The notes beneath the pieces are model-generated. The model saw only the letters and a program-made list of their open reading frames with translations. It was not told the origin of the DNA and ran no database searches. A program made the position numbers and the translations under genes. From the NCBI GenBank assembly GCA_958296165.1, contig OY282447.1, positions 2,852,001-2,916,000 on the forward strand: a stretch of DNA of 64,000 bases, in the 5' to 3' direction. The DNA comes from an uncultured Pseudomonadales bacterium. GTDB lineage: Bacteria > Pseudomonadota > Gammaproteobacteria > Pseudomonadales > Azotimanducaceae. Below are positions 1 through 64,000 of the stretch, one piece after another. How positions within the stretch are numbered: position 1 is the stretch's first letter; each line of letters starts with the position of its first letter.

Positions 1-696
1 GATGCCGGGCGTTAGCAAGGCGATGCGCGGGTTCGCGCCGCCGTCGGGGGCCAGCGAGCGCAGGCAGGCGGCAAGCTCGGCCGGGTAGTCGTCCACCGGG
101 TGGATCACGTAGTCGTCGAACAGTTCCGGCAGCACGCGCTTCATCACGGCGCGATTCTCCAGCATGTAGGAGACGCCGCTCGGCACGCGCAGGTTGTCTT
201 CGAGCACGTATGTCTTGCCGTCTTTGTCGCGCACCAGATCCGTGCCGCAAACATGCGCCCAAACGGCGTGCGGCGGGTGGATGCCGACGCAGCGGGAGCG
301 GTATTCACGAGACTTCAACACGTAGTCGGCGGGCAGCACGCCGTCGCGCAGGCAGCGGCGCTGGTTGTAGACGTCGTCGATGAAGGCATTGAGCGCCCGC
401 ACGCGCTGCTTGAGACCCGCCGCGATGCGATCCCACTCCGGCTTCAGGATCAATCGGGGCACGATGTCGAACGGCCACTCGCGGTCGATGTTGCCGCCTT
501 CGTCGTACACCGTGAAGGTGATGCCCATGGTGCGGATGGCGATTTCCGCGGCAGTCTTGCGTTCGCGCACTTCCTCGCCGGAAAGGCGCGCCAGTGCGGC
601 AAGGAGGCGCTCGGCGCCTAGCCTGGCCGTGCCGGAAGGCGTCACCAGCTCATCCCAAAAGCCGTCGGCCTCGTATGCCCGCCAGTCGATCGTCAT
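1..696 (-). CDS. Circularly permuted ATP-grasp family protein (3' end cut by the window edge)
   Basis: The reverse strand reads open from an ATG at 696 to base 1, giving 232 codons with no stop, so the C-terminal part lies outside the window. The translation contains FIDDVYNQRR, LKSREYRSRCVGIHPP and YVLEDNLRVPSGVSYMLENR, which are typical of the circularly permuted ATP-grasp proteins (DUF404/DUF407). These are inferred peptide-type ligases that usually travel with alpha-E and transglutaminase-like proteins. An alpha-E gene lies at 6127-7143 on the same strand. The start codon overlaps the stop of the upstream zinc-ribbon peptidase gene (ATGA, 693-696), so the two are probably translationally coupled. 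The substrate is unknown. Confidence 0.88.
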   Translation of the reverse strand, partial: MTIDWRAYEADGFWDELVTPSGTARLGAERLLAALARLSGEEVRERKTAAEIAIRTMGITFTVYDEGGNIDREWPFDIVPRLILKPEWDRIAAGLKQRVRALNAFIDDVYNQRRCLRDGVLPADYVLKSREYRSRCVGIHPPHAVWAHVCGTDLVRDKDGKTYVLEDNLRVPSGVSYMLENRAVMKRVLPELFDDYVIHPVDDYPAELAACLRSLAPDGGANPRIALLTPGI

Positions 697-1730
697 GCTG
701 CTGCGATCAGTTCGTGGATGAAGCGCAGTTTCTCCACCACCGGCGGCGGCAGTGCGAACGGGTAGACGTCGTCCAAGCCCATGCTGCGGTTCAAGTCGTT
801 CATCGTCGCGGTGAGTTGTCGCCACTCGGCCACTGTTGCGGGGAACGCCGCCGCGCGAGAAGACGCACCGGCACCGGACGCATCAGCGCGTGGCGCCGGT
901 TCGGCAATGGGGTTGCGTATGCGCTGGCCAGCGAGTTCCACTTCGGCATCCGCAGCGGTCTCCAGCGTGTCCGCCATGTGCAGGTAGTGCGCCCAGCACT
1001 CGGCGAAGTCCTCCAGCGGATGGCTGGCAGCGTAGCGATCCACGTAGCGTTGCGGCCAGTCGAGCGGCGGCCCGTTGCGGTAGTAGGCGTCTAGGCTCTC
1101 TTGGTAGGGTTGCCGCTCGTCGCCGAACAGGGCGCGGAACTCGCGCGGCGCGTGGGCAACCAGGCGCTGCCAGTAGTAGTGGCCGGATTCGTGGCGGAAA
1201 TGGCCAAGCAGCGTGCGGTATTTCTCCCGCATGGCGACGCGCATGCGTTCGCGCAGATGCGGGTCGGCCTCCAATAGGTTGATCGTGATGCAGCCGTCGA
1301 GATGGCCCGTTATCACGGCGTCGTCAAGGGTGTCTTCAAGGCCCTCGCCGTCTAGGCGAGCGTCCGCCAGGATGCGAAACGAAATGCCGTTTTCGCGCTG
1401 TGCGCGGCCCTCCACGGGCAGTTGCAGTGCATAGAGCGAGAACAGCAGCCGCCGCTTGGCCTTCTCCACTGCGCAGTAGAGTTCTGCGCGGCGACGATCG
1501 GCAAGGTCGGGAACCATCTCGTTGAGGGAACAGGACGCGCAATAAGTTTGCGCATCAGGCGCGAGCCAGTTGCAGGCGCCGTGCGCGGCGTTGGCGCAAA
1601 GCCTTTCGCCGGCATTCACGGGGCGCAAGCGCCGGCGCGCCAAATCGAAGGCGAGCGCCCGCCCACAGCGCAGACAGCGATCGTTCTCGAAGTAGACCTT
1701 ATTGCCGCAATCGCAACGGAAGGACCGCAC
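693..1730 (-). CDS. Putative zinc-ribbon metallopeptidase (Peptidase_Mx type)
   Basis: This 345-residue protein opens with a zinc-ribbon pattern (CDCGN near residue 6, CLRCGR near 19), followed by further cysteines in CANAAHGAC and YCASC (residues 45-67). The HESGH motif at residues 180-184 fits an HExxH zinc-protease active site. The combination matches the uncharacterised 'putative zinc-binding metallopeptidase' family that is often linked with circularly permuted ATP-grasp and alpha-E genes. It starts 15 bp after the upstream oxidoreductase gene ends and overlaps the ATP-grasp gene by 4 bp, so the three minus-strand genes look like one operon. No signal peptide is evident, so a cytoplasmic location is inferred. 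Confidence 0.85.
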   Translation of the reverse strand: MRSFRCDCGNKVYFENDRCLRCGRALAFDLARRRLRPVNAGERLCANAAHGACNWLAPDAQTYCASCSLNEMVPDLADRRRAELYCAVEKAKRRLLFSLYALQLPVEGRAQRENGISFRILADARLDGEGLEDTLDDAVITGHLDGCITINLLEADPHLRERMRVAMREKYRTLLGHFRHESGHYYWQRLVAHAPREFRALFGDERQPYQESLDAYYRNGPPLDWPQRYVDRYAASHPLEDFAECWAHYLHMADTLETAADAEVELAGQRIRNPIAEPAPRADASGAGASSRAAAFPATVAEWRQLTATMNDLNRSMGLDDVYPFALPPPVVEKLRFIHELIAAA

Positions 1731-1745
1731 GAGTACGCCGCGGCG

Positions 1746-3992
1746 TTAGCCAGCCCCGTTGCTGATCGCTTCAAGCACCTTGGGCGGCGAAAGGGGCAGA
1801 TCCGTCATGCGCACGCCGATCGCTTGGCTCACGGCATTGCCCACCGCCGCCAATGGCGCGACGATGGGAGTCTCGCCGACGCCGCGCACGCCGTAGGGGT
1901 GGTTGGTGTTCGGCACTTCGATGATCTGCGTATCGATCATGGGCAAGTCCGAGGCGACCGGGACGCGGTAATCCAGGAAGCCCGGGTTTTCCATCACGCC
2001 CTCGGCGTCGTAGAGATATTCCTCGTTCAGCGCCCAGCCGATGCCTTGCGCGGCACCGCCTTGCATCTGGCCTTCCACATAGTCCGGATGGATCGCCTTG
2101 CCAGCGTCCTGAATCGCGGTGAAGCTCGTCACCATGGCGCGGCCGGTTTCCTTGTCTACCTGCACGTCCGCCATGTTCACGGAGAAAGAAGGCCCAGGCC
2201 CTTGCGCGTTCAGCGACGCCCGGCCGGATATCGGCCCGCCGCTGCGCGCCGCATTGCGGGCGAGCTCGGCAAGCGTTAGCGGCTGCGCGTCTACGTTTAC
2301 GCCGGGCGCAGGGCGGGCTTCGCCGTTCTCCCACTCGACTTGCGATTCCTCGATGCCCCAGGTGAGCGCGGCGCGCCGCTTGAGTTCGCCGATCACGTTC
2401 TCGCAGGCGCGGATCACCGCCATGCCGGTGGCGAAGGTCACGCGGCTGCCGCCGGTCGTGGCGCAAAAGCCGGTGCTGTCGGTATCCCCTACTCGGATGC
2501 GGATGCGCTCGTAGGGCACGCCGAGCGTCTCCGCCGCCATCAGCGCCATGGAAGCCCGACTGCCGCCGATGTCCGGGCTGCCCTCGACCACATTCACCAT
2601 GCCGGAGTCGGCGATATGGACCTCGGCGCTCGATTGGTTGGCGCCGTTGAACCAGAATCCCACGGCTATACCGCGGCCTTCGTTCTCGGCCAGCGGCTTG
2701 GCGTAGTGAGGATGCGCTTTGGCCGCCTTGAGGCAGGCGGTTAAGCCGATCTGGCCGAAGGTCGGGCCGTAGGCGGCGTGCGTGCCTTCCTTGGCGGCGT
2801 TCTTCAAGCGGAAGTCGATGGGGTCCATGCCCACTTTCTGCGCCAGCTCGTCCAGCACGGACTCGCCAGCGAACATCGATTGCGGCGCGCCCGGAGCTCG
2901 ATAGGCAGCCACGCGGGGCCGGTTCACCACCACTTCGTAGCCTTCGATGAGCAGATCATCCACATCGTAGGGCGCGAAGATGCACATCGAGCCAGCGCCG
3001 AGCGGGCTGCCCGGATAGGCGCCGGACTCGTAGATGAGCTTGGCGTACATGGCGACGATGCGGCCGTCTTCGGTACACCCCACTTTCACCGTATTCACCG
3101 TGCCGGAAGCGGGGCCGGTGGCGCGGAACACCTCCTCGCGGGTCATCACCATCTTCACGGGCCGGCCGCTTATTTGCGAGAGCTTCACGGCCAGCGGCTC
3201 CAGATACACCGTGGTCTTGCCGCCGAAGCCGCCGCCGATCTCCGCCGGGATCACGCGGATGTCGCCCAAGTCCATGCCGAGCGCCATGGCGGTCATGCTG
3301 CGCACGGCGAAGTGGCCTTGGCTGCTGCACCAGATGGTTGCTTGGCCGTCTTCATTGCAGCTGCCAACGCAGGCGTGCGGTTCGATATAGCCTTGATGCA
3401 CCATCGGCGTGACGAACGTGCGCTCCACGATCTCATCCGCCTTGCGGAACGCGGCCTCCACGTTACCTTTGGAGATCACCTGCTTCTTCACCAGATTGGA
3501 TGGCTTGGCGGGCTTCTTGGGCAGTCCGTCAGTGAACATGTCGTCGTGCAGCACCGGCGCATCGGGCTGCATGGCCGCAAGGGCGTCGGTGACGGATTCC
3601 AGCGCTTCGTATTCCACCGCAACCGCCGCGGCTGCGGCTTCTGCGGCTTGATTCGACGTTGCCGCCACCGCCGCCACCGCGTGGCCGTGGTAGAGCACCT
3701 TGGCGCTGGCCATCAGGTTCTCGTTGAAGCCTAGGCGGCCGGCGCTGAACCGGGCGCGGTCTGGAAAGTCTGCGGCGGTAATCACGGCCAGCACGCCTGG
3801 CATTTCTTCGGCACGCGACGTGTCGATGGAACGAATGCGGGCGTGGGCGTGGGGGCTGCGCACGACTTTGCCGTACAACATGCCCGGCAATTGCTGGTCG
3901 GCGCCGAAGTTCGCCCGGCCAGTCACTTTCTCCACGCCGTCCGGACGGATGGGGCGCGTACCGATGTACTTGAGTCCTGCGGCGACACTCAT
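1746..3992 (-). CDS. Xanthine dehydrogenase family protein, molybdopterin-binding (large) subunit
   Basis: The product of about 748 residues has the two-part MoCo domain of xanthine/aldehyde/CO dehydrogenase large subunits: the N-terminal TGRANFGADQQLPGMLYGKVVRSPHAHA region, GGGFGGK in the middle, AYRAPGAPQ, and VRGVGETPIVAPLAAVGNAV near the C-terminus. The last carries the conserved glutamate of the active site. AYRAPGAPQ points away from true CO dehydrogenase, where the loop reads AYRCSFR. I chose the ATG at 3992 because GGGAG sits nine bases upstream; the ATG at 3999-4001 lies inside that ribosome-binding sequence. No FAD or 2Fe-2S subunit gene is in the window, so its partners must be elsewhere or absent. 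The substrate is unknown. Confidence 0.9.
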   Translation of the reverse strand: MSVAAGLKYIGTRPIRPDGVEKVTGRANFGADQQLPGMLYGKVVRSPHAHARIRSIDTSRAEEMPGVLAVITAADFPDRARFSAGRLGFNENLMASAKVLYHGHAVAAVAATSNQAAEAAAAAVAVEYEALESVTDALAAMQPDAPVLHDDMFTDGLPKKPAKPSNLVKKQVISKGNVEAAFRKADEIVERTFVTPMVHQGYIEPHACVGSCNEDGQATIWCSSQGHFAVRSMTAMALGMDLGDIRVIPAEIGGGFGGKTTVYLEPLAVKLSQISGRPVKMVMTREEVFRATGPASGTVNTVKVGCTEDGRIVAMYAKLIYESGAYPGSPLGAGSMCIFAPYDVDDLLIEGYEVVVNRPRVAAYRAPGAPQSMFAGESVLDELAQKVGMDPIDFRLKNAAKEGTHAAYGPTFGQIGLTACLKAAKAHPHYAKPLAENEGRGIAVGFWFNGANQSSAEVHIADSGMVNVVEGSPDIGGSRASMALMAAETLGVPYERIRIRVGDTDSTGFCATTGGSRVTFATGMAVIRACENVIGELKRRAALTWGIEESQVEWENGEARPAPGVNVDAQPLTLAELARNAARSGGPISGRASLNAQGPGPSFSVNMADVQVDKETGRAMVTSFTAIQDAGKAIHPDYVEGQMQGGAAQGIGWALNEEYLYDAEGVMENPGFLDYRVPVASDLPMIDTQIIEVPNTNHPYGVRGVGETPIVAPLAAVGNAVSQAIGVRMTDLPLSPPKVLEAISNGAG

Positions 3993-4093
3993 GCAGATCA
4001 TCTCCCTGTTGCTGTTGAGGTTGAGCGCGAAAACGATGTGCCGTAACTATACGATGAACGACGGTATGAAAGCTGTTTGGGGGAAGTTCACGC

Positions 4094-5578
4094 ATGAGCT
4101 ACGACGCACTGCACGAGCGCTACCAGCGCATCGGCCACCTAGAGCACGCGCAAGCGATGCTGAGTTGGGACGAAGCGACGATGATGCCGTCCGGCGGCGG
4201 CGCCGCTCGCGCCGAAGCGCTCGCCACGCTAGTGGGCATGATTCATGATCTCGCCGCGGCGCCGGAGATCGGCGAGCTCGCAGAAGCGGCAGCAAACGAA
4301 CCCTTGGATGCGTGGCAGGCGGCCAATGTGGCGCTGATTCAGCGCCGCTGGCAACGCGCCCGAGCGGTGCCGACGGATCTGGCCACGGCCCTCTCGAAAG
4401 CCGGCTCTCTGTGCGAGCAGGCTTGGCGACCCGCTCGCGGCGCGAACGATTGGCAGGCGGTGGCCGGCCAACTCGATGAGGTGATTGGGCTCACTCGGGA
4501 GACGGCCCAAGCGCTTGCGGATGCGCTCGATTGCTCTCCCTACGACGCGCTGCTAGATGACTACGAGCCGGGCCTGCAACAGGCGGACGTCGATCCCGTG
4601 TTCGATGAACTCCGTGCCGCGCTGCCGGCGTTGATCGACCGCGCCATCGCCAACCAGCCCCCGCACTCGGCCATCGCCGGCCCTTTTTCGGTGCCTCCGC
4701 AAGAGCAGCTAGGGCGAGCGCTGATGGCTGCATTGGGGTTCGATTTCGAGCGCGGACGCTTGGATGTGAGCCACCACCCGTTCTGCGGCGGCGACCCCAG
4801 CGACACGCGCATCACTACCCGCTACAACGATGCGGACTTCATGGAGTCGATGTTTGCCGTACTGCACGAGACCGGCCACGCACTCTACGAGCAGGGGCTG
4901 CCGGCGGCTTGGCGCGGCCAGCCGGTCGGCGACAGCCGCGGCATGGCGCTGCACGAGAGCCAGTCGCTCATCATGGAAATGCAGGTGTGCCGCAGCCGCG
5001 CGTTCCTGGATTTCGCCGCGCCGACCATCCAGCGCTGTCTGTTGGGTGAGACGACCCAGGCCGCGCAGTGGCGCCCGGACAATCTCACCAGACTCGCTGC
5101 CAAGGTGGAAAGGGGATTCATCCGCGTGGATGCAGACGAACTGACCTATCCGCTGCACGTGATCCTGCGCTACGAGCTGGAAACAGCGCTGCTCGACGGC
5201 AGCCTGACCGTGGCCGACCTGCCCGACGCTTGGGACGCCGCCATGCGGCGCTACCTGGGGCTCTCCACAGCCGGGGACTTCGCCAACGGCGTCATGCAGG
5301 ACGTACACTGGTTCGGCGGTTTGATCGGCTATTTCCCCACCTATACATTCGGAGCGGTTATCGCCGCGCAGCTCTTCCAAGCCGCCAAGGCTCGCTTGCC
5401 TAGCTTGGAGGATGCCATTCGCGGCGGCGACTTCAGCGTTCTGCTCGAGTGGCTGCGCGCCAACGTACACAGTCGCGGCAGCCTGCTGCCGACCATGGCC
5501 GTGGTGGCCGAAGCGACGGGCGAGGAACTGGGTACCGCGGCGTTCCTGCGGCACTTGAACGAACGCTACTGCGCTTGA
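4094..5578 (+). CDS. Metallocarboxypeptidase, peptidase family M32 (Taq type)
   Basis: The 494-residue protein has the usual length of M32 carboxypeptidases. Family motifs visible are MLSWDEATMMP near the N-terminus, the zinc site HETGHALYEQG (HETGH at residues 258-262), GMALHESQSLIMEMQ, IRVDADELTYPLHVILRYELE, and the C-terminal YFPTYTFGAVIAAQLF. It should remove C-terminal amino acids from peptides in the cytoplasm, using Zn or Co. The gene is transcribed divergently from the molybdopterin oxidoreductase, with about 100 bp between them. All expected motifs are present. Confidence 0.95.
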   Translation: MSYDALHERYQRIGHLEHAQAMLSWDEATMMPSGGGAARAEALATLVGMIHDLAAAPEIGELAEAAANEPLDAWQAANVALIQRRWQRARAVPTDLATALSKAGSLCEQAWRPARGANDWQAVAGQLDEVIGLTRETAQALADALDCSPYDALLDDYEPGLQQADVDPVFDELRAALPALIDRAIANQPPHSAIAGPFSVPPQEQLGRALMAALGFDFERGRLDVSHHPFCGGDPSDTRITTRYNDADFMESMFAVLHETGHALYEQGLPAAWRGQPVGDSRGMALHESQSLIMEMQVCRSRAFLDFAAPTIQRCLLGETTQAAQWRPDNLTRLAAKVERGFIRVDADELTYPLHVILRYELETALLDGSLTVADLPDAWDAAMRRYLGLSTAGDFANGVMQDVHWFGGLIGYFPTYTFGAVIAAQLFQAAKARLPSLEDAIRGGDFSVLLEWLRANVHSRGSLLPTMAVVAEATGEELGTAAFLRHLNERYCA

Positions 5579-5640
5579 AGAGCTGTCGTGCCGCCACGAC
5601 ATGGTAGGTTTACGGGCAGGCAATTCCGGAGTGCTTAGCA

Positions 5641-6084
5641 GTGGCAGACGACACACCCGACATACCTCCCGACATGCCTCCCGACATACCCTCCATCATG
5701 AGCCACGTTTCCATCGGCACCAACGACTTGGATCGTGCGCTTGCGTTCTACGACGCTGTGCTGGCCACCGTGGGTGCCACGCGCAAGTTGGAGATCCCCG
5801 GCATCGCGGTCGCCTACGGCAAGGGATTTCCAGAGTTCTGGGTGCAGAAGCCCTTGGATGGCGGCGACGCCAACCCCGGCAACGGCATCCACTTCAGCTT
5901 CATCGCGCCGAACAGAGACGCCGTAGTCGCGTTTCATGCCGCCGCACTCGAAGCTGGCGGCAGGGACGACGGCGCTCCTGGGCTGCGGTCCATGTACGGC
6001 CCGGACTACTACGGCTGCTTCGTGTACGACTTGGACGGCCACAAAATAGAAGCGTCCACGATTCCGGGAATGGGCGATTCGTAG
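5641..6084 (+). CDS. VOC (glyoxalase/bleomycin-resistance fold) family protein
   Basis: A 147-residue protein with one complete VOC domain: MSHVSIGTNDLDRALAFYDAVL at the start and YYGCFVYDLDGHKIEAST at the end, where a metal-ligand Glu is expected. The GTG start at 5641 is preceded by GGAG about ten bases upstream. It adds a 19-residue proline-rich extension made of three short PPDM/PPDI-like repeats. Starting at the ATG at 5698 would give the usual family length but has no visible ribosome-binding site. It follows the M32 gene in the same direction after 62 bp. The substrate cannot be predicted. Confidence 0.8.
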   Translation: MADDTPDIPPDMPPDIPSIMSHVSIGTNDLDRALAFYDAVLATVGATRKLEIPGIAVAYGKGFPEFWVQKPLDGGDANPGNGIHFSFIAPNRDAVVAFHAAALEAGGRDDGAPGLRSMYGPDYYGCFVYDLDGHKIEASTIPGMGDS

Positions 6085-6126
6085 CTCGCGCCCGCTTGTC
6101 AGGCCGACCGGCTGCCGGATGCCGCG

Positions 6127-7143
6127 CTACGACGCTTCTGCTGCCTGCGGTGGCCGAAAGTCGAAGTAGGTCTGCGTGATGGCGACGTGCAACTTGCCCA
6201 GTTGTACTTGGCAGTGGTCGATGAAGCGGTGCAGGTCTGGTGTCGCGTCGGGGTTTCCCAAGCTCCGCACGTCGGTTTCTTCGAGGGTTCTCATTGCTTC
6301 TTGGCAAGCGGCCAGTGGTTGCTCGTGGCGCGGCAACGCCGCGAGGCTCCGATGCACGGCTTGCAGGCAGCGCAGATAGGAACGCGGCAAGCGCGGATCC
6401 TTGAATAGAAATGCAAGCGCGCGCACCGCCGATACGGGTTCGCGCACCGCGGCGTTGTAGGACTGCATCGCGTAGGCGGAGCGCAGGATGCTGCGCCACT
6501 GGATGTGCTCGAACGGCTCCAAATCGTGATGCGCCGCGAACAGATCGGTGGTACGCACGTCGACGATGCGGGTGGTCATATCCGCCCGCTCGATGTAGTT
6601 GCCGAGGCGCATCAGCTCCCAATTGGCGTCGTGCAGCATGTTCTGCGACAGAAACCCCTCGAGTTGCTGAATGCGGCGGCTGATGCCAGCCAACGCTTCG
6701 CTGCGGCGCACGCGCGAGGTGGCGCGCGGCAGCGCCGATTTGGCGAACATCGACAGGTCGTTGATGTACTCGAAGGTGATGCGCGGCATGGTTTCGCGCA
6801 CGTTGCGGGCGTTTTCCCGCGCCATCGCCAACGAGTTGACGATGCTGCTCGGATTGCGAACGTCCGCGGCCAAGAAGAGGCACACGTCTGGCTCGCGTGC
6901 TTGGTCGTCATTCCCGTAGAGTTCCCGGAACAGCGGCTCGGCGCCGGTAATGTTGACCAGCGCCTGCCAGCCGAGCGGCAGCCGCACGGGCAAATCCATC
7001 AGCAGATTGGCGTTCACCTCGATCAGCCGCCCGGTGGCGTCGGCGCGTTCGAGATAGCGGCCCAGCCAATACATGCGCTCGGCTACCCGTGACAGCACGT
7101 TGGCGGTTGCGGTGGTTCTTCCGTTTGCAGGGGCGTCAGCCAT
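6127..7143 (-). CDS. Alpha-E domain protein (DUF403)
   Basis: This 338-residue, mostly helical protein begins VLSRVAERMYWLGRYLERAD and contains NWELMRLGNYIERADMTTRIVDVR. Both are diagnostic of the alpha-E family, which is almost always encoded beside circularly permuted ATP-grasp proteins such as the one at 1-696. The biochemical role of the family is not established; a shared peptide-modification pathway is inferred from co-occurrence. Here it is separated from the ATP-grasp gene by about 5.4 kb of unrelated genes but lies on the same strand. The start is the ATG at 7143. The YheT-type hydrolase gene ends 39 bp upstream in the same direction, so the two may be co-transcribed. Confidence 0.9.
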   Translation of the reverse strand: MADAPANGRTTATANVLSRVAERMYWLGRYLERADATGRLIEVNANLLMDLPVRLPLGWQALVNITGAEPLFRELYGNDDQAREPDVCLFLAADVRNPSSIVNSLAMARENARNVRETMPRITFEYINDLSMFAKSALPRATSRVRRSEALAGISRRIQQLEGFLSQNMLHDANWELMRLGNYIERADMTTRIVDVRTTDLFAAHHDLEPFEHIQWRSILRSAYAMQSYNAAVREPVSAVRALAFLFKDPRLPRSYLRCLQAVHRSLAALPRHEQPLAACQEAMRTLEETDVRSLGNPDATPDLHRFIDHCQVQLGKLHVAITQTYFDFRPPQAAEAS

Positions 7144-7182
7144 CGAACGCGAACTTACACCTCCACCTTAACCACGACCACC

Positions 7183-8166
7183 CTAGCCGCGTAACGGCAA
7201 CTGTGCCGCGAAGAATCGCGTCAACGCCGCGTCTAAATAGGAGCCGAGCTGCCAATTCGCGACGAACCCGCAGTGGCCGCCATGCGGATTGAGCTCCAAC
7301 TCTACCTGTGCGGCGCGAGCGATGGCGCGAAAGCCAGCGCCCGGTATCACCGGATCGTCCAAGGCGGCGACGATGCGCGCTGGGATGCGCAACTTGGCGA
7401 GCGCATCGCCGCGCAGGTCGTAGCGTGCGTAGTAGTCGCGCGAGCTCGAAAAGGGCAGATAGCGATCTACCAAGTAGTCGGTTATGCCGGCCACCGTAGA
7501 AAGCTGCATCGCGCTGTCCAAGTCGTCGTACTCCGCCGGGAACGCAGCTTGCTTGGCTGCCAGCGCACGACGCCAGTAGCGCACGAACCACAGCCGATAT
7601 GCCGCCCAGCCGGCGTCGATGGCGCGTACCGTGGCAGCTGGTTGAATCACCGGGCTAATGGCGAGGCAGGCGAGCAAGTGCTTGTGCAAGCGTTCATGGC
7701 AGCCCAGACGGAGGGCGAAGTTGCCGCCCAAACTAAAGCCGACAATCGCGCCAGCCGGCGCCGCCGCGCGTTCAATCAGCAAATTGCAGGCATCGACCAC
7801 TTCCTCTACGCGCGCCGAATTGAACATCTCCCGGTTCAGCCCCGCGCTGTCGCCGTGATCGCGCAGCAGCAAACGCGCGACGGTATAGCCCTGGGCGTGT
7901 AGGATGGCGGCCGCACACCGCACGTAGCTCGACCGTTCGCAGCCCAGCCAGCCGTGGATGATGATGGCCAGCGGCGCACCACGGGCAGCCGGTGCGCTAC
8001 CGCGGGCCGCCGGCGTCAGATACGCCTTCAGGCGCACGCCCTGTGCGCAGTGCAGGACGACTTCCTCGGTGTTCGCGCCAAGTTCGCCGCGCTGCGGTCG
8101 CCATCGCGACAGCACGGTTTGCACATGCGGTGAACGGAGCTGTGGTGGCGGGTCGAACGTCGTCAC
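7183..8166 (-). CDS. YheT-type alpha/beta-fold hydrolase
   Basis: The 327-residue protein has the layout of the YheT/UPF0017 family: an SPHVQTVLSRWRP start, an IIIHGWLGCERSSYV oxyanion region, the nucleophile elbow GFSLGG (Ser145), a late acid in ALDDPVIPG, and a catalytic His in GGHCGFV. Members are putative esterases or hydrolases of unsettled substrate. The gene lies just upstream of the alpha-E gene on the same strand. Length and motifs are complete. Confidence 0.9.
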   Translation of the reverse strand: MTTFDPPPQLRSPHVQTVLSRWRPQRGELGANTEEVVLHCAQGVRLKAYLTPAARGSAPAARGAPLAIIIHGWLGCERSSYVRCAAAILHAQGYTVARLLLRDHGDSAGLNREMFNSARVEEVVDACNLLIERAAAPAGAIVGFSLGGNFALRLGCHERLHKHLLACLAISPVIQPAATVRAIDAGWAAYRLWFVRYWRRALAAKQAAFPAEYDDLDSAMQLSTVAGITDYLVDRYLPFSSSRDYYARYDLRGDALAKLRIPARIVAALDDPVIPGAGFRAIARAAQVELELNPHGGHCGFVANWQLGSYLDAALTRFFAAQLPLRG

Positions 8167-8608
8167 AGGCGCGTTGTACCACAGGGTGTGTGACAGAAAG
8201 CGGGTCAGTCACGGACCTGCAGAGATCTCCACCGCGCCGAATGGCCGATGGCCTACAGACAACACGATTTGGCCATGGAACCATTCTTGGCCTACACTTT
8301 GACCATAGCGGATGTCCAAATGAGATCAGTACCCGTGATCGATACGTCGCGATATGCCGCCGAGCTGCGGGAGTCGGGAGTCGAACCCAGGCAGGCCGAT
8401 GGCATGGCCCGCGCTCTGAACGACGAGTTGGCAGGGCGTGTGCTGACCAAGGCAGACCTTGACGAGCGACTGCTGCCGATCCAGCACGAGCTCACGGAGC
8501 TCGGCACCAGACTCGACGCGATGGATGTCAAGTTCGAGACCAAGTTCGACGCCCTCGACGGGAAGTTCGAGACGAAGTTCGACGCCCTGGACAAGAAGGG
8601 CGAGACTA

Positions 8609-9467
8609 GGGCGCGTTGACAATTATGCCAGCGCGAGCCAGATGGCGGCGACGCGGATCATCGCCGCGTAGCTCGACTCGGTCTGGTCGTAGCGCGTGGC
8701 GATGCGGCGGAAGTGCTTGATTCGGCAGAAGAAGTTCTCCACATGGTGCCGCCGCCGGTACTTCTCCATGTCGCAGTCGATGGCCGCCTTGCGGTTCGAC
8801 TTCGGCGGCACCACCGCCTCCGCACCGCGCGCCGCCAGCAGCGCCCTCAGACCGTCGCCGTCGAAGCCCCGGTCCGCCAGCAGCGCCCCGAACGACAGAC
8901 CCGACAGCAGGCCCGCCGCCGCCAGCGACTCGTGGCGCTGGCCCGCCAGCAGCGCGAACCGCGACAGTCTCCCGACGGCGTCCACCAGCGCCACCATCTT
9001 CGTCGTCAGGCCGCCGCGCGAATGACCCGACGTCTCGGCGCCCCCTTTTTCCCCGTCGCATGCTGATGCACGCGCACGTTCGTGCCGTCGACCTGCACTT
9101 CACCGAAGTCCAGATCCGACGACAACTCCTTGAATATGCGATCGAAAACGCCCTTCTTCGTCCAGCGCCGAAAACGCACGAACACCGTGTTCCACTTGCC
9201 GTGCCGCGACGGCAGATCGCGCCACGGCGCACCCGTCCGCCCTATCCACAGCACCCCTTCCACGAAGCGCCTGTTGTCCTCGCCCGTGCGGCCTCGATCC
9301 CCTTCCCTGCCCGCGCACAACGGCTCGATCCGAGCCCATTGCGCATCGCTCAACATCCAACGGCCAGCCCGCATCCCCATCTCCCGCCTCCTTGCGTCTT
9401 CGTCCACCCCTCCGTGGGCGCGGCTCCTTGGATTCCGCCACTTTCAACCCAAAATGTCAACGCGCCC
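8609..9467 (-). mobile_element. IS5-family insertion sequence (copy 1)
   Basis: An element of about 859 bp with terminal inverted repeats GGGCGCGTTGACA and TGTCAACGCGCCC. Both ends abut CTAG, so the target duplication is TA or CTAG; these cannot be told apart because the CTAG palindrome is shared with the ends. It carries a two-frame DDE transposase on the minus strand and interrupts a coiled-coil gene. A related but distinct IS5 element lies at 39146-39969. Confidence 0.9.
8623..9407 (-). CDS. IS5-family DDE transposase, two frames joined by a -1 shift
   Basis: The first frame (9407-9006) carries WMLSDAQWARIEPLCAG and the first acidic residue in VQVDGTNVRVHQHATG. The second frame (ending at 8623) carries SRGGLTTKM, LLADRGFDGD (second Asp) and HHVENFFCRIKHFRRIATRY (Glu). 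The frames overlap at the run GGGAAAAAGGGGG; a -1 slip there gives GAETSGHSRGGLTTK, the sequence expected in this family. Programmed -1 frameshifting is well known in IS5-related elements, so this copy is probably functional rather than broken. Together the frames encode about 260 residues, the normal length. Confidence 0.85.
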
Positions 9468-9740
9468 TAGGTTCGACGCCCTCGATACCAAGATCAATGT
9501 GTTGATCACGATGATGCTCTTCGGCTTCACGCTGCTTACTGCCCTTGGGCTCTACAACGCTCTGCCGCGTGATACTCAAACAGCCGCTGCGCCGCTAGTG
9601 CAGGAATCTCCAGCCGCGATCGATGATGCGGAGACGAAGCGCTAGTGGAGTGCCTGTTGTGAGACCCGCGGCCAAGCCCAGGCGCCGTCCTGTAGAGGCG
9701 CACATCGGTTTGGCGACGCTTAGACGAAAGCAGCGCACCG

Positions 9741-10214
9741 CTACGCCATGCTTGCCTTGATGCCCTCTGCTTCAACCGCATGTTCAAGCAACTCGCGCAT
9801 GAACTCCGGTACCCGGTCGCGAGCTTTCGTCTCCCACTCTCGCGCTAGCAGTCGCAACAGCCGAGATGCGGGATTCGGCATCTCGGCCAGGTCGTTTTCC
9901 CAGCGCCGGACCTGCTGATCTGAGTAGCCAAGCAAATCTGCAAGCGCCTTTTGCGAGAGATTCAACCGTTTGCGCAGAAACTTGAGCTCGCGGCCGCACC
10001 AGTAGCTCTTTCGCTCCACGATCCAATTTGCGATAGCTGCATTGAGTCCGTCCACATCTTTGATCGACACGCCCGGCCCGTAAGCGGTTTCATGGCGCTC
10101 CACACCACCTAGCAGCCAAACGTTGTCGAGGCCGGACTCAGTGTAACGGTACCAGCCAGCGCCTTTTGCTTCTTCGGCGCTAGCCAGCGGTTGCACAACC
10201 CACTTTAGTGTCAT
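9741..10214 (-). CDS. HTH (Xre/MqsA-like) transcriptional regulator or orphan antitoxin
   Basis: I place the start at the ATG at 10214, preceded by GGGAG six bases upstream, giving 157 residues. The C-terminal half has a clear helix-turn-helix: LKFLRKRLNLSQKALADLLG then YSDQQVRRWENDLAEMP. This is the pattern of antitoxin-like regulators often annotated MqsA or HigA. The N-terminal half (WYRYTESGLDNVWLLGGVER) is unlike MqsA zinc domains. A 24-codon open frame overlaps its start by ATGA. No adjacent toxin gene was recognised, so it may be an orphan antitoxin or a plain regulator. Confidence 0.75.
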   Translation of the reverse strand: MTLKWVVQPLASAEEAKGAGWYRYTESGLDNVWLLGGVERHETAYGPGVSIKDVDGLNAAIANWIVERKSYWCGRELKFLRKRLNLSQKALADLLGYSDQQVRRWENDLAEMPNPASRLLRLLAREWETKARDRVPEFMRELLEHAVEAEGIKASMA

Positions 10215-10285
10215 CCTACGCTCCCTCTGCCTTCGCCGAGGTCTTCGTCGAGCCAAGCGGTGATCGCGTTGTTGTTGGCGTCCAT
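10211..10285 (-). CDS. Possible 24-residue leader peptide upstream of the HTH gene
   Basis: An ATG at 10285 opens a 24-codon frame (MDANNNAITAWLDEDLGEGR then GSVG) whose TGA overlaps the ATG of the HTH gene as ATGA. AT-rich sequence lies just upstream (10290-10315), which would suit a promoter. It could be a translational-coupling leader or the remnant of a deleted toxin gene. Composition and overlap are the only evidence. Confidence 0.35.
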   Translation of the reverse strand: MDANNNAITAWLDEDLGEGRGSVG

Positions 10286-10384
10286 GCCTATGGACTATCA
10301 AATTGATTATCTTTTGTGCAACTTTAATTGCGGCAGGACGGTGCTGTAAGGTAGGTGTACCGTTGAGGAAGGCCGAGGAGAGCA

Positions 10385-12846
10385 GCAGCCACATGGCGGG
10401 CACGCCGCATATTGCCGCCTGCAGGCACAACGGCATCCGAGCCGTGCTGCTTGCGGCGTTGGCGCTCCTCGCCACGCCCGGTGCTCTCGCGCAGAACCGC
10501 GACGATGCGGAGTCCGCGTGGCGGCAGGCCGCCCAGGCGGCGCAGGCGCAGCGCGCCGAACGGGAGCGTCGGGCGCTGCGCGAACGGCGCCTGCGGCGGA
10601 TCTCGGACATCGCCCACGCCCGGATGCCGGACACGCTCTACGCCTCCACGCCGTCGCGCGGGGACGCGGACGTCTCCTGCCCGGTTCCCGTCGAGACGCG
10701 GCGCCGCGCGCTCCGCGAGCATCGCCAGGCGCTGGCGCGGAACGACGCGATGCGCGCGTTCGACCGGCGCGCCGGGGCCGTTCGCGCGGTCCGGCCGCGA
10801 CGCGCCGCCGCCGGACCGCCCGCCGCTTCGTCCGCCGGCCTGGAACCCGGCCACGCCGCGCCCGCGACCGCGGCGGCCGCCGGCGGCGCCAGCCGGCATC
10901 TGGTGCCGCTGTTCGCACGGGCGTCCGACCCGCTGCGGCAGGGCTTCGCGCGGGTGGTGAACCGTTCGGACGAGGCCGGCGAGGTCTCCGTCCTGGCGGT
11001 CGACGACGGCGGCAACAGGTTCGGCCCGGTCACGCTGGCCGTGGGCGCCGGCGCGACGGTCCACTTCAACTCCGCCGACCTGGAGAGCGGCAACCCCGGC
11101 AAGGGTCTCTCGGGCGGCGTCGGCGCGCCGGGCGAGGGCGACTGGCGCCTGGAGCTGGAGTCGTCGCTGGACTTCGAGGCGCACTCGTACCTGCGCACCC
11201 GGGACGGCTTCCTCACCGCCATGCACGACCTGGCGCCCGAGTCCGGCGGGACGCACCGCGTGCCGACCTTCAACCCCGGCAGCAACGACCGGCAGGCGAG
11301 CCTGCTGCGCCTCGTCAACGCCGGCGCGGCGGACGTGGAGGCCGTGGTGCGCGGCGTGGACGACCGCGGCGCTCCGGGCGGCGAAGTGCGCGTCGCCGTT
11401 CCCGCCGGCGCGGCGCGGACGCTGTCGGCGGCGCAGCTGGAGTCGGGCGCCGGGCCGGGCGTGGTCGCGGGGGCGCTGGGCGACGGCGCCGGCAAGTGGC
11501 GCCTGGCTGTGACGGCGGACGGGCCGATCCACGCGATGAGCCTGCTCGACAGCCCGACCGGGACGATGACCAACCTGTCCACCGCGCCGCCGCGCCCGGC
11601 CGCCGGCGATCCCCGCCGCGTGCCGCTGTTCCCGCCGGCCGCGGACCCGTTCCGGCAGGGCTTCGTGCGCGTGGCGAACCGTTCGGACGAGGCCGGCGAG
11701 GTCTCGGTGCGGGCCAGCGACGACTCCGGCAGGGACTACGAGGCGGTGACGCTGTCGGTCGGCGCCGACCGGACCGTCCACTTCAACTCGGACGACCTGG
11801 AGCGGGGCAACCCCGCCAAGGGGCTGTCGGCGGGAGTCGGCGCCGGCGAGGGCGACTGGCGCCTCGCGCTGCGCTCGGACCTGGACATCGACGTGCTGGC
11901 CTACGTCCGCACCGCGGACGGCTTCCTGACCAGCATGCACGACCTCGCGCCGGCCAGCGGCGGCGAGCATCTGGTGGCGACGTTCAACCCCGGCAGCAAC
12001 GACCGCCAGGCGAGCCTGCTGCGCCTGGTCAACGACGGCGCCGCGGCGGCCAGCGTGACCATAGCGGGGGTGGACGACCGCGGCGCGCCCGGCCGCTCCG
12101 CGGTGTCGGCGACGGTGCCGGCGGGCCGCTCGCTCACGCTGTCGGCGGCGCAGCTGGAGAGCGGCGAGGGGAGCGGCATCGTCGGCGGCGCCCTGGGCGA
12201 CGGCGCCGGCAAGTGGCGGCTGGCCGTCGCCTCGGACCGGCCCGTCCGGGCGATGAGCCTGCTGCGCAGCCCGACCGGCCACCTGGCCAACCTCTCGACG
12301 GCGCCGAACGGCGCGGCGGGCGGGACGGCGGCGGAGTTCTTCGCGGCGCGGGTGTCCCCGGTGGTGCAGGCCAAGTGCGTGAACTGCCACGTCGAGGGCG
12401 GCGTCTCCGGCAGCACGCGGCTGGTGTTCGTCCGGTCGGAGAACGCGGACCACCTGGCGCTGAACCGGCAGGCGTTCGAGGACTTCCTGGCGGAGGCGGA
12501 GGACGGCGCGGAGCTGATCCTGAACAAGATCCAGGGCGTGGCGCACGGCGGCGGGGTGCAGGCGGCGGCCGGCACGGAGGACTACGCGAGCATCGAGCGC
12601 TACCTGGAACTGATCGGCGGGGAGTCCGCGGCGGCGGCCCTGACGCCGGCGACGCTGTTCGACGGGGTGGCGATGGCGCCGGCGTGGAAGACGCTTTGGC
12701 GGGCGGCGATCGTGTTCGCCGGACGGCTGCCGACGGAGGCGGAGTACGCGCGTGCGGAGCGGGGGCCGGCGGGCCTGCGCGAGGCGATTCGGGGCGTGAT
12801 GGAGGGGCCGGGCTTCCACGACTTCCTGATCCGCGCCGCCAACGAC
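10385..12846 (+). repeat. Large direct repeat, copy A (about 2.46 kb)
   Basis: This block matches 21009-23470 with a constant offset of 10,624 bp, beginning at GCAGCCACATGG and ending where GACGGGCTG is replaced by GACCGGCTG (12847 versus 23471). No difference was seen, and the translations of several frames across the block are identical between copies. It covers the start codon and the first ~818 codons of the large secreted protein. Confidence 0.9.
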
Positions 12847-15582
12847 GGGCTGCTGACCGACAAGCACTTGGGGGCGACGATCGACGGCAGGGCCGACTTT
12901 GGCTTCGTGAACTTGACCAATGCGGGACGCGCATTGCTAGTGGCAGGCGACGAGGCGGCGTATTGGAGATGGGATGAGATGAATCAATTCGGGTTCGCGC
13001 GGGCGCCGCTGGAGCTGATCGCCCATGTGGCGCAGAACGACCTGCCCTACACCGAAATCCTCACCGCCAGCTACGTGATGGCCAATCCGCTGGCGGACGC
13101 AGCGTATGGCGGCGGCGCAACGTTCGACGACGCGGACGACGTTCTGGAGTTCAAGCCGTCGAGGATCGTCGACTACTACCGAGACGACGAGTCAGTCGTC
13201 ACGGAATACACCGAGGCGTTCGGCCTCCGCGTAGTCGACCCGGGCAATCTGAGGACCGACTGGCCGCACGCGGGGATCCTCAACACCGTCGTCTTCCTGA
13301 AGCGCTATCCGACCACGCCCACCAACCGCAACCGGGCGCGGTCGCGCTGGACCTACTACCACTTCCTCGGCCTCGACGTGGAGAAGTCCGCGTCCCGCAC
13401 CACCGACCCGGAAGCGCTCGCGGACACCGACAATCCCACCATGCGCAACCCCGCCTGCACGGTCTGCCACCGCGTCCTCGATCCGGTCGCGGGGGCGTTC
13501 CAGAACTACGGCGTCGAAGGGTTCTACCGCGACCAGCATGGAGGGCTGGATTCGCTGGACGATCAGTACAAGAGTGCCGCGGGCTACCAGGAGGGCATGC
13601 CACTCGAAGGCCGCAATTGGACGGAGCGCATGAAGGCGGTGTGGAACCTCGCAGTAGAACCAGGGGACGAAGTGGCCATCTGGCCCGAGGAAGGATTCGG
13701 CGGGATCAGCTTGGACCGGCTCGATGCGTTCGGCCCGTCGGGGGAGCTTGTGCTCCGAGTCGAGTTCGAAGACCTTGCGGTGCCAATAGAGCTCTCTGAA
13801 GGCGAACGGCATCCTTGTGCCGAGAAGCCGCGCAACGATGCAACCGGCAAGCAGGACCACATGTACGTTTGGGGCGATCGTCTTGGCTGCGCCGTCTGGA
13901 TCGAACTCGATCTGGCTGCCGGAGGACTGCACAGGCTCGAAGTGGTTGGCTGGTCACACACGAACGATGACCCGTGGCGGGCCGAGAACGGGGTGGAGCA
14001 CGGCAAAGTCGCATTGGCGCTGGAACGCTATCGGGAGGGCGACACCTGGTACCGGGGCATGCGGACGCCGGGCTTCGACGGCAGCGAGGTGCCGGACGCG
14101 GACTACAGCCTGCGGTGGCTCGCCGGGCGCATCGTCGCCGACGAGCGCTTCGCCGAGGCGGCCGTGAAGTTCTGGTGGCCGGCGATCCTGGGGACCGAAG
14201 TCGCGGCGCCGGCGGAGGACGAGGGCGACGCCGACTTCGCGGGGCTGCTGCTGGCGTCCAACGCGCAGAGCGCCGAAACGGAACGGCTCGCGCGCGGGTT
14301 CCGGCGCGGCTTCGGCGGCGGCCTGCCGTTCAACTTGAAGGACCTGCTGGCGGAGATCGTCCTCTCGAAGTGGGCGCGGGCCGAATCGACGGCGGACGGC
14401 GATCCGGTGCGGCTGGCGGCGCTGCGCGACGCCGGCATGGAGCGCCTGCTGACGCCGGAGGAACTGACGTCAAAGACGGCCGCGGCCACGGGCGTGGAGT
14501 TGGGACGCCGGTTGCCGGACCGCCAGACGGGATTGCCCCAGCCCAGTCACCTCCGGGGGGACGGCGTTCGCCTCCTCTACGGAGGCATCGACTCGGACGG
14601 GGTGACCGAGCGGGCCGGCGACATGACCGCGACGATGGCGGGGGTGGCCCAGCATCATGCGGCGCAGCTGGCGGGCGCGATCGTGCTGCGCGAGCTGCAC
14701 CTTCTGCCGGTGCGGCAGCGGCGGCTTTTCCGGCATGTGGAACTCGCCACCACGCCGGCCAGCGAGTTCGGCGCGGCGTTCGAGATCGAGGCCGCGTCGT
14801 GGGGCGAAAGGGAGACTGTGTCCGTGCGAGGTCGCCTCGCGGCAGGCGATTCTATTGCGCGGTTGAGCTTCACAAACGACCAGTGGTTCTCCGAAGACAG
14901 CGATCGCAATTTGCGTTTGGACCGGCTGACCGTGCGCGATGCGTCGGGACGGGTCGTGGACAGCCACGAAGTCGAGGACATGGACTTGGGTGGCCTCAAC
15001 TGCGGCACCGGCCGCAACCAAGAAACCGGTCTTGAAGACCATGTCAATCTCTGCAGCAACGAAAGCGTTGAAGTACCGTTCACCATTGCCGCCGAAGGAG
15101 ACTACGACGTTGAGGCGGTCGTTTGGGCGGACCAGGCCGGCGACGAGTTCGCCGAACTACAGATCCTCGTCGAGTCCGACGCCGAGCGCTCGGCGGGGGC
15201 GGCCGCCATCCGCAGGCAGCTCGCCGACCTGCATCGGGACCTGCTCGGCGTTGCCGCCGAGCCGGACTCGACCGAGGTGGACGAGGCTTTCCGGCTTTTC
15301 GTGGAAGTCTGGCGCCGCAAGCGCGAGGCCGGAGAGGAAGGCGACATCTGCTGGCCTAACCACTGTAGGTGGTGGGACGACTTGCGCTTCTTCGAGGGCA
15401 TCGACGGTGCGCCTTCTCCAGTGTGGGTGGAAGGCGAGAACGGATACGATCGTTGGGAATTGGGGCACGAGACCGTCGGGGAATGGCTCGATGACAAGGT
15501 GGCTGATCCCAACCACGTGTCGCGCACTTGGGCCACCGTTCTAGCGTACCTGATGACCGACCACCGGTATCTCTACCTGTGA
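10393..15582 (+). CDS. Large secreted multi-domain protein with two CxxCH motifs (DUF1588/DUF1592-like), unit A
   Basis: The ATG at 10393 gives 1,729 residues and a good signal peptide (AVLLAALALLATPGALAQN). Two tandem beta-rich repeats follow at about 169-398 and 407-638, each running from VPLF through QGFxRVxNRSDEAGEVSV to TNLSTAP or ANLSTAP. Then come CVNCH (662-666) and CTVCH (1022-1026), candidate c-type haem sites. RSRWTYYHFLGLDVEKSASR before CTVCHRVLDPVAGAFQNYGVEG resembles the DUF1592/DUF1588 proteins best known from Planctomycetes. Two further beta domains (about 1070-1205 and 1459-1596), with RLxFTNDxW and DRNLRLDRLTVRD, resemble calcium-dependent carbohydrate-binding modules. An ATG-proximal upstream extension to 10303 is less likely because the identical second copy lacks it. 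The DUF1501 partner starts 34 bp downstream. A role in polymer binding or redox is inferred. Confidence 0.85.
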   Translation: MAGTPHIAACRHNGIRAVLLAALALLATPGALAQNRDDAESAWRQAAQAAQAQRAERERRALRERRLRRISDIAHARMPDTLYASTPSRGDADVSCPVPVETRRRALREHRQALARNDAMRAFDRRAGAVRAVRPRRAAAGPPAASSAGLEPGHAAPATAAAAGGASRHLVPLFARASDPLRQGFARVVNRSDEAGEVSVLAVDDGGNRFGPVTLAVGAGATVHFNSADLESGNPGKGLSGGVGAPGEGDWRLELESSLDFEAHSYLRTRDGFLTAMHDLAPESGGTHRVPTFNPGSNDRQASLLRLVNAGAADVEAVVRGVDDRGAPGGEVRVAVPAGAARTLSAAQLESGAGPGVVAGALGDGAGKWRLAVTADGPIHAMSLLDSPTGTMTNLSTAPPRPAAGDPRRVPLFPPAADPFRQGFVRVANRSDEAGEVSVRASDDSGRDYEAVTLSVGADRTVHFNSDDLERGNPAKGLSAGVGAGEGDWRLALRSDLDIDVLAYVRTADGFLTSMHDLAPASGGEHLVATFNPGSNDRQASLLRLVNDGAAAASVTIAGVDDRGAPGRSAVSATVPAGRSLTLSAAQLESGEGSGIVGGALGDGAGKWRLAVASDRPVRAMSLLRSPTGHLANLSTAPNGAAGGTAAEFFAARVSPVVQAKCVNCHVEGGVSGSTRLVFVRSENADHLALNRQAFEDFLAEAEDGAELILNKIQGVAHGGGVQAAAGTEDYASIERYLELIGGESAAAALTPATLFDGVAMAPAWKTLWRAAIVFAGRLPTEAEYARAERGPAGLREAIRGVMEGPGFHDFLIRAANDGLLTDKHLGATIDGRADFGFVNLTNAGRALLVAGDEAAYWRWDEMNQFGFARAPLELIAHVAQNDLPYTEILTASYVMANPLADAAYGGGATFDDADDVLEFKPSRIVDYYRDDESVVTEYTEAFGLRVVDPGNLRTDWPHAGILNTVVFLKRYPTTPTNRNRARSRWTYYHFLGLDVEKSASRTTDPEALADTDNPTMRNPACTVCHRVLDPVAGAFQNYGVEGFYRDQHGGLDSLDDQYKSAAGYQEGMPLEGRNWTERMKAVWNLAVEPGDEVAIWPEEGFGGISLDRLDAFGPSGELVLRVEFEDLAVPIELSEGERHPCAEKPRNDATGKQDHMYVWGDRLGCAVWIELDLAAGGLHRLEVVGWSHTNDDPWRAENGVEHGKVALALERYREGDTWYRGMRTPGFDGSEVPDADYSLRWLAGRIVADERFAEAAVKFWWPAILGTEVAAPAEDEGDADFAGLLLASNAQSAETERLARGFRRGFGGGLPFNLKDLLAEIVLSKWARAESTADGDPVRLAALRDAGMERLLTPEELTSKTAAATGVELGRRLPDRQTGLPQPSHLRGDGVRLLYGGIDSDGVTERAGDMTATMAGVAQHHAAQLAGAIVLRELHLLPVRQRRLFRHVELATTPASEFGAAFEIEAASWGERETVSVRGRLAAGDSIARLSFTNDQWFSEDSDRNLRLDRLTVRDASGRVVDSHEVEDMDLGGLNCGTGRNQETGLEDHVNLCSNESVEVPFTIAAEGDYDVEAVVWADQAGDEFAELQILVESDAERSAGAAAIRRQLADLHRDLLGVAAEPDSTEVDEAFRLFVEVWRRKREAGEEGDICWPNHCRWWDDLRFFEGIDGAPSPVWVEGENGYDRWELGHETVGEWLDDKVADPNHVSRTWATVLAYLMTDHRYLYL

Positions 15583-15616
15583 GCGCACACACCGGAACCG
15601 CCGGAGGGCTTCCCCG

Positions 15617-16918
15617 ATGAAGCGACGGGCACTGATCAAGGGGCTGGCCGCGGGGGCGGTAGGCGGCATGGCGGGCTTCCGGCTGCCCCTGGCCAACGCG
15701 GCGGACCACGCCGGCAAGTTCTTCGCGTTCGTGCAGGCGGACGGCGGCTGGGACCCCACCAGCTTCTGCGACCCGAAGACGAACGCCGCCGGCGAGCCGG
15801 AGATCAACCACTGGGCGAGGGAAGGCGAGATCCGCCAGGCCGGCAACCTGCCCTACGCCCCCTTCGCCCGCAACGCCGCCTTCTTCGAGAAGTACCACCG
15901 CCGCATGCTGGTGGTCAACGGCGTGGACGCGCAGACCAACTCCCACACCGTGGGCGTGGTCCACAACTGGAGCGGGCGCAACTCGGAGGGGTATCCGAGC
16001 ATGGCGGCGCTCCTGGCGGCCCGCTACGCCCCGGACGGCGCACTGCCGTACCTCAGCTTCGGCGGGTTCTCCGCCACCGGCGGCGTCACCCGCTTCACGC
16101 GGCTGCACGGCCCGGCGGAGATTCTGTCGATCGCCTATCCGAACCGGGATACCAACGACGGAAGCAGCGTCCTGCCGGCGGCGGATTGGGAGCTGGTCGC
16201 GCAACGGCGCGTGGAGAAGATGGCGCGTCTCGTGTCCGCTCCCGGACTGCTGCCGCGGGCGGCGCGCAACCGCCGCCACCACCAGTCGTCGCTGGCGCCG
16301 GCGGCGGTCGAGGGCCTGAAGCGGTTCGCCAACGCCCTGCCGCCCGAGGACGAGTTCCAGCAGCCGGAGGAATACGAGAGCCGGGTGACGGGAACCTACA
16401 GCAACGAACTGCGCCGTCAGGCGCAGCTGGCGGTGCTGGCGTTCAAGACCGGCGCGGGCGTGAGCGCGGACCTGTCCCTCGGCAGCTTCGACACGCATCG
16501 CGCCCACGACGCCGACCACGAGTGGCTGCTCGGCGCGCTGACGGACTCGGTGGACTTCCTGTGGGACTACGCCGAGCAGCACGGCGTGGCCGACCGGCTG
16601 GTGGTGGTGATCGGCTCGGACTTCGGGCGCACCAACTACTACAACGCCGAGGGCGGCAAGGACCACTGGCCCATCGGCAGCTACGTCGTGATGGAGAAGA
16701 ACCAGCCCTGGACGAACCGCGTCGTCGGCGAGACGGACGGCCTGCACTTCGCACAGAAGATCAACCCGCGCACCCTGCGCCGCGACGACGCGAACGGCAC
16801 GATCATCTACCCGAAGCACTTCCACAAGGCGCTGCGCCGGTACTTGGGCATCGAGAACTCCCCGGGTGCCCGCCGCTTCCCGTTCAACAACACGGACGAC
16901 TTCAGGTTCTTCGGGTAG
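15617..16918 (+). CDS. DUF1501 family protein, Tat-type leader (unit A)
   Basis: A 433-residue protein starting MKRRALIKGLAAGAVGGMAG, a short basic and hydrophobic leader consistent with Tat or Sec export, with GGAGG about nine bases upstream. It has the alkaline-phosphatase-like features of DUF1501: HTVGVVHNWSGRN, VVVIGSDFGRTNYYNAEGGKDHW and YPKHFHKALRRYLG. In other bacteria DUF1501 proteins are paired with secreted cytochrome-like proteins, as here. The exact reaction is unknown. It is closely similar to the unit B copy at 26098-27405, with most differences between residues 170 and 285. Confidence 0.88.
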   Translation: MKRRALIKGLAAGAVGGMAGFRLPLANAADHAGKFFAFVQADGGWDPTSFCDPKTNAAGEPEINHWAREGEIRQAGNLPYAPFARNAAFFEKYHRRMLVVNGVDAQTNSHTVGVVHNWSGRNSEGYPSMAALLAARYAPDGALPYLSFGGFSATGGVTRFTRLHGPAEILSIAYPNRDTNDGSSVLPAADWELVAQRRVEKMARLVSAPGLLPRAARNRRHHQSSLAPAAVEGLKRFANALPPEDEFQQPEEYESRVTGTYSNELRRQAQLAVLAFKTGAGVSADLSLGSFDTHRAHDADHEWLLGALTDSVDFLWDYAEQHGVADRLVVVIGSDFGRTNYYNAEGGKDHWPIGSYVVMEKNQPWTNRVVGETDGLHFAQKINPRTLRRDDANGTIIYPKHFHKALRRYLGIENSPGARRFPFNNTDDFRFFG

Positions 16919-17493
16919 GGTGAGGAGAGAGCGTCGAATACGCGTGTCGTATCAAAAAAGCACCGACCTCGCAGGTGATGCAGCAGGACGCGGTTGGATG
17001 TCGGGATCGTCCGGAGACACAATTCTCAACTGAGAAGGAGATCTAGGCATGTGTAGTTGCGAACGTTCGGAACACAAAGATGGTTGCAAGCCCTTCGGAA
17101 TCCGAGGTTATGACAAGCTCCCTAGTGGGGCCGGGTCGAGTGCGTAAAATGGATTCCAAAGGGTACGGTCGTTGACGGCACATCCGTTCCGTTGCCTTGG
17201 CTGATTAGCGTCTTGAGCTTGGGATCTTGCGTCCGAACGGCATTCTTTCTTGTTCCTTCAAATCGCACATAGCAGCGTCAGCATGGCGGGGACGTCCGGC
17301 CACTTTTCCCCGATCCGCTGACATGTGCGCACCTAGGCCGCACCACGTCGAACAGTAGAGGGCCCCAAAGAGCCCGGAACACTGTCGACGACCTCACCCC
17401 GAACGAGTATTTTGTCATTCGGGATGCTAGCCACAGTGCTGAGTTTCTGCAGGGGCGAGCGCAGCAAGCGACGCGACTGAAGCGGAGAGAGCC
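16919..17493 (+). other. 575-bp gap with only a candidate small gene
   Basis: No long coding frame is convincing here. The first ~30 bases resemble the tail that follows the unit B DUF1501 gene (GGTAGGGT, GGAGAGAGCGTCG), so the duplicated unit extends slightly past the stop. A 32-codon frame with a strong ribosome-binding site lies at 17049-17147. The remainder shows no obvious promoter or terminator. Confidence 0.5.
17049..17147 (+). CDS. Candidate small cysteine-containing peptide (32 aa)
   Basis: An ATG at 17049 is preceded by AAGGAG at eight to nine bases, one of the strongest ribosome-binding sequences in the region. The frame encodes MCSCERSEHKDGCKPF, then IRGYDKLPSGAG, and ends at TAA 17145-17147. 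Cysteines at 2, 4 and 13 with acidic and basic residues could bind metal. It lies alone between the DUF1501 gene and the DUF2235 gene. I do not recognise a family. Confidence 0.35.
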   Translation: MCSCERSEHKDGCKPFGIRGYDKLPSGAGSSA

Positions 17494-18425
17494 ATGAAGA
17501 ACATCGTCGTCTGCTGTGACGGCACGGGCAACGAGTACGGCACCAACAACACGAACGTCGTGACCACCTACGAGCTGGCCACAGAGAGCACGCGCCAGTG
17601 CCGGTATTACGACCCGGGCGTCGGTACGCTGCGTGCGACGGCTGGTGCCACCGGCCGCGGCCTGCGCAAGAACGTTGAGGATGCCTACCGGTTCCTCATG
17701 CAGGTTTACGAGGATGGCGATCTGCTATTTCTGTTCGGCTTCAGCCGGGGTGCCTTCACGGTTCGCTCGCTGGCCGGCATGCTGTACTGCTGCGGCTTAC
17801 TCCCACCTACCGCGGCCAACCTAGTGGAGCATGCATCCAAGCTCTATCACAAGAAGGGCGGCATGGATAATGCGAAGGTGGCCGACGGTTTCAAAACCAC
17901 GTTTTCAAGGCCATGCCCGGTTCACTTCATCGGGGTCTGGGACACCGTCGAGTCGCTGCTCCTCAATGCGGGGCGGAAGTGGCACGATGCGCGGTTGAGT
18001 CCCGAGACCACCTTTGCCTACCACGCAGTTGCCATCGACGAGCGCCGGCGGGACTTCCCTCCCTGTCTTTGGGACCCGACGAGCCTTAAGAAGGGCCAAA
18101 TGCTTGAGCAGGTATGGTTCGCCGGTGTGCATTCCGACGTCGGCGGCTGGTACGACGATCGCGGCCTGTCGAACGTTGCGCTCCAGTGGATGCTGAGCGA
18201 GGCGAGCAAACGCGGCATGATTCTCGACAAAAAAGCTCTGAAGCTCTCCAAGCACTGCGGCGACCCACTGGGGACGATGCACAATCTTACACCGGATTCT
18301 GGCGGCTCCGCGGCAGCCGGCGGCGCGCCATCCCAAACGGTGCGCACATCCACAAAAGCGTGATCGTGCGAAGGTTGAATTCGTCCTACACCCCCATGCT
18401 TCCCGCGATCTACGACGTCGTCTAA
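17494..18425 (+). pseudogene. DUF2235 alpha/beta-hydrolase-like protein, frameshifted near its C-terminus
   Basis: The frame from ATG 17494 encodes MKNIVVCCDGTGNEYGTNNT, LFGFSRGAFTVRSLAGML (nucleophile Ser in GFSRG), HFIGVWDTVES and WFAGVHSDVGGWY. These are classic DUF2235 motifs, a family that includes type VI phospholipase effectors of the Tle1 group. That frame runs into low-complexity sequence after LGTMHNL. The natural ending (YTGFWRLRGSRRRAIPNGAH, then IHKSVIVRRLNSSYTPMLP) continues in the -1 frame to 18425. Loss of one base near 18284-18287 explains this. No secretion-system genes are nearby, so an effector role is not supported. Confidence 0.8.
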
Positions 18426-18434
18426 TGAGCGACA

Positions 18435-18830
18435 GCGGCATGCTGAGGTCGCCGCCGTGCGGTGCTGGTCGCCGCGGCGGCATCACTGGCGCAGAACCGC
18501 GACGATGCGGAATCCGCGTGGCGGCGGGCCGCCGAGGCAGGGCAGGCGCTGCGCGTCGAGAGGGCGCGGCGGGACTTGCTCGAACGGCGCCTGCGGCTTT
18601 CGGACATCGCCCACGCACGGACGCCGAACACGCTCTACGCCTCCACGCCGTCGCCGGCGGACGAGGACGCGTCCTGCCCGGTACCCGTCGAGACGAGAAA
18701 CCGTCTGCTGCGCGAGCGCCGCGAGACCCCCTGGCGGCAGGACGTTCGACGCGTCTTCGACAGGCGGGCGGGTGGCGTTCGTACCGTTCGGTCCGGTCGC
18801 GCCGCTTCCACGTGCCGCTCTTCTGGTCGG
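18435..18830 (+). pseudogene. Degenerate N-terminal remnant of the large secreted protein (third unit)
   Basis: The translation from about 18456 reads VLVAAAASLAQNRDDAESAW, then ERRLRLSDIAHARTPNTLYA, then CPVPVETRN. It aligns with the signal-peptide and N-terminal region of the two large proteins (AQNRDDAESAWRQAAQ and IAHARMPDTLYASTP). Similarity fades just after the first VPLF of the beta repeat. Unlike the identical 5' blocks of units A and B, it differs at many positions, so it is an older or unconverted copy. Confidence 0.8.
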
Positions 18831-18969
18831 GGACCGCGTCCGTGGAGAGACCGTGGAAACGTCGCTCGGACCGAAACTCGACGGCTCTGCCCATGCATGT
18901 GCTTCATCGGCCGCGCTCGCCGGCAAAAGGGGACATTTCTACTTTGCGTTGACAAAGGTGCAATTACGG

Positions 18970-18999
18970 TTGTCAGTAACACGGTCCCCCTGCTATGTT
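18970..18999 (+). promoter_or_regulatory. Possible promoter for the RES/Xre pair
   Basis: TTGTCA at 18970-18975, then an 18-bp spacer, then TATGTT at 18994-18999 with an extended -10 TGC. This would put transcription initiation near 19005, favouring the ATG at 19007 as the antitoxin start with almost no leader. An alternative -35, TTGACA, lies at 18949-18954 but lacks a good partner. Confidence 0.3.
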
Positions 19000-19006
19000 G
19001 CGGCGC

Positions 19007-19294
19007 ATGTCCTTCTCGCAACGCATTGACAAGCTGTTCGGCGTCGGTCAAGACCTTGACCAAGCTGTCGAGCCGCCTGACCTCAGCAAGGAGGTTGCTG
19101 ACTCCTTGGCGCGATTCGGCATCAGCGTCGCCGAGAAACCGGGTCCCGCCGCAGCGGCCGTTCGCGCTTGGCTCGACACCCCGAATCCCACCTTTGGCGG
19201 ATGTTGCCCGCGTGCCTTCCTTAATGGCACCGACGACCAGAAGGCCTTCCTTGATGGCGTCCTGTCCTCGCTCGAAGACGGCGCGTTCTCTTGA
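19007..19294 (+). CDS. Antitoxin with MbcA/ParS/Xre toxin-binding domain (DUF2384-like)
   Basis: A 95-residue protein (99 if the ATG at 18995 is used) ending LDTPNPTFGGCCPRAFLNG then LSSLEDGAFS. This is the standard pattern of the toxin-binding domain in Xre/MbcA antitoxins (PNPxFGGxxPxxFL...G). It lacks a recognisable N-terminal helix-turn-helix, so it is a stand-alone toxin-binding domain like MbcA. Its stop overlaps the toxin start as TTGA (19291-19294). The product should neutralise the RES toxin and may co-repress the pair. Confidence 0.8.
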   Translation: MSFSQRIDKLFGVGQDLDQAVEPPDLSKEVADSLARFGISVAEKPGPAAAAVRAWLDTPNPTFGGCCPRAFLNGTDDQKAFLDGVLSSLEDGAFS

Positions 19295-19875
19295 GGCCCG
19301 CACAGCTCGGTCGCCTTGATCCTTGGTACAGCGCCGCGCCGTCCGGCGTTGCTAAGCCTAATTACCGGCCATCGTCCCGCGCCCGGAACCGTTTCAACGA
19401 CGGTGCCGGCGGCTTTGCGCTTCGCTACTTGGCCCCCAACCCGGCTATCGCGCTGCTGGAAGTGGGCGCTCTCTACGGTGCCTACGCGACTGGCTTCGTC
19501 GCCGGGCCGCCTGCGCGGCGATGGACCGTCTTCCGCTACAAGATCACCCGGCACATAGATGTCGTGGACTTCACCAATCCCGCGGGCCGCACTAACGCTC
19601 CCACGACCGTACAGGAACTGACTGGCGACTGGCTCGGCTACCACCACCGCAGCATGGGGACCTCCGCAAGCCCGCCCCCAGTGCGAAACGGCTCTGACCC
19701 GCGCGCCCCGACACAGCGCCTCGCCAACACCATCTATTCATCGACTTCATTGCCAAAAGCCGACGGCTTCCTCGCCCCTTCGGCCAAGATTCCTTTGACC
19801 GCAAACCTCGTCCTATTCTACGACAGGACATCCAGTTGCCTGAAACTCACCGGTTCCGATCACGTCGTTCTATAG
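19291..19875 (+). CDS. RES-domain toxin (NAD+-degrading family)
   Basis: A 194-residue protein starting at a TTG that overlaps the antitoxin stop. It carries RARNRFNDGAGGFALRYLAP and NPAIALLEVGALYG, corresponding to the conserved Arg, Tyr and Glu positions of RES proteins (GRFNxxG...LYLA...ALxE). Known RES toxins such as MbcT and ParT act on NAD+ (phosphorolysis) or ADP-ribosylate targets. With the upstream DUF2384-like gene it forms a standard type II toxin-antitoxin pair. The pair lies between the two surviving ends of the decayed third cytochrome/DUF1501 unit. Confidence 0.82.
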   Translation: MRPAQLGRLDPWYSAAPSGVAKPNYRPSSRARNRFNDGAGGFALRYLAPNPAIALLEVGALYGAYATGFVAGPPARRWTVFRYKITRHIDVVDFTNPAGRTNAPTTVQELTGDWLGYHHRSMGTSASPPPVRNGSDPRAPTQRLANTIYSSTSLPKADGFLAPSAKIPLTANLVLFYDRTSSCLKLTGSDHVVL

Positions 19876-19989
19876 CTGCGGATCGCAGTCGCTGTCCCAC
19901 CACGAATGGAGTTGCGCGATAGTTGGCCATGTCTTGTGTGGCTATGCTGGCTGGCGCTTCGCTCCGGGGGGCTTGGGCGAACTGAGTGG

Positions 19990-20177
19990 CCGGCGAGACG
20001 GACATCCATTTCGCACACAAGATCACCCGAGGACCCTGCGCCGCGACGACGCGAACGGCACGAACATCTACCAGAAGCACTTCGACTAGGCGCTGTGCCG
20101 CATCTGGGCACTGAGGACTCGCCCGGCGACCGCAGCTTCCTGTAAACAGCGCGGAGGACTTCCGGTTCTTCGGGTAG
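19990..20177 (+). pseudogene. Degenerate C-terminal remnant of a DUF1501 gene (third unit)
   Basis: The DNA still spells the end of DUF1501: GETDIHFAHKIT, then RTLRRDDANGTNIYQKHFD, then an in-frame TAG, indels, and finally the terminal FRFFG codons (TTCCGGTTCTTCGGGTAG) at 20160-20177. It matches the last ~65 codons of the genes at 15617 and 26098. Several stops and frame changes show it is dead. Confidence 0.8.
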
Positions 20178-20566
20178 GGCCTTGAGAGCCGCATGAGCGC
20201 TCGGATGGCGATGCTGGATCTTTGGGGTTCAGAGAGTGCGCAGTTCCTTCGCACGCGAATGCGCATGTGTGGAACGAACTCCACGACCGAACGGCACCGG
20301 ACGCCGCCAGGACAGGCCCTCGCAGAGGTGCGAATCCCAACGTAGATGGCAGCGTGATGCCACCTTGCGTCGTCGCAACCGTGATGCAACTTGCGCTGGG
20401 GTCAGGACGATTTGCCGCTGCATTGGGTTGCGTCGCCGGCTGCAAAACAGCAGGAAATCGCCGGGATGCCGGGAGTCGAAGTTGGGAATGTGGACGAAGC
20501 GGCGGACAGACTGTGGAAGTGTGGCGGTGCTTCCTTTACAGCCGTGGGCGTACTGCGATTGCAGGG
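20178..20566. other. 389-bp stretch without a recognisable gene
   Basis: Short frames exist on both strands but none has a family pattern, a good start signal or codon use like its neighbours. It is probably eroded sequence between the third-unit remnant and the small minus-strand gene. Confidence 0.4.
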
Positions 20567-20848
20567 TCAAGAACCTGCTGCGGCAGGCACTTTGTGCGCC
20601 GGCGTCTCCAACTGAGCGGACGTAACACGGCCTTGGGCATCCGTCTCCAAGTTGACCTTGATGCCGACGCGGAGGCCGATCTCGTCAGGCTGCTGGCCGC
20701 GATACCCTTGGAGCTTGTCGAGAGTGAAGGGTATCCTCACGTCATTGTTGGACCGCACTTCGCACAACCCGAAGTCGTTGATGCGGGAGATCGAGCCGGT
20801 GATGACGTTGTGGGCGGTGGGCATGTCGCTGGACTTGGCGTCCCTCAT
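20567..20848 (-). CDS. Small hypothetical protein, possible S1/cold-shock-like beta barrel
   Basis: The ATG at 20848 has AAGGA eight bases upstream and yields 93 residues: AHNVITGSISRINDFGLCEV, then VRIPFTLDKLQGYRGQQPDE, then VGIKVNLETDAQGRVTSAQL. The GxIxxxxDFGxxEV and GxxVxFxxD-like periodicity resembles small OB-fold (S1 or cold-shock) proteins, but I cannot assign a family. An internal ATG at 20824 would give 85 residues. It is transcribed away from the unit B large gene. Confidence 0.6.
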   Translation of the reverse strand: MRDAKSSDMPTAHNVITGSISRINDFGLCEVRSNNDVRIPFTLDKLQGYRGQQPDEIGLRVGIKVNLETDAQGRVTSAQLETPAHKVPAAAGS

Positions 20849-21008
20849 GTCGAGAGTCCTTGTCCGGGTGCCGAGTGAGAAACATAACACCTTCGCCCCG
20901 CTTTCTGCTCTCCACTTCGCGAGGGTTCCGTTGCCCGCCCGCCGCATTTGCCTGCTTGGCGGCCATGCGGTAGGGTGGGGAACGCCTGCTCGTAGGCGAG
21001 GGGAGGTC

Positions 21009-23470
21009 GCAGCCACATGGCGGGCACGCCGCATATTGCCGCCTGCAGGCACAACGGCATCCGAGCCGTGCTGCTTGCGGCGTTGGCGCTCCTCGCCACG
21101 CCCGGTGCTCTCGCGCAGAACCGCGACGATGCGGAGTCCGCGTGGCGGCAGGCCGCCCAGGCGGCGCAGGCGCAGCGCGCCGAACGGGAGCGTCGGGCGC
21201 TGCGCGAACGGCGCCTGCGGCGGATCTCGGACATCGCCCACGCCCGGATGCCGGACACGCTCTACGCCTCCACGCCGTCGCGCGGGGACGCGGACGTCTC
21301 CTGCCCGGTTCCCGTCGAGACGCGGCGCCGCGCGCTCCGCGAGCATCGCCAGGCGCTGGCGCGGAACGACGCGATGCGCGCGTTCGACCGGCGCGCCGGG
21401 GCCGTTCGCGCGGTCCGGCCGCGACGCGCCGCCGCCGGACCGCCCGCCGCTTCGTCCGCCGGCCTGGAACCCGGCCACGCCGCGCCCGCGACCGCGGCGG
21501 CCGCCGGCGGCGCCAGCCGGCATCTGGTGCCGCTGTTCGCACGGGCGTCCGACCCGCTGCGGCAGGGCTTCGCGCGGGTGGTGAACCGTTCGGACGAGGC
21601 CGGCGAGGTCTCCGTCCTGGCGGTCGACGACGGCGGCAACAGGTTCGGCCCGGTCACGCTGGCCGTGGGCGCCGGCGCGACGGTCCACTTCAACTCCGCC
21701 GACCTGGAGAGCGGCAACCCCGGCAAGGGTCTCTCGGGCGGCGTCGGCGCGCCGGGCGAGGGCGACTGGCGCCTGGAGCTGGAGTCGTCGCTGGACTTCG
21801 AGGCGCACTCGTACCTGCGCACCCGGGACGGCTTCCTCACCGCCATGCACGACCTGGCGCCCGAGTCCGGCGGGACGCACCGCGTGCCGACCTTCAACCC
21901 CGGCAGCAACGACCGGCAGGCGAGCCTGCTGCGCCTCGTCAACGCCGGCGCGGCGGACGTGGAGGCCGTGGTGCGCGGCGTGGACGACCGCGGCGCTCCG
22001 GGCGGCGAAGTGCGCGTCGCCGTTCCCGCCGGCGCGGCGCGGACGCTGTCGGCGGCGCAGCTGGAGTCGGGCGCCGGGCCGGGCGTGGTCGCGGGGGCGC
22101 TGGGCGACGGCGCCGGCAAGTGGCGCCTGGCTGTGACGGCGGACGGGCCGATCCACGCGATGAGCCTGCTCGACAGCCCGACCGGGACGATGACCAACCT
22201 GTCCACCGCGCCGCCGCGCCCGGCCGCCGGCGATCCCCGCCGCGTGCCGCTGTTCCCGCCGGCCGCGGACCCGTTCCGGCAGGGCTTCGTGCGCGTGGCG
22301 AACCGTTCGGACGAGGCCGGCGAGGTCTCGGTGCGGGCCAGCGACGACTCCGGCAGGGACTACGAGGCGGTGACGCTGTCGGTCGGCGCCGACCGGACCG
22401 TCCACTTCAACTCGGACGACCTGGAGCGGGGCAACCCCGCCAAGGGGCTGTCGGCGGGAGTCGGCGCCGGCGAGGGCGACTGGCGCCTCGCGCTGCGCTC
22501 GGACCTGGACATCGACGTGCTGGCCTACGTCCGCACCGCGGACGGCTTCCTGACCAGCATGCACGACCTCGCGCCGGCCAGCGGCGGCGAGCATCTGGTG
22601 GCGACGTTCAACCCCGGCAGCAACGACCGCCAGGCGAGCCTGCTGCGCCTGGTCAACGACGGCGCCGCGGCGGCCAGCGTGACCATAGCGGGGGTGGACG
22701 ACCGCGGCGCGCCCGGCCGCTCCGCGGTGTCGGCGACGGTGCCGGCGGGCCGCTCGCTCACGCTGTCGGCGGCGCAGCTGGAGAGCGGCGAGGGGAGCGG
22801 CATCGTCGGCGGCGCCCTGGGCGACGGCGCCGGCAAGTGGCGGCTGGCCGTCGCCTCGGACCGGCCCGTCCGGGCGATGAGCCTGCTGCGCAGCCCGACC
22901 GGCCACCTGGCCAACCTCTCGACGGCGCCGAACGGCGCGGCGGGCGGGACGGCGGCGGAGTTCTTCGCGGCGCGGGTGTCCCCGGTGGTGCAGGCCAAGT
23001 GCGTGAACTGCCACGTCGAGGGCGGCGTCTCCGGCAGCACGCGGCTGGTGTTCGTCCGGTCGGAGAACGCGGACCACCTGGCGCTGAACCGGCAGGCGTT
23101 CGAGGACTTCCTGGCGGAGGCGGAGGACGGCGCGGAGCTGATCCTGAACAAGATCCAGGGCGTGGCGCACGGCGGCGGGGTGCAGGCGGCGGCCGGCACG
23201 GAGGACTACGCGAGCATCGAGCGCTACCTGGAACTGATCGGCGGGGAGTCCGCGGCGGCGGCCCTGACGCCGGCGACGCTGTTCGACGGGGTGGCGATGG
23301 CGCCGGCGTGGAAGACGCTTTGGCGGGCGGCGATCGTGTTCGCCGGACGGCTGCCGACGGAGGCGGAGTACGCGCGTGCGGAGCGGGGGCCGGCGGGCCT
23401 GCGCGAGGCGATTCGGGGCGTGATGGAGGGGCCGGGCTTCCACGACTTCCTGATCCGCGCCGCCAACGAC
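21009..23470 (+). repeat. Large direct repeat, copy B (about 2.46 kb)
   Basis: Partner of 10385-12846, at an offset of 10,624 bp with no difference noticed. Flanking DNA differs on the left. On the right the two genes remain homologous but diverged. This suggests recent gene conversion or recombination confined to the 5' half of the gene. Confidence 0.9.
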
Positions 23471-26063
23471 CGGCTGCTGACCGACAAGCTGCTAGGGCAT
23501 GCCATCGGCGAGGGCCCTCAGTTTCCGAACTTGGCCAATGCGCAGCACGAATTGCTAATGGCGGGCGACGAATCCGCGCACGGAATATGGGCACAGCGGA
23601 CCCAGTTCGGGTTCGCGCGGGCGCCGCTGGAGCTGATCGCCCACGTGGCGCACAACGACCTGCCCTACACCGAGATCCTCACCGCCGACTACGTCATGGC
23701 CAATCCGCCGGCGGACGCAGCATATGGAGGCGGCGCCGCGTTCGACGACGCCGCCGACGCGCTGGAGTTCAAGCCGTCGCAGATCGTGGACTACTACCGA
23801 CAGGACGATTCCGTCGTCACCGAATTCACCCAGGCGTTCGGCACCCACGTGACCGATCCCGGCAATCTGAGGACCGACTGGCCCCACGCGGGGATCCTCA
23901 ACACGCTGGTCTTCCTGAGCCGCTACCCCACCACGCCGACCAACCGCAATCGGGCGCGGTCGCGCTGGACCTACTACCACTTCCTCGGCCTCGACGTGGA
24001 GAAGTCCGCGTCGCGCACCACGGACCCGGCGGCGCTGGCGGACACGAACAACCCCACCATGCGCAACCCCGCCTGCACGGTCTGCCACCGCGTCCTCGAT
24101 CCCGTCGCGGGGGCGTTCCAGAACTACGGCGTCGAGGGGCTCTACCGCGACTCATGGGAAGGGCTGGACTCGCTGGACGATCAATACAAAGGGGAGGGTC
24201 CTGGTGGTTGGGAGCAAGTGGAGATCGGCGCGCGAACCGAAGAGGAGAAGCAGACCATTTCGCTCCGCGGTCGATTGATGGCAGGCGGCAACGAAATCGG
24301 CCTGCAGAATGTCAACCCCGCCGAGGGCTACACGAACATCCTAGTCGACAGTTTGACGGTTCGCGACGCCGCCGGCGAAGTGGTCGGGCACTGGGAGCTG
24401 GAGGACATGTGGGGCCAGGACGAACGCGACTGTGGCGGCATATGGGCTGACCTGGGCGTCGACATCTTCTGCCGAGTGGTCGTTTCCGTGGAGGTTCCGA
24501 GGGATGGCGACTACACGGTCGAAGTGGCAGCTTGGATCGGGTGGCAAAGCGAGGAGGCGCAGGGCAAGCCCGGCGCGCTGAGGGTGTGGGCGCCCATGCC
24601 GGACGACTACTACCACGAGGGCGACACCTGGTACCGGGGCATGCGGACGCCGGGCTTCGACGGGCGGGAGGCGCCGAACCCGGACAACAGCGTCCAGTGG
24701 CTGGCGCGGGCGGTCGTCGCCGACTTCGCGGGGCTGCTGCTGGCGTCCAACGCGCAGAGCGCCGAAAACGGAACGGCTGGCGCGCGGGTTCCGCCGCGGC
24801 TTCGGCGGGGGCCGGCCGTACAACCTGAAGGATCTGCTGGTCGAGATCGTCCTGTCCAGGTGGGCGCGCGCCGAATCGACGGCGGACGGCGATCCGGTGC
24901 GGCTGGCGGCGCTGCGCGACGCCGGCATGGAGCGCCTGCTGACGCCGGAGGAACTGGCGTCGAAGACGGCCGCGGCCACGGGCGTGGAGTTGGGCAGGCA
25001 GCTGCCGAACCCGCACACGGGACTGACTTGGCCCAGTCACCTCCGGGACGACGGCGTTCGCCTCCTCTACGGAGGCATCGACTCGGACGGCGTGACCGAG
25101 CGGGCCGGCGACATGACCGCGACGATGGCGGGGGTGGCCCAGAATCATGCGGCGCAGCTGGCTGGCGCGATCGTGCTGCGCGAGCTGCACCTTCTGCCCG
25201 CGGGGCAACGGCGGCTATTCAGGCACGTGGAGCTCGCCACCACGCCGGCCAGCGAGTTCGGCGCCGCGTTCGAGATCGAGGCGGCGTCTTGGAACGACAG
25301 GGAGACGGTGTCCGTGCAGGGGCACCTGACGGCGGGCGATGTCGTCGCACGGCTGAGCTACGTCAACGACCACTGGGAGGAGGACCTGCCCGACTACAAC
25401 CTGCGGCTGGACCGGCTCGAGTTGCGGGACGCCGCCGGCCGCGTGGTAACGACGCACGAGCTCGAGGACCTAGGCGAGGTCGAGTGCGGCGGCAAGGAAT
25501 GGAGCGAGGGAAGCGAGGACCCGGATCACTATGTCTTCTATTGCGACGGCACGCTCGAAGTGCCTTTGACCGTCCCGGCCGACGGCCGCTACTCCGTCGT
25601 CGTCGCCGCCTGGGCGGAACATGGTGACGAGAGGCTGGCGGAGCTGCAGATCCTCGTGGAGTCCGACACTGAGCGCTCCGCCGGTGCCGCCGCCATCCGC
25701 AAGCAGCTCGCGGGCCTGCATCGGGATCTGCTCGGCGTCGCCAGGCCGGATTCGGCCGACGTGGACGAGGCTTTCCGGCTTTTCGTGGAAGTCTGGCGCC
25801 GCAAGCGCGAGGCCGGCGAGGAAGGCCACATCTGCTGGCCCGCCCATTGCGGATGGGGAGGCGACTTGCGCTTCTTCGAGGGCATCGACGGCGCGCCGTC
25901 CTTGGTGTGGGTGGAGAACGAATACGGCGATTATTGGGATTGGGATCACGATGCCGTCGGGGAATGGCTCGATGACAAGGTGGCCGATCCCAACCACGCG
26001 TCGCGCACTTGGGCCGTCGTTCTGGCGTACCTGATGACCGACCACCGGTATCTCTACCTGTGA
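21017..26063 (+). pseudogene. Large secreted multi-domain CxxCH protein (unit B), frameshifted late
   Basis: It has the same signal peptide, tandem beta repeats and CVNCH as unit A (identical up to 23470), then diverged sequence including CTVCHRVLDPVAGAFQNYGVEG. The first carbohydrate-binding-like module differs strongly from that of unit A. Near 24764-24768 GAAAACGG replaces GAAACGG of unit A. The extra A throws the frame, and the initial frame stops at 25627. The ancestral frame resumes (RLAALRDAGMERLLTPEELA) and reaches TGA 26061-26063 with an intact C-terminus ending LMTDHRYLYL. Compared with unit A it also lacks 31 codons (the segment with FWWPAILG), lost between CGCCGAC repeats. A base-calling error in the A run cannot be excluded. 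Confidence 0.8.
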
Positions 26064-26097
26064 ACGCCCGGACTGGAATCGCCGGAGGACTTCCGCG

Positions 26098-27405
26098 ATG
26101 AGGCGACGGGCGCTGCTCAAGGGGCTGGCCGCAGCGGCGGCCGGCGGCATGGCGGGCTTCCGGCTGCCCCTGGCCAACGCGGCGGACCACGCCGGCAAGT
26201 TCTTCGCGTTCGTGCAGGCCGAAGGCGGATGGGACCCCACCAGCTTCTGCGACCCCAAGACGAACGCCGCCGGCGAGCCGGAGATCAACCACTGGGCGAG
26301 GGAAGGCGAGATCCGCCAGGCCGGCAACCTGCCCTACGCCCCCTTCGCCCGCAACGCCGCCTTCTTCGAGAAGTACCACCGCCGCATGCTGGTGGTCAAC
26401 GGCGTGGACGCGCAGACCAACTCCCACACCGTGGGCGTGGTCCACAACTGGAGCGGCCGCAACTCGGAGGGGTATCCGAGCATGACGGCGCTCCTGGCCG
26501 CCCGCTACGCGCCGGACGGCGCGGTGCCCTACCTCAGCTTCGGCGGGTTCTCCGCCACCGGCGGCGTCGCCCGCTTTACGCGGATGTACGGCGCCGACGA
26601 GATTCTGTCGATCGCCTATCCGAACCGGGATCCTTGGGCGGACGACGGAGGAGGCTACCTGCTGGCGGCGGATTGGGAGCTGGTCGCGCAACGGCGAGCG
26701 GAGACGATGGCGCGCCTGGCGTCCGCGCCGGGGCTGCTGCCGCGGGCGGCGCGCAACCGCCGCCACCACCGGTCGTCGCTGGCGCCGGCGGCGGCCGAAG
26801 GCCTGAAGCGGTTCGCCGACGCGCTGCCGCCCGAGGACGAGTTCCAGCAGCCGGAGGAATACACGAGCAGCGTATCGGGCACTTGGAGCAACGAGTTGCG
26901 GCGCCAGGCGCAGCTGGCGGTGCTGGCGTTCAAGACCGGCGCGGGAGTGAGCGCGGATCTGTGGATGGGCAACTTCGACACGCATCGCACACACGACGCC
27001 GACCACGAGTGGCTGCTGGGTGCGCTGACGGACTCGGTGGACTTCCTGTGGGACTACGCCGAGCAGCACGGCGTTGCCGACCGGCTGGTGGTGGTGATCG
27101 GCTCGGACTTCGGGCGCACCAACCACTACAATGCGGAGGGCGGCAAGGACCACTGGCCCATCGGCAGCTACGTCGTGATGGAGAAGAACCAGCCCTGGAC
27201 GAACCGCGTGGTCGGCGAGACGGACGGCCTGCACTTCGCGCAGAAGATCAACCCGAGCACCCTGCGGCGCGACGACGCGAACGGCACGATCATCTACCCG
27301 AAGCACTTCCACAAGGCGCTGCGCCGCTACCTGGGCATCGAGGACTCGCCCGGCGCCCGCCGCTTCCCGTTCAACGGCACGGAGGATTTCAGGTTCTTCG
27401 GGTAG
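26098..27405 (+). CDS. DUF1501 family protein (unit B)
   Basis: A 435-residue paralogue of the 15617-16918 product with the same leader (MRRRALLKGLAAAAAGGMAG), HTVGVVHNWSGRN, DFGRTNHYNAEGGKDHW and YPKHFHKALRRYLGIEDSPG. It begins 34 bp after the unit B large gene, with GGAGG before the ATG, keeping the two-gene arrangement. Differences from unit A cluster between about residues 170 and 285. The frame is intact even though its upstream partner is frameshifted. Function is inferred only from the pairing. Confidence 0.88.
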   Translation: MRRRALLKGLAAAAAGGMAGFRLPLANAADHAGKFFAFVQAEGGWDPTSFCDPKTNAAGEPEINHWAREGEIRQAGNLPYAPFARNAAFFEKYHRRMLVVNGVDAQTNSHTVGVVHNWSGRNSEGYPSMTALLAARYAPDGAVPYLSFGGFSATGGVARFTRMYGADEILSIAYPNRDPWADDGGGYLLAADWELVAQRRAETMARLASAPGLLPRAARNRRHHRSSLAPAAAEGLKRFADALPPEDEFQQPEEYTSSVSGTWSNELRRQAQLAVLAFKTGAGVSADLWMGNFDTHRTHDADHEWLLGALTDSVDFLWDYAEQHGVADRLVVVIGSDFGRTNHYNAEGGKDHWPIGSYVVMEKNQPWTNRVVGETDGLHFAQKINPSTLRRDDANGTIIYPKHFHKALRRYLGIEDSPGARRFPFNGTEDFRFFG

Positions 27406-27694
27406 GGTTTGGAGGAGAGAGCGTCGCGTGCGCCGATCACCGCCACGCATCGGATGCATCGGCCTCGTGCAAAAGTGAGCGCTCGCCAGCCGGGTCGGGC
27501 ACTCCCAGACTGCGAAGCATCGACAAGCCACCGCCGGTTGTTGGTTTACAGCAGGAACGGAAGTAGTGTCGTACCTACCAAGGGGGAACACGGAGACTGA
27601 AGGCTGCTGCTGGCAATGCCAGAGGCCGCCGCCATCGATTTCGACCCGCCTCGGTTGGAGGCCGGGATGTATCGACCCGCAGACTTGTCGTGAC
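27406..27694. other. 289-bp intergenic stretch after unit B
   Basis: The first ~30 bases repeat the tail following unit A (GGAGAGAGCGTCG). Beyond that I see no gene, terminator or repeat. Confidence 0.4.
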
Positions 27695-27830
27695 GTGTAC
27701 TTGCTCGACACGAACGTCGTCTCCGAGCTCAGCAAGGCGAACAAAGCCGATCGCAATGTGATCGCTTGGGCGAAACACGCACCAGCTTGCGCGTTGTTCG
27801 TATCGGCAATCGCGGGGACGGGCGTTGAGA
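27695..27830 (+). pseudogene. VapC-like PIN-domain toxin, N-terminal fragment only
   Basis: A GTG at 27695 opens VYLLDTNVVSELSKANKADR then NVIAWAKHAPACALFVSAIA. This is the first ~45 residues of a VapC PIN domain with the conserved DTNVVSE acid. The sequence then leaves the family (GTGVETLKPLGTL) and stops at 27869-27871, so more than half the domain, including the later acidic residues, is missing. No VapB antitoxin is recognisable upstream. It is inferred to be inactive. Confidence 0.7.
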
Positions 27831-27894
27831 CGCTGAAACCCTTGGGAACGTTAAGCCCGCGACACGTGTGAGATCGAGCGCTGTGTTGGGCAGG

Positions 27895-27955
27895 CCCGCC
27901 AGACGACGCGAACGGCACGATCATCTACTCGAGCACTCACAATGCGCCGCGCCGA
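27895..27955 (+). pseudogene. DUF1501 scrap (fourth copy)
   Basis: The bases from about 27902 spell DDANGTIIY, then diverged residues ending in APRRR. They align with RRDDANGTIIYPKHFHKALR near the end of the DUF1501 genes. Only about 60 bp survive, with no continuing frame. Confidence 0.6.
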
Positions 27956-28085
27956 CGTATGCAACGTATAATCGCGCACGCCATGGAACCCGCCGCCCCG
28001 CTCTGCTGTCGCATCGCAACGCCAACCTAGTCGGCGGGGCCGCTGCGTCTCGCCTTGGCCCTTCGAGACGACACGCGAGAGCAGC

Positions 28086-29480
28086 ATGGACATCTATCTC
28101 CACAATACGCAAACAGGCAGGAAAGAACGCTTCGAGCCGCTAGTTGCCGGCGAAGTGAGCGTTTACGTTTGCGGCCCGACCGTGTACGGCTTGGTACACA
28201 TTGGCAACGGCGTACCGGCGGTGGCCTTCGACGTGCTGGTGCGGCTTTTGCGCACCGTCTATCGGAAGGTGAAATACGTGCGCAACATCACCGACGTAGA
28301 CGACAAGATCAACGCCGCCGCAGCTAGGCTTGGCGAACCCATCGGCGCACTGGCGGAAGGCTTCGCTGCCGAATATCTCAAGGACGTGGCCGCGCTCGGC
28401 GTTGCCCCGCCGAATGTGGAGCCTCGCGCTACGGGCCACATCCCCGCCATCGTGGCAATGATCGAGAACCTAATCGAGCGCGGCCATGCCTATGAGGCCG
28501 AAGGCCATGTGCTGTTCCATGTGCCGTCGGACGCCGAATACGGTTCGCTTTCCAAGCGCAGCTTGGACGAGATGCGCGACGGCGCCCGCGTTGAAGTGGC
28601 ACCTTACAAACGCGACCCCAAAGATTTCGTGCTCTGGAAACCCTCCACCGCCGACCTGCCGGGATGGGACAGCCCTTGGGGCCGCGGCCGACCGGGCTGG
28701 CACATCGAGTGCTCCGCGATGATCCGCGAACACCTCGGTGCCGTGATCGACATCCACGGCGGCGGCAGCGACTTGGTGTTTCCGCACCACGAGAACGAGA
28801 GCGCTCAGAGCCGTTGCGTGAACGGCGGCGCGGCGAGCGTGCGCTACTGGCTGCACAACGGCATGCTCACTATGGGCGAGGCGAAGATGTCCAAGAGCGT
28901 CGGCAACATCGTCACCATCCGCTCGCTGCTCGAAGACCACGATGGCGAAACGCTGCGCTATGCCCTGCTATCCGGCCAGTATCGCCAGAGCCTAGCGTGG
29001 AGCGATGGGCTGCTCGATCAAGCCAAGGCCAGCCTCGACACGCTCTATCAGGCGCTGCGCGACAGCGACGATGGCAACGGCAAGACGGCCGCGGCCTATG
29101 AAGGTGCCAGCCTGGCGGCGTTTCCCGCAAACGTGCTGAATGCGCTGGCCGACGACCTCAATACGCCGAAGGCGCTCGCGGCGATGCACTCCCTAGCCGC
29201 AGACATTCAGCGTGCCGACGACGCAGGCACTGTACGCGAGTATCGTTCCCGCTTGCTCGCCGGCGGCTGGCTGCTCGGCATCCTCACGCGAACGCCGGCG
29301 GCCTATTTTCAGGGTACGGGGAACGTGGATGTGGCCTTGGTCGATCGCTTGGTCGCGGCCCGCACCACCGCCCGCGCCGAGCGCGACTTCGCCCGTGCGG
29401 ACGCCATTCGTGCTGAGCTGGCCGAGCTCGGCATTGAGTTGGAGGACAGCCGCCAAGGCACGCGCTGGAAGGCTGTTTGA
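28086..29480 (+). CDS. cysS: Cysteinyl-tRNA synthetase
   Basis: A 464-residue class I aminoacyl-tRNA synthetase that charges tRNA-Cys in the cytoplasm. The HIGH-type signature appears as VYGLVHIGN (HIGN), preceded by VYVCGPTVY, whose Cys is a zinc ligand. [21 protein letters not shown] and [10 protein letters not shown] (KMSKS loop, about residue 267) complete the family set, and length is typical. The ATG at 28086 begins [16 protein letters not shown]. It is flanked by an eroded array on the left and an IS4 element on the right, and is itself intact. Confidence 0.97.
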
Positions 29481-29589
29481 GCGGTCAGCGCGTGCCAAAG
29501 ACTAGCGGGAAGAAATACTGACCACCGTGGTGTGTAGTAAACGCGGACAGTGCTTGACTGGTGTTAGCGAGCTGCCTAGGGTTCGAGCC

Positions 29590-30946
29590 CATGTGCGCTA
29601 ACTTGATTTTCTGAAAAATGGAAAGTAGTCCAGAATTTGTTGTCGACGTCTGCGCGGCGGGTCGGCGAGGGAGCGGGAGACGACGTTCCAGGTCTCGAAC
29701 ATGCGCGCCAGCGAAAACGCCGGCTCGATGGCGCGCTGCACCTGGTGGAGCGCAAAGCCGAAGTCACGCCAGGGACTGCTCCGGCAAGACTCGGCGGAAG
29801 TCGAAGCCCCAGGGGGAAAGGGCCGCCGCGTGGCGGAGCGTCTTCTCGACCAGCAGCGCCGTCAGCAGCTTGCCGTACAGCCACGCCCGGGCGCTGTCGG
29901 AGCCGCGCTTCGGCAGATGGCCCAGCCCGGCCAGCGACTTGAAGCGCTTGAACACGAGCTCCGCCTGCCAGCGCAGTCGGTACCAGCGCAGAACCGCCGC
30001 GGCGTCGAACTCGGACTCCGGGAACGTCGTGAACACGATCACGTACCTGGCGTACTGCAGCGTCTCCGGGCGCAGCCGCTGCCCATTGCTCGACGCCCGG
30101 CGCCGCAGCCTGGCGACCGCCCGGCGCGCCGCCTCGCGGGTCTTGCGGATGGCGCACACCCGTCCCGCCACCGCCTCGCCGCCCTCGACCGCCACCGCCG
30201 CCGGCCAGCCGCCGACGTCGCCGGCGCGCTTCAGCGACGACACCGCGCTGCGCAGGTCGAACGGCTCCCCGTCCGCTTCGCGCAGCCGCAGCACCTGGGG
30301 GTTCACGCGCACCGCCACGTGGCCGCCGCAGTCCGCCACGTGGCGCAGGCCCGATCCGGTCGAATAGCCCCGATCCGCCAGCACCAGATCGCCCGGCGCC
30401 ACCGGAAAGCGCGTCAGCGTCTCGCCCGTCCCGGCCCCCTTCGCCGGCGTCAGCTCGAAGAAGTCGCACGCCAGCGACGGCAGCCGTACGCTGTAGTGCA
30501 GCCGCCACTGCGAACCCCGGCCCGGCTCCCGCACGATCGTGCCGTCCACCGCGCGCGCCGACGCTCCGTCCTCCGCCTCGACCCCGTTCTCCCGGAACAG
30601 CTCCACGCACATCCGGCGCAGCCACTCCGACGACTTGCGCAGCCGCTCGGCAGCGCCACGTCCGACAGGTCCGCAAGCCCCGCCTCGCGCGCCCGCACCG
30701 CCGTCTCCCGCAGCGAACGACCGCAGCCCAGATGGATCAGCAGCGTCCGCAGCAGGGAATCCGCCGACTTGTCCTTGCGCAGCCCCTTCAGCGCGCCCGT
30801 CTCCGCCGCCAGCTCCCGCCAGTTCCCCGGCAGCAGCGAGGACAGCAGCTCCCAGTCCCGATCCGCCATCTCCATCGCCCGACCTCCTTGTCAAGACGAT
30901 CCGCACCATATCCAACTCGTTCATCGAAAACAAGTTAGCGCACATG
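29590..30946 (-). mobile_element. IS4-family insertion sequence (IS231-like target)
   Basis: An element of about 1,357 bp bounded by the perfect 16-bp inverted repeat CATGTGCGCTAACTTG. Direct repeats of 11 bp, GGGTTCGAGCC, flank it at 29579-29589 and 30947-30957. The form GGG-N5-GCC is one base from the GGG-N5-CCC preference described for IS231, a member of the IS4 family. It carries one frameshifted transposase gene on the minus strand. Confidence 0.9.
29764..30875 (-). pseudogene. IS4-family transposase, one frameshift
   Basis: The N-terminal frame starts at ATG 30875 (MEMADRDWELLSSLLPGNW, then LLIHLGCGRSLRETAVRARE) and leaves the family after LADLSDVAL. The rest of the protein (AERLRKSSEWLRRMCVELFR to the stop at 29764) is in another frame. 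It includes ARAVDGTIVREPG (Asp), LVLADRGYSTGSG (Asp) and WYRLRWQAELVFKRFKSLAG (Glu with the YREK-like region). A one-base change near 30645-30660 separates them. No slippery heptamer is obvious, so I regard the gene as broken. Confidence 0.8.
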
Positions 30947-30990
30947 GGGTTCGAGCCTGAACGCAATGGCAACGAGCGACAAAGAAGCGC

Positions 30991-31392
30991 ATGGCTTATA
31001 TTTCCGACCTAGAGCCCCCGGAAGACAACACGGCTCTGCGGAACGTAAAGGGTCGGCAGGCACTGTCCAACGTGCGCCGCGAATTGTCCGAGGACGAGAT
31101 GAAGTCGCCGGCGGTGCAGCGGATGCTGTTAGACGAACTCGACCGGTTGGAAACAGAGGTCGATGAACTCAGGCAGTTCAAGGGCAAGTTCCATTCAGCG
31201 GACAAGGACGCCGCGGTGCTGCGGGAGCGGCTTCACGCATCCTTGGCCCGCGATGGCGGCCTGATCTTCGGTGCTGCTATCATCGGAGTGGCGCCGTCGC
31301 TTTGGTCGATCCCGCCGGCCACATGGATTGCGGCGTCCGTTGGCACGGCGTTGGTCTTATGCGCTCTTGTAGCTAAGAGGTATTGGTCTTGA
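30991..31392 (+). CDS. Hypothetical coiled-coil membrane protein
   Basis: A 133-residue protein: an N-terminal polar part (YISDLEPPEDNTALRNVKG), a helical coiled-coil-like middle (MLLDELDRLETEVDELRQFK), and two C-terminal hydrophobic segments (LIFGAAIIGVAPSLW and WIAASVGTALVLCALVA). The IS4 element ends 45 bp upstream, so its original promoter may have been displaced. It overlaps or abuts the next gene. No family recognised. Confidence 0.65.
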   Translation: MAYISDLEPPEDNTALRNVKGRQALSNVRRELSEDEMKSPAVQRMLLDELDRLETEVDELRQFKGKFHSADKDAAVLRERLHASLARDGGLIFGAAIIGVAPSLWSIPPATWIAASVGTALVLCALVAKRYWS

Positions 31393-31394
31393 GG

Positions 31395-31775
31395 ATGCAG
31401 ATTCAGTACGTTGCGGATCAAGGCGACTTGAGCCGTGAGAGGTTGGTGATGCGCGTGCGTCAAGACGTTGACATCGGCGACTTCATGCTCGTGCGCACTG
31501 GCTTTGAAGGCGACGGAGTCACGACGGAAGTCAGCAATGCTCTCTGGTTCCCGTACAAGCGGTTGCGGGCTGGTGATCTGGTCGTCGTGTATAGCAAGAG
31601 AGGGCGCAGCCGGGCAAAGCCGCTCGATGGCGGTGCCGAGGCGCACTTCTTCTATTGGGACCAAGATTCGCCGCTTTGGAACAACGAGCACGTGGCACCG
31701 GTGCTGCTGTACGCCCCGCAGTGGGCTAGCAAGGCGCCAGAAGAACTGAGCGCGAGATGCGCCACGAACCAGTAG
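31395..31775 (+). CDS. Hypothetical small cytoplasmic protein
   Basis: About 126 residues beginning MQIQYVADQGDLSRERLVMR, with GDFMLVRTGFEGDGVTTEVS, LWFPYKRLRAGDLVVVYSKR and FYWDQDSPLWNNEHVAPVLL. The pattern looks globular, beta-rich and conserved, but I do not recognise a family. A TTG at 31383 with AAGAGG close upstream is an alternative start that would overlap the preceding gene. The arrangement suggests the two genes are co-expressed. Confidence 0.65.
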   Translation: MQIQYVADQGDLSRERLVMRVRQDVDIGDFMLVRTGFEGDGVTTEVSNALWFPYKRLRAGDLVVVYSKRGRSRAKPLDGGAEAHFFYWDQDSPLWNNEHVAPVLLYAPQWASKAPEELSARCATNQ

Positions 31776-31884
31776 TGCGGGCCATACGTTCGGTGTTCGC
31801 GGCTGCGTCGCCGTACCGCCAGCACGTGAGGGGCCATAGCGACTTGCGAAATCGCCGCCAACAGCCGGATCCCGCATCTGCCGT

Positions 31885-32607
31885 TTAGCCCGGCGTATGC
31901 GCCTTTAGAAACTCCACTACCGTCGCCACCGTGCCATCGGCGGCGGCGTCCTTCCACTTCTCCACCAGCGTGGCGTTCGGCGCCAACGCTGCGATCTCGC
32001 GGGAGATTGCCTCCGGGTGGTAGGCGTCGCTGCCCATCAGTACCAAGAGCGGCGTTTGGCAACCGGAAACGAAATCGCGGGAGACGTTGTAGAGGAAAGG
32101 CTGATCGAACATGTTGGCGCGGAAGCTCGTCCAGGCTTGCTCGGATACATCGGGCATTCGTTCCTTCACGCTCTCCGCCCATTGGTCGAACATGGCGAAG
32201 AACAGCTCGCGGTTGTTGCTGTCGTTGCCAATGGATTGCTGCAACACCGCCGCGCACACCCGCTCCGGTGCCTGCTCTATCACGCCGAAGCAGTACGGGC
32301 CGCCGATGCAGCCGCCTAGCAGGTGCGTTTGCTCGATCTCCAAGTGATCGAGCAAGGCGAGGTGGTCTGCGGTGTAAACGTGCCAGCCATCGTCGCCGCT
32401 CACCGGTGCGGTGGAGCGGCCGGCGTTGCGCTGATCCATGGCGATCACGCGAAAGTGCGGCGCCAGCGCCGCAATGGGATCCCACTCCTCGCCGCGCCAG
32501 AACGATGCCGCCGAGCGCATGCCGCCCGGCGCAAACAGCAGAATGGGAAAGCCGGAACCGTGCAGTTCGTAGTGCAGCTCGATGTCGCCGCGCCGGAAGA
32601 TCGCCAC
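31885..32607 (-). CDS. Alpha/beta-fold hydrolase with a Cys at the nucleophile position
   Basis: A 240-residue alpha/beta hydrolase. The fold signatures are IELHYELHGSGFPILLFAPG and VIAMDQRNAGRS. The nucleophile elbow reads GGCIGG, putting Cys100 where most family members have Ser; dienelactone hydrolase is a known Cys example. A late acid is likely in LLVLMGSDAYHP. I see no obvious catalytic His in the final segment (AAADGTVATVVEFLKAHT) other than the near-terminal one. It lies downstream of an alanine symporter and a thiolase on the same strand. The substrate is unknown. Confidence 0.8.
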   Translation of the reverse strand: MAIFRRGDIELHYELHGSGFPILLFAPGGMRSAASFWRGEEWDPIAALAPHFRVIAMDQRNAGRSTAPVSGDDGWHVYTADHLALLDHLEIEQTHLLGGCIGGPYCFGVIEQAPERVCAAVLQQSIGNDSNNRELFFAMFDQWAESVKERMPDVSEQAWTSFRANMFDQPFLYNVSRDFVSGCQTPLLVLMGSDAYHPEAISREIAALAPNATLVEKWKDAAADGTVATVVEFLKAHTPG

Positions 32608-32643
32608 TTCTTTGCTCCTTAATCGATTGGGTTTGGAACCAAC

Positions 32644-34089
32644 CTACTTCGCGGCGTTGCTGCCGGCAAGCGCCCGTTGCTTGACGGGCGTGTATTCCAT
32701 CAGCTGCTTCCTCAACACCGGTGCCAGGATGTACAGCCCGATTAGATTGGGTATGGCCACCATGAAGATGAGCGCATCGGAGAGGTCCACCAAAGCTCCT
32801 AGATTTACCGCTGCGCCAATTACCACGAATACGCAGTAGAACGCCTTGAAGCCTAGATCCGTGGCGCGCCCTTCGCCAGCGAGATAGGTAAACGCTTTCA
32901 ATCCGTAGTATGCCCACGCAATCATGGTCGAGAAGGCGAACAGCAGCGCCGCGATCCCGAGCGGCACGGGCGACCAGGAAAGCGTGGAAGCGAACGCTCG
33001 GGTGGTGAGCTCGATTCCCTGCACGTCGCCGCTCGCCAGGCTCGGTTCGTAGACGGTGGTGATGATGACCAACGCCGTCATCGTGCAGATCACCACCGTG
33101 TCGATGAACGGCCCCAGAGAGGCAACGAAGCCCTCGGTAAGCGGCACGGCCGTTCGCGCTGCCGAGTGGGCAATAGCCGCGCTTCCCAGGCCAGCTTCGT
33201 TGGAGAACACCGCCCGCCGGAAGCCGATGATGAGGGCGCCGAGCATCCCGCCCGTCACGCCTTCGGGAGAGAACGCGCCGGTGTAGATCGCCATGCATGC
33301 GGCGGGCAGCTTTTCCGCATTGATGGCGATGATGACGAGCGCCGAAATCACATAGAGCAGCGCCATGCTTGGAACCAGCCGCACGGTGACTTGGGCGATG
33401 GATTTGATGCCGCCGATGATGACCAGCGCCACCAAAAGGGCCAAACCAAGACCTATCAGCCAGACGTTTTCGGTGAGCCAGGCGACGCCGGCCAAATCCA
33501 CCACCATCGCCGCGGCTTGGTTCGACTGATACATGTTGCCAATTCCTAAACAGCCCACCACCATCGCGGCCGCATAGAAAACGCCCAAAGCCTTGCCGAG
33601 GCGTGGCCAACGCCGCTCCGCTAAGCCGCGCTCCAAGTAATACATCGGGCCGCCCGAGAAGCTGCCGTCTGCATTGGTGCGCCGGTACACCACGCTCAGC
33701 GTACATTCGGCGAACTTGGTGGACATGCCGAGCACGCCGGCGACGATCAGCCACAGGGTTGCGCCGGGCCCTCCCATCGAAATCGCCACCGCCACACCGG
33801 CGATGTTGCCAACGCCGACCGTGCCGGAAAGCGCCGTGGTAAGCGCTCGAAACTGCGAAATCTCGCCCGGATCTTTCGGATCCCGATAGCGGCCTGAAAC
33901 GATGCGGATCGCCTCCATGAAGCCGCGCATGTTGATGAAGCGCAGGTAGACAGTGAAGAACAGGCCACCGATGACTAGCCAGAATACGATCAGCGGCACG
34001 TCGGCGCCGAATAGCGGTACGCTGGCGAAAATAACCGTGGCCAGCAAATCGGCCACGGGCCGCATGGCCTGATCGATGAGTTGATCCAC
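32644..34089 (-). CDS. Sodium:alanine symporter (AGCS family)
   Basis: A 481-residue integral membrane protein with about ten hydrophobic segments and AGCS hallmarks: FRALTTALSGTVGVGNIAGV, MSTKFAECTLSVVYRRTNAD, GGPMYYLERGL and FSNEAGLGSAAIAHSAA. It should import alanine or glycine with sodium across the inner membrane. It begins 9 bp after the thiolase stop and is followed 36 bp later by the hydrolase, consistent with one operon. Length is typical. Confidence 0.93.
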   Translation of the reverse strand: MDQLIDQAMRPVADLLATVIFASVPLFGADVPLIVFWLVIGGLFFTVYLRFINMRGFMEAIRIVSGRYRDPKDPGEISQFRALTTALSGTVGVGNIAGVAVAISMGGPGATLWLIVAGVLGMSTKFAECTLSVVYRRTNADGSFSGGPMYYLERGLAERRWPRLGKALGVFYAAAMVVGCLGIGNMYQSNQAAAMVVDLAGVAWLTENVWLIGLGLALLVALVIIGGIKSIAQVTVRLVPSMALLYVISALVIIAINAEKLPAACMAIYTGAFSPEGVTGGMLGALIIGFRRAVFSNEAGLGSAAIAHSAARTAVPLTEGFVASLGPFIDTVVICTMTALVIITTVYEPSLASGDVQGIELTTRAFASTLSWSPVPLGIAALLFAFSTMIAWAYYGLKAFTYLAGEGRATDLGFKAFYCVFVVIGAAVNLGALVDLSDALIFMVAIPNLIGLYILAPVLRKQLMEYTPVKQRALAGSNAAK

Positions 34090-34098
34090 TCGCGTTCC

Positions 34099-35571
34099 CT
34101 ACGCTGTGATCGACAGTGTGCCAGCCGCGATCTTCACGGGGCGGGCGCAGAACTCCTCGGCCACCATAGCGCGCACAAGCTCGGCATCTTCAACATTCAC
34201 CCAAGTACGTGCGCCGGTTGGCGTGAGGCACGATACATGGCCGATGCGCGGCTCGTCTTCCGCATACATCACGGTGTAGGACTCGATGTTGGCTTCGCCG
34301 TCGTAGGCGGGCAAACACTCGCGCGCCGGCAGCGCGGCAATCTCATCCTTTACATCCGCCCAGCGGAAATCCGCGCTAGGCGGGGCGCTGCCGTAGACGC
34401 CGTGGGCGTGCTTGTAGAGATTGCCGCCGTTGGCCGTTACCAAGGCGTGGCTGCCCGGCTTTTCGCGCAGTAACTCCACGCTGCGGGCGATGCTGTGCAT
34501 CACGTAGTTGTTGAGCGGCCCGCCGCCGAACGTTAGGCCGCCGGTAACGGTGAGCGGGCGTTCTTCTCCAAGCCCCAACTCTGCCGCTGCGACTTGCACC
34601 GCGGAAGGGAAGCAGCTGTAGAGATCCACGAAGTCCAGCTCCGAGACCTCCACGCCAGCGAGCTCCAAGGCCCATTGGCCGGTGATGCGGATGCCTGGGG
34701 ATGTGTAGAAGTTGTCGCGTACAGAGGCCGAAAAGTGATCGTACCCCTCTGCGCCGGAGAGCGGATACACCAGCTTTTTTTCGGCGATGCCTAGCTGTCG
34801 CGCCTTTTCCAATGAACAGACTATCAGCGCCGCCGCCATGTCTACCGACAGATTGGCGTTCATGAACTTGGTATAGGGAAAGCTGATCTGCCGGTTGCGC
34901 GACGAGGCGGTGCGGATTTCCTCGGCCGTCATGTTCTGCCGCACCCAGGCATTGGGATTGTCCTGCGCCACATCGTTGAAACGCGACCACAGTTCTGAGA
35001 CGCGCACGATGTGTTCATCGAGCGTTTCGCCGCGTGCATGGCGGATGGCGTTGTCGTACATCGGATACACCTGAATGGCGCGGCTGATGCCCTTCGCCAC
35101 TTCGTACTCGTGGTGCTCGGGCTGCTGCGCGGCACCGATTGTCCGATCTGGCTGCCCGGCCGCCTTGCTTTGCGGCAGAGTGGTGCGAGCCCGCCGCGCC
35201 TTGCCGGCGCTGTAGCCGTTCTCTGCGCCGGCGATGAGCACGAGATCGAACTTGCCGGCCAGAATCTCCGCCGCGGTGCGGTTCAGCAACACTTGGTTCT
35301 GGTTGCCGCCGATCAAGGTGCCCACGGTTTCGGCGCCGGCTGCGTTGATGCGCTCGGCGATCGCGCCGGCGGGGTTCTCGTAGTTCCAGATGCCGCGGAC
35401 GACCCGTACGGATTGGGACTGGGCGAGGAAGGGGCCGGCGTCCGCGTCGGCTTCGGCGCGGCGGATTGCGTGCATCATCATCTCTAGAGGCTCGATGGCC
35501 TGTTCGAGCGACTCGATGTGGTTCAAGAACTGGCCGGCGCCGATGATTACCGGGGTGTTTGGGTTGGGCAT
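34099..35571 (-). CDS. Thiolase-family acetyl-CoA acetyltransferase (SCP-x-like)
   Basis: A 490-residue protein starting PNPNTPVIIGAGQFLNHIES. It has the probable active-site Cys in VDLYSCFPSAVQVAAAELGL, GGLTFGGGPLNNYVMHSIAR and the C-terminal ANGGNLYKHAHGVYG, where the catalytic His of SCP-x/thiolase-like enzymes lies. A C-terminal OB-fold-like extension (SYTVMYAEDEPRIGHVSCLT) is usual for this subgroup, often annotated only as acetyl-CoA acetyltransferase. It probably acts on branched or sterol-side-chain acyl-CoA, but this is inference. First gene of a likely three-gene minus-strand operon. Confidence 0.88.
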   Translation of the reverse strand: MPNPNTPVIIGAGQFLNHIESLEQAIEPLEMMMHAIRRAEADADAGPFLAQSQSVRVVRGIWNYENPAGAIAERINAAGAETVGTLIGGNQNQVLLNRTAAEILAGKFDLVLIAGAENGYSAGKARRARTTLPQSKAAGQPDRTIGAAQQPEHHEYEVAKGISRAIQVYPMYDNAIRHARGETLDEHIVRVSELWSRFNDVAQDNPNAWVRQNMTAEEIRTASSRNRQISFPYTKFMNANLSVDMAAALIVCSLEKARQLGIAEKKLVYPLSGAEGYDHFSASVRDNFYTSPGIRITGQWALELAGVEVSELDFVDLYSCFPSAVQVAAAELGLGEERPLTVTGGLTFGGGPLNNYVMHSIARSVELLREKPGSHALVTANGGNLYKHAHGVYGSAPPSADFRWADVKDEIAALPARECLPAYDGEANIESYTVMYAEDEPRIGHVSCLTPTGARTWVNVEDAELVRAMVAEEFCARPVKIAAGTLSITA

Positions 35572-35870
35572 GGACTCGCCTGCGTCGACTTCGGCACGGC
35601 GGACTCTACATCAATGTTGCAAACCGCGACCATCAGCGTGTACCGACTACTGGAGCTGAGGGCCAAGAGGCACCGCTAGTGCTACGGTGTGGTCGCTACC
35701 CGCAGGCCTCTTCAGTCGCCGTCCCACCCGCCGCTCCATTTCACGGCAGGAGCCGCAAGCAAGACCGTGGAAATACACTGGAGCGAGCAACTCGATCCAG
35801 CCACTACGACCTGACAACGCAATCACGCAGGAAGGGAGACCGCATGAGGTCGGGACCCGCGTTGATCCTG
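35572..35870. other. About 300 bp without a recognisable gene
   Basis: This is the upstream region of the thiolase gene and the downstream region of the coiled-coil gene on the same strand. No reading frame, hairpin or repeat stands out. Confidence 0.4.
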
Positions 35871-36915
35871 TCAACGCTGCCCGAACGACTCCAGTTTCGC
35901 TGCGGCCACACCGTCCTCAATGGCCTTTGTGACTCTCCGCGCAGTTTTCGCTACTGCCGTCTTGGCACTATCGACGCCAAGAACGGTAGCCTTCAGACCC
36001 TCTCTAGCGTCCTTGAGCGCAGCGTCCCGCCGTCTCAAGAGCCTGTCGCATTTGCTGGCGGCCTTCTGCACTTCAATCGAGGCAGCACACGCTTGTTCGC
36101 CTAGTTTCTTGTGTGCCAAGTGTCGCAAGTCATCCACTAAATTGGTCAGGCAATACACTGGGTCGGTGTCACCTTGCGGCGTTCCGGCAGCTGGTGCCGC
36201 TACTGCCAAAGGTGCCTCGTGATCGCGTGTGGCCTCTACGCGAGCTGGCTCGTCAGGCCCTTCTCCTGCGCCTATTCCGACGCCCTCTTGTCGCTCGGCT
36301 TCTGCCTGCTCGTCGTCGACGGTGGCTGCTCCGACGTCCTTGACGGCCTCCCTCAGTTTTCTCGAGTGCCCGCCTGATCTCGCCATCCTTGGCCACGCTG
36401 ATGTCCTTCACACTTGGCTCCCAGCCGTCGTAGAACGCCCGCAGGCAATCGGCGGCCGAACCTCTTCCCTCTCCCTCCGGTGTCGATCGCCGAAAATCGG
36501 TAACTCGCTCATCGAACGTGCAAAGTTGCCTATCCAGAGACCTGCCATCGCGCTCAATCTGTCTCAGCCGTCCAATTCCGCGATCTAGGCGCCCTGAAGA
36601 TTTGCGCAGTCTGGTGCCATCGCGTCTGAAGCGCTTCATTGTACTCTTGTACTCGTCCGTAATTTCCTCTACGGCACGAACCTCATCTAGTGCGGCCTCT
36701 ATCAACGTGTACCCTGCGCAAAGTTCCTCCTTCGCCCGCCCCTTGATGTCGGTCGCCAAGCCGCGTCCAAAAGTTCGGACGGCATTATCAACGCTGGCCT
36801 CCAACTCCGGCAGGAACTCCGATACAGCGCGCCTTGCGTCGTCAGGCAGGTGTCCGGCAATTCTGTTGTATGTCTCGTTCGGACGGTCTACGGTACGTTC
36901 GTTGTCTTTCGCCAC
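35871..36915 (-). pseudogene. Hypothetical helical protein, one-base frameshift in an A run
   Basis: The GTG start at 36915 encodes AKDNERTVDRPNETYNRIAG and a charged helical protein that loses sense after GEIRRALEKT. A second frame begins sensibly at KLREAVKDVGAATVDDEQAE and ends LESFGQR at 35871. Reading GAGAAACTG instead of GAGAAAACTG (TTTT at 36357-36360 on the + strand) joins them into about 347 residues. The upstream gene ends only 3 bp before this start. No family recognised; coiled-coil content is high. Confidence 0.65.
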
Positions 36916-36979
36916 AACCTACTCTACCTTCCTCAAGTTCATCAGCGCACTCGCATGCTCCCGTTTGATCTCACCTTTA

Positions 36980-38724
36980 CCCTATTGTTGCATTAGATTC
37001 TCAATCTATCCCCTTGGGATTGAGCGGCACGGCGAGTCGTAGTCGGTTCTCCCGACGAAACGAAGCGGGAGAAGAGTAGGCGCGCACCAAGGGAAGGCGC
37101 GACGAAGGCGTTTCGGCGAGGACGATTCGGATCCTCCCCGATTGGATCCAATGCGGATTTTCGGCGTTGCCGCTCAAACGCACCGGCGGTTGGCCTGAGC
37201 GGCGCCGCTCCGACGACGCCTTTCGGCCCTTTCGAAAACCGATGCCGAATCGTTCTGCGGATCTCGGAAGCGGCGGCCTCCCTTGGTACGATGGAGGTGC
37301 TCAAACAAACATCGAAGGAGGCCGCCGAAGTGAAGATTAGCAGGAACGCCGTGCGCGGAAAAGCGAACCGGGCGCTGGAAATCCGATTCGAGGCGCAGCG
37401 CCTCACGTCGCACGCCGGGCTGGTCGTCTTCCAGCGGCTGTTCGCCCGGCTGGGGCTGAAGGAGCGCCTGCGGCCGTGCTTCCGGCACCTGCCCGAGCGC
37501 GCCTACCCGCCGCACGCCGTCGTCCTGCTGCTGGTGGTTCACCTGCTGCTCGGCTGCCGCAGCCTGCGCGACATGGCGCGCTACCGCAACGACGAGGCGG
37601 TGCGGCGCGCGGTGGGGCTGCGGCGGCTGCCGGACGTGTCGACGGTCTCGCGCGCGCTCGCCGGCATGGACGGGCGCTGCGTCGACAAGATGCGGGCGGC
37701 GAACCGGGAACTGGTGGTCGAGCGGCTGCGGGCGCTGCGCCCGGGGCGCGCGACGGTCGACTTCGACGGCTCGGTGCTGGGCACGAAGCGGCAGGCGGAA
37801 GGCACGGCGGCGGGCTACAACCCGCAGCGCAAGGGCCAGCGCAGCTACTGGCCGCTGTTCGCCACCGTGGCGCAGACCAGCCAGGCGCTGGACGTGCTGC
37901 ACCGCCCCGGCAACGTGGCCGATTCCACGGGAGCCCGGGAGTTCATGGACGAAACGCTGGCCCGCCTGCGCGACGCGCTGCCCGGAACGCGGCTGGAGGC
38001 CCGCGCCGACGGCGCCTTCTTCGGCGAGGACGTCCTCGGCCTGTTCGAGCGGCGCCGCGTCGACTACTCCGTGTCCGTGCCCTTCGAGCGCTTCCCGGCG
38101 CTCAAGCAGCTGATCGAGAGCCAGACCCGATGGCGCAAGGCCGGCCGGGACGCCGAGTGCTTCGAGCCGGACTGGAAGCCGAACAGCTGGGCCAGCCAGC
38201 GCCGCATCGTCGTGATCCGCCGGCGCGTGCCGATCCGCCGCCCGGGGCCCCTGCAGCTCGACCTGTTCGAACCCCGCGCCCACGGCTTCGAGTTCAAGGC
38301 CGTCGTCACCAACAAGCGCCAGAGCGCCCGGCGCGTCGCCCTGTTCCACGACGGCCGCGGCGCCCAGGAGGCCCTGTTCGCCGAACTCAAGTCGCAGTGC
38401 GGACTGTCCCGCGTCCCCGCCCGCCGCGAACCCGCCAACCGCCTGTTCGCGCTCGCCGCCATGCTCGCCCACAACCTCGCCAGAGAACTCCAGATGGCCG
38501 CCCGCGCGCCGCAACGCCGCGCCAGCGCCAAGCGCTCGCCGCTTTGGAACTTCGAGCAGCTGCGCACGATGCGAAACGACTTCCTGCTGCGCGCCGGACG
38601 CTTCCTGTACCCGCAGCGAAAACCCGTCCTTTCCATCATGTGCGACCCCAGGACCGAGGCCACGATGAACGACTACCTCGCCGCTTTCGCCCTATAGATC
38701 GGCGTACTTAATGCAACATTAGGG
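36980..38724 (+). mobile_element. IS1380-family insertion sequence
   Basis: An element of 1,745 bp with imperfect inverted repeats CCCTATTGTTGCATTA (left) and CCCTAATGTTGCATTA (right, read on the other strand). It is flanked by the 4-bp duplication TTTA at 36976-36979 and 38725-38728. This is the expected duplication length for IS1380. It splits a hypothetical gene and carries an intact transposase. Confidence 0.92.
37330..38697 (+). CDS. IS1380-family transposase
   Basis: A GTG at 37330, preceded by AAGGAGG at about nine bases, gives about 455 residues starting VKISRNAVRGKANRALEIRF. Features include GLRRLPDVSTVSRALAGMD, the Asp in ATVDFDGSVLGTKRQAEGTA, the Asp in LEARADGAFFGEDVLGL and the Glu in GAQEALFAELKSQCGLSRVP, the usual IS1380 DDE spacing. 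The frame is intact to a TAG at 38695-38697, so the element could be mobile. An upstream ATG at 37291 precedes the ribosome-binding site and is less likely. Confidence 0.92.
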   Translation: MKISRNAVRGKANRALEIRFEAQRLTSHAGLVVFQRLFARLGLKERLRPCFRHLPERAYPPHAVVLLLVVHLLLGCRSLRDMARYRNDEAVRRAVGLRRLPDVSTVSRALAGMDGRCVDKMRAANRELVVERLRALRPGRATVDFDGSVLGTKRQAEGTAAGYNPQRKGQRSYWPLFATVAQTSQALDVLHRPGNVADSTGAREFMDETLARLRDALPGTRLEARADGAFFGEDVLGLFERRRVDYSVSVPFERFPALKQLIESQTRWRKAGRDAECFEPDWKPNSWASQRRIVVIRRRVPIRRPGPLQLDLFEPRAHGFEFKAVVTNKRQSARRVALFHDGRGAQEALFAELKSQCGLSRVPARREPANRLFALAAMLAHNLARELQMAARAPQRRASAKRSPLWNFEQLRTMRNDFLLRAGRFLYPQRKPVLSIMCDPRTEATMNDYLAAFAL

Positions 38725-39145
38725 TTTAGCATCTTCGAGTATTTCCCGAAAAGCCCCTTCTAACTTTCCTACATGACGTCTAAAGCGATCTCTAAGTCTG
38801 ACACCACAACGCCTGGTCAGCTCATCTTCTGGTTCGTCGATAATTGAGTATGTGGCGCACGCCTCGACCGTCTTTGGGTGCCAGCGGTCGGTTTCCAGTC
38901 TCAGATCGCGGGTCAGCAGAAGGTCTTTGCCTTCTCAGCAAGTGCATCTTCTCCTCTCTCAGCTACGCGCCTCAACTCCACCACAAGAGTCCACAGTGCC
39001 TCGCGTTTATTTCGCCAACACTTCCTTTGGGCGCGAGTGAATGTCCGCATATATTGTCGTTGCTCGGAACCAATTTCGACAATGACCCTACGTTCTTCAG
39101 CAACGCTGCCAACTCTCTCCATCTCGCCTCGGTGCATGTTCGCTA

Positions 39146-39969
39146 GGGCGTGTTGACTCTACCGCAGCGCGTCAACGACGAGCGCCAGATAAATGAAGGA
39201 AACGAAAACAACATCCAGTTTGTCGTACCGCGTGAATATCCGCCGGAACCCTTTCAGCACCCTGAAGAGGCGCTCCACTTCGTTGCGAAGCCTGTAAATC
39301 CCCTTGTCAAAGTCCCATGGCTCCTTGCGATTGCTCTTCGGCGGAACCACCGGCGATGCGCCGAGTTCCGCCACCAGGCCGCGCGTGTCGTCGCCCTCGT
39401 AGGCCTTGTCCATCGTCACGTTCTCCGCCGTCAGCGGCGTCGCCGCCAGCAGCTTCCGCCCCTCCGGCGCGTCCCCGGCGTGTCCCGCCGACAGCGAGAA
39501 GCTCACCGCCGTGCGCGCGTCCGCAGCAATCATGTGGATCTTCGTCGTCCACCCTCCACGCGACTTGCCGATGCATTGCGCACCGTTTTTTTGAGCGCCC
39601 CCGTGCCGTCCGGATGCACCTTCACCAGCGTGCTGTCCAGCGACACCGTCGCCCCCTGGCCGCCGATCACGCCCATCTCGCGCAACTCCGCGAAAACACC
39701 CGCCAGCACGCCCTTCTCCGCCCACCGCCGGCACCGACGGTACACCGAGTTCCACGGCCCGAACCGCTCCGGCAGAGCGCGCCACTTGCAACCGTTCTCC
39801 AGCACGTACAGCATCCCGTTCAGCAGCGTCCGGCTGTCGTGCTTCACGTTCCCACGCTGCCGCGGCAGCATGGGTTCGATCTTTGCAAACTGCGATTCCG
39901 TGATCTCCATGACGACTTCCTTGTCGTTCTAGACGGACCGACCATAATACAACTAGCGTCAACACGCCC
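39146..39969 (-). mobile_element. IS5-family insertion sequence (copy 2, distinct from copy 1)
   Basis: An 824-bp element with ends GGGCGTGTTGAC and GTCAACACGCCC, flanked by CTAG on both sides (TA or CTAG duplication). The ends resemble those of the first IS5 element but the transposase sequence is clearly different. It lies at the 3' end of the small gene at 39975-40343. Confidence 0.9.
39159..39910 (-). CDS. IS5-family DDE transposase, two frames joined by a -1 shift
   Basis: Frame one (39910-39530) begins MEITESQFAKIEPMLPRQRG and contains VSLDSTLVKVHPDGTGALKK. Frame two carries GAQCIGKSRGGWTTKIHMIA, VTMDKAYEGDDTRGLVAELG and the Glu in NEVERLFRVLKGFRRIFTRY, ending at 39159. They meet at a run of seven A residues followed by C, a typical -1 slippery site. 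The joined product of about 250 residues has the full D-D-E set, so expression by programmed frameshifting is likely. Confidence 0.85.
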
Positions 39970-39974
39970 TAGCT

Positions 39975-40343
39975 CTAGTTCAAGCTTTCGATATTCTTCA
40001 GATGCCGCTGGGCGTCGTCTCCTTCTACAGTACACGCGAGCATCTGCACAGTTGCTTCACCGTACAAAGTCGACTCACGCTCCGCCAACGATCTCTTGAG
40101 GTCGTGTCTTGTGCGCTCGAGAACTGAAGATACTTGAGCCACATAGTATTGATCCTCTATTTGATCTATTGACTCGAAGAGACCCCTACCGTATCGACGC
40201 CGAAGTTCCGTGTGCTGCTCGCCATGCTCTGCGTGTTGATCTTCATGGTGCTTCTTCCACTGGGCCGGTACACAAGCTGTGGAAGCGATGCAACAGGCTA
40301 GTATTGTGACGGAGATCGTACTCGCCGAAATGTCTGACGCCAT
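39975..40343 (-). CDS. Hypothetical exported protein or lipoprotein
   Basis: A 122-residue protein starting MASDISASTISVTILACCIA, a hydrophobic leader followed by STACVP, which could be a signal peptide with a lipobox-like Cys. The rest is hydrophilic and helical (ESIDQIEDQYYVAQVSSVLE, TRHDLKRSLAERE). GAGGA sits nine bases before the ATG. Its last codon overlaps the CTAG at the IS5 end, so the insertion may have supplied the present stop. It is probably the first gene of the coiled-coil operon that continues at 39137 and 36915. No family recognised. Confidence 0.6.
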   Translation of the reverse strand: MASDISASTISVTILACCIASTACVPAQWKKHHEDQHAEHGEQHTELRRRYGRGLFESIDQIEDQYYVAQVSSVLERTRHDLKRSLAERESTLYGEATVQMLACTVEGDDAQRHLKNIESLN

Positions 40344-40361
40344 GTTCTTGGTCCTCGTGGG

Positions 40362-40929
40362 TTAGCGAAATGGAGCTGTAAAGAGCACCCGCTCGCCCCC
40401 GACCGGCACCCGCGCCTCGCCGAAGTCGATCTGCAGCTGCCGACCCGGCGGCGTCTCGAACCGCAGCGTCGCCCTCGCCTCCGCCCGCAGCCGCCGCCGA
40501 TGCGGCGCCACCGCCCGCTCCACCGTGCGCAGGCTCGCCTCCACGCCCAGCTCGCTCGACAGCTCCTGGCGCACCACCTCCGCGTTGCCCCGATGCCGGA
40601 AGAAGCGCTCCCGCAGCCACGCGTCCAGCCCGTCCAGCTTGCCGCCGCGCCGCGACCCGCCGTACGGCGCCCAGCCGTCCGACTCCAAGTGCCGCCTCAC
40701 CGTGTTCCGACCGCCGCCGAACTCCCTCGCGATCCGCCGCGTTCCCCAACCCAGCTCGTGCAGCCGCAGCATCGCCTCCACCTCCTCCGGCCCGGCATTC
40801 TCCGCTCCCGCGATCCCTTCAACCGCGCGCCAGCGTCGCACTTCCTCATCCGGTCAATCCCCTCTTCCTGGTTGTTTGTCAGGGTCGGTTTTCGTGTCGC
40901 ATGGGGTCAGTTTTGCATGTCGCCTAACA
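40362..40929 (-). mobile_element. IS21-family remnant: one end plus truncated istA
   Basis: The terminal TGTTAGGCGACATGC and the internal repeats GGGTCAGTTTTGC and CGGTTTTCGTGTCGC (read on the + strand at 40880-40929) are typical of an IS21 left end. Inside is the first ~150 codons of istA (40841-40362): LRLHELGWGTRRIAREFGGG (HTH), TVERAVAPHRRRLRAEA and QLQIDFGEARVPVGGERV. The sequence leaves the family near 40390. istB and the other end are absent, so the element is dead. Confidence 0.85.
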
Positions 40930-41070
40930 ATCGGCAGACCACTGATGTCTTGGCGGTATAGGCACGCCGCTCGGTTCGCTACTGTCACCACTAGTGTCAG
41001 TGCCCTGATTCAATGATGCTCCCTCGTATAGGCGCCATGTACGGACGACCGTTGCCTCTGGCGTCGTCGA

Positions 41071-41766
41071 TCAGCTCGATGTCCGCCTCTGCCTAGACCG
41101 ATAGAGCCGCGCCTTGTAGATGTCCTGCGGTGCCGCTGTCGCCAAGCGCTCGCAGTCTTCTTTTTTGGGATTGCTGTGGCGGCGGTTGTGGCTGATGAGT
41201 GAGGCTTCTCGCACGATCTCGTTGATGTCTCGCTCGGGACCAACCATCCACAGGTCCTCTGGCTCGCTGAGGCTGTAGGTCTGGCCTATGCCGTGCGGCG
41301 TGTGTGGCGTCAAGATCAGCACCGTGATCTGGGCCGCTCCGCGGTGTATCCCCACTTGGAAGTGATGGCCGGCGCACACCCAGATGATGGCGATCGGCAG
41401 GTCGTGCTTGATCTTGAGCGCAACGGCCTCTGCTAGTCCGTGCCGCACGACCTCTTCCTTGTTGTCGTTGTGGGGCCAGAAGTTCGCGCGGCCTTCTGTG
41501 AACCACTCGTCTCTAACGTGCTTGTACACTCTGTCGCCAGGCGCTACTAGGCCGTGCTTGGCGAGCACATCGGCGAGCGGCGCCGAGCCCCTCAAGTCGG
41601 CCAAAATGTCGTGCAAAGTGGCCTTTGAGCCACTAGACGAGCCGCTGCTGGCTTGGCCGCTCACTCCGCCGGATTGCGTATCGCTCCCGGCGGGTGCGCC
41701 GTTGATGAAGTCCTCCGTGTCGCCCACGAGCTGACCGCGGGCAATGGTTGAGCACATTGTCGGCAT
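41071..41766 (-). CDS. Hypothetical protein
   Basis: I choose the ATG at 41766, which has GGAGG seven to eight bases upstream, giving 231 residues. A low-complexity Gly/Ser stretch (SGGVSGQASSGSSSGSK, about residues 32-48) precedes a globular part (LADVLAKHGLVAPGDRVYKH, AVALKIKHDLPIAIIWVCAG, EDLWMVGPERDINEIVREAS). No domain is recognised. It is divergent from the AAA/TPR pseudogene, with about 145 bp between them that presumably hold both promoters. Confidence 0.6.
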   Translation of the reverse strand: MPTMCSTIARGQLVGDTEDFINGAPAGSDTQSGGVSGQASSGSSSGSKATLHDILADLRGSAPLADVLAKHGLVAPGDRVYKHVRDEWFTEGRANFWPHNDNKEEVVRHGLAEAVALKIKHDLPIAIIWVCAGHHFQVGIHRGAAQITVLILTPHTPHGIGQTYSLSEPEDLWMVGPERDINEIVREASLISHNRRHSNPKKEDCERLATAAPQDIYKARLYRSRQRRTSS

Positions 41767-41911
41767 GTTTCTACCCTCCCTAACACTAGGCCTCAACATA
41801 GCGCGTGAGCGATAGGCGGTGAAGATGTAGACTGGTCAATATAAGTACGAATAAGTACGGACGCCCATAAAACAGCCGCTTTGAAGCCGGTGGCCTAGGG
41901 CGGGGGGCCAC

Positions 41912-44871
41912 ATGGACGCAACGGCGGGCGTGTTCACCACGTACAAGCTGCAGGCGCTGCTCGATTGCGGAGTCGAGAACGTCACTAGCCGCCGGGACTT
42001 GGTGGAGGCACTGCTGCGGCAGGATCAGCCCATCTCCATTCACGGCGTCGAGGCGTGGTTCCGTCACGTAGATTCGAACTACAACCTGCCGCGCAAGTCG
42101 CTCTGCGACACCATCGCTCCTATCGCATTCCGAAGCGCCGTTGGCCCGCCTTGCTAGCCGCATTCGGACTCGATCTGGCCGATCTAGAACAACCAGATGA
42201 TGCGTTTCGTGTGTGGTGTTTCGGCCGTCGCAAAGCGGAAACCAAACACGCAGAGGCACCCGAGCTCGTTGGTCGAGATGCGGACTTGGATGACCTTGTC
42301 GCCCTCTATCGTCGCTGTCATAAAGAACAGCTCGCCGCAGCGCTCGTTGTCGTGGAGGGCGTGGCAGGCATCGGCAAGTCCGCGCTGCTCAGCGCGGTCG
42401 CAAGTGTGCTCGAACACGAAGGCGTACTGGTCCTGAGGTGTGCCTGCGTCGAGCGTGCGGATACGGCGTTGCAGCCTATCCTGGACATGGTCGATGTGCA
42501 TCAGCACGCCATGCGGCGCGTCCACGAGATGGCCGCGGCCGAGATAAGTCGCTTGCTGCGCGTGGAGGATGCTGCCGCCGGTCTTCGCAACGGTTTGTTG
42601 ACGCTCCTGCGACGAGCGTTTCTTGATTTGGCGACGTGCCACAACGTCGCCCTGGTGGTAGACGATGCTCACTGGGCGGACGAGTTTTCGATCCGCTTGT
42701 TCGTGCAGCTGTCTCGTAGCAGAGCCGCCGGCAGCGGGCGGATCTTCGTGGTGACGGCGGTGCGTCCCAATACCGACGAGTCGCCTTGGCCGGAGGGGTT
42801 GCGTTCGGCAAGCGGCAACGCATTGAGGATGCATTTGGCGCCATTGGATCGAGCCGCCTCGGCGACCTTGGTCGAGAGGGTTCTAAGAGCCGAGTGCAGT
42901 GATGCATTTCTGCAATGGCTATGGGCTCGCACGATGGGCAATCCGCTCTATCTGCAGCGGATGCTCGACCACTTGCGTCGCTCCGGCGAGCTCGATCCCA
43001 CGCGCACGCCGCGGGCCCGATACGAACGTGCCGGAGAGCATCGCCACAGCCATCACCGCGCAAGTTGGCCGCTTGTCCGCGTCGGCGCAGCGAATGCTTG
43101 GCTTGGCCAGCGTCTTCGGTGCCGCCTTTCAGGTCGCGGACTTGCAGTTTGCGCAAGAACATACGACCACCCGGCAAGTGGTGGACGATCTTGAGGAGGC
43201 GGAACGGATGGGCTCATCGTCTACGACCGCGATCAGTTTCGATTCGCCCACCCGCTGATCCGCCAAACTCTTTACGACAGCCTCGCGGACAGTCGCCGTG
43301 CCTACTTGCACTTTACGATCAGTCAACGGCTGATCGGCCACGAAACTTCGCGGCTGCGCACCTTGGAAGTGGCCAACCACATGCTGCGTGGCCGGCTGTT
43401 CGCCGAGGACAGCACACTAGCCAATACCTGTGTGGAAGCCAGCCGCGTCGCCTTTCTCATCGAGGCGTGGGATCAAGTCGTGCGCTTTGCCCAGGCTGCC
43501 CTCGACATCGATCGTCAGTACTCGCTGAGTGCCGATGTCAGGCGCGAGATGGAGAAGCACGCCGGCAGCGGGCTGTACCAGGATGGCAGGCCCGATCAGG
43601 CCGTTGTCCACTTGCGGCGTGCGGCTCACGCCTATGTTCAAGCGGGCGACGTGGTGGAGGCTGCACGGGCTACCAACGAGGTCTGTCGCATTCGCACAAA
43701 CTACGGCATTGCCGCGGCGCAACTGGCGCAAGACATTCAGTTCCTGCGTCAAGCGCTGCCCGTCGTACGCAACGCAGACCCTCGGCTTGCCGCGTGGACG
43801 CTGGATACCTTGGCGATGCAGCAGCGCCTCGCTGGGAATCCGGCGGCAGCGGAACGCGATGTCGAGCAAGCCTTGGCACTGCTAGAAGCGGCAGAACCTT
43901 GTAGGGAGCTCGCTCTCGTCCTGGTATCGGCTGGCCTGTTTAGCCTCGATCGAGCGCAGCCAATCGATGCCTGCCAGTATTTCGTCCGTGCTGAAGCAAC
44001 GGCGCGTTCGGCCGCGGACCGCGGTTCTCTAGCAAGGAGCCTGCAACGTCTAGCGCTCGCGCAGTACGCGCTTGGCCGATTCGACGAGTTGGCAGCTACG
44101 GCAGAAATGCTGCGAACTTCGGACGTCGACGCTGCGCGTACCGGCGAGGAAACGCTGGTGCAGTCCGTGGAACTGGCGATGTGTGTCCTGCAGGGCAGAA
44201 TCGAAGATGCTGCACGCACATACGCCGATGCGCGGCAAACGCTGGACGAAACCGGCTACGTGAGTGCAGCAGCAAGGCTGCATTGCGCATATGCAGCCGG
44301 TTTGGTGTGGGCAGGCGATTACCAAGCTGCGCATGGGGTGGTTGCGGACGCCGCGCGTTGGGACTTGCACGAACGGCACGCTTCTGCCACATCGCGTAGG
44401 CAGAGCTTGGCTTTGCGGGAGCAGTTGACGCTTGTTATCGACGATCTAGAGCAGCCGCAGGCAGGACGCCCCATCCCTGAACGCTTGTTGATCCACGCGC
44501 CTCGTTCGCGCCGCTACATGGCGAACCTGCCGGTCGTGGCTCTCGGTTCGGAACTAGCCATTCGGCGTGGCCATCGGGCGCAGATCCGCCTCACCATGGA
44601 TCTGCTCGCCGAAGCCTTGCGACGAGGCACGGCCGTGACCGCCGGCTGGCCTGTCGTTTGTGCTCTCCAGCTTGCTCGCGCCGCGATCGCGGTGGGAGAT
44701 CGCAACGCTGCTCGTGGCTACTTGCCTCTGGCACACGATCTGGTCAAGCGCGTACGCGCCACCCGTCTCATCGAACAAACCGTCTCGCTTGCCGGCGAGT
44801 TGGGGATGAGTCTGGCTGGCGAGCGGTCGGGCACTGTGGAGGCCGACAGGTGGCGTCAAGACAGTGATTGA
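41912..44871 (+). pseudogene. AAA ATPase with TPR-like C-terminus, three frameshifts
   Basis: The original protein of about 985 residues is spread over alternating frames. Frame one runs MDATAGVFTTYKLQALLDCG to SLCDTIA. After a one-base loss near 42122 it continues SYRIPKRRWPALLAAFGLDL with Walker A GVAGIGKSALL and Walker B VALVVDDAHWAD. After a one-base gain near 43013 comes PDTNVPESIATAITAQVGRL. After a one-base loss near 43212 comes LIVYDRDQFRFAHPLIRQTL and the long helical TPR-like region to 44871. This is the architecture of large signal-transduction ATPases. It should be non-functional unless the indels are sequence errors. Confidence 0.75.
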
Positions 44872-45010
44872 GCGCCGTAGCGGCCTGCCTCAGTGAGAAA
44901 CCGATACGACCAACGCACGGGTGTGCGACGTTTTAGTGCGCCAGCGGGAGCCTGTCAGAAATTCCGTGTTTAGCGGGGCCGTAAGATGAGTCCAAACGGA
45001 GGATGACGTT

Positions 45011-46242
45011 ATGGCAAGACGAGCGAAAGAGAAGGGCCGGATCAGCGACGATCTGCTGGACGAGCTGCTGGCGGGCGAGGATCCGGCGGAGGCGTTCCGC
45101 AACGGCGAGTTGCTGTCGGAGATGAAGAAGGCGGTGGCGGAGCGGGCGCTGAACGCGGAGATGGACCACCATCTGTCGCAGGAGCCGGCGCGGCAGTCGG
45201 GCAACCACCGCAACGGCCACAACCGCAAGCGGGTGGCGACGGAGAGCGGGTCGATGGATCTGGCGGTGCCGCGGGACCGTCGGGGGAGCTTCGAGCCGGC
45301 GCTGGTGGAGAAGCACGTTCGGCGGCTGCCGGGCTTCGACGAGAAGGTGATCTCGATGTACGCGCGCGGCATGACGACGCGCGAGATCGCGGCGCACGTG
45401 GAGGAGCTGTACGGGCTGTCGGTGTCGCGGGAGCTGGTCTCGAAGGTGACGGACTCGGTTCACGAGGAGATTCGGCAGTGGCAGTCGAGGCCGCTGGAGC
45501 AGACGTACGCGATCGTCTACTTCGACGCGGTGCGGGCGAGATCCGCGACGAGGGGCTGGTTCGGAACAAGGCGGTGCATCTGGCGGTGGGCGTGACCTGC
45601 GCGGGGCGCAAGGAGGTGCCGGGGATGTGGCTGGCGCGCGAGGAGGGCGCGAAGTTCTGGCTGTCGGTGATGAACGAACTCAAGGCGCGCGGCGTCCAGG
45701 ACGTGCTGATCGCGGTGGTGGACGGCCTGAAGGGCTTCCCGGAGGCGATCGAGGCGGTCTTCCCGGACGCCGTGGTGCAGACCTGCATCGTGCATCTCAT
45801 GCGCCATTCGCTGGCGCACGCCGCCTGGAAGGAGCGCAGGGAACTGGCCGCGGCGATCCGCCCGATCCACCAGGCGCCGACCGCCGAGGCGGCGGAAGCG
45901 GCGCTGGACGACTTCGAGGCCGGGCCGTGGAACGGGAAGTACCCCGCCATCGCCGGAAGCTGGCGGGCGGCGTGGGATCGGGTCGTGCCGTTCTTCGCGT
46001 TCTCGGCCGCGATCCGGCGGGCGGTCCACACGACCAACGCGATCGAGAGCCTGAACTCCACGGTGCGCCGGGCGGTGCGGGCGCACGGCCACTTCCCCAG
46101 CGACCGCGCCGCCGCCAAGCTGGTGTTCCTGGCGCTGCGCAACGTCGCCGCGAAGTGGCGCAACCCGCCGCAGTTCTGGCACGCCGCCCGCGCCGAGTTC
46201 GCCATCCGCTTCGGCGAGCGCTTCCTGCTGGTGGAGCAGTAG
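45011..46242 (+). pseudogene. IS256-family (mutator) transposase, one-base deletion
   Basis: The first frame begins ARRAKEKGRISDDLLDELLA and includes GFDEKVISMYARGMTTREIA and IVYFDAVRA, the first catalytic Asp. The second carries EIRDEGLVRNKAVHLAVGVT, VVDGLKGFPEAIEAVFPDAV (second Asp) and HTTNAIESLNSTVRRAVR (Glu), ending at 46242. CGGGCGAGATC in place of an expected CGGGCGGAGATC near 45535-45542 explains the break. With the base restored the protein is about 410 residues, the family norm. Confidence 0.85.
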
Positions 46243-46321
46243 GCTCGGATTCCGAGGCGCCGGCGGCCTTTTCCGGGGCTCTGCCCCGTACCCCGAAGTA
46301 CATGGGCGTCAGCGCGACGGG

Positions 46322-46347
46322 GGCGGCCTGCCTCTCGGCAGGCCGCC
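46322..46347 (+). terminator. Perfect 11-bp hairpin in the IS256 tail
   Basis: GGCGGCCTGCC and GGCAGGCCGCC pair around a TCTC loop. No U run follows, so it is a terminator candidate only by stem strength; it may instead be a structural part of the element. Confidence 0.4.
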
Positions 46348-46746
46348 TTCGGCTTGCGCCGACGCGCGGCCTATCCGCTTCCAGGGTCCGCGGCTCCGAC
46401 CCTACCGCGATTCGACACGCGCGCGGCAGCACCCTCTTTGGAAAAGATCGATATTCAACGATTGAAATCTTCTTCAGGCGGTGTAGGCTCCCATGTTGTT
46501 GGAGGGCCGTCGGTGTTCTCCAAAGTGTGGCCCCCACACACGGAATTTCTGACACTCCCGCCAGCGGTGAGGCAGCGCTTGGCTGCGGCTTGTGCCGATG
46601 GCGCCAGAAGTCGTCGTAGAGTTCGCTGCGGACGCAGGAACGCAGGGCCATGACGTCGTTGGCGCCGGCCTTGCTCCAGCGCATGCCGGCGCACTTCAGG
46701 CGTTTGTCTGTTTAGATTCCCCCGTGGGCCTTTCGGGAGGGTCCCA

Positions 46747-46908
46747 CCCTGCGTCGCCCTTCGAGGCGCCGCAGGGCAGGCGGTGGTCGGGCCGTTTCAG
46801 GCGTTGGCCGCAAAGGGCCGCAGGCGAGTTTGGTCGGCCACCGTCTTCCCTCCATGTCCTGAACGGATACATGAGCATCGTGGCTCGCAAGACAAGCACG
46901 GGAGGAAG
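46747..46908 (+). ncRNA. Predicted bridge RNA of the IS110 element
   Basis: Three structures in order. A 5' hairpin pairs CCCTGCG (46747-46753) with CGCAGGG (46770-46776). A target-binding loop is closed by GGTGGTCGGGCC (46782-46793) with GGTCGGCCACC (46832-46842) and has an inner GGCC hairpin (46806-46819). A donor-binding loop is closed by CTTCCCTCC (46845-46853) with GGAGGAAG (46901-46908) and has an inner GAGC/GCTC hairpin. Target loop: TTCAGGCGTT (46796-46805) equals the left flank 46695-46704, and GGCGAG (46823-46828) is complementary to the right flank 48115-48120. Donor loop: ACGGATAC (46863-46870) equals the element's right end 48108-48115, and AGACAA (46890-46895) is complementary to its left end. 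This is the architecture known for IS110 bridge RNAs such as that of IS621. Confidence 0.85.
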
Positions 46909-46912
46909 GAAG

Positions 46913-48034
46913 ATGAAGCAGGATACAGCGAACATGGTCGGCGTGGACATCTCGAAGTCGCATCTGGACGCGCATCGGCTGCGCACCGGCGAGGCGGCGC
47001 AGTTCGGCAACGACGCGGCCGGGTTCAAGGAGCTGGCGGTCTGGATCGGCACGGCGGACTGCGTGGTCCACGAGGCCACCGGGCGCTACCACAGGGACTT
47101 CGAGGAGGCGCTCGCCGGGGCGGGTCTCCCGCTGGCGCGGGCGAACCCGTTGCGGGCGCGGCGCTTCGCGCAGTCGATGGGGCGCAACGCGAAGACGGAC
47201 GCGGCGGACGCCGCGGTTCTGGCGCGGATGGGCGCGGCGCTGGATCTGCGGCCGACGGAGCCGCCGGGCAGGGCGCTGCGCGACCTGGGCGACCTGACGG
47301 TCGCGCGCGAGGCGCTGGTGCGGGACCGGGTGGCGGCGCTGAACCGCCGCAAGGGCCTGCGCGTGTCGCTGCTCGGGCAGCAGTGCCGGCGGCGGCTGGA
47401 GCAGATCGACCGGCAGCTCCGGGCCGTCGAAGCGGCGATCGCGCGCGTGCTGGCTGGCGACGAGGGGCTGTCGCGCCGCGCCGAGACGCTGGCCTCCATT
47501 CCGGGCGTCGGGAAGGCCACGGCGGCCGGGCTGCTGGCGGCGATGCCGGAACTGGGCGGCCTCGACGCCAAGGCGGCGGCCAGTCTGGCCGGCCTTGCGC
47601 CGGTGGCGCGCGAGTCCGGCCAGTGGCAGGGCAAGCGCTTCATCCAGGGCGGCCGCGCGCGCGTGCGCCGCCTGCCCTGCATGGCGGCCGTCGCCGCCGT
47701 CCGGCACAACCCCGATCTCGGCCGCAAGTGCCGCGACCTGATCGGGCGCGGCAAGCCGCCGAAGGTGGCGCTGGTCGCCGTCATGCGCAAGCTCCTGCTG
47801 CTGGCCAACGCGCTGCTCCGCCAGAACCGGCTCTGGACGCCGCGAGCGGGCGACGAGCCGGCCGCCGCTCCGCCCGCCGAGGCGGCCGAGGAAGCCGGCG
47901 GCCCTTCGGGCCTTGGCGAAGGGAGCCTCGGCGACCGCAGCCAAGGCCCGAAGGGCCAGCCGCCAGCCCGCCCCGCCTCCGCGGGCGCCCAACCGCCGCA
48001 CGGCACCTCCGACCTGCTTCCAGCCCCTGCCTGA
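46913..48034 (+). CDS. IS110-family recombinase (DEDD transposase)
   Basis: The ATG at 46913, directly after GGGAGGAAGGAAG, gives 373 residues. The N-terminal RuvC-like domain has MVGVDISKSHLDAHR and NAKTDAADAAVLARMG, carrying acidic residues of the DEDD site. The C-terminal Transposase_20 domain has LASIPGVGKATAAGLLAAMP and LAGLAPVARESGQWQGKRFI, with the Ser nucleophile expected near there. The C-terminal 50 residues are a low-complexity Pro/Ala/Gly tail. The frame is intact. The ribosome-binding site lies in the closing stem of the predicted bridge RNA. Confidence 0.92.
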   Translation: MKQDTANMVGVDISKSHLDAHRLRTGEAAQFGNDAAGFKELAVWIGTADCVVHEATGRYHRDFEEALAGAGLPLARANPLRARRFAQSMGRNAKTDAADAAVLARMGAALDLRPTEPPGRALRDLGDLTVAREALVRDRVAALNRRKGLRVSLLGQQCRRRLEQIDRQLRAVEAAIARVLAGDEGLSRRAETLASIPGVGKATAAGLLAAMPELGGLDAKAAASLAGLAPVARESGQWQGKRFIQGGRARVRRLPCMAAVAAVRHNPDLGRKCRDLIGRGKPPKVALVAVMRKLLLLANALLRQNRLWTPRAGDEPAAAPPAEAAEEAGGPSGLGEGSLGDRSQGPKGQPPARPASAGAQPPHGTSDLLPAPA

Positions 48035-49566
48035 CACTCCGAAGACGCCGCGACGGCCAACCTCGAGGGGTGTATCTACATACAGCGCCAAAATCGACAC
48101 TTGCAACACGGATACTCGCCGACCAGCGTTCGGCAGGAGCTCTCCACCATGCCCGAGCCGACCAGCAGCCCCATCTCCCGGTACGCGGGGCAGCGCATCC
48201 GGCCGCGGTTGTTCTCGAAATAGCCGACGCACTGGTCGGCGGTCCTGTCGCCGGCGTGGCGGCGCAGTTCCGCCAGCACGTCGTCGACGCGCCCCTCGCG
48301 GAGCGCCGCGCAGACCTTCTCCGACCAGGCCCGGCACCGCGCCGTGCCGGCGCCGTGCACGGCGCGCCCGACTTCCCAGAGCCGCTCCCGGGCGTGCCAG
48401 ACGTCCACGATGCAGATGGCGTTCGGGAACAGTTCCGCGACGGCGTTCCAGATCCACTTCGCGCCGTCGGCGACCACCGCCTGCCGCTTCGCCGCCGCGA
48501 AGCCGAACCGCTCGGCGGCCCGCCCGAGCCGCCGCGCGAACGCCGACGGCTCCGCGTCCACGTCCTTCGACGCCGCGCTGTCGATCGCCGCCGTGTGCCG
48601 CGCCGAACCCGCGTCCCGCTCCGCCAGGCCGGTCTTCGGATCCTTCCGCTCCGCCGTGTGGAACACCGCCGCCTTCGCCTCCCGCGTCTTCGACGGCTTG
48701 CCGTCCTCCCCCGTCCCCGCGTCGCGCCGCACCACCGGCACGCCCGTGCCGTCCGGGCTGCAGTGCATCGTCTCCGCCGGCGCTTCGACCAGCGCGGCCG
48801 CCGCCTCGTCCCACGCCGCGATCTCCCGACCGACCTGCTTCGCGCAGCGCTCCGCCCGCTTCGCCGTCGCGCCCGCCCCGGCCAGCCGGCCCAGACGCGC
48901 CGCCGCCTTCGCGAAGCTCGTCTCCGCCGCCAGCTCCGCCAACGCCCACAGCGCCGCCGGCGTCAGCCGCGCGCCGCGCCGACCCGCGATGCCCAGCGCC
49001 CGATCCAGAACGTGCAGACCGCCCTTCGAGCACCTGCACGTCCAGCAGCCCCGCCGCAGCGACAGCGGACCCGGCAGCGACAGCGGCGCCGCCGCGCGCG
49101 TGCCGCGCCGGTTCATCGCCGCGCCGCAGCGCCCGCACGCCGGCGCCTCGAACTCCGCGTCCAGTTCCGACAGAACCTCCGAAGCCCCCGCCGCCGCGCC
49201 GGCAAGCAGAGCGCCCCGCAAGTCCAGCTCGAACTCCCGGAACCCCCGCCCGCCGCCCAGCGTCCCCCGGCAACGCCCCCGGAACTCCGCCGACGAAGCC
49301 AGCAGCCGGCCAACCTCCTCCGCCAGAAAAGCCCACTCCTCCTTGCGCTCCAGCGCCTCCCGCGCCAACATCCCGTCCGTCATCGCGATTCCCTTCGCTT
49401 TGGTTGTCGATACCCTCAGCGTAGCCGGGAATCGCGATGACTCTCCAACACCTGCTCGAGCCGCCCGCGCACTGAAACGTCGCACACCCCCAACGCACGG
49501 TGGCGTTGCCGCTTGTGCCCCTAACTCTTAGAATCGCCGCGTTCGCAAGCCGGTGAGAGGCCGACG

Positions 49567-50665
49567 ATGGCCGAACTAACCTCCATCCGTGAAACGCTTA
49601 AATCCCTCGCCGGGCGGGCCGAGGCGCTTCGGGGGTATCTTTGACTTCGCCACCAAGAAGGAACGGCTAGAAGAGGTCGAGCGCGAGCTGGCCCTGCCCG
49701 AGCTGTGGGAGCAACCGGAACGTGCGCAGGCGCTTGCGCGCGAGCAGGCGGCGCTCGGCAACGTCGTCCACACACTCGATTCCGTTGGCGGCGGGCTGGC
49801 CGAATTGGCCGAACTCGCCGATCTCGCGGCGGCCGAACGCGATGGCGAGGCTCTGGACGACATCGACGATGAGCTTCAGAAAATCGATGCCGAACTTGCC
49901 GGCTTGGAGTTCCGGCGCATGTTCCAAGGCAAGCAGGATTTCTCCAATGCCTTCTTGGAAATCCAGGCCGGTTCCGGCGGCACGGAAGCGCAGGACTGGG
50001 CGGAGATGTTGCTGCGGATGTATTTGCGTTGGGGCGAAAAACGCGGCTTTGCCGCGGAGATCACCGAAGTTTCGGCCGGCGACGTGGCCGGCATCAAGAG
50101 TGCCGCCGTGCAGTTTAACGGCGACTACGCTTACGGCTGGTTGCGCACGGAAACCGGCGTGCATCGGCTGGTGCGCAAGTCGCCCTTCGATTCCGGCAAT
50201 CGCCGCCACACGTCGTTCGCCTCGGTGTTCGTATCGGCCGAGATCGACGACGACATCGTCATCGACATCGATCCGGCGCAAGTGCGCACCGACACCTACC
50301 GCGCCAGCGGCGCCGGCGGTCAGCACGTCAATCGCACCGATTCCGCGGTGCGCCTGACGCACTTTCCAACCGGCGTGGTGGTACAGTGCCAAAGCGAGCG
50401 TTCGCAGCATCAGAATCGAGACAGAGCCTACAAGCAGCTGCGCGCCAAGCTCTACGAGCTGGAATTGCAGAAGCAGCGCGCCGAACAACAGGCGATAGAA
50501 GACGCCAAACCAGACATCAGCTGGGGCAACCAGATCCGCTCGTATGTGCTCGACCAATCCCGAGTGAAGGATCTGCGCGCCAATGTCGAACGACACGATC
50601 CCGGCAACGTCTTGGATGGCGACTTGGACGAGTTTATGGAAGCGAACCTGAAGGCGGGGCTGTAA
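49567..50665 (+). CDS. prfB: Peptide chain release factor 2 (programmed +1 frameshift)
   Basis: RF2 recognises UGA and UAA stop codons and releases nascent chains on the ribosome. Frame zero starts at ATG 49567 ([20 protein letters not shown], then LRGYL) and meets TGA at 49642. A +1 shift at CTTTGAC continues [20 protein letters not shown] to the stop at 50663-50665. The product is 365 residues, the same length as E. coli RF2. The anticodon-like SPF tripeptide falls at 205-207 and the GGQ motif at 250-252, again as in E. coli. lysS starts immediately after its TAA. The end of the ISKra4 complex lies about 77 bp upstream. Confidence 0.97.
49630..49645 (+). promoter_or_regulatory. RF2 programmed +1 frameshift site
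   Basis: CGGGGGTATCTTTGAC contains the internal Shine-Dalgarno-like GGGGG three bases before the slippery CTT, then TGA followed by C. This is the classic RF2 autoregulatory cassette: low RF2 slows termination at UGA and favours the shift that makes full-length RF2. Confidence 0.95.
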
Positions 50666-52195
50666 GTGACTGAAGCCGAATCCGAAATCGTCACGCACCG
50701 CCGCCGCAAGCTGGATGCCCTGCGCGAGCGCGGCGAAGCCTATCCGAACGGCTTCCGCCGTCGGCACCTAGCCAAGGATCTACTGGCGAACTATGGCCCT
50801 GCCAGCAAGCAGGAGCTTGGAGCGCAGGCAATCGGCGCGGCCGTCGCCGGTCGCGTGATGCTGCGCCGCGTGATGGGCAAAGCCAGCTTCATCACGTTGG
50901 CGGACCCTTCCGGCCGCATCCAGTGCTATTTGCGCCAAGACGACATCGGCGCCGATGCCTACGAGGACTTCAAGGACATGTGGGACATCGGCGACATCGC
51001 AGGAGTCGTCGGCACGCTGATGAAAACCAACAAGGGCGAGCTCACCATCCAGGCCAGCGAGGCGCGATTGCTTGCCAAGGCGCTGCAGCCGCTGCCGGAG
51101 AAATACCACGGCCTTGCAGACCAGCAATTGCGCTACCGGCAACGCTATCTCGACCTGGTGATGAACGAACAGTCGCGCAACGTCTTCCGCACCCGGGCTG
51201 CGGTGGTTGCCGCGCTGCGGCGGTTCTTCGATGCGCGTGATTTCCTGGAAGTGGAAACTCCCATGATGCATCCCGTTCCTGGAGGGGCTACGGCCCGGCC
51301 GTTCGTCACGCGCCACAACAGCTTGGATACCGATCTTTACTTGCGCGTGGCGCCGGAGCTGTACTTGAAGCGGCTGGTAGTCGGCGGTTTCGAGCGCGTC
51401 TATGAAATGAACCGCTGCTTCCGCAATGAAGGGCTGTCGCCGCGCCACAATCCGGAGTTCACAACCATCGAGTTCTATCAGGCGTTCGCAGACTACGAGG
51501 ACTTGATGGTCCTCACCGAAGGATTGCTGCGCTGGCTGCTCACCGAACTTGAGATGGAACAGACGATTTCCTTCGATGGGCACGAGATCGACTTTGGCCA
51601 ACCGATTCCACGCCGTGCGATGACGGTCGCCGTGGCGGAAGCGATCGGCGTAGAAGAGAAGGATCTGAAAGACGCGGCAAAGCTCCGCAACATCGCCGGC
51701 GGCTTGAACATCGCCATTGAAGATTCTTGGGGCAGCGGCCGGCTGCTGATGGAGATATTCGAGGCGCGCGTGGAGGAGAACCTCATCCAGCCGACGTTTA
51801 TCACCGGCTATCCGGCCGAGGTGTCGCCGCTTTCGCGCCGCAACGACGAGGATCCTTCGATTACAGATCGGTTCGAGTTGTTCGTTGCCGGGCGCGAGAT
51901 CGCCAATGGGTTCAGCGAGCTCAACGACCCAGACGATCAGGCCGCGCGCTTTCGCGCCCAGGCGGCGCTCAAGAACCAAGGCGATCTAGATGCCATGCAC
52001 TACGATCAGGATTACGTTACGGCATTGGAGTACGGCATGCCGCCCACGGCTGGCGAAGGCATCGGCATCGATCGCTTGGTGATGCTGCTCACCAACTGCA
52101 CCACCATCCGCGATGTCTTGCTGTTCCCGCAACTGCGCTCGGTGCCGCAGAGCTCGCCACGACAGGGCTCGCCACGGCAGGAGAGCAGGTCGTGA
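50666..52195 (+). CDS. lysS: Lysyl-tRNA synthetase, class II
   Basis: A 509-residue class II enzyme that charges tRNA-Lys. An N-terminal OB-fold anticodon-binding domain ([20 protein letters not shown]) is followed by the catalytic core: motif 1 around [20 protein letters not shown], motif 2 in [20 protein letters not shown] and motif 3 in [20 protein letters not shown]. The GTG start at 50666 directly follows the prfB TAA, so it is probably translated by coupling, the same gene order as E. coli. A short C-terminal tail after [10 protein letters not shown] is Ser/Arg rich. Its TGA overlaps the ung start. Confidence 0.96.
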
Positions 52196-52917
52196 GCGAC
52201 GCCGCAGATCGCGTTCGGCTCGACGCTTCCTGGAAGAGCGCCCTGCGCGCGGAGTTCGATTCCGCCTACATGCAGAAGCTGCGCGCCTTCTTGGTCGCCG
52301 AGCGCGAGGCGCACCGCGTGGTCTATCCCAAGGGCAGCGAGATATTCGCCGCCTTGGATGCCACGCCGCTGCACGACGTAAAGGTCGTCATCATCGGCCA
52401 AGACCCCTACCACGGTCCAGGCCAAGCGCATGGCCTGTGCTTTTCGGTGCGTTCCGGCGTGGCGCTGCCGCCATCGCTGGTGAACATCTTTCAGGAAATC
52501 AACACCGACATGGCCGATGACGATGTGCCTTGTGGCCGCCAAGGCGGTGCCGTACCGGCCGGCCGCGGCTGTCTCATTCCGTGGGCTCGCCAAGGTGTGC
52601 TGTTGCTGAACGCCGTGCTGACGGTGGCGGCCGGCCGCGCCGGCGCCCATCAAGGCCGCGGTTGGGAGACTTTCACGGATCGGATAGTGGAGGTCGTCAA
52701 CGGCCAGCGCGAGCACGTCGTCTTCATGCTCTGGGGCAGCTACGCGCAGAAGAAAGGCGCGGCGGTAGACCGTGCGCGGCATCTGGTGCTTTCGGCGCCG
52801 CATCCTTCGCCGTTATCCGCGCATCGCGGCTTCTTTGGCTCTCGGCACTTCTCGAGAGCCAACGAGTATTTGGTGGAACACGGCATCATGCCAATCGACT
52901 GGTTCGACGTGGGATAA
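52192..52917 (+). CDS. ung: Uracil-DNA glycosylase, family 1
   Basis: Starting at the GTG at 52192, which overlaps the lysS stop (GTGA), the product is 241 residues. It removes uracil from DNA in base-excision repair. Motifs are [20 protein letters not shown] (catalytic Asp and water-activating loop), [17 protein letters not shown] and [20 protein letters not shown] (leucine-loop and catalytic His region). A short insertion ([16 protein letters not shown]) follows the NTDMADD stretch compared with typical family members. It sits in a run of close-packed genes with prfB, lysS and the exonuclease. Confidence 0.95.
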
Positions 52918-52921
52918 CGCC

Positions 52922-53797
52922 ATGCGACTGCATCTGATCGACGGCACTTTCGAGCTGTTTCGCGCCCACTACTCCAAGCGCCCGGCTAGGGTCGCGCCGG
53001 ACGGCATGGACGTGAAAGCGACGGTTGGCGTCCTGTCGTCGTTGATCGGCTTGTTGGAGGAATCCGAAGAGCAAGTGACGCATCTGGCCGTAGCGTTCGA
53101 CAATCCTATCGAGTCGTTCCGTAACGCCCTGTTCGAGGGCTACAAGACGGGCGAGGGCATGGACGCGGCCATCGTTGCGCAGTTCGATTTGGTAGAGCAG
53201 GCGGTTGCGGCGCTAGGCGTTACCGTTTGGTCGATGGATCACTACGAGGCGGACGACGCTTTGGCCACCGCAGCCCGCCGCTGGCGCGACCAAGTGGCGC
53301 AAGTGCGCATTCTCACGCCAGACAAGGATCTCGGCCAGTGCGTCACCGGCAACCGCGTCGTGCTGGTGGATCGCATCCGCCGCCGGGTGATCGACGAAGA
53401 CGGCGTGTGGGCCAAGCACGGCTGTGCGCCGGCCAGCATCCCGGATTGGTTGGCGCTGGTGGGCGATAGCGCCGACGGCATCCCCGGCGTACCGGGATTC
53501 GGCGCAAAAACGGCAGCCGCGCTGCTCGCTGAATACGGCACCGTGGAAGCCATTCCGGCTCGCTCCGCGCACTGGAACGTGAAACTGCGAGCCGCGATGC
53601 GGCTCGCGGCAACGCTAGAGGAGATGCGCGAAGAAGCGGCGCTGTACAAGCGCTTGGCAACGCTGGCCGAAGACGTGCCGCTGCAGGAATCGTTGGCGGA
53701 TCTGCGCTGGCGCGGCGCCTCCCGCAGCCAGCTGGAAGAGCTGGCGAGGGAACTCGGAGGCATGGCCATGCGGCCGCAACGCTTTCGGCCGGACTAG
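52922..53797 (+). CDS. 5'-3' exonuclease (PolI N-domain / flap nuclease family)
   Basis: The ATG at 52922 is 5 bp after the ung stop and gives 291 residues. It contains [43 protein letters not shown] (metal-binding Asps) and the helix-hairpin-helix [20 protein letters not shown], the set found in the exonuclease domain of DNA polymerase I and in Xni/flap nucleases. No polymerase domain is present. It probably trims flaps or primers in repair, in keeping with its position after ung. Confidence 0.9.
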
Positions 53798-53834
53798 CGT
53801 AGAATCAAACTTTGCACTCTATGAGGATCACCCG

Positions 53835-54284
53835 ATGCAGGACGCCGAGGCAGCCGAGGCAAGTGGCGGCACGAACCTTGAGAGCACGGACAAAGTCGTC
53901 AAGTCCGACGCCGAGTGGCGCGCGCAACTGACGCGGCTGGAATACCAAGTCGCTCGTAGAGCCGGCACCGAACGCGCCTTTACGGGCGAGTATTGGCAAA
54001 CCAAAACACAGGGCGTCTACAACTGCCGCTGCTGTGCAGCACCGCTGTTCGACTCGGCCACCAAGTACGATTCCGGCACCGGCTGGCCCAGCTTCACCGC
54101 TCCGGTGGCGAGCGAGGCGGTCGCCACAAAGCGGGATCGTTCGCTGTTCATGGTGCGCACGGAAGTGCTTTGCGCCCGCTGCGATGCGCACTTGGGGCAC
54201 GTTTTCCCGGATGGCCCGGCGCCTACCGGCCTGCGCTTCTGCCTGAACTCCGCGTCCTTGCAGCTCGCCGCGGAAGAGGACTAA
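53835..54284 (+). CDS. msrB: Peptide-methionine (R)-S-oxide reductase
   Basis: A 149-residue MsrB that reduces methionine-R-sulfoxide in proteins. Zinc-binding CxxC pairs are in [13 protein letters not shown] and [17 protein letters not shown]. Also present are [15 protein letters not shown] and the catalytic RFCLNSASL (Cys136). The C-terminus ends soon after the catalytic Cys, as usual. A damaged direct repeat of its last ~75 bp follows the stop. Confidence 0.95.
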
Positions 54285-54366
54285 GAGCCGACCGCCGCGC
54301 CTTTACCGGCCTGCGCTTCCGCCTGAACTCCGCGTCCTTGCAGCTCGCCGCGGAAAGAGGACTAAA
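54205..54366 (+). repeat. Tandem repeat of the msrB 3' end
   Basis: The segment ACCGGCCTGCGCTTCTGC...GCGGAAGAGGACTAAGAG at 54226-54290 is followed by a second copy from about 54305 to 54366. In the second copy the catalytic Cys codon TGC has become CGC (Arg) and the end reads GCGGAAAGAGGACTAAAAG. The second copy lies after the msrB stop and overlaps the 3' end of the convergent gamma-glutamyltransferase gene. Confidence 0.8.
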
Positions 54367-55963
54367 AGCCCACTGCCGCACCTTCCTTGCGGTGATCCGA
54401 CGCGGCGCAGTAGCCGCCGTTCGGCAGCCGATAGACGAGCTGGGCGCCTCCGAATAGGGCGTGACCAGCCACCGCCTCGACGCGGTGGCCGCGAGCGGCC
54501 AGATCCTCGGCCACGTCCGGCGCAAAGCCCTCTTCGAGTGCGACGCCGAAGGTGGGCGTTACATGCCAACGCGGCGCATCCGAGGCGGCCTGCGGGTTTT
54601 GGCCGTGATCGAAGATGCGCGTGACCATCTGCACATGCCCTTGATGCTGCATGTGGCCGCCCATCACGCCAAAGGCCATCAACGGCTCGCCGGCGCGAGC
54701 AACGAAACCGGGAATGATGGTGTGATACGGGCGCTTGTTCGGCCCCACGCTGTTGGGGTGCTCCGGATCCAAGACGAAGCCGGCGCCGCGGTTCTGCATG
54801 GCGATGCCGGTGCCCGGCACCACGATGCCGGCGCCGAATCCCATGTAGTTCGATTGGATCATGGAAACCATCAAGCCGTCTTGATCGGCTGCGGCCAGAT
54901 AGACGGTGTCGGCACCCGTCGGCAGCGCCAGCGGCGGCAGCGGTGCCGCCTTGCTGCCGATCTGCGCGGCTGCCCGTTCGATGGCGCCGGGCTCGAGCAA
55001 GGCCGCTGGCGCGAGCCGCATGGCGCGCGGGTCGGCAAAGTGGTCGAAGGCGGCGCGGATGGCGATCTTCATGGCTTCTATCTGCAAGTGGGTCCAGCCC
55101 GCACTGCCCGGTTCCAGCGCTGGCGTGTCGAGATGAGCCAGGATCGCCAATGCGATCTGCGCCGCCAGGCCTTGGCCGTTGGGCGGTATTTCGGCCAGCG
55201 TCACGTCTCGATACGGCTGCACTATGGGCGCGACCCAATCGGCCTGGTGCGCGGCCAAGTCCGCCATGCGCAACGCGCCTCCCTGGGCACGAGCGGCAGC
55301 GTCGATACGCTCGGCCAAATCGCCACGATAGAACGCTTCGCCTTCGGTGCGTGCAATCCGCGCCAGCGTCGCGGCCAGATCGGGGTTGCGGAAGACTTCG
55401 CCTGCTGCCGGCGCCCTGCCGCCGGGCAGAAAATGTGCTTGGAAATCGGGGAACGAGGCGTAGATGTCCAGAGCGCGCGCCCACAGCCCGGCAGTGACGT
55501 GGCCGACCAGGAAGCCGTCTTTGGCGTAGCGCATGGCTGGCTCGAACAGGTCGCCGAACGCCAGCTTGCCGAATCGCTTCCACAACTCCACCCAAGCGCT
55601 CACCGCGCCCGGCACCGTCACCGCATCCCAACCCAGCCTCGGCATCGATTGGAGGCCTGCAAACCGGGCCGGGCTGAAGTCGGCCGGCGCCCGGCCAGAC
55701 GCATTCAAGCCGGCCAGCGGTTCGGCCCCGTCCGCGACGATGGCGAACGCATCGCTGCCAACGCCGTTGTTGCACGGTTCCACAACGGTGAGCGCAATGG
55801 CGGTTGCGATCGCTGCATCGACGGCGTTGCCGCCGCGCCGGAGCATCTCCAAGCCGGCGTTGGCCGCCAGCGGTTGCGACGTGGCCACCACGTTGCCGGC
55901 CAGCACCGGCGCTCGCCGCGACGGATAGGGAAAGGTCCAGTCGAACACGGCGCCCTCGCGCAT
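54362..55963 (-). CDS. Gamma-glutamyltransferase family protein
   Basis: A 533-residue Ntn-hydrolase precursor. GNVVATSQPLAANAGLEMLR and GGNAVDAAIATAIALTVVEP form the N-terminal subunit pattern. The autoprocessing and catalytic Thr is expected in PTGADTVYLAAADQDGLMVS, followed by MIQSNYMGFGAGIVVPGTGI. The enzyme would hydrolyse or transfer gamma-glutamyl groups, or act as an acylase. No signal peptide is visible, unlike periplasmic GGT, so it may be a cytoplasmic GGT-like enzyme. Its C-terminal end (RKEGAAVGF) overlaps the msrB repeat; the gene is convergent with msrB. Confidence 0.9.
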   Translation of the reverse strand: MREGAVFDWTFPYPSRRAPVLAGNVVATSQPLAANAGLEMLRRGGNAVDAAIATAIALTVVEPCNNGVGSDAFAIVADGAEPLAGLNASGRAPADFSPARFAGLQSMPRLGWDAVTVPGAVSAWVELWKRFGKLAFGDLFEPAMRYAKDGFLVGHVTAGLWARALDIYASFPDFQAHFLPGGRAPAAGEVFRNPDLAATLARIARTEGEAFYRGDLAERIDAAARAQGGALRMADLAAHQADWVAPIVQPYRDVTLAEIPPNGQGLAAQIALAILAHLDTPALEPGSAGWTHLQIEAMKIAIRAAFDHFADPRAMRLAPAALLEPGAIERAAAQIGSKAAPLPPLALPTGADTVYLAAADQDGLMVSMIQSNYMGFGAGIVVPGTGIAMQNRGAGFVLDPEHPNSVGPNKRPYHTIIPGFVARAGEPLMAFGVMGGHMQHQGHVQMVTRIFDHGQNPQAASDAPRWHVTPTFGVALEEGFAPDVAEDLAARGHRVEAVAGHALFGGAQLVYRLPNGGYCAASDHRKEGAAVGF

Positions 55964-55988
55964 CGCACCAGATGCGCAGTATAGGCGG

Positions 55989-56984
55989 CTACTCGTCGCG
56001 CAGCAGGTTGGCGGGCGCGTACTGATCCGTCAACACGCGCTTCGACGTATCCCAATCCACCTCCAACGAGAGCAACGCGGGAAAGCGGCGAATGGGCACG
56101 TCGTAGGGCTTCAAGCGCTCGCGCCAAGCGCCGGCGTTGGCGCGCAATACCGCCTTCGGCGGCAGCGGCCCGTTCTTGGCAAGCACGATGCGGTTGTTGC
56201 TGAGCGGCGTCTTGAAGTTGAAGAACAGGCCGAACACTGCGCGATAGGTTTCCGACTCATGGTGGTAGAGGCGCGAGGTGGAGAAGGTATTGGCCACCAG
56301 TGCGCCATCAGGTGTGAGCAGCTGCCGCGTTTCGGCGAGGAACTCGGCGGTGGTTAGATGCTCCGGAATGTAGTCGCCGCCGAAGGCGTCGAGCAGCACC
56401 AGGTCGTAGCGCTGCTCGCGCCGGAGCGCCCGCTTCACGAATACTCGCGCATCGCTGGTGTGTACGCGCATCCGCTCGCTCGTCTCGAAGCCGAAGAACC
56501 GCCGCGCCGCCGCCACCACCGCCGGGTCGATCTCGACCACGTGCACAGTCGCCTGCGGCAGCAGCTCGGCGAACGCGGTCGGCAACGTGCCCCCGCCGAG
56601 GCCAGCCACAAGCACTGTGCGCGGCTGCGGATTGAGCAGCAGCCCGGCCATCATCATGCGCGTGTAGGTGAACACCATGCGCTTGGGGCTGCGCGGGTCC
56701 AGGCAGGACTGATTGCGCTGGTTCTCGCGCACCGAGAATTGCAGGCACAGCTGGTTCGGTGCTCTGGTGATGAGGATGGTCTGATACAACGAGCGTTCTC
56801 GATGCACCACCTCGAAATCAGCGGCGCTCGATGGCGCGGCAAACAGCAGTGCGCTGGCCGCCCAAATGGCGCCCGCGGCCCAGCGAGCGCCCGCGGCGCG
56901 CGGAGCGCCTGCGGCCCATGGAGAACCCGCGGCCCACGGAGAAGCCCAAGACCTAGGCAACGCGATCCCAAGACCGGGCCGCAA
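55989..56984 (-). CDS. Spermidine-synthase-like SAM-dependent domain protein with leader
   Basis: A 331-residue protein whose first ~50 residues repeat WAAGAP-like units (PWAAGSPWAAGAPRAAGAR) before a signal-like stretch ending SSAAD. The body is a spermidine-synthase fold: VFTYTRMMMAGLLLNPQPRT, VLVAGLGGGTLPTAFAELLP, VHVVEIDPAVVAAARRFFGF and YDLVLLDAFGGDYIPEHLTT. The gene overlaps the upstream membrane-domain gene by 32 bp. The leader may serve as a membrane connector. True polyamine synthesis is uncertain because the family has many other members. Confidence 0.82.
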   Translation of the reverse strand: MRPGLGIALPRSWASPWAAGSPWAAGAPRAAGARWAAGAIWAASALLFAAPSSAADFEVVHRERSLYQTILITRAPNQLCLQFSVRENQRNQSCLDPRSPKRMVFTYTRMMMAGLLLNPQPRTVLVAGLGGGTLPTAFAELLPQATVHVVEIDPAVVAAARRFFGFETSERMRVHTSDARVFVKRALRREQRYDLVLLDAFGGDYIPEHLTTAEFLAETRQLLTPDGALVANTFSTSRLYHHESETYRAVFGLFFNFKTPLSNNRIVLAKNGPLPPKAVLRANAGAWRERLKPYDVPIRRFPALLSLEVDWDTSKRVLTDQYAPANLLRDE

Positions 56985-57555
56985 TGGCCGCTAGCCCCAA
57001 CACCAGCAATGTTCCCGAAAGCCCGCTAACGATGCTGTCGATCTCGAACCAGAGCACGAAGTAGAAGCTGGTCGCCAGCGTGCCGAGGGCGCTGCCCACA
57101 GTGGAGACGAAATACAGCGTGCCGGCCACTTTGCCCGATTCCTCTCGCTCGCGCACCAACAACCGCACGGCGTAGGGCGAAATGGCGCCAAGCACCACCG
57201 TGGGGGCCACGAACAGCATCGAAGATGCGGCCAGGCTGCCGTAGCGCGGATCCTCGATGCGCTCGAACGTCCACTCCATCATCGGTTCGGCCAGATGCAC
57301 CGTGGGATACAGGATGGCTGCGGCAGCCACGAAGATCGTGCCGAACTTGGCGAGCGTGGGCACGCGCACCGACAGCCGCCCGCCGAGCAAATAGCCGATC
57401 GACAGCGACAGCATGAAGATCGTGATGATGCTGCCCCAAACGTAGATGCTGCCGCCGAACCAAGGCGCCAGGATGCGGCCGCCGAGCAGTTCCAGCGACA
57501 TGATGCAAAAGCCGCCGCCGAAGGCCAGCACGCTCACAAGCAGTTGTTTCGACAC
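56953..57555 (-). CDS. Membrane domain of a split spermidine-synthase-like protein
   Basis: A 200-residue protein with six or so hydrophobic segments: FGGGFCIMSLELLGGRILAP, VWGSIITIFMLSLSIGYLLG, FVAPTVVLGAISPYAVRLLV and LYFVSTVGSALGTLATSFYF. This is the N-terminal membrane half of the fused MFS/spermidine-synthase family. It overlaps the catalytic-domain gene by 32 bp in a different frame, so the two are separate proteins here. The split is probably natural, since the downstream gene has its own signal-like leader. Confidence 0.85.
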   Translation of the reverse strand: MSKQLLVSVLAFGGGFCIMSLELLGGRILAPWFGGSIYVWGSIITIFMLSLSIGYLLGGRLSVRVPTLAKFGTIFVAAAAILYPTVHLAEPMMEWTFERIEDPRYGSLAASSMLFVAPTVVLGAISPYAVRLLVREREESGKVAGTLYFVSTVGSALGTLATSFYFVLWFEIDSIVSGLSGTLLVLGLAAIAARSWDRVA

Positions 57556-57631
57556 GGTAGGGAGCGCGAACAGGCAGCAGCGACGGGTGCAGAGGTGGAG
57601 GGATGTAGAGAGGAGGGAGGATCCGCCGCCG

Positions 57632-58582
57632 CTATGGCTCGGTCAGCAGAAATATGCCAACCCGATGCTCGCAGCTCTGCCGGTAGGCGGCGTGCGCCGG
57701 CGGCTGCGGTTCCGGGAAGGCCGTGTGGTAGCAGGTTCGCAAGCGCGGTGCGGCGTCGTCCTTCATGCAGTGGAATATCTTCAACGCGAGCACTTCGTCG
57801 CAGGTCATGCCCGGATACGCATACCAGCGATGCCGGGCGTTCAGCCGCAGCGACAGCTGATTGGAAGCCTTGCCGGTGGGCGTGAAACCCAACAGGCCGG
57901 ATGGCACGACGTCCTGGACGGGCACGGAACTCGGATCCAGCACGGCGAAGGGCATGTGGCGCAACGGCTCGTCCATGTAGACGGTACGCCAGAAGTTGAT
58001 CACCATGAAGCCGGCAACGTCGTCCCGCTCATAGCGCTGCCTCCAGCCGCGGGCGTTCTCGTCGGAGTCGAATGCGGCGATGTTTTCTTCGTAGTCGTCC
58101 GCTTCCAGTCCATAGTCGTTGTGGACCACTTCGCCGTAGTAGGGATTGGCGGTACCCGGCCCGCGCCTCAGCAACGCCTTGGGCTGCTGGATTTCCAGCC
58201 GTTGGCCGGGCAACAGGCGCGTACGGATGATGGCTTCGATTTCGGGCAGATAGGTGGTTTCGATCTCATTGCGTTCGCTTGCCGCCGGCCTGGCGCCGCT
58301 CGTAGGGTCCACCACCGGCCCGGAATCCCAATCCTGCACTGCGGAGGCATGGCCGAGCAGCACGAAGCCGTGGTCGCTGAAGAAGTGCGCCTCCACTGCG
58401 GGCGTTCCGCTCTCCCCCTGGGCTCGACGGCCATCGTAGATAGGCACATGCGGCCGCTCGGCGCCGTTCAGCACGCCCTGCGCTGGTGCGCCAGCGATGT
58501 CGATCAGCACTCGTTCGGCAGCCTTGAAGCCGGGCTCGAAGTAGCCGTTCAGATGGGGTTCGGCAAACACCGCGCTAGTCAT
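57632..58582 (-). CDS. CmcJ/NvfI-like iron oxidoreductase
   Basis: A 316-residue protein with PKALLRRGPGTANPYYGEVV, HNDYG (metal-binding His/Asp), FMVINFWRTVYMDEPLRHMP and CYHTAFPEP (late His). The family was named for the cephamycin gene cmcJ and comprises putative Fe(II)/2-oxoglutarate oxygenases. The substrate here is unknown. It is the first gene of a minus-strand run upstream of the spermidine-synthase-like pair and is divergent from the TldD-like genes. Confidence 0.85.
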   Translation of the reverse strand: MTSAVFAEPHLNGYFEPGFKAAERVLIDIAGAPAQGVLNGAERPHVPIYDGRRAQGESGTPAVEAHFFSDHGFVLLGHASAVQDWDSGPVVDPTSGARPAASERNEIETTYLPEIEAIIRTRLLPGQRLEIQQPKALLRRGPGTANPYYGEVVHNDYGLEADDYEENIAAFDSDENARGWRQRYERDDVAGFMVINFWRTVYMDEPLRHMPFAVLDPSSVPVQDVVPSGLLGFTPTGKASNQLSLRLNARHRWYAYPGMTCDEVLALKIFHCMKDDAAPRLRTCYHTAFPEPQPPAHAAYRQSCEHRVGIFLLTEP

Positions 58583-58728
58583 GGACGCTCCCGATCAACA
58601 AAGCAATGAGAGCATACGCGACCGGCGCGGCGTAGCGGTATCGAAAGAGCGGCAGGCGCACCGACCGTGCAGCGCTCGCTGGGTTATGCTTAACCGTTCG
58701 TCGCGCCGCATTTGTAGGACTTGATCAC

Positions 58729-60462
58729 ATGAGCGCCCCTCTGCCAGGGCCGTCCGGCACCTTCTATTGGCCGAGGTGCGCCGCACGGAACGCCCGCCAC
58801 GTCGCCTTCATCGTGTTCGTTCTGCTGGCGCTGCCGGCGGCGAGTGCGGACGGCAAGTCAGCCGTGCTGGAGGCATTGGAGGCCGAGCTTGAGCGCTCGA
58901 TGTCGGTGCTCGGCGAAGAGCCCGTGCCGCCCTATTTCCTCAGCTACGAAGTGAGCGAAAAAGACACCGCATCCGCGTCCGCAGCTTTCGGCAAGCTCAC
59001 GAACAGCGCATCGCGTCGCAGCCGGTCTCTGGACGTCGACCTGCGCGTGGGCGATTACGCGCTCGACAACTCGCGGCCGTTGCGCGGCAGCCGCGATCGC
59101 ACCCGCCGTTCCTATGTGCGCATGCCTTTAAGCGACGACGTGGACGCCATCCGCAGCATCGTGTGGAACGAGACGGATCGGCGCTACAAGCAGGCTCTGG
59201 AGCAGTTCACACGGGTGCAGACCGACGTCGAAGTGAAGGTGGATGCCGAAGACCAATCCGGCGATTTCTCCCCCGAGAAATCGCGCACGGACGTCGGCCC
59301 GTCGGCCACGCTGCATGCCCCTCGCGAGGACTGGGAAGACAAAGTGCGGCGCTACACGGCACCCTTCGCTGCGCATGGCGCCATCTACAGCGCCAGCGCC
59401 ACCCTCTCTGCCAGGGCCGAGACGCGCTGGTTCGTCGACAGCGACGGCGCGCGCATCCGCACCGGCGAGACTCTCTATCGCCTATCGATCAACGCCTACA
59501 CCATGGCAGAAGACGGCATGCGGCTGCCGCGTTACGAGACTTTCACGGCCGCAACGTTGGCCGGCCTGCCGGCCGACGAGACGGTGTTGGGCACGGTCGC
59601 AGCGATGATCGCCGACTTGCGGGCGTTGCGCGACGCACCAGTGATAGAGCCGTATACCGGCCCGGCCATCCTTTCCGGCCGAGCCGCCGGCGTTTTCTTC
59701 CACGAGGTGCTAGGCCATCGCGTCGAGGGCCACCGACAGAAGCGCGAAGAAGATGGGCAGACCTTCAAGAAGAAGATCGGCGAGCAGATTCTGCCGGCCA
59801 GCTTCACGGTGACGTTTGATCCCACCCGCCGCCGCGCGGCGAGCGTCGATTTGGCGGGCGCCTACCGCTACGACAACCAAGGCGTGCCGGCACAGTCGGT
59901 GGTCGTGGTGAAAGACGGCGTGCTCAAGAACTTCCTCATGTCGCGCACGCCCATCGAGGGCTTTCCCCGCTCGAACGGCCACGGCCGCAAGGATGTGGGC
60001 TATCCGGCGGTGGCGCGACAGTCCAACCTCATCGTCGAGGTGGCAGCGCCCGTGAGCCGAGAGGAACTCAAAGGCCAGCTCATCGCAGCCATGCACGAGC
60101 AGGGCAAGCCGTTCGGCTTGCTGTTCGAGGACATACAAGGAGGCTTTACCAGCACCGGGCGCTATGCGCCGAATGCCTTCAACGTGCAGCCCATCCTCGT
60201 CTACCAGGTCCATCCAGACGGGCGCGAAGAGCTGGTGCGCGGCGTTGATCTCATCGGCACGCCACTCACCACTTTAAGCCGAGTCGTGGCGGCGAGCGAT
60301 CAGGTGGCGGTGTTCAACGGCACCTGCGGCGCCGAATCCGGCGGCGTGCCGGTGTCGGCCGTGTCTCCGGCCATTCTCATCTCGCAGATCGAGGTGCAGA
60401 AAAAAGACAAATCGCAGGAACGCCCGCCGTTGCTGCCGCCGCCAATCGCCGAGCAGAGCTAG
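58729..60462 (+). CDS. Exported TldD-like metalloprotease (catalytic member)
   Basis: A 577-residue protein with a hydrophobic leader (HVAFIVFVLLALPAASADGK), unlike cytoplasmic E. coli TldD. The TldD zinc motif is present as FFHEVLGHRVEGHRQKR (HExxxH at residues 325-330), with DNQGVPAQSVVVVKDGVLKN and the C-terminal FNGTCGAESGGVPVSAVSPA, whose Cys is the third ligand in TldD. It should act as a metalloprotease outside the cytoplasm. The partner gene follows after 7 bp. Confidence 0.9.
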   Translation: MSAPLPGPSGTFYWPRCAARNARHVAFIVFVLLALPAASADGKSAVLEALEAELERSMSVLGEEPVPPYFLSYEVSEKDTASASAAFGKLTNSASRRSRSLDVDLRVGDYALDNSRPLRGSRDRTRRSYVRMPLSDDVDAIRSIVWNETDRRYKQALEQFTRVQTDVEVKVDAEDQSGDFSPEKSRTDVGPSATLHAPREDWEDKVRRYTAPFAAHGAIYSASATLSARAETRWFVDSDGARIRTGETLYRLSINAYTMAEDGMRLPRYETFTAATLAGLPADETVLGTVAAMIADLRALRDAPVIEPYTGPAILSGRAAGVFFHEVLGHRVEGHRQKREEDGQTFKKKIGEQILPASFTVTFDPTRRRAASVDLAGAYRYDNQGVPAQSVVVVKDGVLKNFLMSRTPIEGFPRSNGHGRKDVGYPAVARQSNLIVEVAAPVSREELKGQLIAAMHEQGKPFGLLFEDIQGGFTSTGRYAPNAFNVQPILVYQVHPDGREELVRGVDLIGTPLTTLSRVVAASDQVAVFNGTCGAESGGVPVSAVSPAILISQIEVQKKDKSQERPPLLPPPIAEQS

Positions 60463-60469
60463 GACCAAG

Positions 60470-62308
60470 ATGAACCACCGCGTCGTCAGTCCCTTAAGCC
60501 ATCGCGCCGCCGAAGCGCAACGGCAGTGCCGTGGCGGCAGGCACAGATCCTTCGCGACGAGGCGCCCTGCGGCGCTGGCCACTGCGGCTCTGCTGCTGTC
60601 GCTCTGCCTGCCCGCGCAAGAAGCGAGCGCCGAGTCGGTGGTTCTGCGCGCCATGCGCGACGAACTGGCTCGTTCCACGGAGGAACTGAAACTGGCGCAG
60701 ATGGACAAGCCCTACTTCCTGGCCTATCGGATCGACGACAGCACAGTGCTGGACGCGGAAGCGCGTTTCGGCGCTCTCACCTCCGCCCTGACCAACCGAA
60801 GCCGCTTGCTCTCGGTGGAAGTGCGCGTTGGCGACGCGAGCCTGGACAACACCAATTTCCTGCCGATACAAACGTGGGGCTCGCCGCTCACACGTTCGTT
60901 CGGATTGCCCCTGGAGGATGACTATCAGGAGATCCGGCGCCAGATCTGGCTCGCCACCGACCTTGCCTACAAGCACGCCCTGGAGACGTTCGCCAAGAAA
61001 CGTGCCGCGCTGCAAACCAACACGCGCGAGGAAGTGCCGGACTTCACAACGGAGCAGCCGCATACCAGCCACAGCGAAGCCCTTGCCGAGCAGCCGAGCA
61101 TCGATGAAGTAAAGCCCTTGGTGCAGGACCTTGCGGCGCTTTTCAAAGAGATGCCAGCCATCCACGAGTCCGCCGTCGGCGCCCGGGTCGTCAACGTCCA
61201 CAGCCGCTACGTGAACAGCGAGGGCACTTCCTTCACGCAGTCGCAGCCGACCGCATCGCTGCGTGTACTCGCCAAGACGCAAGCGCCGGACGGCACGGTG
61301 TTGCAGGATTTCGAGCTCTTCTACGAGCGCTCCTGGCAGGATCTCCCCGGTCGAGAAGCCCTCGAGCGCAGCGTTCGCAGCATGGGCGCTTCGCTGGCCG
61401 CGCGCCGCGAGGCCGAGTTCGTGGAGCTCTACAACGGCCCGGTGCTGTTCGAAGGCCAGGCCGCGGCGGCGCTGTTCGCGCAAGTGATCGCGCCCCGACT
61501 GCTGGCCGTGCGCGTGCCGATCTCAGATCAGCGGCTGCGCGGCTATGCGGCTTCGTTGCGCAATCCCTTCGTCGACAAGATCGGCGCTCGCGTGCTGCCG
61601 AGATCGCTCGACGTGCGCGACGATCCCACCATCGACCACAACGATGCCGGGCCGTTGCTCGGCGGCTACGCGGTGGACGGCGACGGCGTCCCCGCCCAAG
61701 AGACCACGCTGATAGAACGAGGCGTGTTGCGCACCCTGCTCGCGGCTCGCAATCCCAGCACCGGCATCACCACCAGCACCGGCAATCAGCGCGGCGAGAT
61801 GCTCATGCCGAGCAATCTTCTGGTCAGCACGGAACGTGGCTTGAGCAGCGATGCAATGCGCGAGGAACTGATGGCGCTTGTCGCCGAGCGCGATGCCGAG
61901 TTCGGGATCGTCGTGCGGCGCCTCGGCCTCCCTTTCGCCAAGATCGACGGCAGCGATCGACCTTCAAGCGGGCGCGGAGAAATAGCCATCGAACGCCTCA
62001 CGCGAGCCTACAAGGTATACGCGGATGGGCGCGAGGAACCGATCCGCAAGGCCGAGCTCTCCGGTTTCGGCGAAGCGTCCTTCCGCGACATCGTCGCCGT
62101 GTCGCAAGCGGTGAGCAACCATACGCTGGAGCTGTTCCTGACCAGCGCCTACGCGCTGCGACAAGCATCGGCTCGCTACGGCACAACGCCCGGCCGCACT
62201 TTGGTGTCGCTGTCGATACCCGACTTGCTCTTCGAGGAAGCATCGGTGCGCAAGCCACCCGGCAACGTGCCGCGACCGCCGCTGGCGGCGCATCCGTTTT
62301 TCGAGTAA
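60470..62308 (+). CDS. Exported TldD/PmbA-like protein lacking the zinc motif
   Basis: A 612-residue paralogue of the preceding protein, with its own leader (LATAALLLSLCLPAQEASAE) and the family frame YFLAYRIDDSTVLDAEARFG, GDGVPAQETTLIERGVLRTL and TTSTGNQRGEMLMPSNLLVS. Where the partner has HEVLGH, this protein has LFAQVIAPRLLAVRVPISDQ, without the histidines. It is probably the non-catalytic partner of a heterodimer, in the way PmbA/TldE pairs with TldD. The two genes are co-directional and nearly adjacent. Confidence 0.88.
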   Translation: MNHRVVSPLSHRAAEAQRQCRGGRHRSFATRRPAALATAALLLSLCLPAQEASAESVVLRAMRDELARSTEELKLAQMDKPYFLAYRIDDSTVLDAEARFGALTSALTNRSRLLSVEVRVGDASLDNTNFLPIQTWGSPLTRSFGLPLEDDYQEIRRQIWLATDLAYKHALETFAKKRAALQTNTREEVPDFTTEQPHTSHSEALAEQPSIDEVKPLVQDLAALFKEMPAIHESAVGARVVNVHSRYVNSEGTSFTQSQPTASLRVLAKTQAPDGTVLQDFELFYERSWQDLPGREALERSVRSMGASLAARREAEFVELYNGPVLFEGQAAAALFAQVIAPRLLAVRVPISDQRLRGYAASLRNPFVDKIGARVLPRSLDVRDDPTIDHNDAGPLLGGYAVDGDGVPAQETTLIERGVLRTLLAARNPSTGITTSTGNQRGEMLMPSNLLVSTERGLSSDAMREELMALVAERDAEFGIVVRRLGLPFAKIDGSDRPSSGRGEIAIERLTRAYKVYADGREEPIRKAELSGFGEASFRDIVAVSQAVSNHTLELFLTSAYALRQASARYGTTPGRTLVSLSIPDLLFEEASVRKPPGNVPRPPLAAHPFFE

Positions 62309-62366
62309 GCCCTTCTAGGCGCGGCGATTGTGGCCGTCGGTGCGCCAACCTACGTTTCAAACAGGC

Positions 62367-63458
62367 CTAAGCGGCGAATTCGCGCAGCGTCACCAGCACT
62401 TGTTCGGCCAGTTCCAGCGTCAGCGGCTCGCCGTCCGGCGCACTGACGCTGATGACCGTGTCTTCATCGGCGCGGGCAACGTGGATGCGCACCGGCGTAT
62501 TGCGTCCGGCTTCGCCGCCCGGAACGATGCGCTTGAGCCAGCCGCGCCGGCCGGCGGTTGGAAAGACCACGCTGTAGACGGCGCTTGCCGGATCGACTTC
62601 CGCATTGAGTTCAGCGCGCTGCAAGGCTTGGCTGACGGTTGCCCAAGCGCGGTCGAAGTCGACGCGCAAGTGCAAGGCGGGATAGCCAGTGTCGTCCTTG
62701 ACGATCTGCGCCTTGTTGGCAGACGCGATGTCGCGGCCCACCATGGACACCGAGGCGGCAACGCCGGCGGCGTAGTATTCGGCGAGCTTGGTCGTCACCT
62801 CGGCTTGCACTTGCGGAATGCCTGCTGCCACGTCGTCGCCAACGCCGATGGCGCGCTCGTGAACCACATGCACTTCGGTGGAGCCGCGCCTGATGCCGCG
62901 CTCGACGCGCAGGCGCAAGCGGTCGCGCCCGGGCGTGGGCGGCTCGCCGGTACTCTCGGCATGCTGGGCATGTCCGTCTCGAACCGCGCTACGCACCACA
63001 TCGCCGTATTCCTGATCGACAACCACGATCCATGCACTGTCCACCACGCCAGCAGTCGCATCCTCGCGGCCGAGGCCGACGCCGCTATCGGCTAGGAACT
63101 GTTTGGTGAGCGGCCAGACCTGCGCTGGCGGGTCGCCGAGCACGATCCAGTTTCGCTCGCCGAGGCGCTGGATCCGCACCGTGTCGAAGTCGTGCCCAAC
63201 GAGTACGGCAGGGCGTGGCGCTTCGCGCGGAAAGACCTTGGTGATGGGTTGTTCGACGACTTCCGGGATCGGCAATGCGTCCTTGATGCTCAAGTCCGCC
63301 ATGCCTTCGGGCACCACTAGCGGCGTGCCCGTCTTGGCGTCCAGATAGTCGTCGCGCGGGTCGACGAACAGGCCCTTGTCGTCCCTCGTCAGGCGGCAGC
63401 CGCCCACAAGCAGCGCAGCGGCGACGGCGACCGCCACCCATCGATGAATATCCCTCAC
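62367..63458 (-). CDS. bamC: Outer-membrane assembly lipoprotein BamC
   Basis: The GTG at 63458 overlaps the dapA stop (GTGA) and gives 363 residues with a lipoprotein leader ending LLVGGC (Cys21). RNWIVLGDPPAQVWPLTKQF, followed by GLGREDATAGVVDSAWI, is the typical BamC N-domain, and YPALHLRVDFDRAWATVSQA opens the C-domain. BamC is an accessory part of the BAM complex that inserts outer-membrane beta-barrels. The dapA-bamC order is typical of Gammaproteobacteria. The reading frame is also open upstream of this GTG but would lengthen the protein without a leader. Confidence 0.92.
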   Translation of the reverse strand: MRDIHRWVAVAVAAALLVGGCRLTRDDKGLFVDPRDDYLDAKTGTPLVVPEGMADLSIKDALPIPEVVEQPITKVFPREAPRPAVLVGHDFDTVRIQRLGERNWIVLGDPPAQVWPLTKQFLADSGVGLGREDATAGVVDSAWIVVVDQEYGDVVRSAVRDGHAQHAESTGEPPTPGRDRLRLRVERGIRRGSTEVHVVHERAIGVGDDVAAGIPQVQAEVTTKLAEYYAAGVAASVSMVGRDIASANKAQIVKDDTGYPALHLRVDFDRAWATVSQALQRAELNAEVDPASAVYSVVFPTAGRRGWLKRIVPGGEAGRNTPVRIHVARADEDTVISVSAPDGEPLTLELAEQVLVTLREFAA

Positions 63459-64000
63459 AGAGCGCCCAATTGCTCCAGTCGTTTGCGCACTTCGACTTGT
63501 GACGCCGCGGTGAGTTCCACTAATGGCAGACGGATGCCGGGCGCGATTCGACCCATGGCGGCGAGCGCCCACTTGCTGGGGATGGGGCTGGTTTCAACGA
63601 AGAGTATCTCGTGAATGGGTTGCAGCTTGGCGTCTATTGCGGCGGCGCGTGCGTCGTCGCCATCCACGAGAGCCTGGCCGAACTCCGCCATGTGGCTTGG
63701 CAGGACGTTGGCCGTCACCGAAATGGCGCCGCTGGCGCCGTAGCCCGCCATCGTTAGCGTTTGCGCGTCCTCGCCGGACAGGAGCACGAAGTCGTCCGGC
63801 ACCAGCGCCCGGATCTGCGCTACGCGGCTGGCGTCGCCGCAGGCCTCCTTGATGCCGACGATGCTGTCCACTTCTGCGAGCCGCGCCACGGTCTCAGCCT
63901 GCATGTCGCACGCAGTGCGGGGCGGGACGTTGTAGAGCACCATCGGCAGCTGCACGGCTTCGGCGATGGCGCAGTAGTGCCGATGCAGGCCCTCCTGCGT
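63455..64000 (-). CDS. dapA: 4-hydroxy-tetrahydrodipicolinate synthase (5' end cut by the window edge)
   Basis: The minus-strand frame runs from the right edge (TQEGLHRHYCAIAEAVQ) through LPMVLYNVPPRTACDMQAET (catalytic Tyr) and IVGIKEACGDASRVAQI (Schiff-base Lys) to the stop at 63455-63457. The first ~110 residues lie beyond the window. The enzyme condenses pyruvate with aspartate semialdehyde in lysine and diaminopimelate synthesis. It overlaps bamC by 4 bp, so the two are coupled. Confidence 0.95.
   Translation of the reverse strand, partial: TQEGLHRHYCAIAEAVQLPMVLYNVPPRTACDMQAETVARLAEVDSIVGIKEACGDASRVAQIRALVPDDFVLLSGEDAQTLTMAGYGASGAISVTANVLPSHMAEFGQALVDGDDARAAAIDAKLQPIHEILFVETSPIPSKWALAAMGRIAPGIRLPLVELTAASQVEVRKRLEQLGAL

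Follow-up and report, generated by a model that had tools for sequence, protein, structure and literature searches.

A predicted bridge RNA in an IS110-group insertion sequence: near-identical copies in one bacterial chromosome carry two guide sets and occupy two kinds of site

Introduction

Among the closest described systems for the element reported here is IS621, in which a bridge RNA pairs with both the target and the element's own ends. According to the published accounts of IS621, top-strand cleavage falls directly behind the core dinucleotide (PMC11208158), so that the left core should be the target's and the right core the donor's. The same account lists D11, E60, D102, D105, and S241 as residues of the IS621 recombinase and, on the basis of covariation and function, describes a base pair between target position 7 and the donor-loop base that follows the core in the right donor guide (Hiraizumi; PMC11208158). 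A sigma-70-like promoter formed at the joined right and left ends of the circular element is described as a feature of IS110 bridge RNAs, and subterminal inverted repeats of 7–17 bp are described for the IS1111 group (the latter in PMC11208160). Since the bridge-RNA mechanism is already published (IS621 bridge RNA; seekRNA), the element analysed here adds to a known kind of system.

Results

The element and its recombinase

The 64,000-nucleotide stretch of DNA that was analysed (the window) contains an insertion sequence that interrupts an ISKra4 transposase gene. The main parts are the following.

46705–48116, + strand: IS110-group insertion sequence, including one copy of the core at its right end; the ends are common to copies at unrelated sites
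46913–48034, + strand: IS110 DEDD recombinase, 373 amino acids, from profile and structure matches
48117–49485, − strand: 5′ portion of the ISKra4 transposase gene that is interrupted (NF033572, model positions 52–392); the open reading frame itself extends to 48076
46559–46702, − strand: remaining 3′ portion of that ISKra4 gene (from model position 393 on)

The recombinase matches PF01548 (DEDD_Tnp_IS110, 1.6e-21) and PF02371 (Transposase_20, 2.2e-18) in Pfam and NF033542, "IS110 family RNA-guided transposase," at 3.6e-58, all above cut-off. Its matches among solved structures are the ISCro4 and IS621 proteins (IS621, 8wt6, E 6.2e-27), and residues D12, E54, D96, D99, and S235, aligned to ISCro4, are invariant in a five-sequence alignment. 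The DEDD RuvC-like domain together with a C-terminal serine transposase domain, a hallmark of the IS110 group, is present. The left end is longer than the right, with 208 bp 5′ of the coding sequence versus 82 bp 3′ of it, and contains a structured non-coding RNA region, supported by folding and covariation, as is also typical of the IS110 group. This guide-bearing region lies upstream of the coding sequence, not in the right end, where the RNA of the IS1111 group is situated. The window element is almost certainly an IS110-group insertion sequence with a predicted bridge RNA in its left-end leader.

Structure of the leader

Three structured parts are predicted in the leader.

46747–46776, + strand: 5′ stem-loop of the predicted bridge RNA (z −4.13 for 46741–46776)
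46778–46847, + strand: target-binding loop with outer stem; arms of the inner hairpin at 46806–46809 and 46816–46819 (folding and covariation)
46845–46912, + strand: donor-binding loop; closing stem 46858–46861 with 46899–46902, inner arms 46873–46876 and 46883–46886

Folding of the target loop (46778–46847) recovered a long outer stem and an inner hairpin with a z-score of −3.79. The donor loop (46845–46912) folded weakly on its own (z −1.23); its closing stem, 46857–46861 with 46899–46903, appears in two minimum-energy folds and is replaced when a longer stretch is folded, only the inner hairpin being retained. With RNAalifold, closing and inner helices were found for both loops in 28 aligned leaders. 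In this alignment 96.0% of the cells are paired and 8 of 17 pairs are changed on both sides (shuffled mean 3.4), values that none of 500 shuffles reached in either case, and the number of pair types was not above that of the shuffles (175 of 500 as high). Slid structures gave 25–51% paired cells, a comparison biased towards the structure, which derives from the same 28-leader alignment. A sequence-only reading of this DNA had placed each guide pair around an inner hairpin within a long outer stem. This holds for the target loop, and for the donor loop the inner hairpin stands while the closing stem depends on the fold. The same reading had named a lack of conserved structure among homologous leaders as grounds for refutation, and in the 28 leaders both loops keep their closing and inner pairs. 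Searches with Rfam gave no match in the window at the gathering score and none up to an E-value of 1 in 45000–50000.

Guides of the window copy

The guides, their counterparts in the DNA, and the core dinucleotides are positioned as follows.

46695–46702, + strand: TTCAGGCG of the flanking ISKra4 gene, the left target (LT)
46703–46704, + strand: left core dinucleotide TT, probably derived from the target
46796–46805, + strand: left target guide (LTG), TTCAGGCG followed by TT for core pairing, exact match
46823–46828, + strand: right target guide (RTG), GGCG followed by AG for core pairing, exact match
46863–46870, + strand: left donor guide (LDG), ACGGATAC, exact match
46890–46896, + strand: right donor guide (RDG), AGACAAG, the reverse complement of donor CT-TGTCT
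46897, + strand: C, a candidate for the handshake-guide nucleotide, with complementarity to G46702 at target position 7
48115–48116, + strand: right core dinucleotide CT (donor core), found as CT in all right junctions compared
48117–48120, + strand: right target (RT), CGCC, exact match

All four guide matches claimed in the sequence-only reading were recovered. TTCAGGCGTT is present at 46695–46704 and in the leader at 46796–46805, and GGCGAG at 46823–46828 is the reverse complement of CTCGCC at 48115–48120. On the donor side, ACGGATAC occurs at 46863–46870 and again at 48108–48115, and AGACAA at 46890–46895 is the reverse complement of TTGTCT at 46704–46709. In both loops the 5′ sides can pair with the bottom strand and the 3′ sides with the top strand, for target and donor alike, which is a hallmark of bridge RNAs. 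Of 57,117 randomly placed pseudo-elements of equal length taken from the window, none matched at all four places, 11 matched at three, and 638 at two, in agreement with the claim that four such matches are unlikely by chance.

In 27 of 32 distinct elements, the nucleotide that follows GACA(A/G)G could pair by complementarity with target position 7, a count reached in 0 of 100,000 permutations; the next position, complementary in 8 of the 32, is not above chance (40,599 of 100,000). In a set of viral contigs, counted with the first L337 row (an artefact) omitted and L329–L331 merged into L328, the pairing holds in four of seven. The pairing in 27 of the 32 elements provides natural support for the handshake nucleotide.

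Two guide classes in one chromosome

The genome to which the window belongs (G000) is a single contig of 5.07 Mb. A DNA search of it with the element gave 27 matches, including pieces of single copies and inverted self-similarity within a copy, which correspond to about 15 places with copies or fragments. Uninterrupted full-length copies number three: the window copy (L001), L002, and L003. Among copies of this genome that are 95–98% identical, two classes of guides can be told apart, each with flanks to match. Copies with class A guides (TTCAGGCG / GGCGAG) are located at one fixed point of ISKra4 transposase genes, and copies with class B guides (TT(T/C)CATG / GTGAG) at (C/G)ATG-CT-CAC sites. 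Within the ISKra4 genes, the class A flanks are cttcaggcg on the left (L001, L002, L004, L006, L007, L010, and L017) and cgccgaccag on the right (L001, L002, L004, L006, and L008). The class B left flanks are tttcatg (L003) and ttgatg (L005), and the right flanks are cacgta (L003), cacata (L005 and L009), cacatg (L012), and cacttt (L018), of which L009, L012, and L018 are without a leader.

Outside the target loop the leaders are nearly identical. The target loop itself reads TTTCAGGCGTT ... GGCGAG in class A, TTTCATGCT ... ATGTGAG in L005, and TTCCATGCT ... AAGTGAG in L003, with the donor guides the same throughout except for AGACAG in place of AGACAA in L005 and L006. Identity to the window copy is 95.8% overall for L003 and 97.0% over the longest piece for L005. 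The sequence-only reading had proposed copies at other sites as a test, and both L003 and L005 carry a different LTG and RTG that fit their own, different flanks. When guides and flanks were exchanged on the right side, the class A leaders of this genome matched 6/6 on class A flanks and 4/6 on class B flanks; L003 scored 5/6 and L005 6/6 on their own flanks, and both scored 4 on class A. On the left side, class A leaders matched 8–9 of 9 bases on their own flanks and 5–7 on class B, L003 matched 8 of 9 on its own flank versus 7 on class A, and the left guide of L005 matched 7/9 on its own flank and also 7/9 on class A flanks. The separation of the classes is clean on the right and less sharp on the left. 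A tree of 11 copies, built without the leader, is poorly resolved, with classes A and B interleaved and the order of origin not shown. One inserted base and two substitutions in the guide stretches lead from the class B-like loop of L046 to the class A loop, showing how short the distance between addresses is.

The asymmetric core claimed earlier, TT on the left and CT on the right, is real in the window copy. Both RDG and RTG spell the donor core, CT, as AG, and the position of the window's TT is occupied by CT in all six other class A left junctions of the genome. The TT is ascribed to the target because an uninterrupted ISKra4 site with a TT core exists in the same genome (G000:1061713). 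Most likely, as judged from these junctions, the left TT came from the target and the right CT from the donor. L094 also has TT as the left core and CT as the right core. The TT/CT arrangement supports, from a natural case, exchange of the top strands behind the core.

The ISKra4 gene as target

NF033572 matches the 5′ part of the interrupted gene at 5.1e-60, just below its cut-off (203.8 vs 205 bits). Interrupted ISKra4 copies are split at model positions 392/393, where uninterrupted copies encode LVGERLKC, and the class A target loop is addressed to the antisense of the Gly-Glu-Arg-Leu-Lys codons within this motif. By sequence, the insertion site of the window element is a conserved point inside the ISKra4 transposase gene, and class A amounts to an insertion-sequence address written in another transposon's conserved codons. 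The ISKra4 right flank of the window is 88.8, 88.7, 89.3, and 87.7% identical to those of L002, L004, L006, and L008, respectively, and the corresponding IS110 copies are 98.3, 97.5, 97.3, and 96.4% identical. Three ISKra4 sublineages have been hit, represented by the window, by L002/L004, and by L006/L008 (the latter two 94.8% alike), with right flanks 85–89% (85.5–89.3%) identical between sublineages. The divergence of the ISKra4 hosts, with closer IS110 copies at the same point, indicates that the insertion was repeated, at least three times.

An exact TTCAGGCG-YT-CGCC site without an interruption occurs once in the window's genome and once in a relative (G013), in both cases with a TT core. 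At least 22 uninterrupted close ISKra4 sites are present, 3 in the window's genome and 19 in G013, a count that leaves aside L215 (a fragment of 35 bp), the miniature derivatives, and ISKra4 copies of greater divergence and that comes from 40 scored candidates of 95 in the former and, in the latter, 40 of 124 and 24 of 61 in a further listing. At least one base differs from the class A guides in 20 of the 22 sites read, with the amino acids unchanged in 19 of these 20 (the 19 for which the frame was read); one uninterrupted variant site is TTCAAGCG. The other two sites are perfect, both with a TT core, and no perfect site with a CT core is found among the 22. The left target is perfect in all seven left junctions of the window's genome. 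In G013, junction L318, whose own leader is lost, has the left target TTCAGCCG with one mismatch to the class A guide, which means that at least one insertion took a site with a single mismatch. The lack of an uninterrupted perfect CT-core site and the mismatches at most other sites form a pattern, not a test of selection, in counts where the ISKra4 copies are related to each other and the G013 elements bear other guides. An IS110 lineage that was re-addressed by a few guide mutations could have become a hyperparasite of ISKra4, its RNA reading conserved transposase codons and its copies occupying every perfect CT-core site found in the chromosome, with surviving ISKra4 copies escaping by synonymous changes in the guide-matched bases, in an RNA-guided arms race. 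We regard this extension as unlikely; the ISKra4 matches from other genomes that bear on synonymous escape are only 66–68% identical over the region.

L038 in G013 was considered as an out-of-register insertion with a 2-bp loss and rejected, as it sits in a miniature ISKra4 derivative that is itself 2–3 bp shorter there (eight uninterrupted copies, L309–L316). The same shorter junction is seen at L055.

Relatives in other genomes

A genome scan for relatives gave 78 loci, among them OY282433 (a Gammaproteobacteria MAG), OY282460 (a Pseudomonadales MAG), and loci in Acidobacteriota, Gemmatimonadetes, and Alphaproteobacteria records. Together with those of the window's genome, 43 leaders were retained, 38 with a left flank and 27 with a right flank; L085-, L091+, L123+, L143-, L185-, L011+, and L062+ were dropped as false anchors or duplicates, as was one L088 row without a left end, and L003, which the anchor pattern did not catch, was added by hand. 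The mean LT match was 7.03/9 on the element's own flank compared with 5.64 on other flanks (31 distinct), and the mean RT match was 6.43/8 compared with 5.25 (21 distinct), with 0 of 20,000 permutations as good on either side. The own left match is at least 7/9 in 18 of the 31 distinct left flanks and at most 6/9 in 13, which may reflect loose matching or misjudged ends, and L063 carries the LTG TTTCAGGCT beside an unrelated flank. Apart from L063 and these 13 left flanks, relatives differ in their target guides according to where they are inserted, as is characteristic of bridge RNAs, and the claim that target choice can be read from the RNA is supported to the same extent. In the viral-contig set (11 loci) the direction is the same and weak, with 293 of 20,000 permutations as good for LT (n = 8, one artefact row included) and 1,035 of 20,000 for RT (n = 6).

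Alternative explanations

The shared class A flanks would be uninformative on guiding if a single insertion into ISKra4 had been followed by copying of the composite through ISKra4 transposition or segmental duplication. L002 and L004, whose hosts are close (99.5% in the ISKra4 right flanks), and L038 and L053 in G013, which have the same 40-base right flank, could have arisen in this way. However, the ISKra4 flanks of the three sublineages differ by 11–15% and their IS110 copies by 2–4%, and even the IS110 copies of L002 and L004 (97.9%) are less alike than their hosts. Uninterrupted ISKra4 copies near these lineages persist in the genome, class B copies are located at unrelated sites, and the pairwise values already point to discordant ISKra4 and IS110 trees, making a single insertion very unlikely compared with repeated insertion at the same point.

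A different possibility is that the guide strings do not choose the site and were picked up from the flanks after insertion, by gene conversion or drift. The LTGs of G013 that follow the exact flank (TTCCAGG beside ctccagg, TTTCAGG beside gttcagg) would be expected from such a process, but the same class A loop recurs across diverged ISKra4 sublineages, LTG and RTG read opposite target strands, and reprogrammed IS621 and ISEc11 loops are reported to direct insertion (PMC11208160, PMC11187229), which together make this origin very unlikely. Chance matches in the GC-rich leader of a regulatory 5′ UTR have a negligible probability: the two six-base matches alone are common (4,798 and 5,008 of the 57,117 pseudo-elements), but all four were never matched together, the guides track the flanks in other copies, and the structure is conserved. 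Guided insertion is thus the preferred reading.

Discussion

By analogy with IS621, the leader at the left end of the element would be transcribed into a bridge RNA. Its first loop would pair with both target strands, on the left through LTG to the bottom one and on the right through RTG to the top one, and its second loop would likewise pair with the joined ends of a circular form of the element, which the IS621 analogy predicts. The recombinase would then exchange strands at the CT core. Copies with a different target loop are located elsewhere in the same chromosome. Transcription, circle formation, and activity of the element are taken from the analogy, and the DNA itself supports the four matches, the conserved structure, the tracking of flanks by guides, and the repeated insertion into ISKra4. 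In the circular form, TTGCAA (48101–48106, + strand), a possible −35 box, would lie 18 bp from TAGATT (46713–46718). This candidate promoter has 8/12 consensus matches, which is not above shuffles (17% as good), and the mean over 19 distinct junctions is 8.37 compared with 6.98 for shuffled sequences.

The element resembles IS621, as described by Durrant 2024 (PMC11208160) and Hiraizumi 2024 (PMC11208158), in its recombinase family, in a left-end RNA made up of a 5′ stem-loop and loops for target and donor, in the polarity of all four guides, in the CT core, and in the candidate handshake nucleotide, and the top-strand cleavage after the core described there fits the TT left and CT right cores found here. 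It differs in its diverged sequence (8wt6, E 6.2e-27), in its ends, CTTGCAACACGGATACT / TTGTCTGTT, and in its targets, which are ISKra4 codons (class A) and (C/G)ATG-CT-CAC sites (class B), whereas IS621 targets REP elements (PMC11208160). An IS110-family element addressed to another transposon is known from IS4321 / IS5075 (Partridge and Hall 2003, cited in PMC11187229). In contrast to the present case, these belong to the IS1111 group and target the terminal repeats of the Tn21 family, not transposase codons. No description of an IS110 element addressed to ISKra4 was found in the titles and abstract openings of the open-licence papers listed. A close parallel for the re-direction is ISEc11 / ISXne4 (Siddiquee 2024; PMC11187229), related elements in which different target-matching regions of the RNA accompany different sites. 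The transposases of that pair are 72% identical, whereas the copies compared here are 95–98% identical in DNA and share one chromosome. The value added by this locus is therefore a natural experiment within a chromosome, in which near-identical copies carry two guide sets and occupy two kinds of site, and the chromosome provides a clear natural case of re-addressing for another element besides ISEc11 / ISXne4.

In the leader of a class B copy in the window's own genome (L003, reverse strand), the region 5' of the recombinase CDS that encodes the predicted bridge RNA, the target loop is shorter by approximately 10 nt, and one of the two arms of its inner hairpin falls within the missing stretch. 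Despite this loss, the guides of L003 fit the flanks of the copy. The same genome contains two more IS110-family transposases, L198 (G000:3769606) and L205 (G000:4507716), identified by matches to NF033542, and a DNA search of G000 returned neither of them among the matches to the window IS110. Four class B-like copies in the Gammaproteobacteria MAG record OY282433 (L060, L061, L067, and L068) are all located at one repeated kind of site, with the right flank cacttcacgttggaatca in each of the four and the left flank ccttcagg in all three for which the left end was read. A similar motif, ccttcag(g/a)ctca, lies approximately 25 bp beyond each site, and the repeated site is possibly a REP-like target.

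In the related genome G013, the loci L309–L316 represent a miniature element derived from ISKra4, with termini consisting of GGTGTGCGACGTTTTTGTGCGCG and its reverse complement in the copies whose ends were read. The IS110 target within this derivative is 2–3 bp shorter, and one such element carries an inserted IS110 copy (L038).

At 45011–46242 of the window, two overlapping frames share one split Mutator-type transposase gene (PF00872). Within 49567–49660, prfB retains a programmed +1 frameshift site of canonical appearance, CGGGGGTATCTTTGAC. Reading of the sequence places the end of the ATG frame from 49567 at a TGA and the RF2 body in the +1 frame, and the product matches PF03462 and PF00472.
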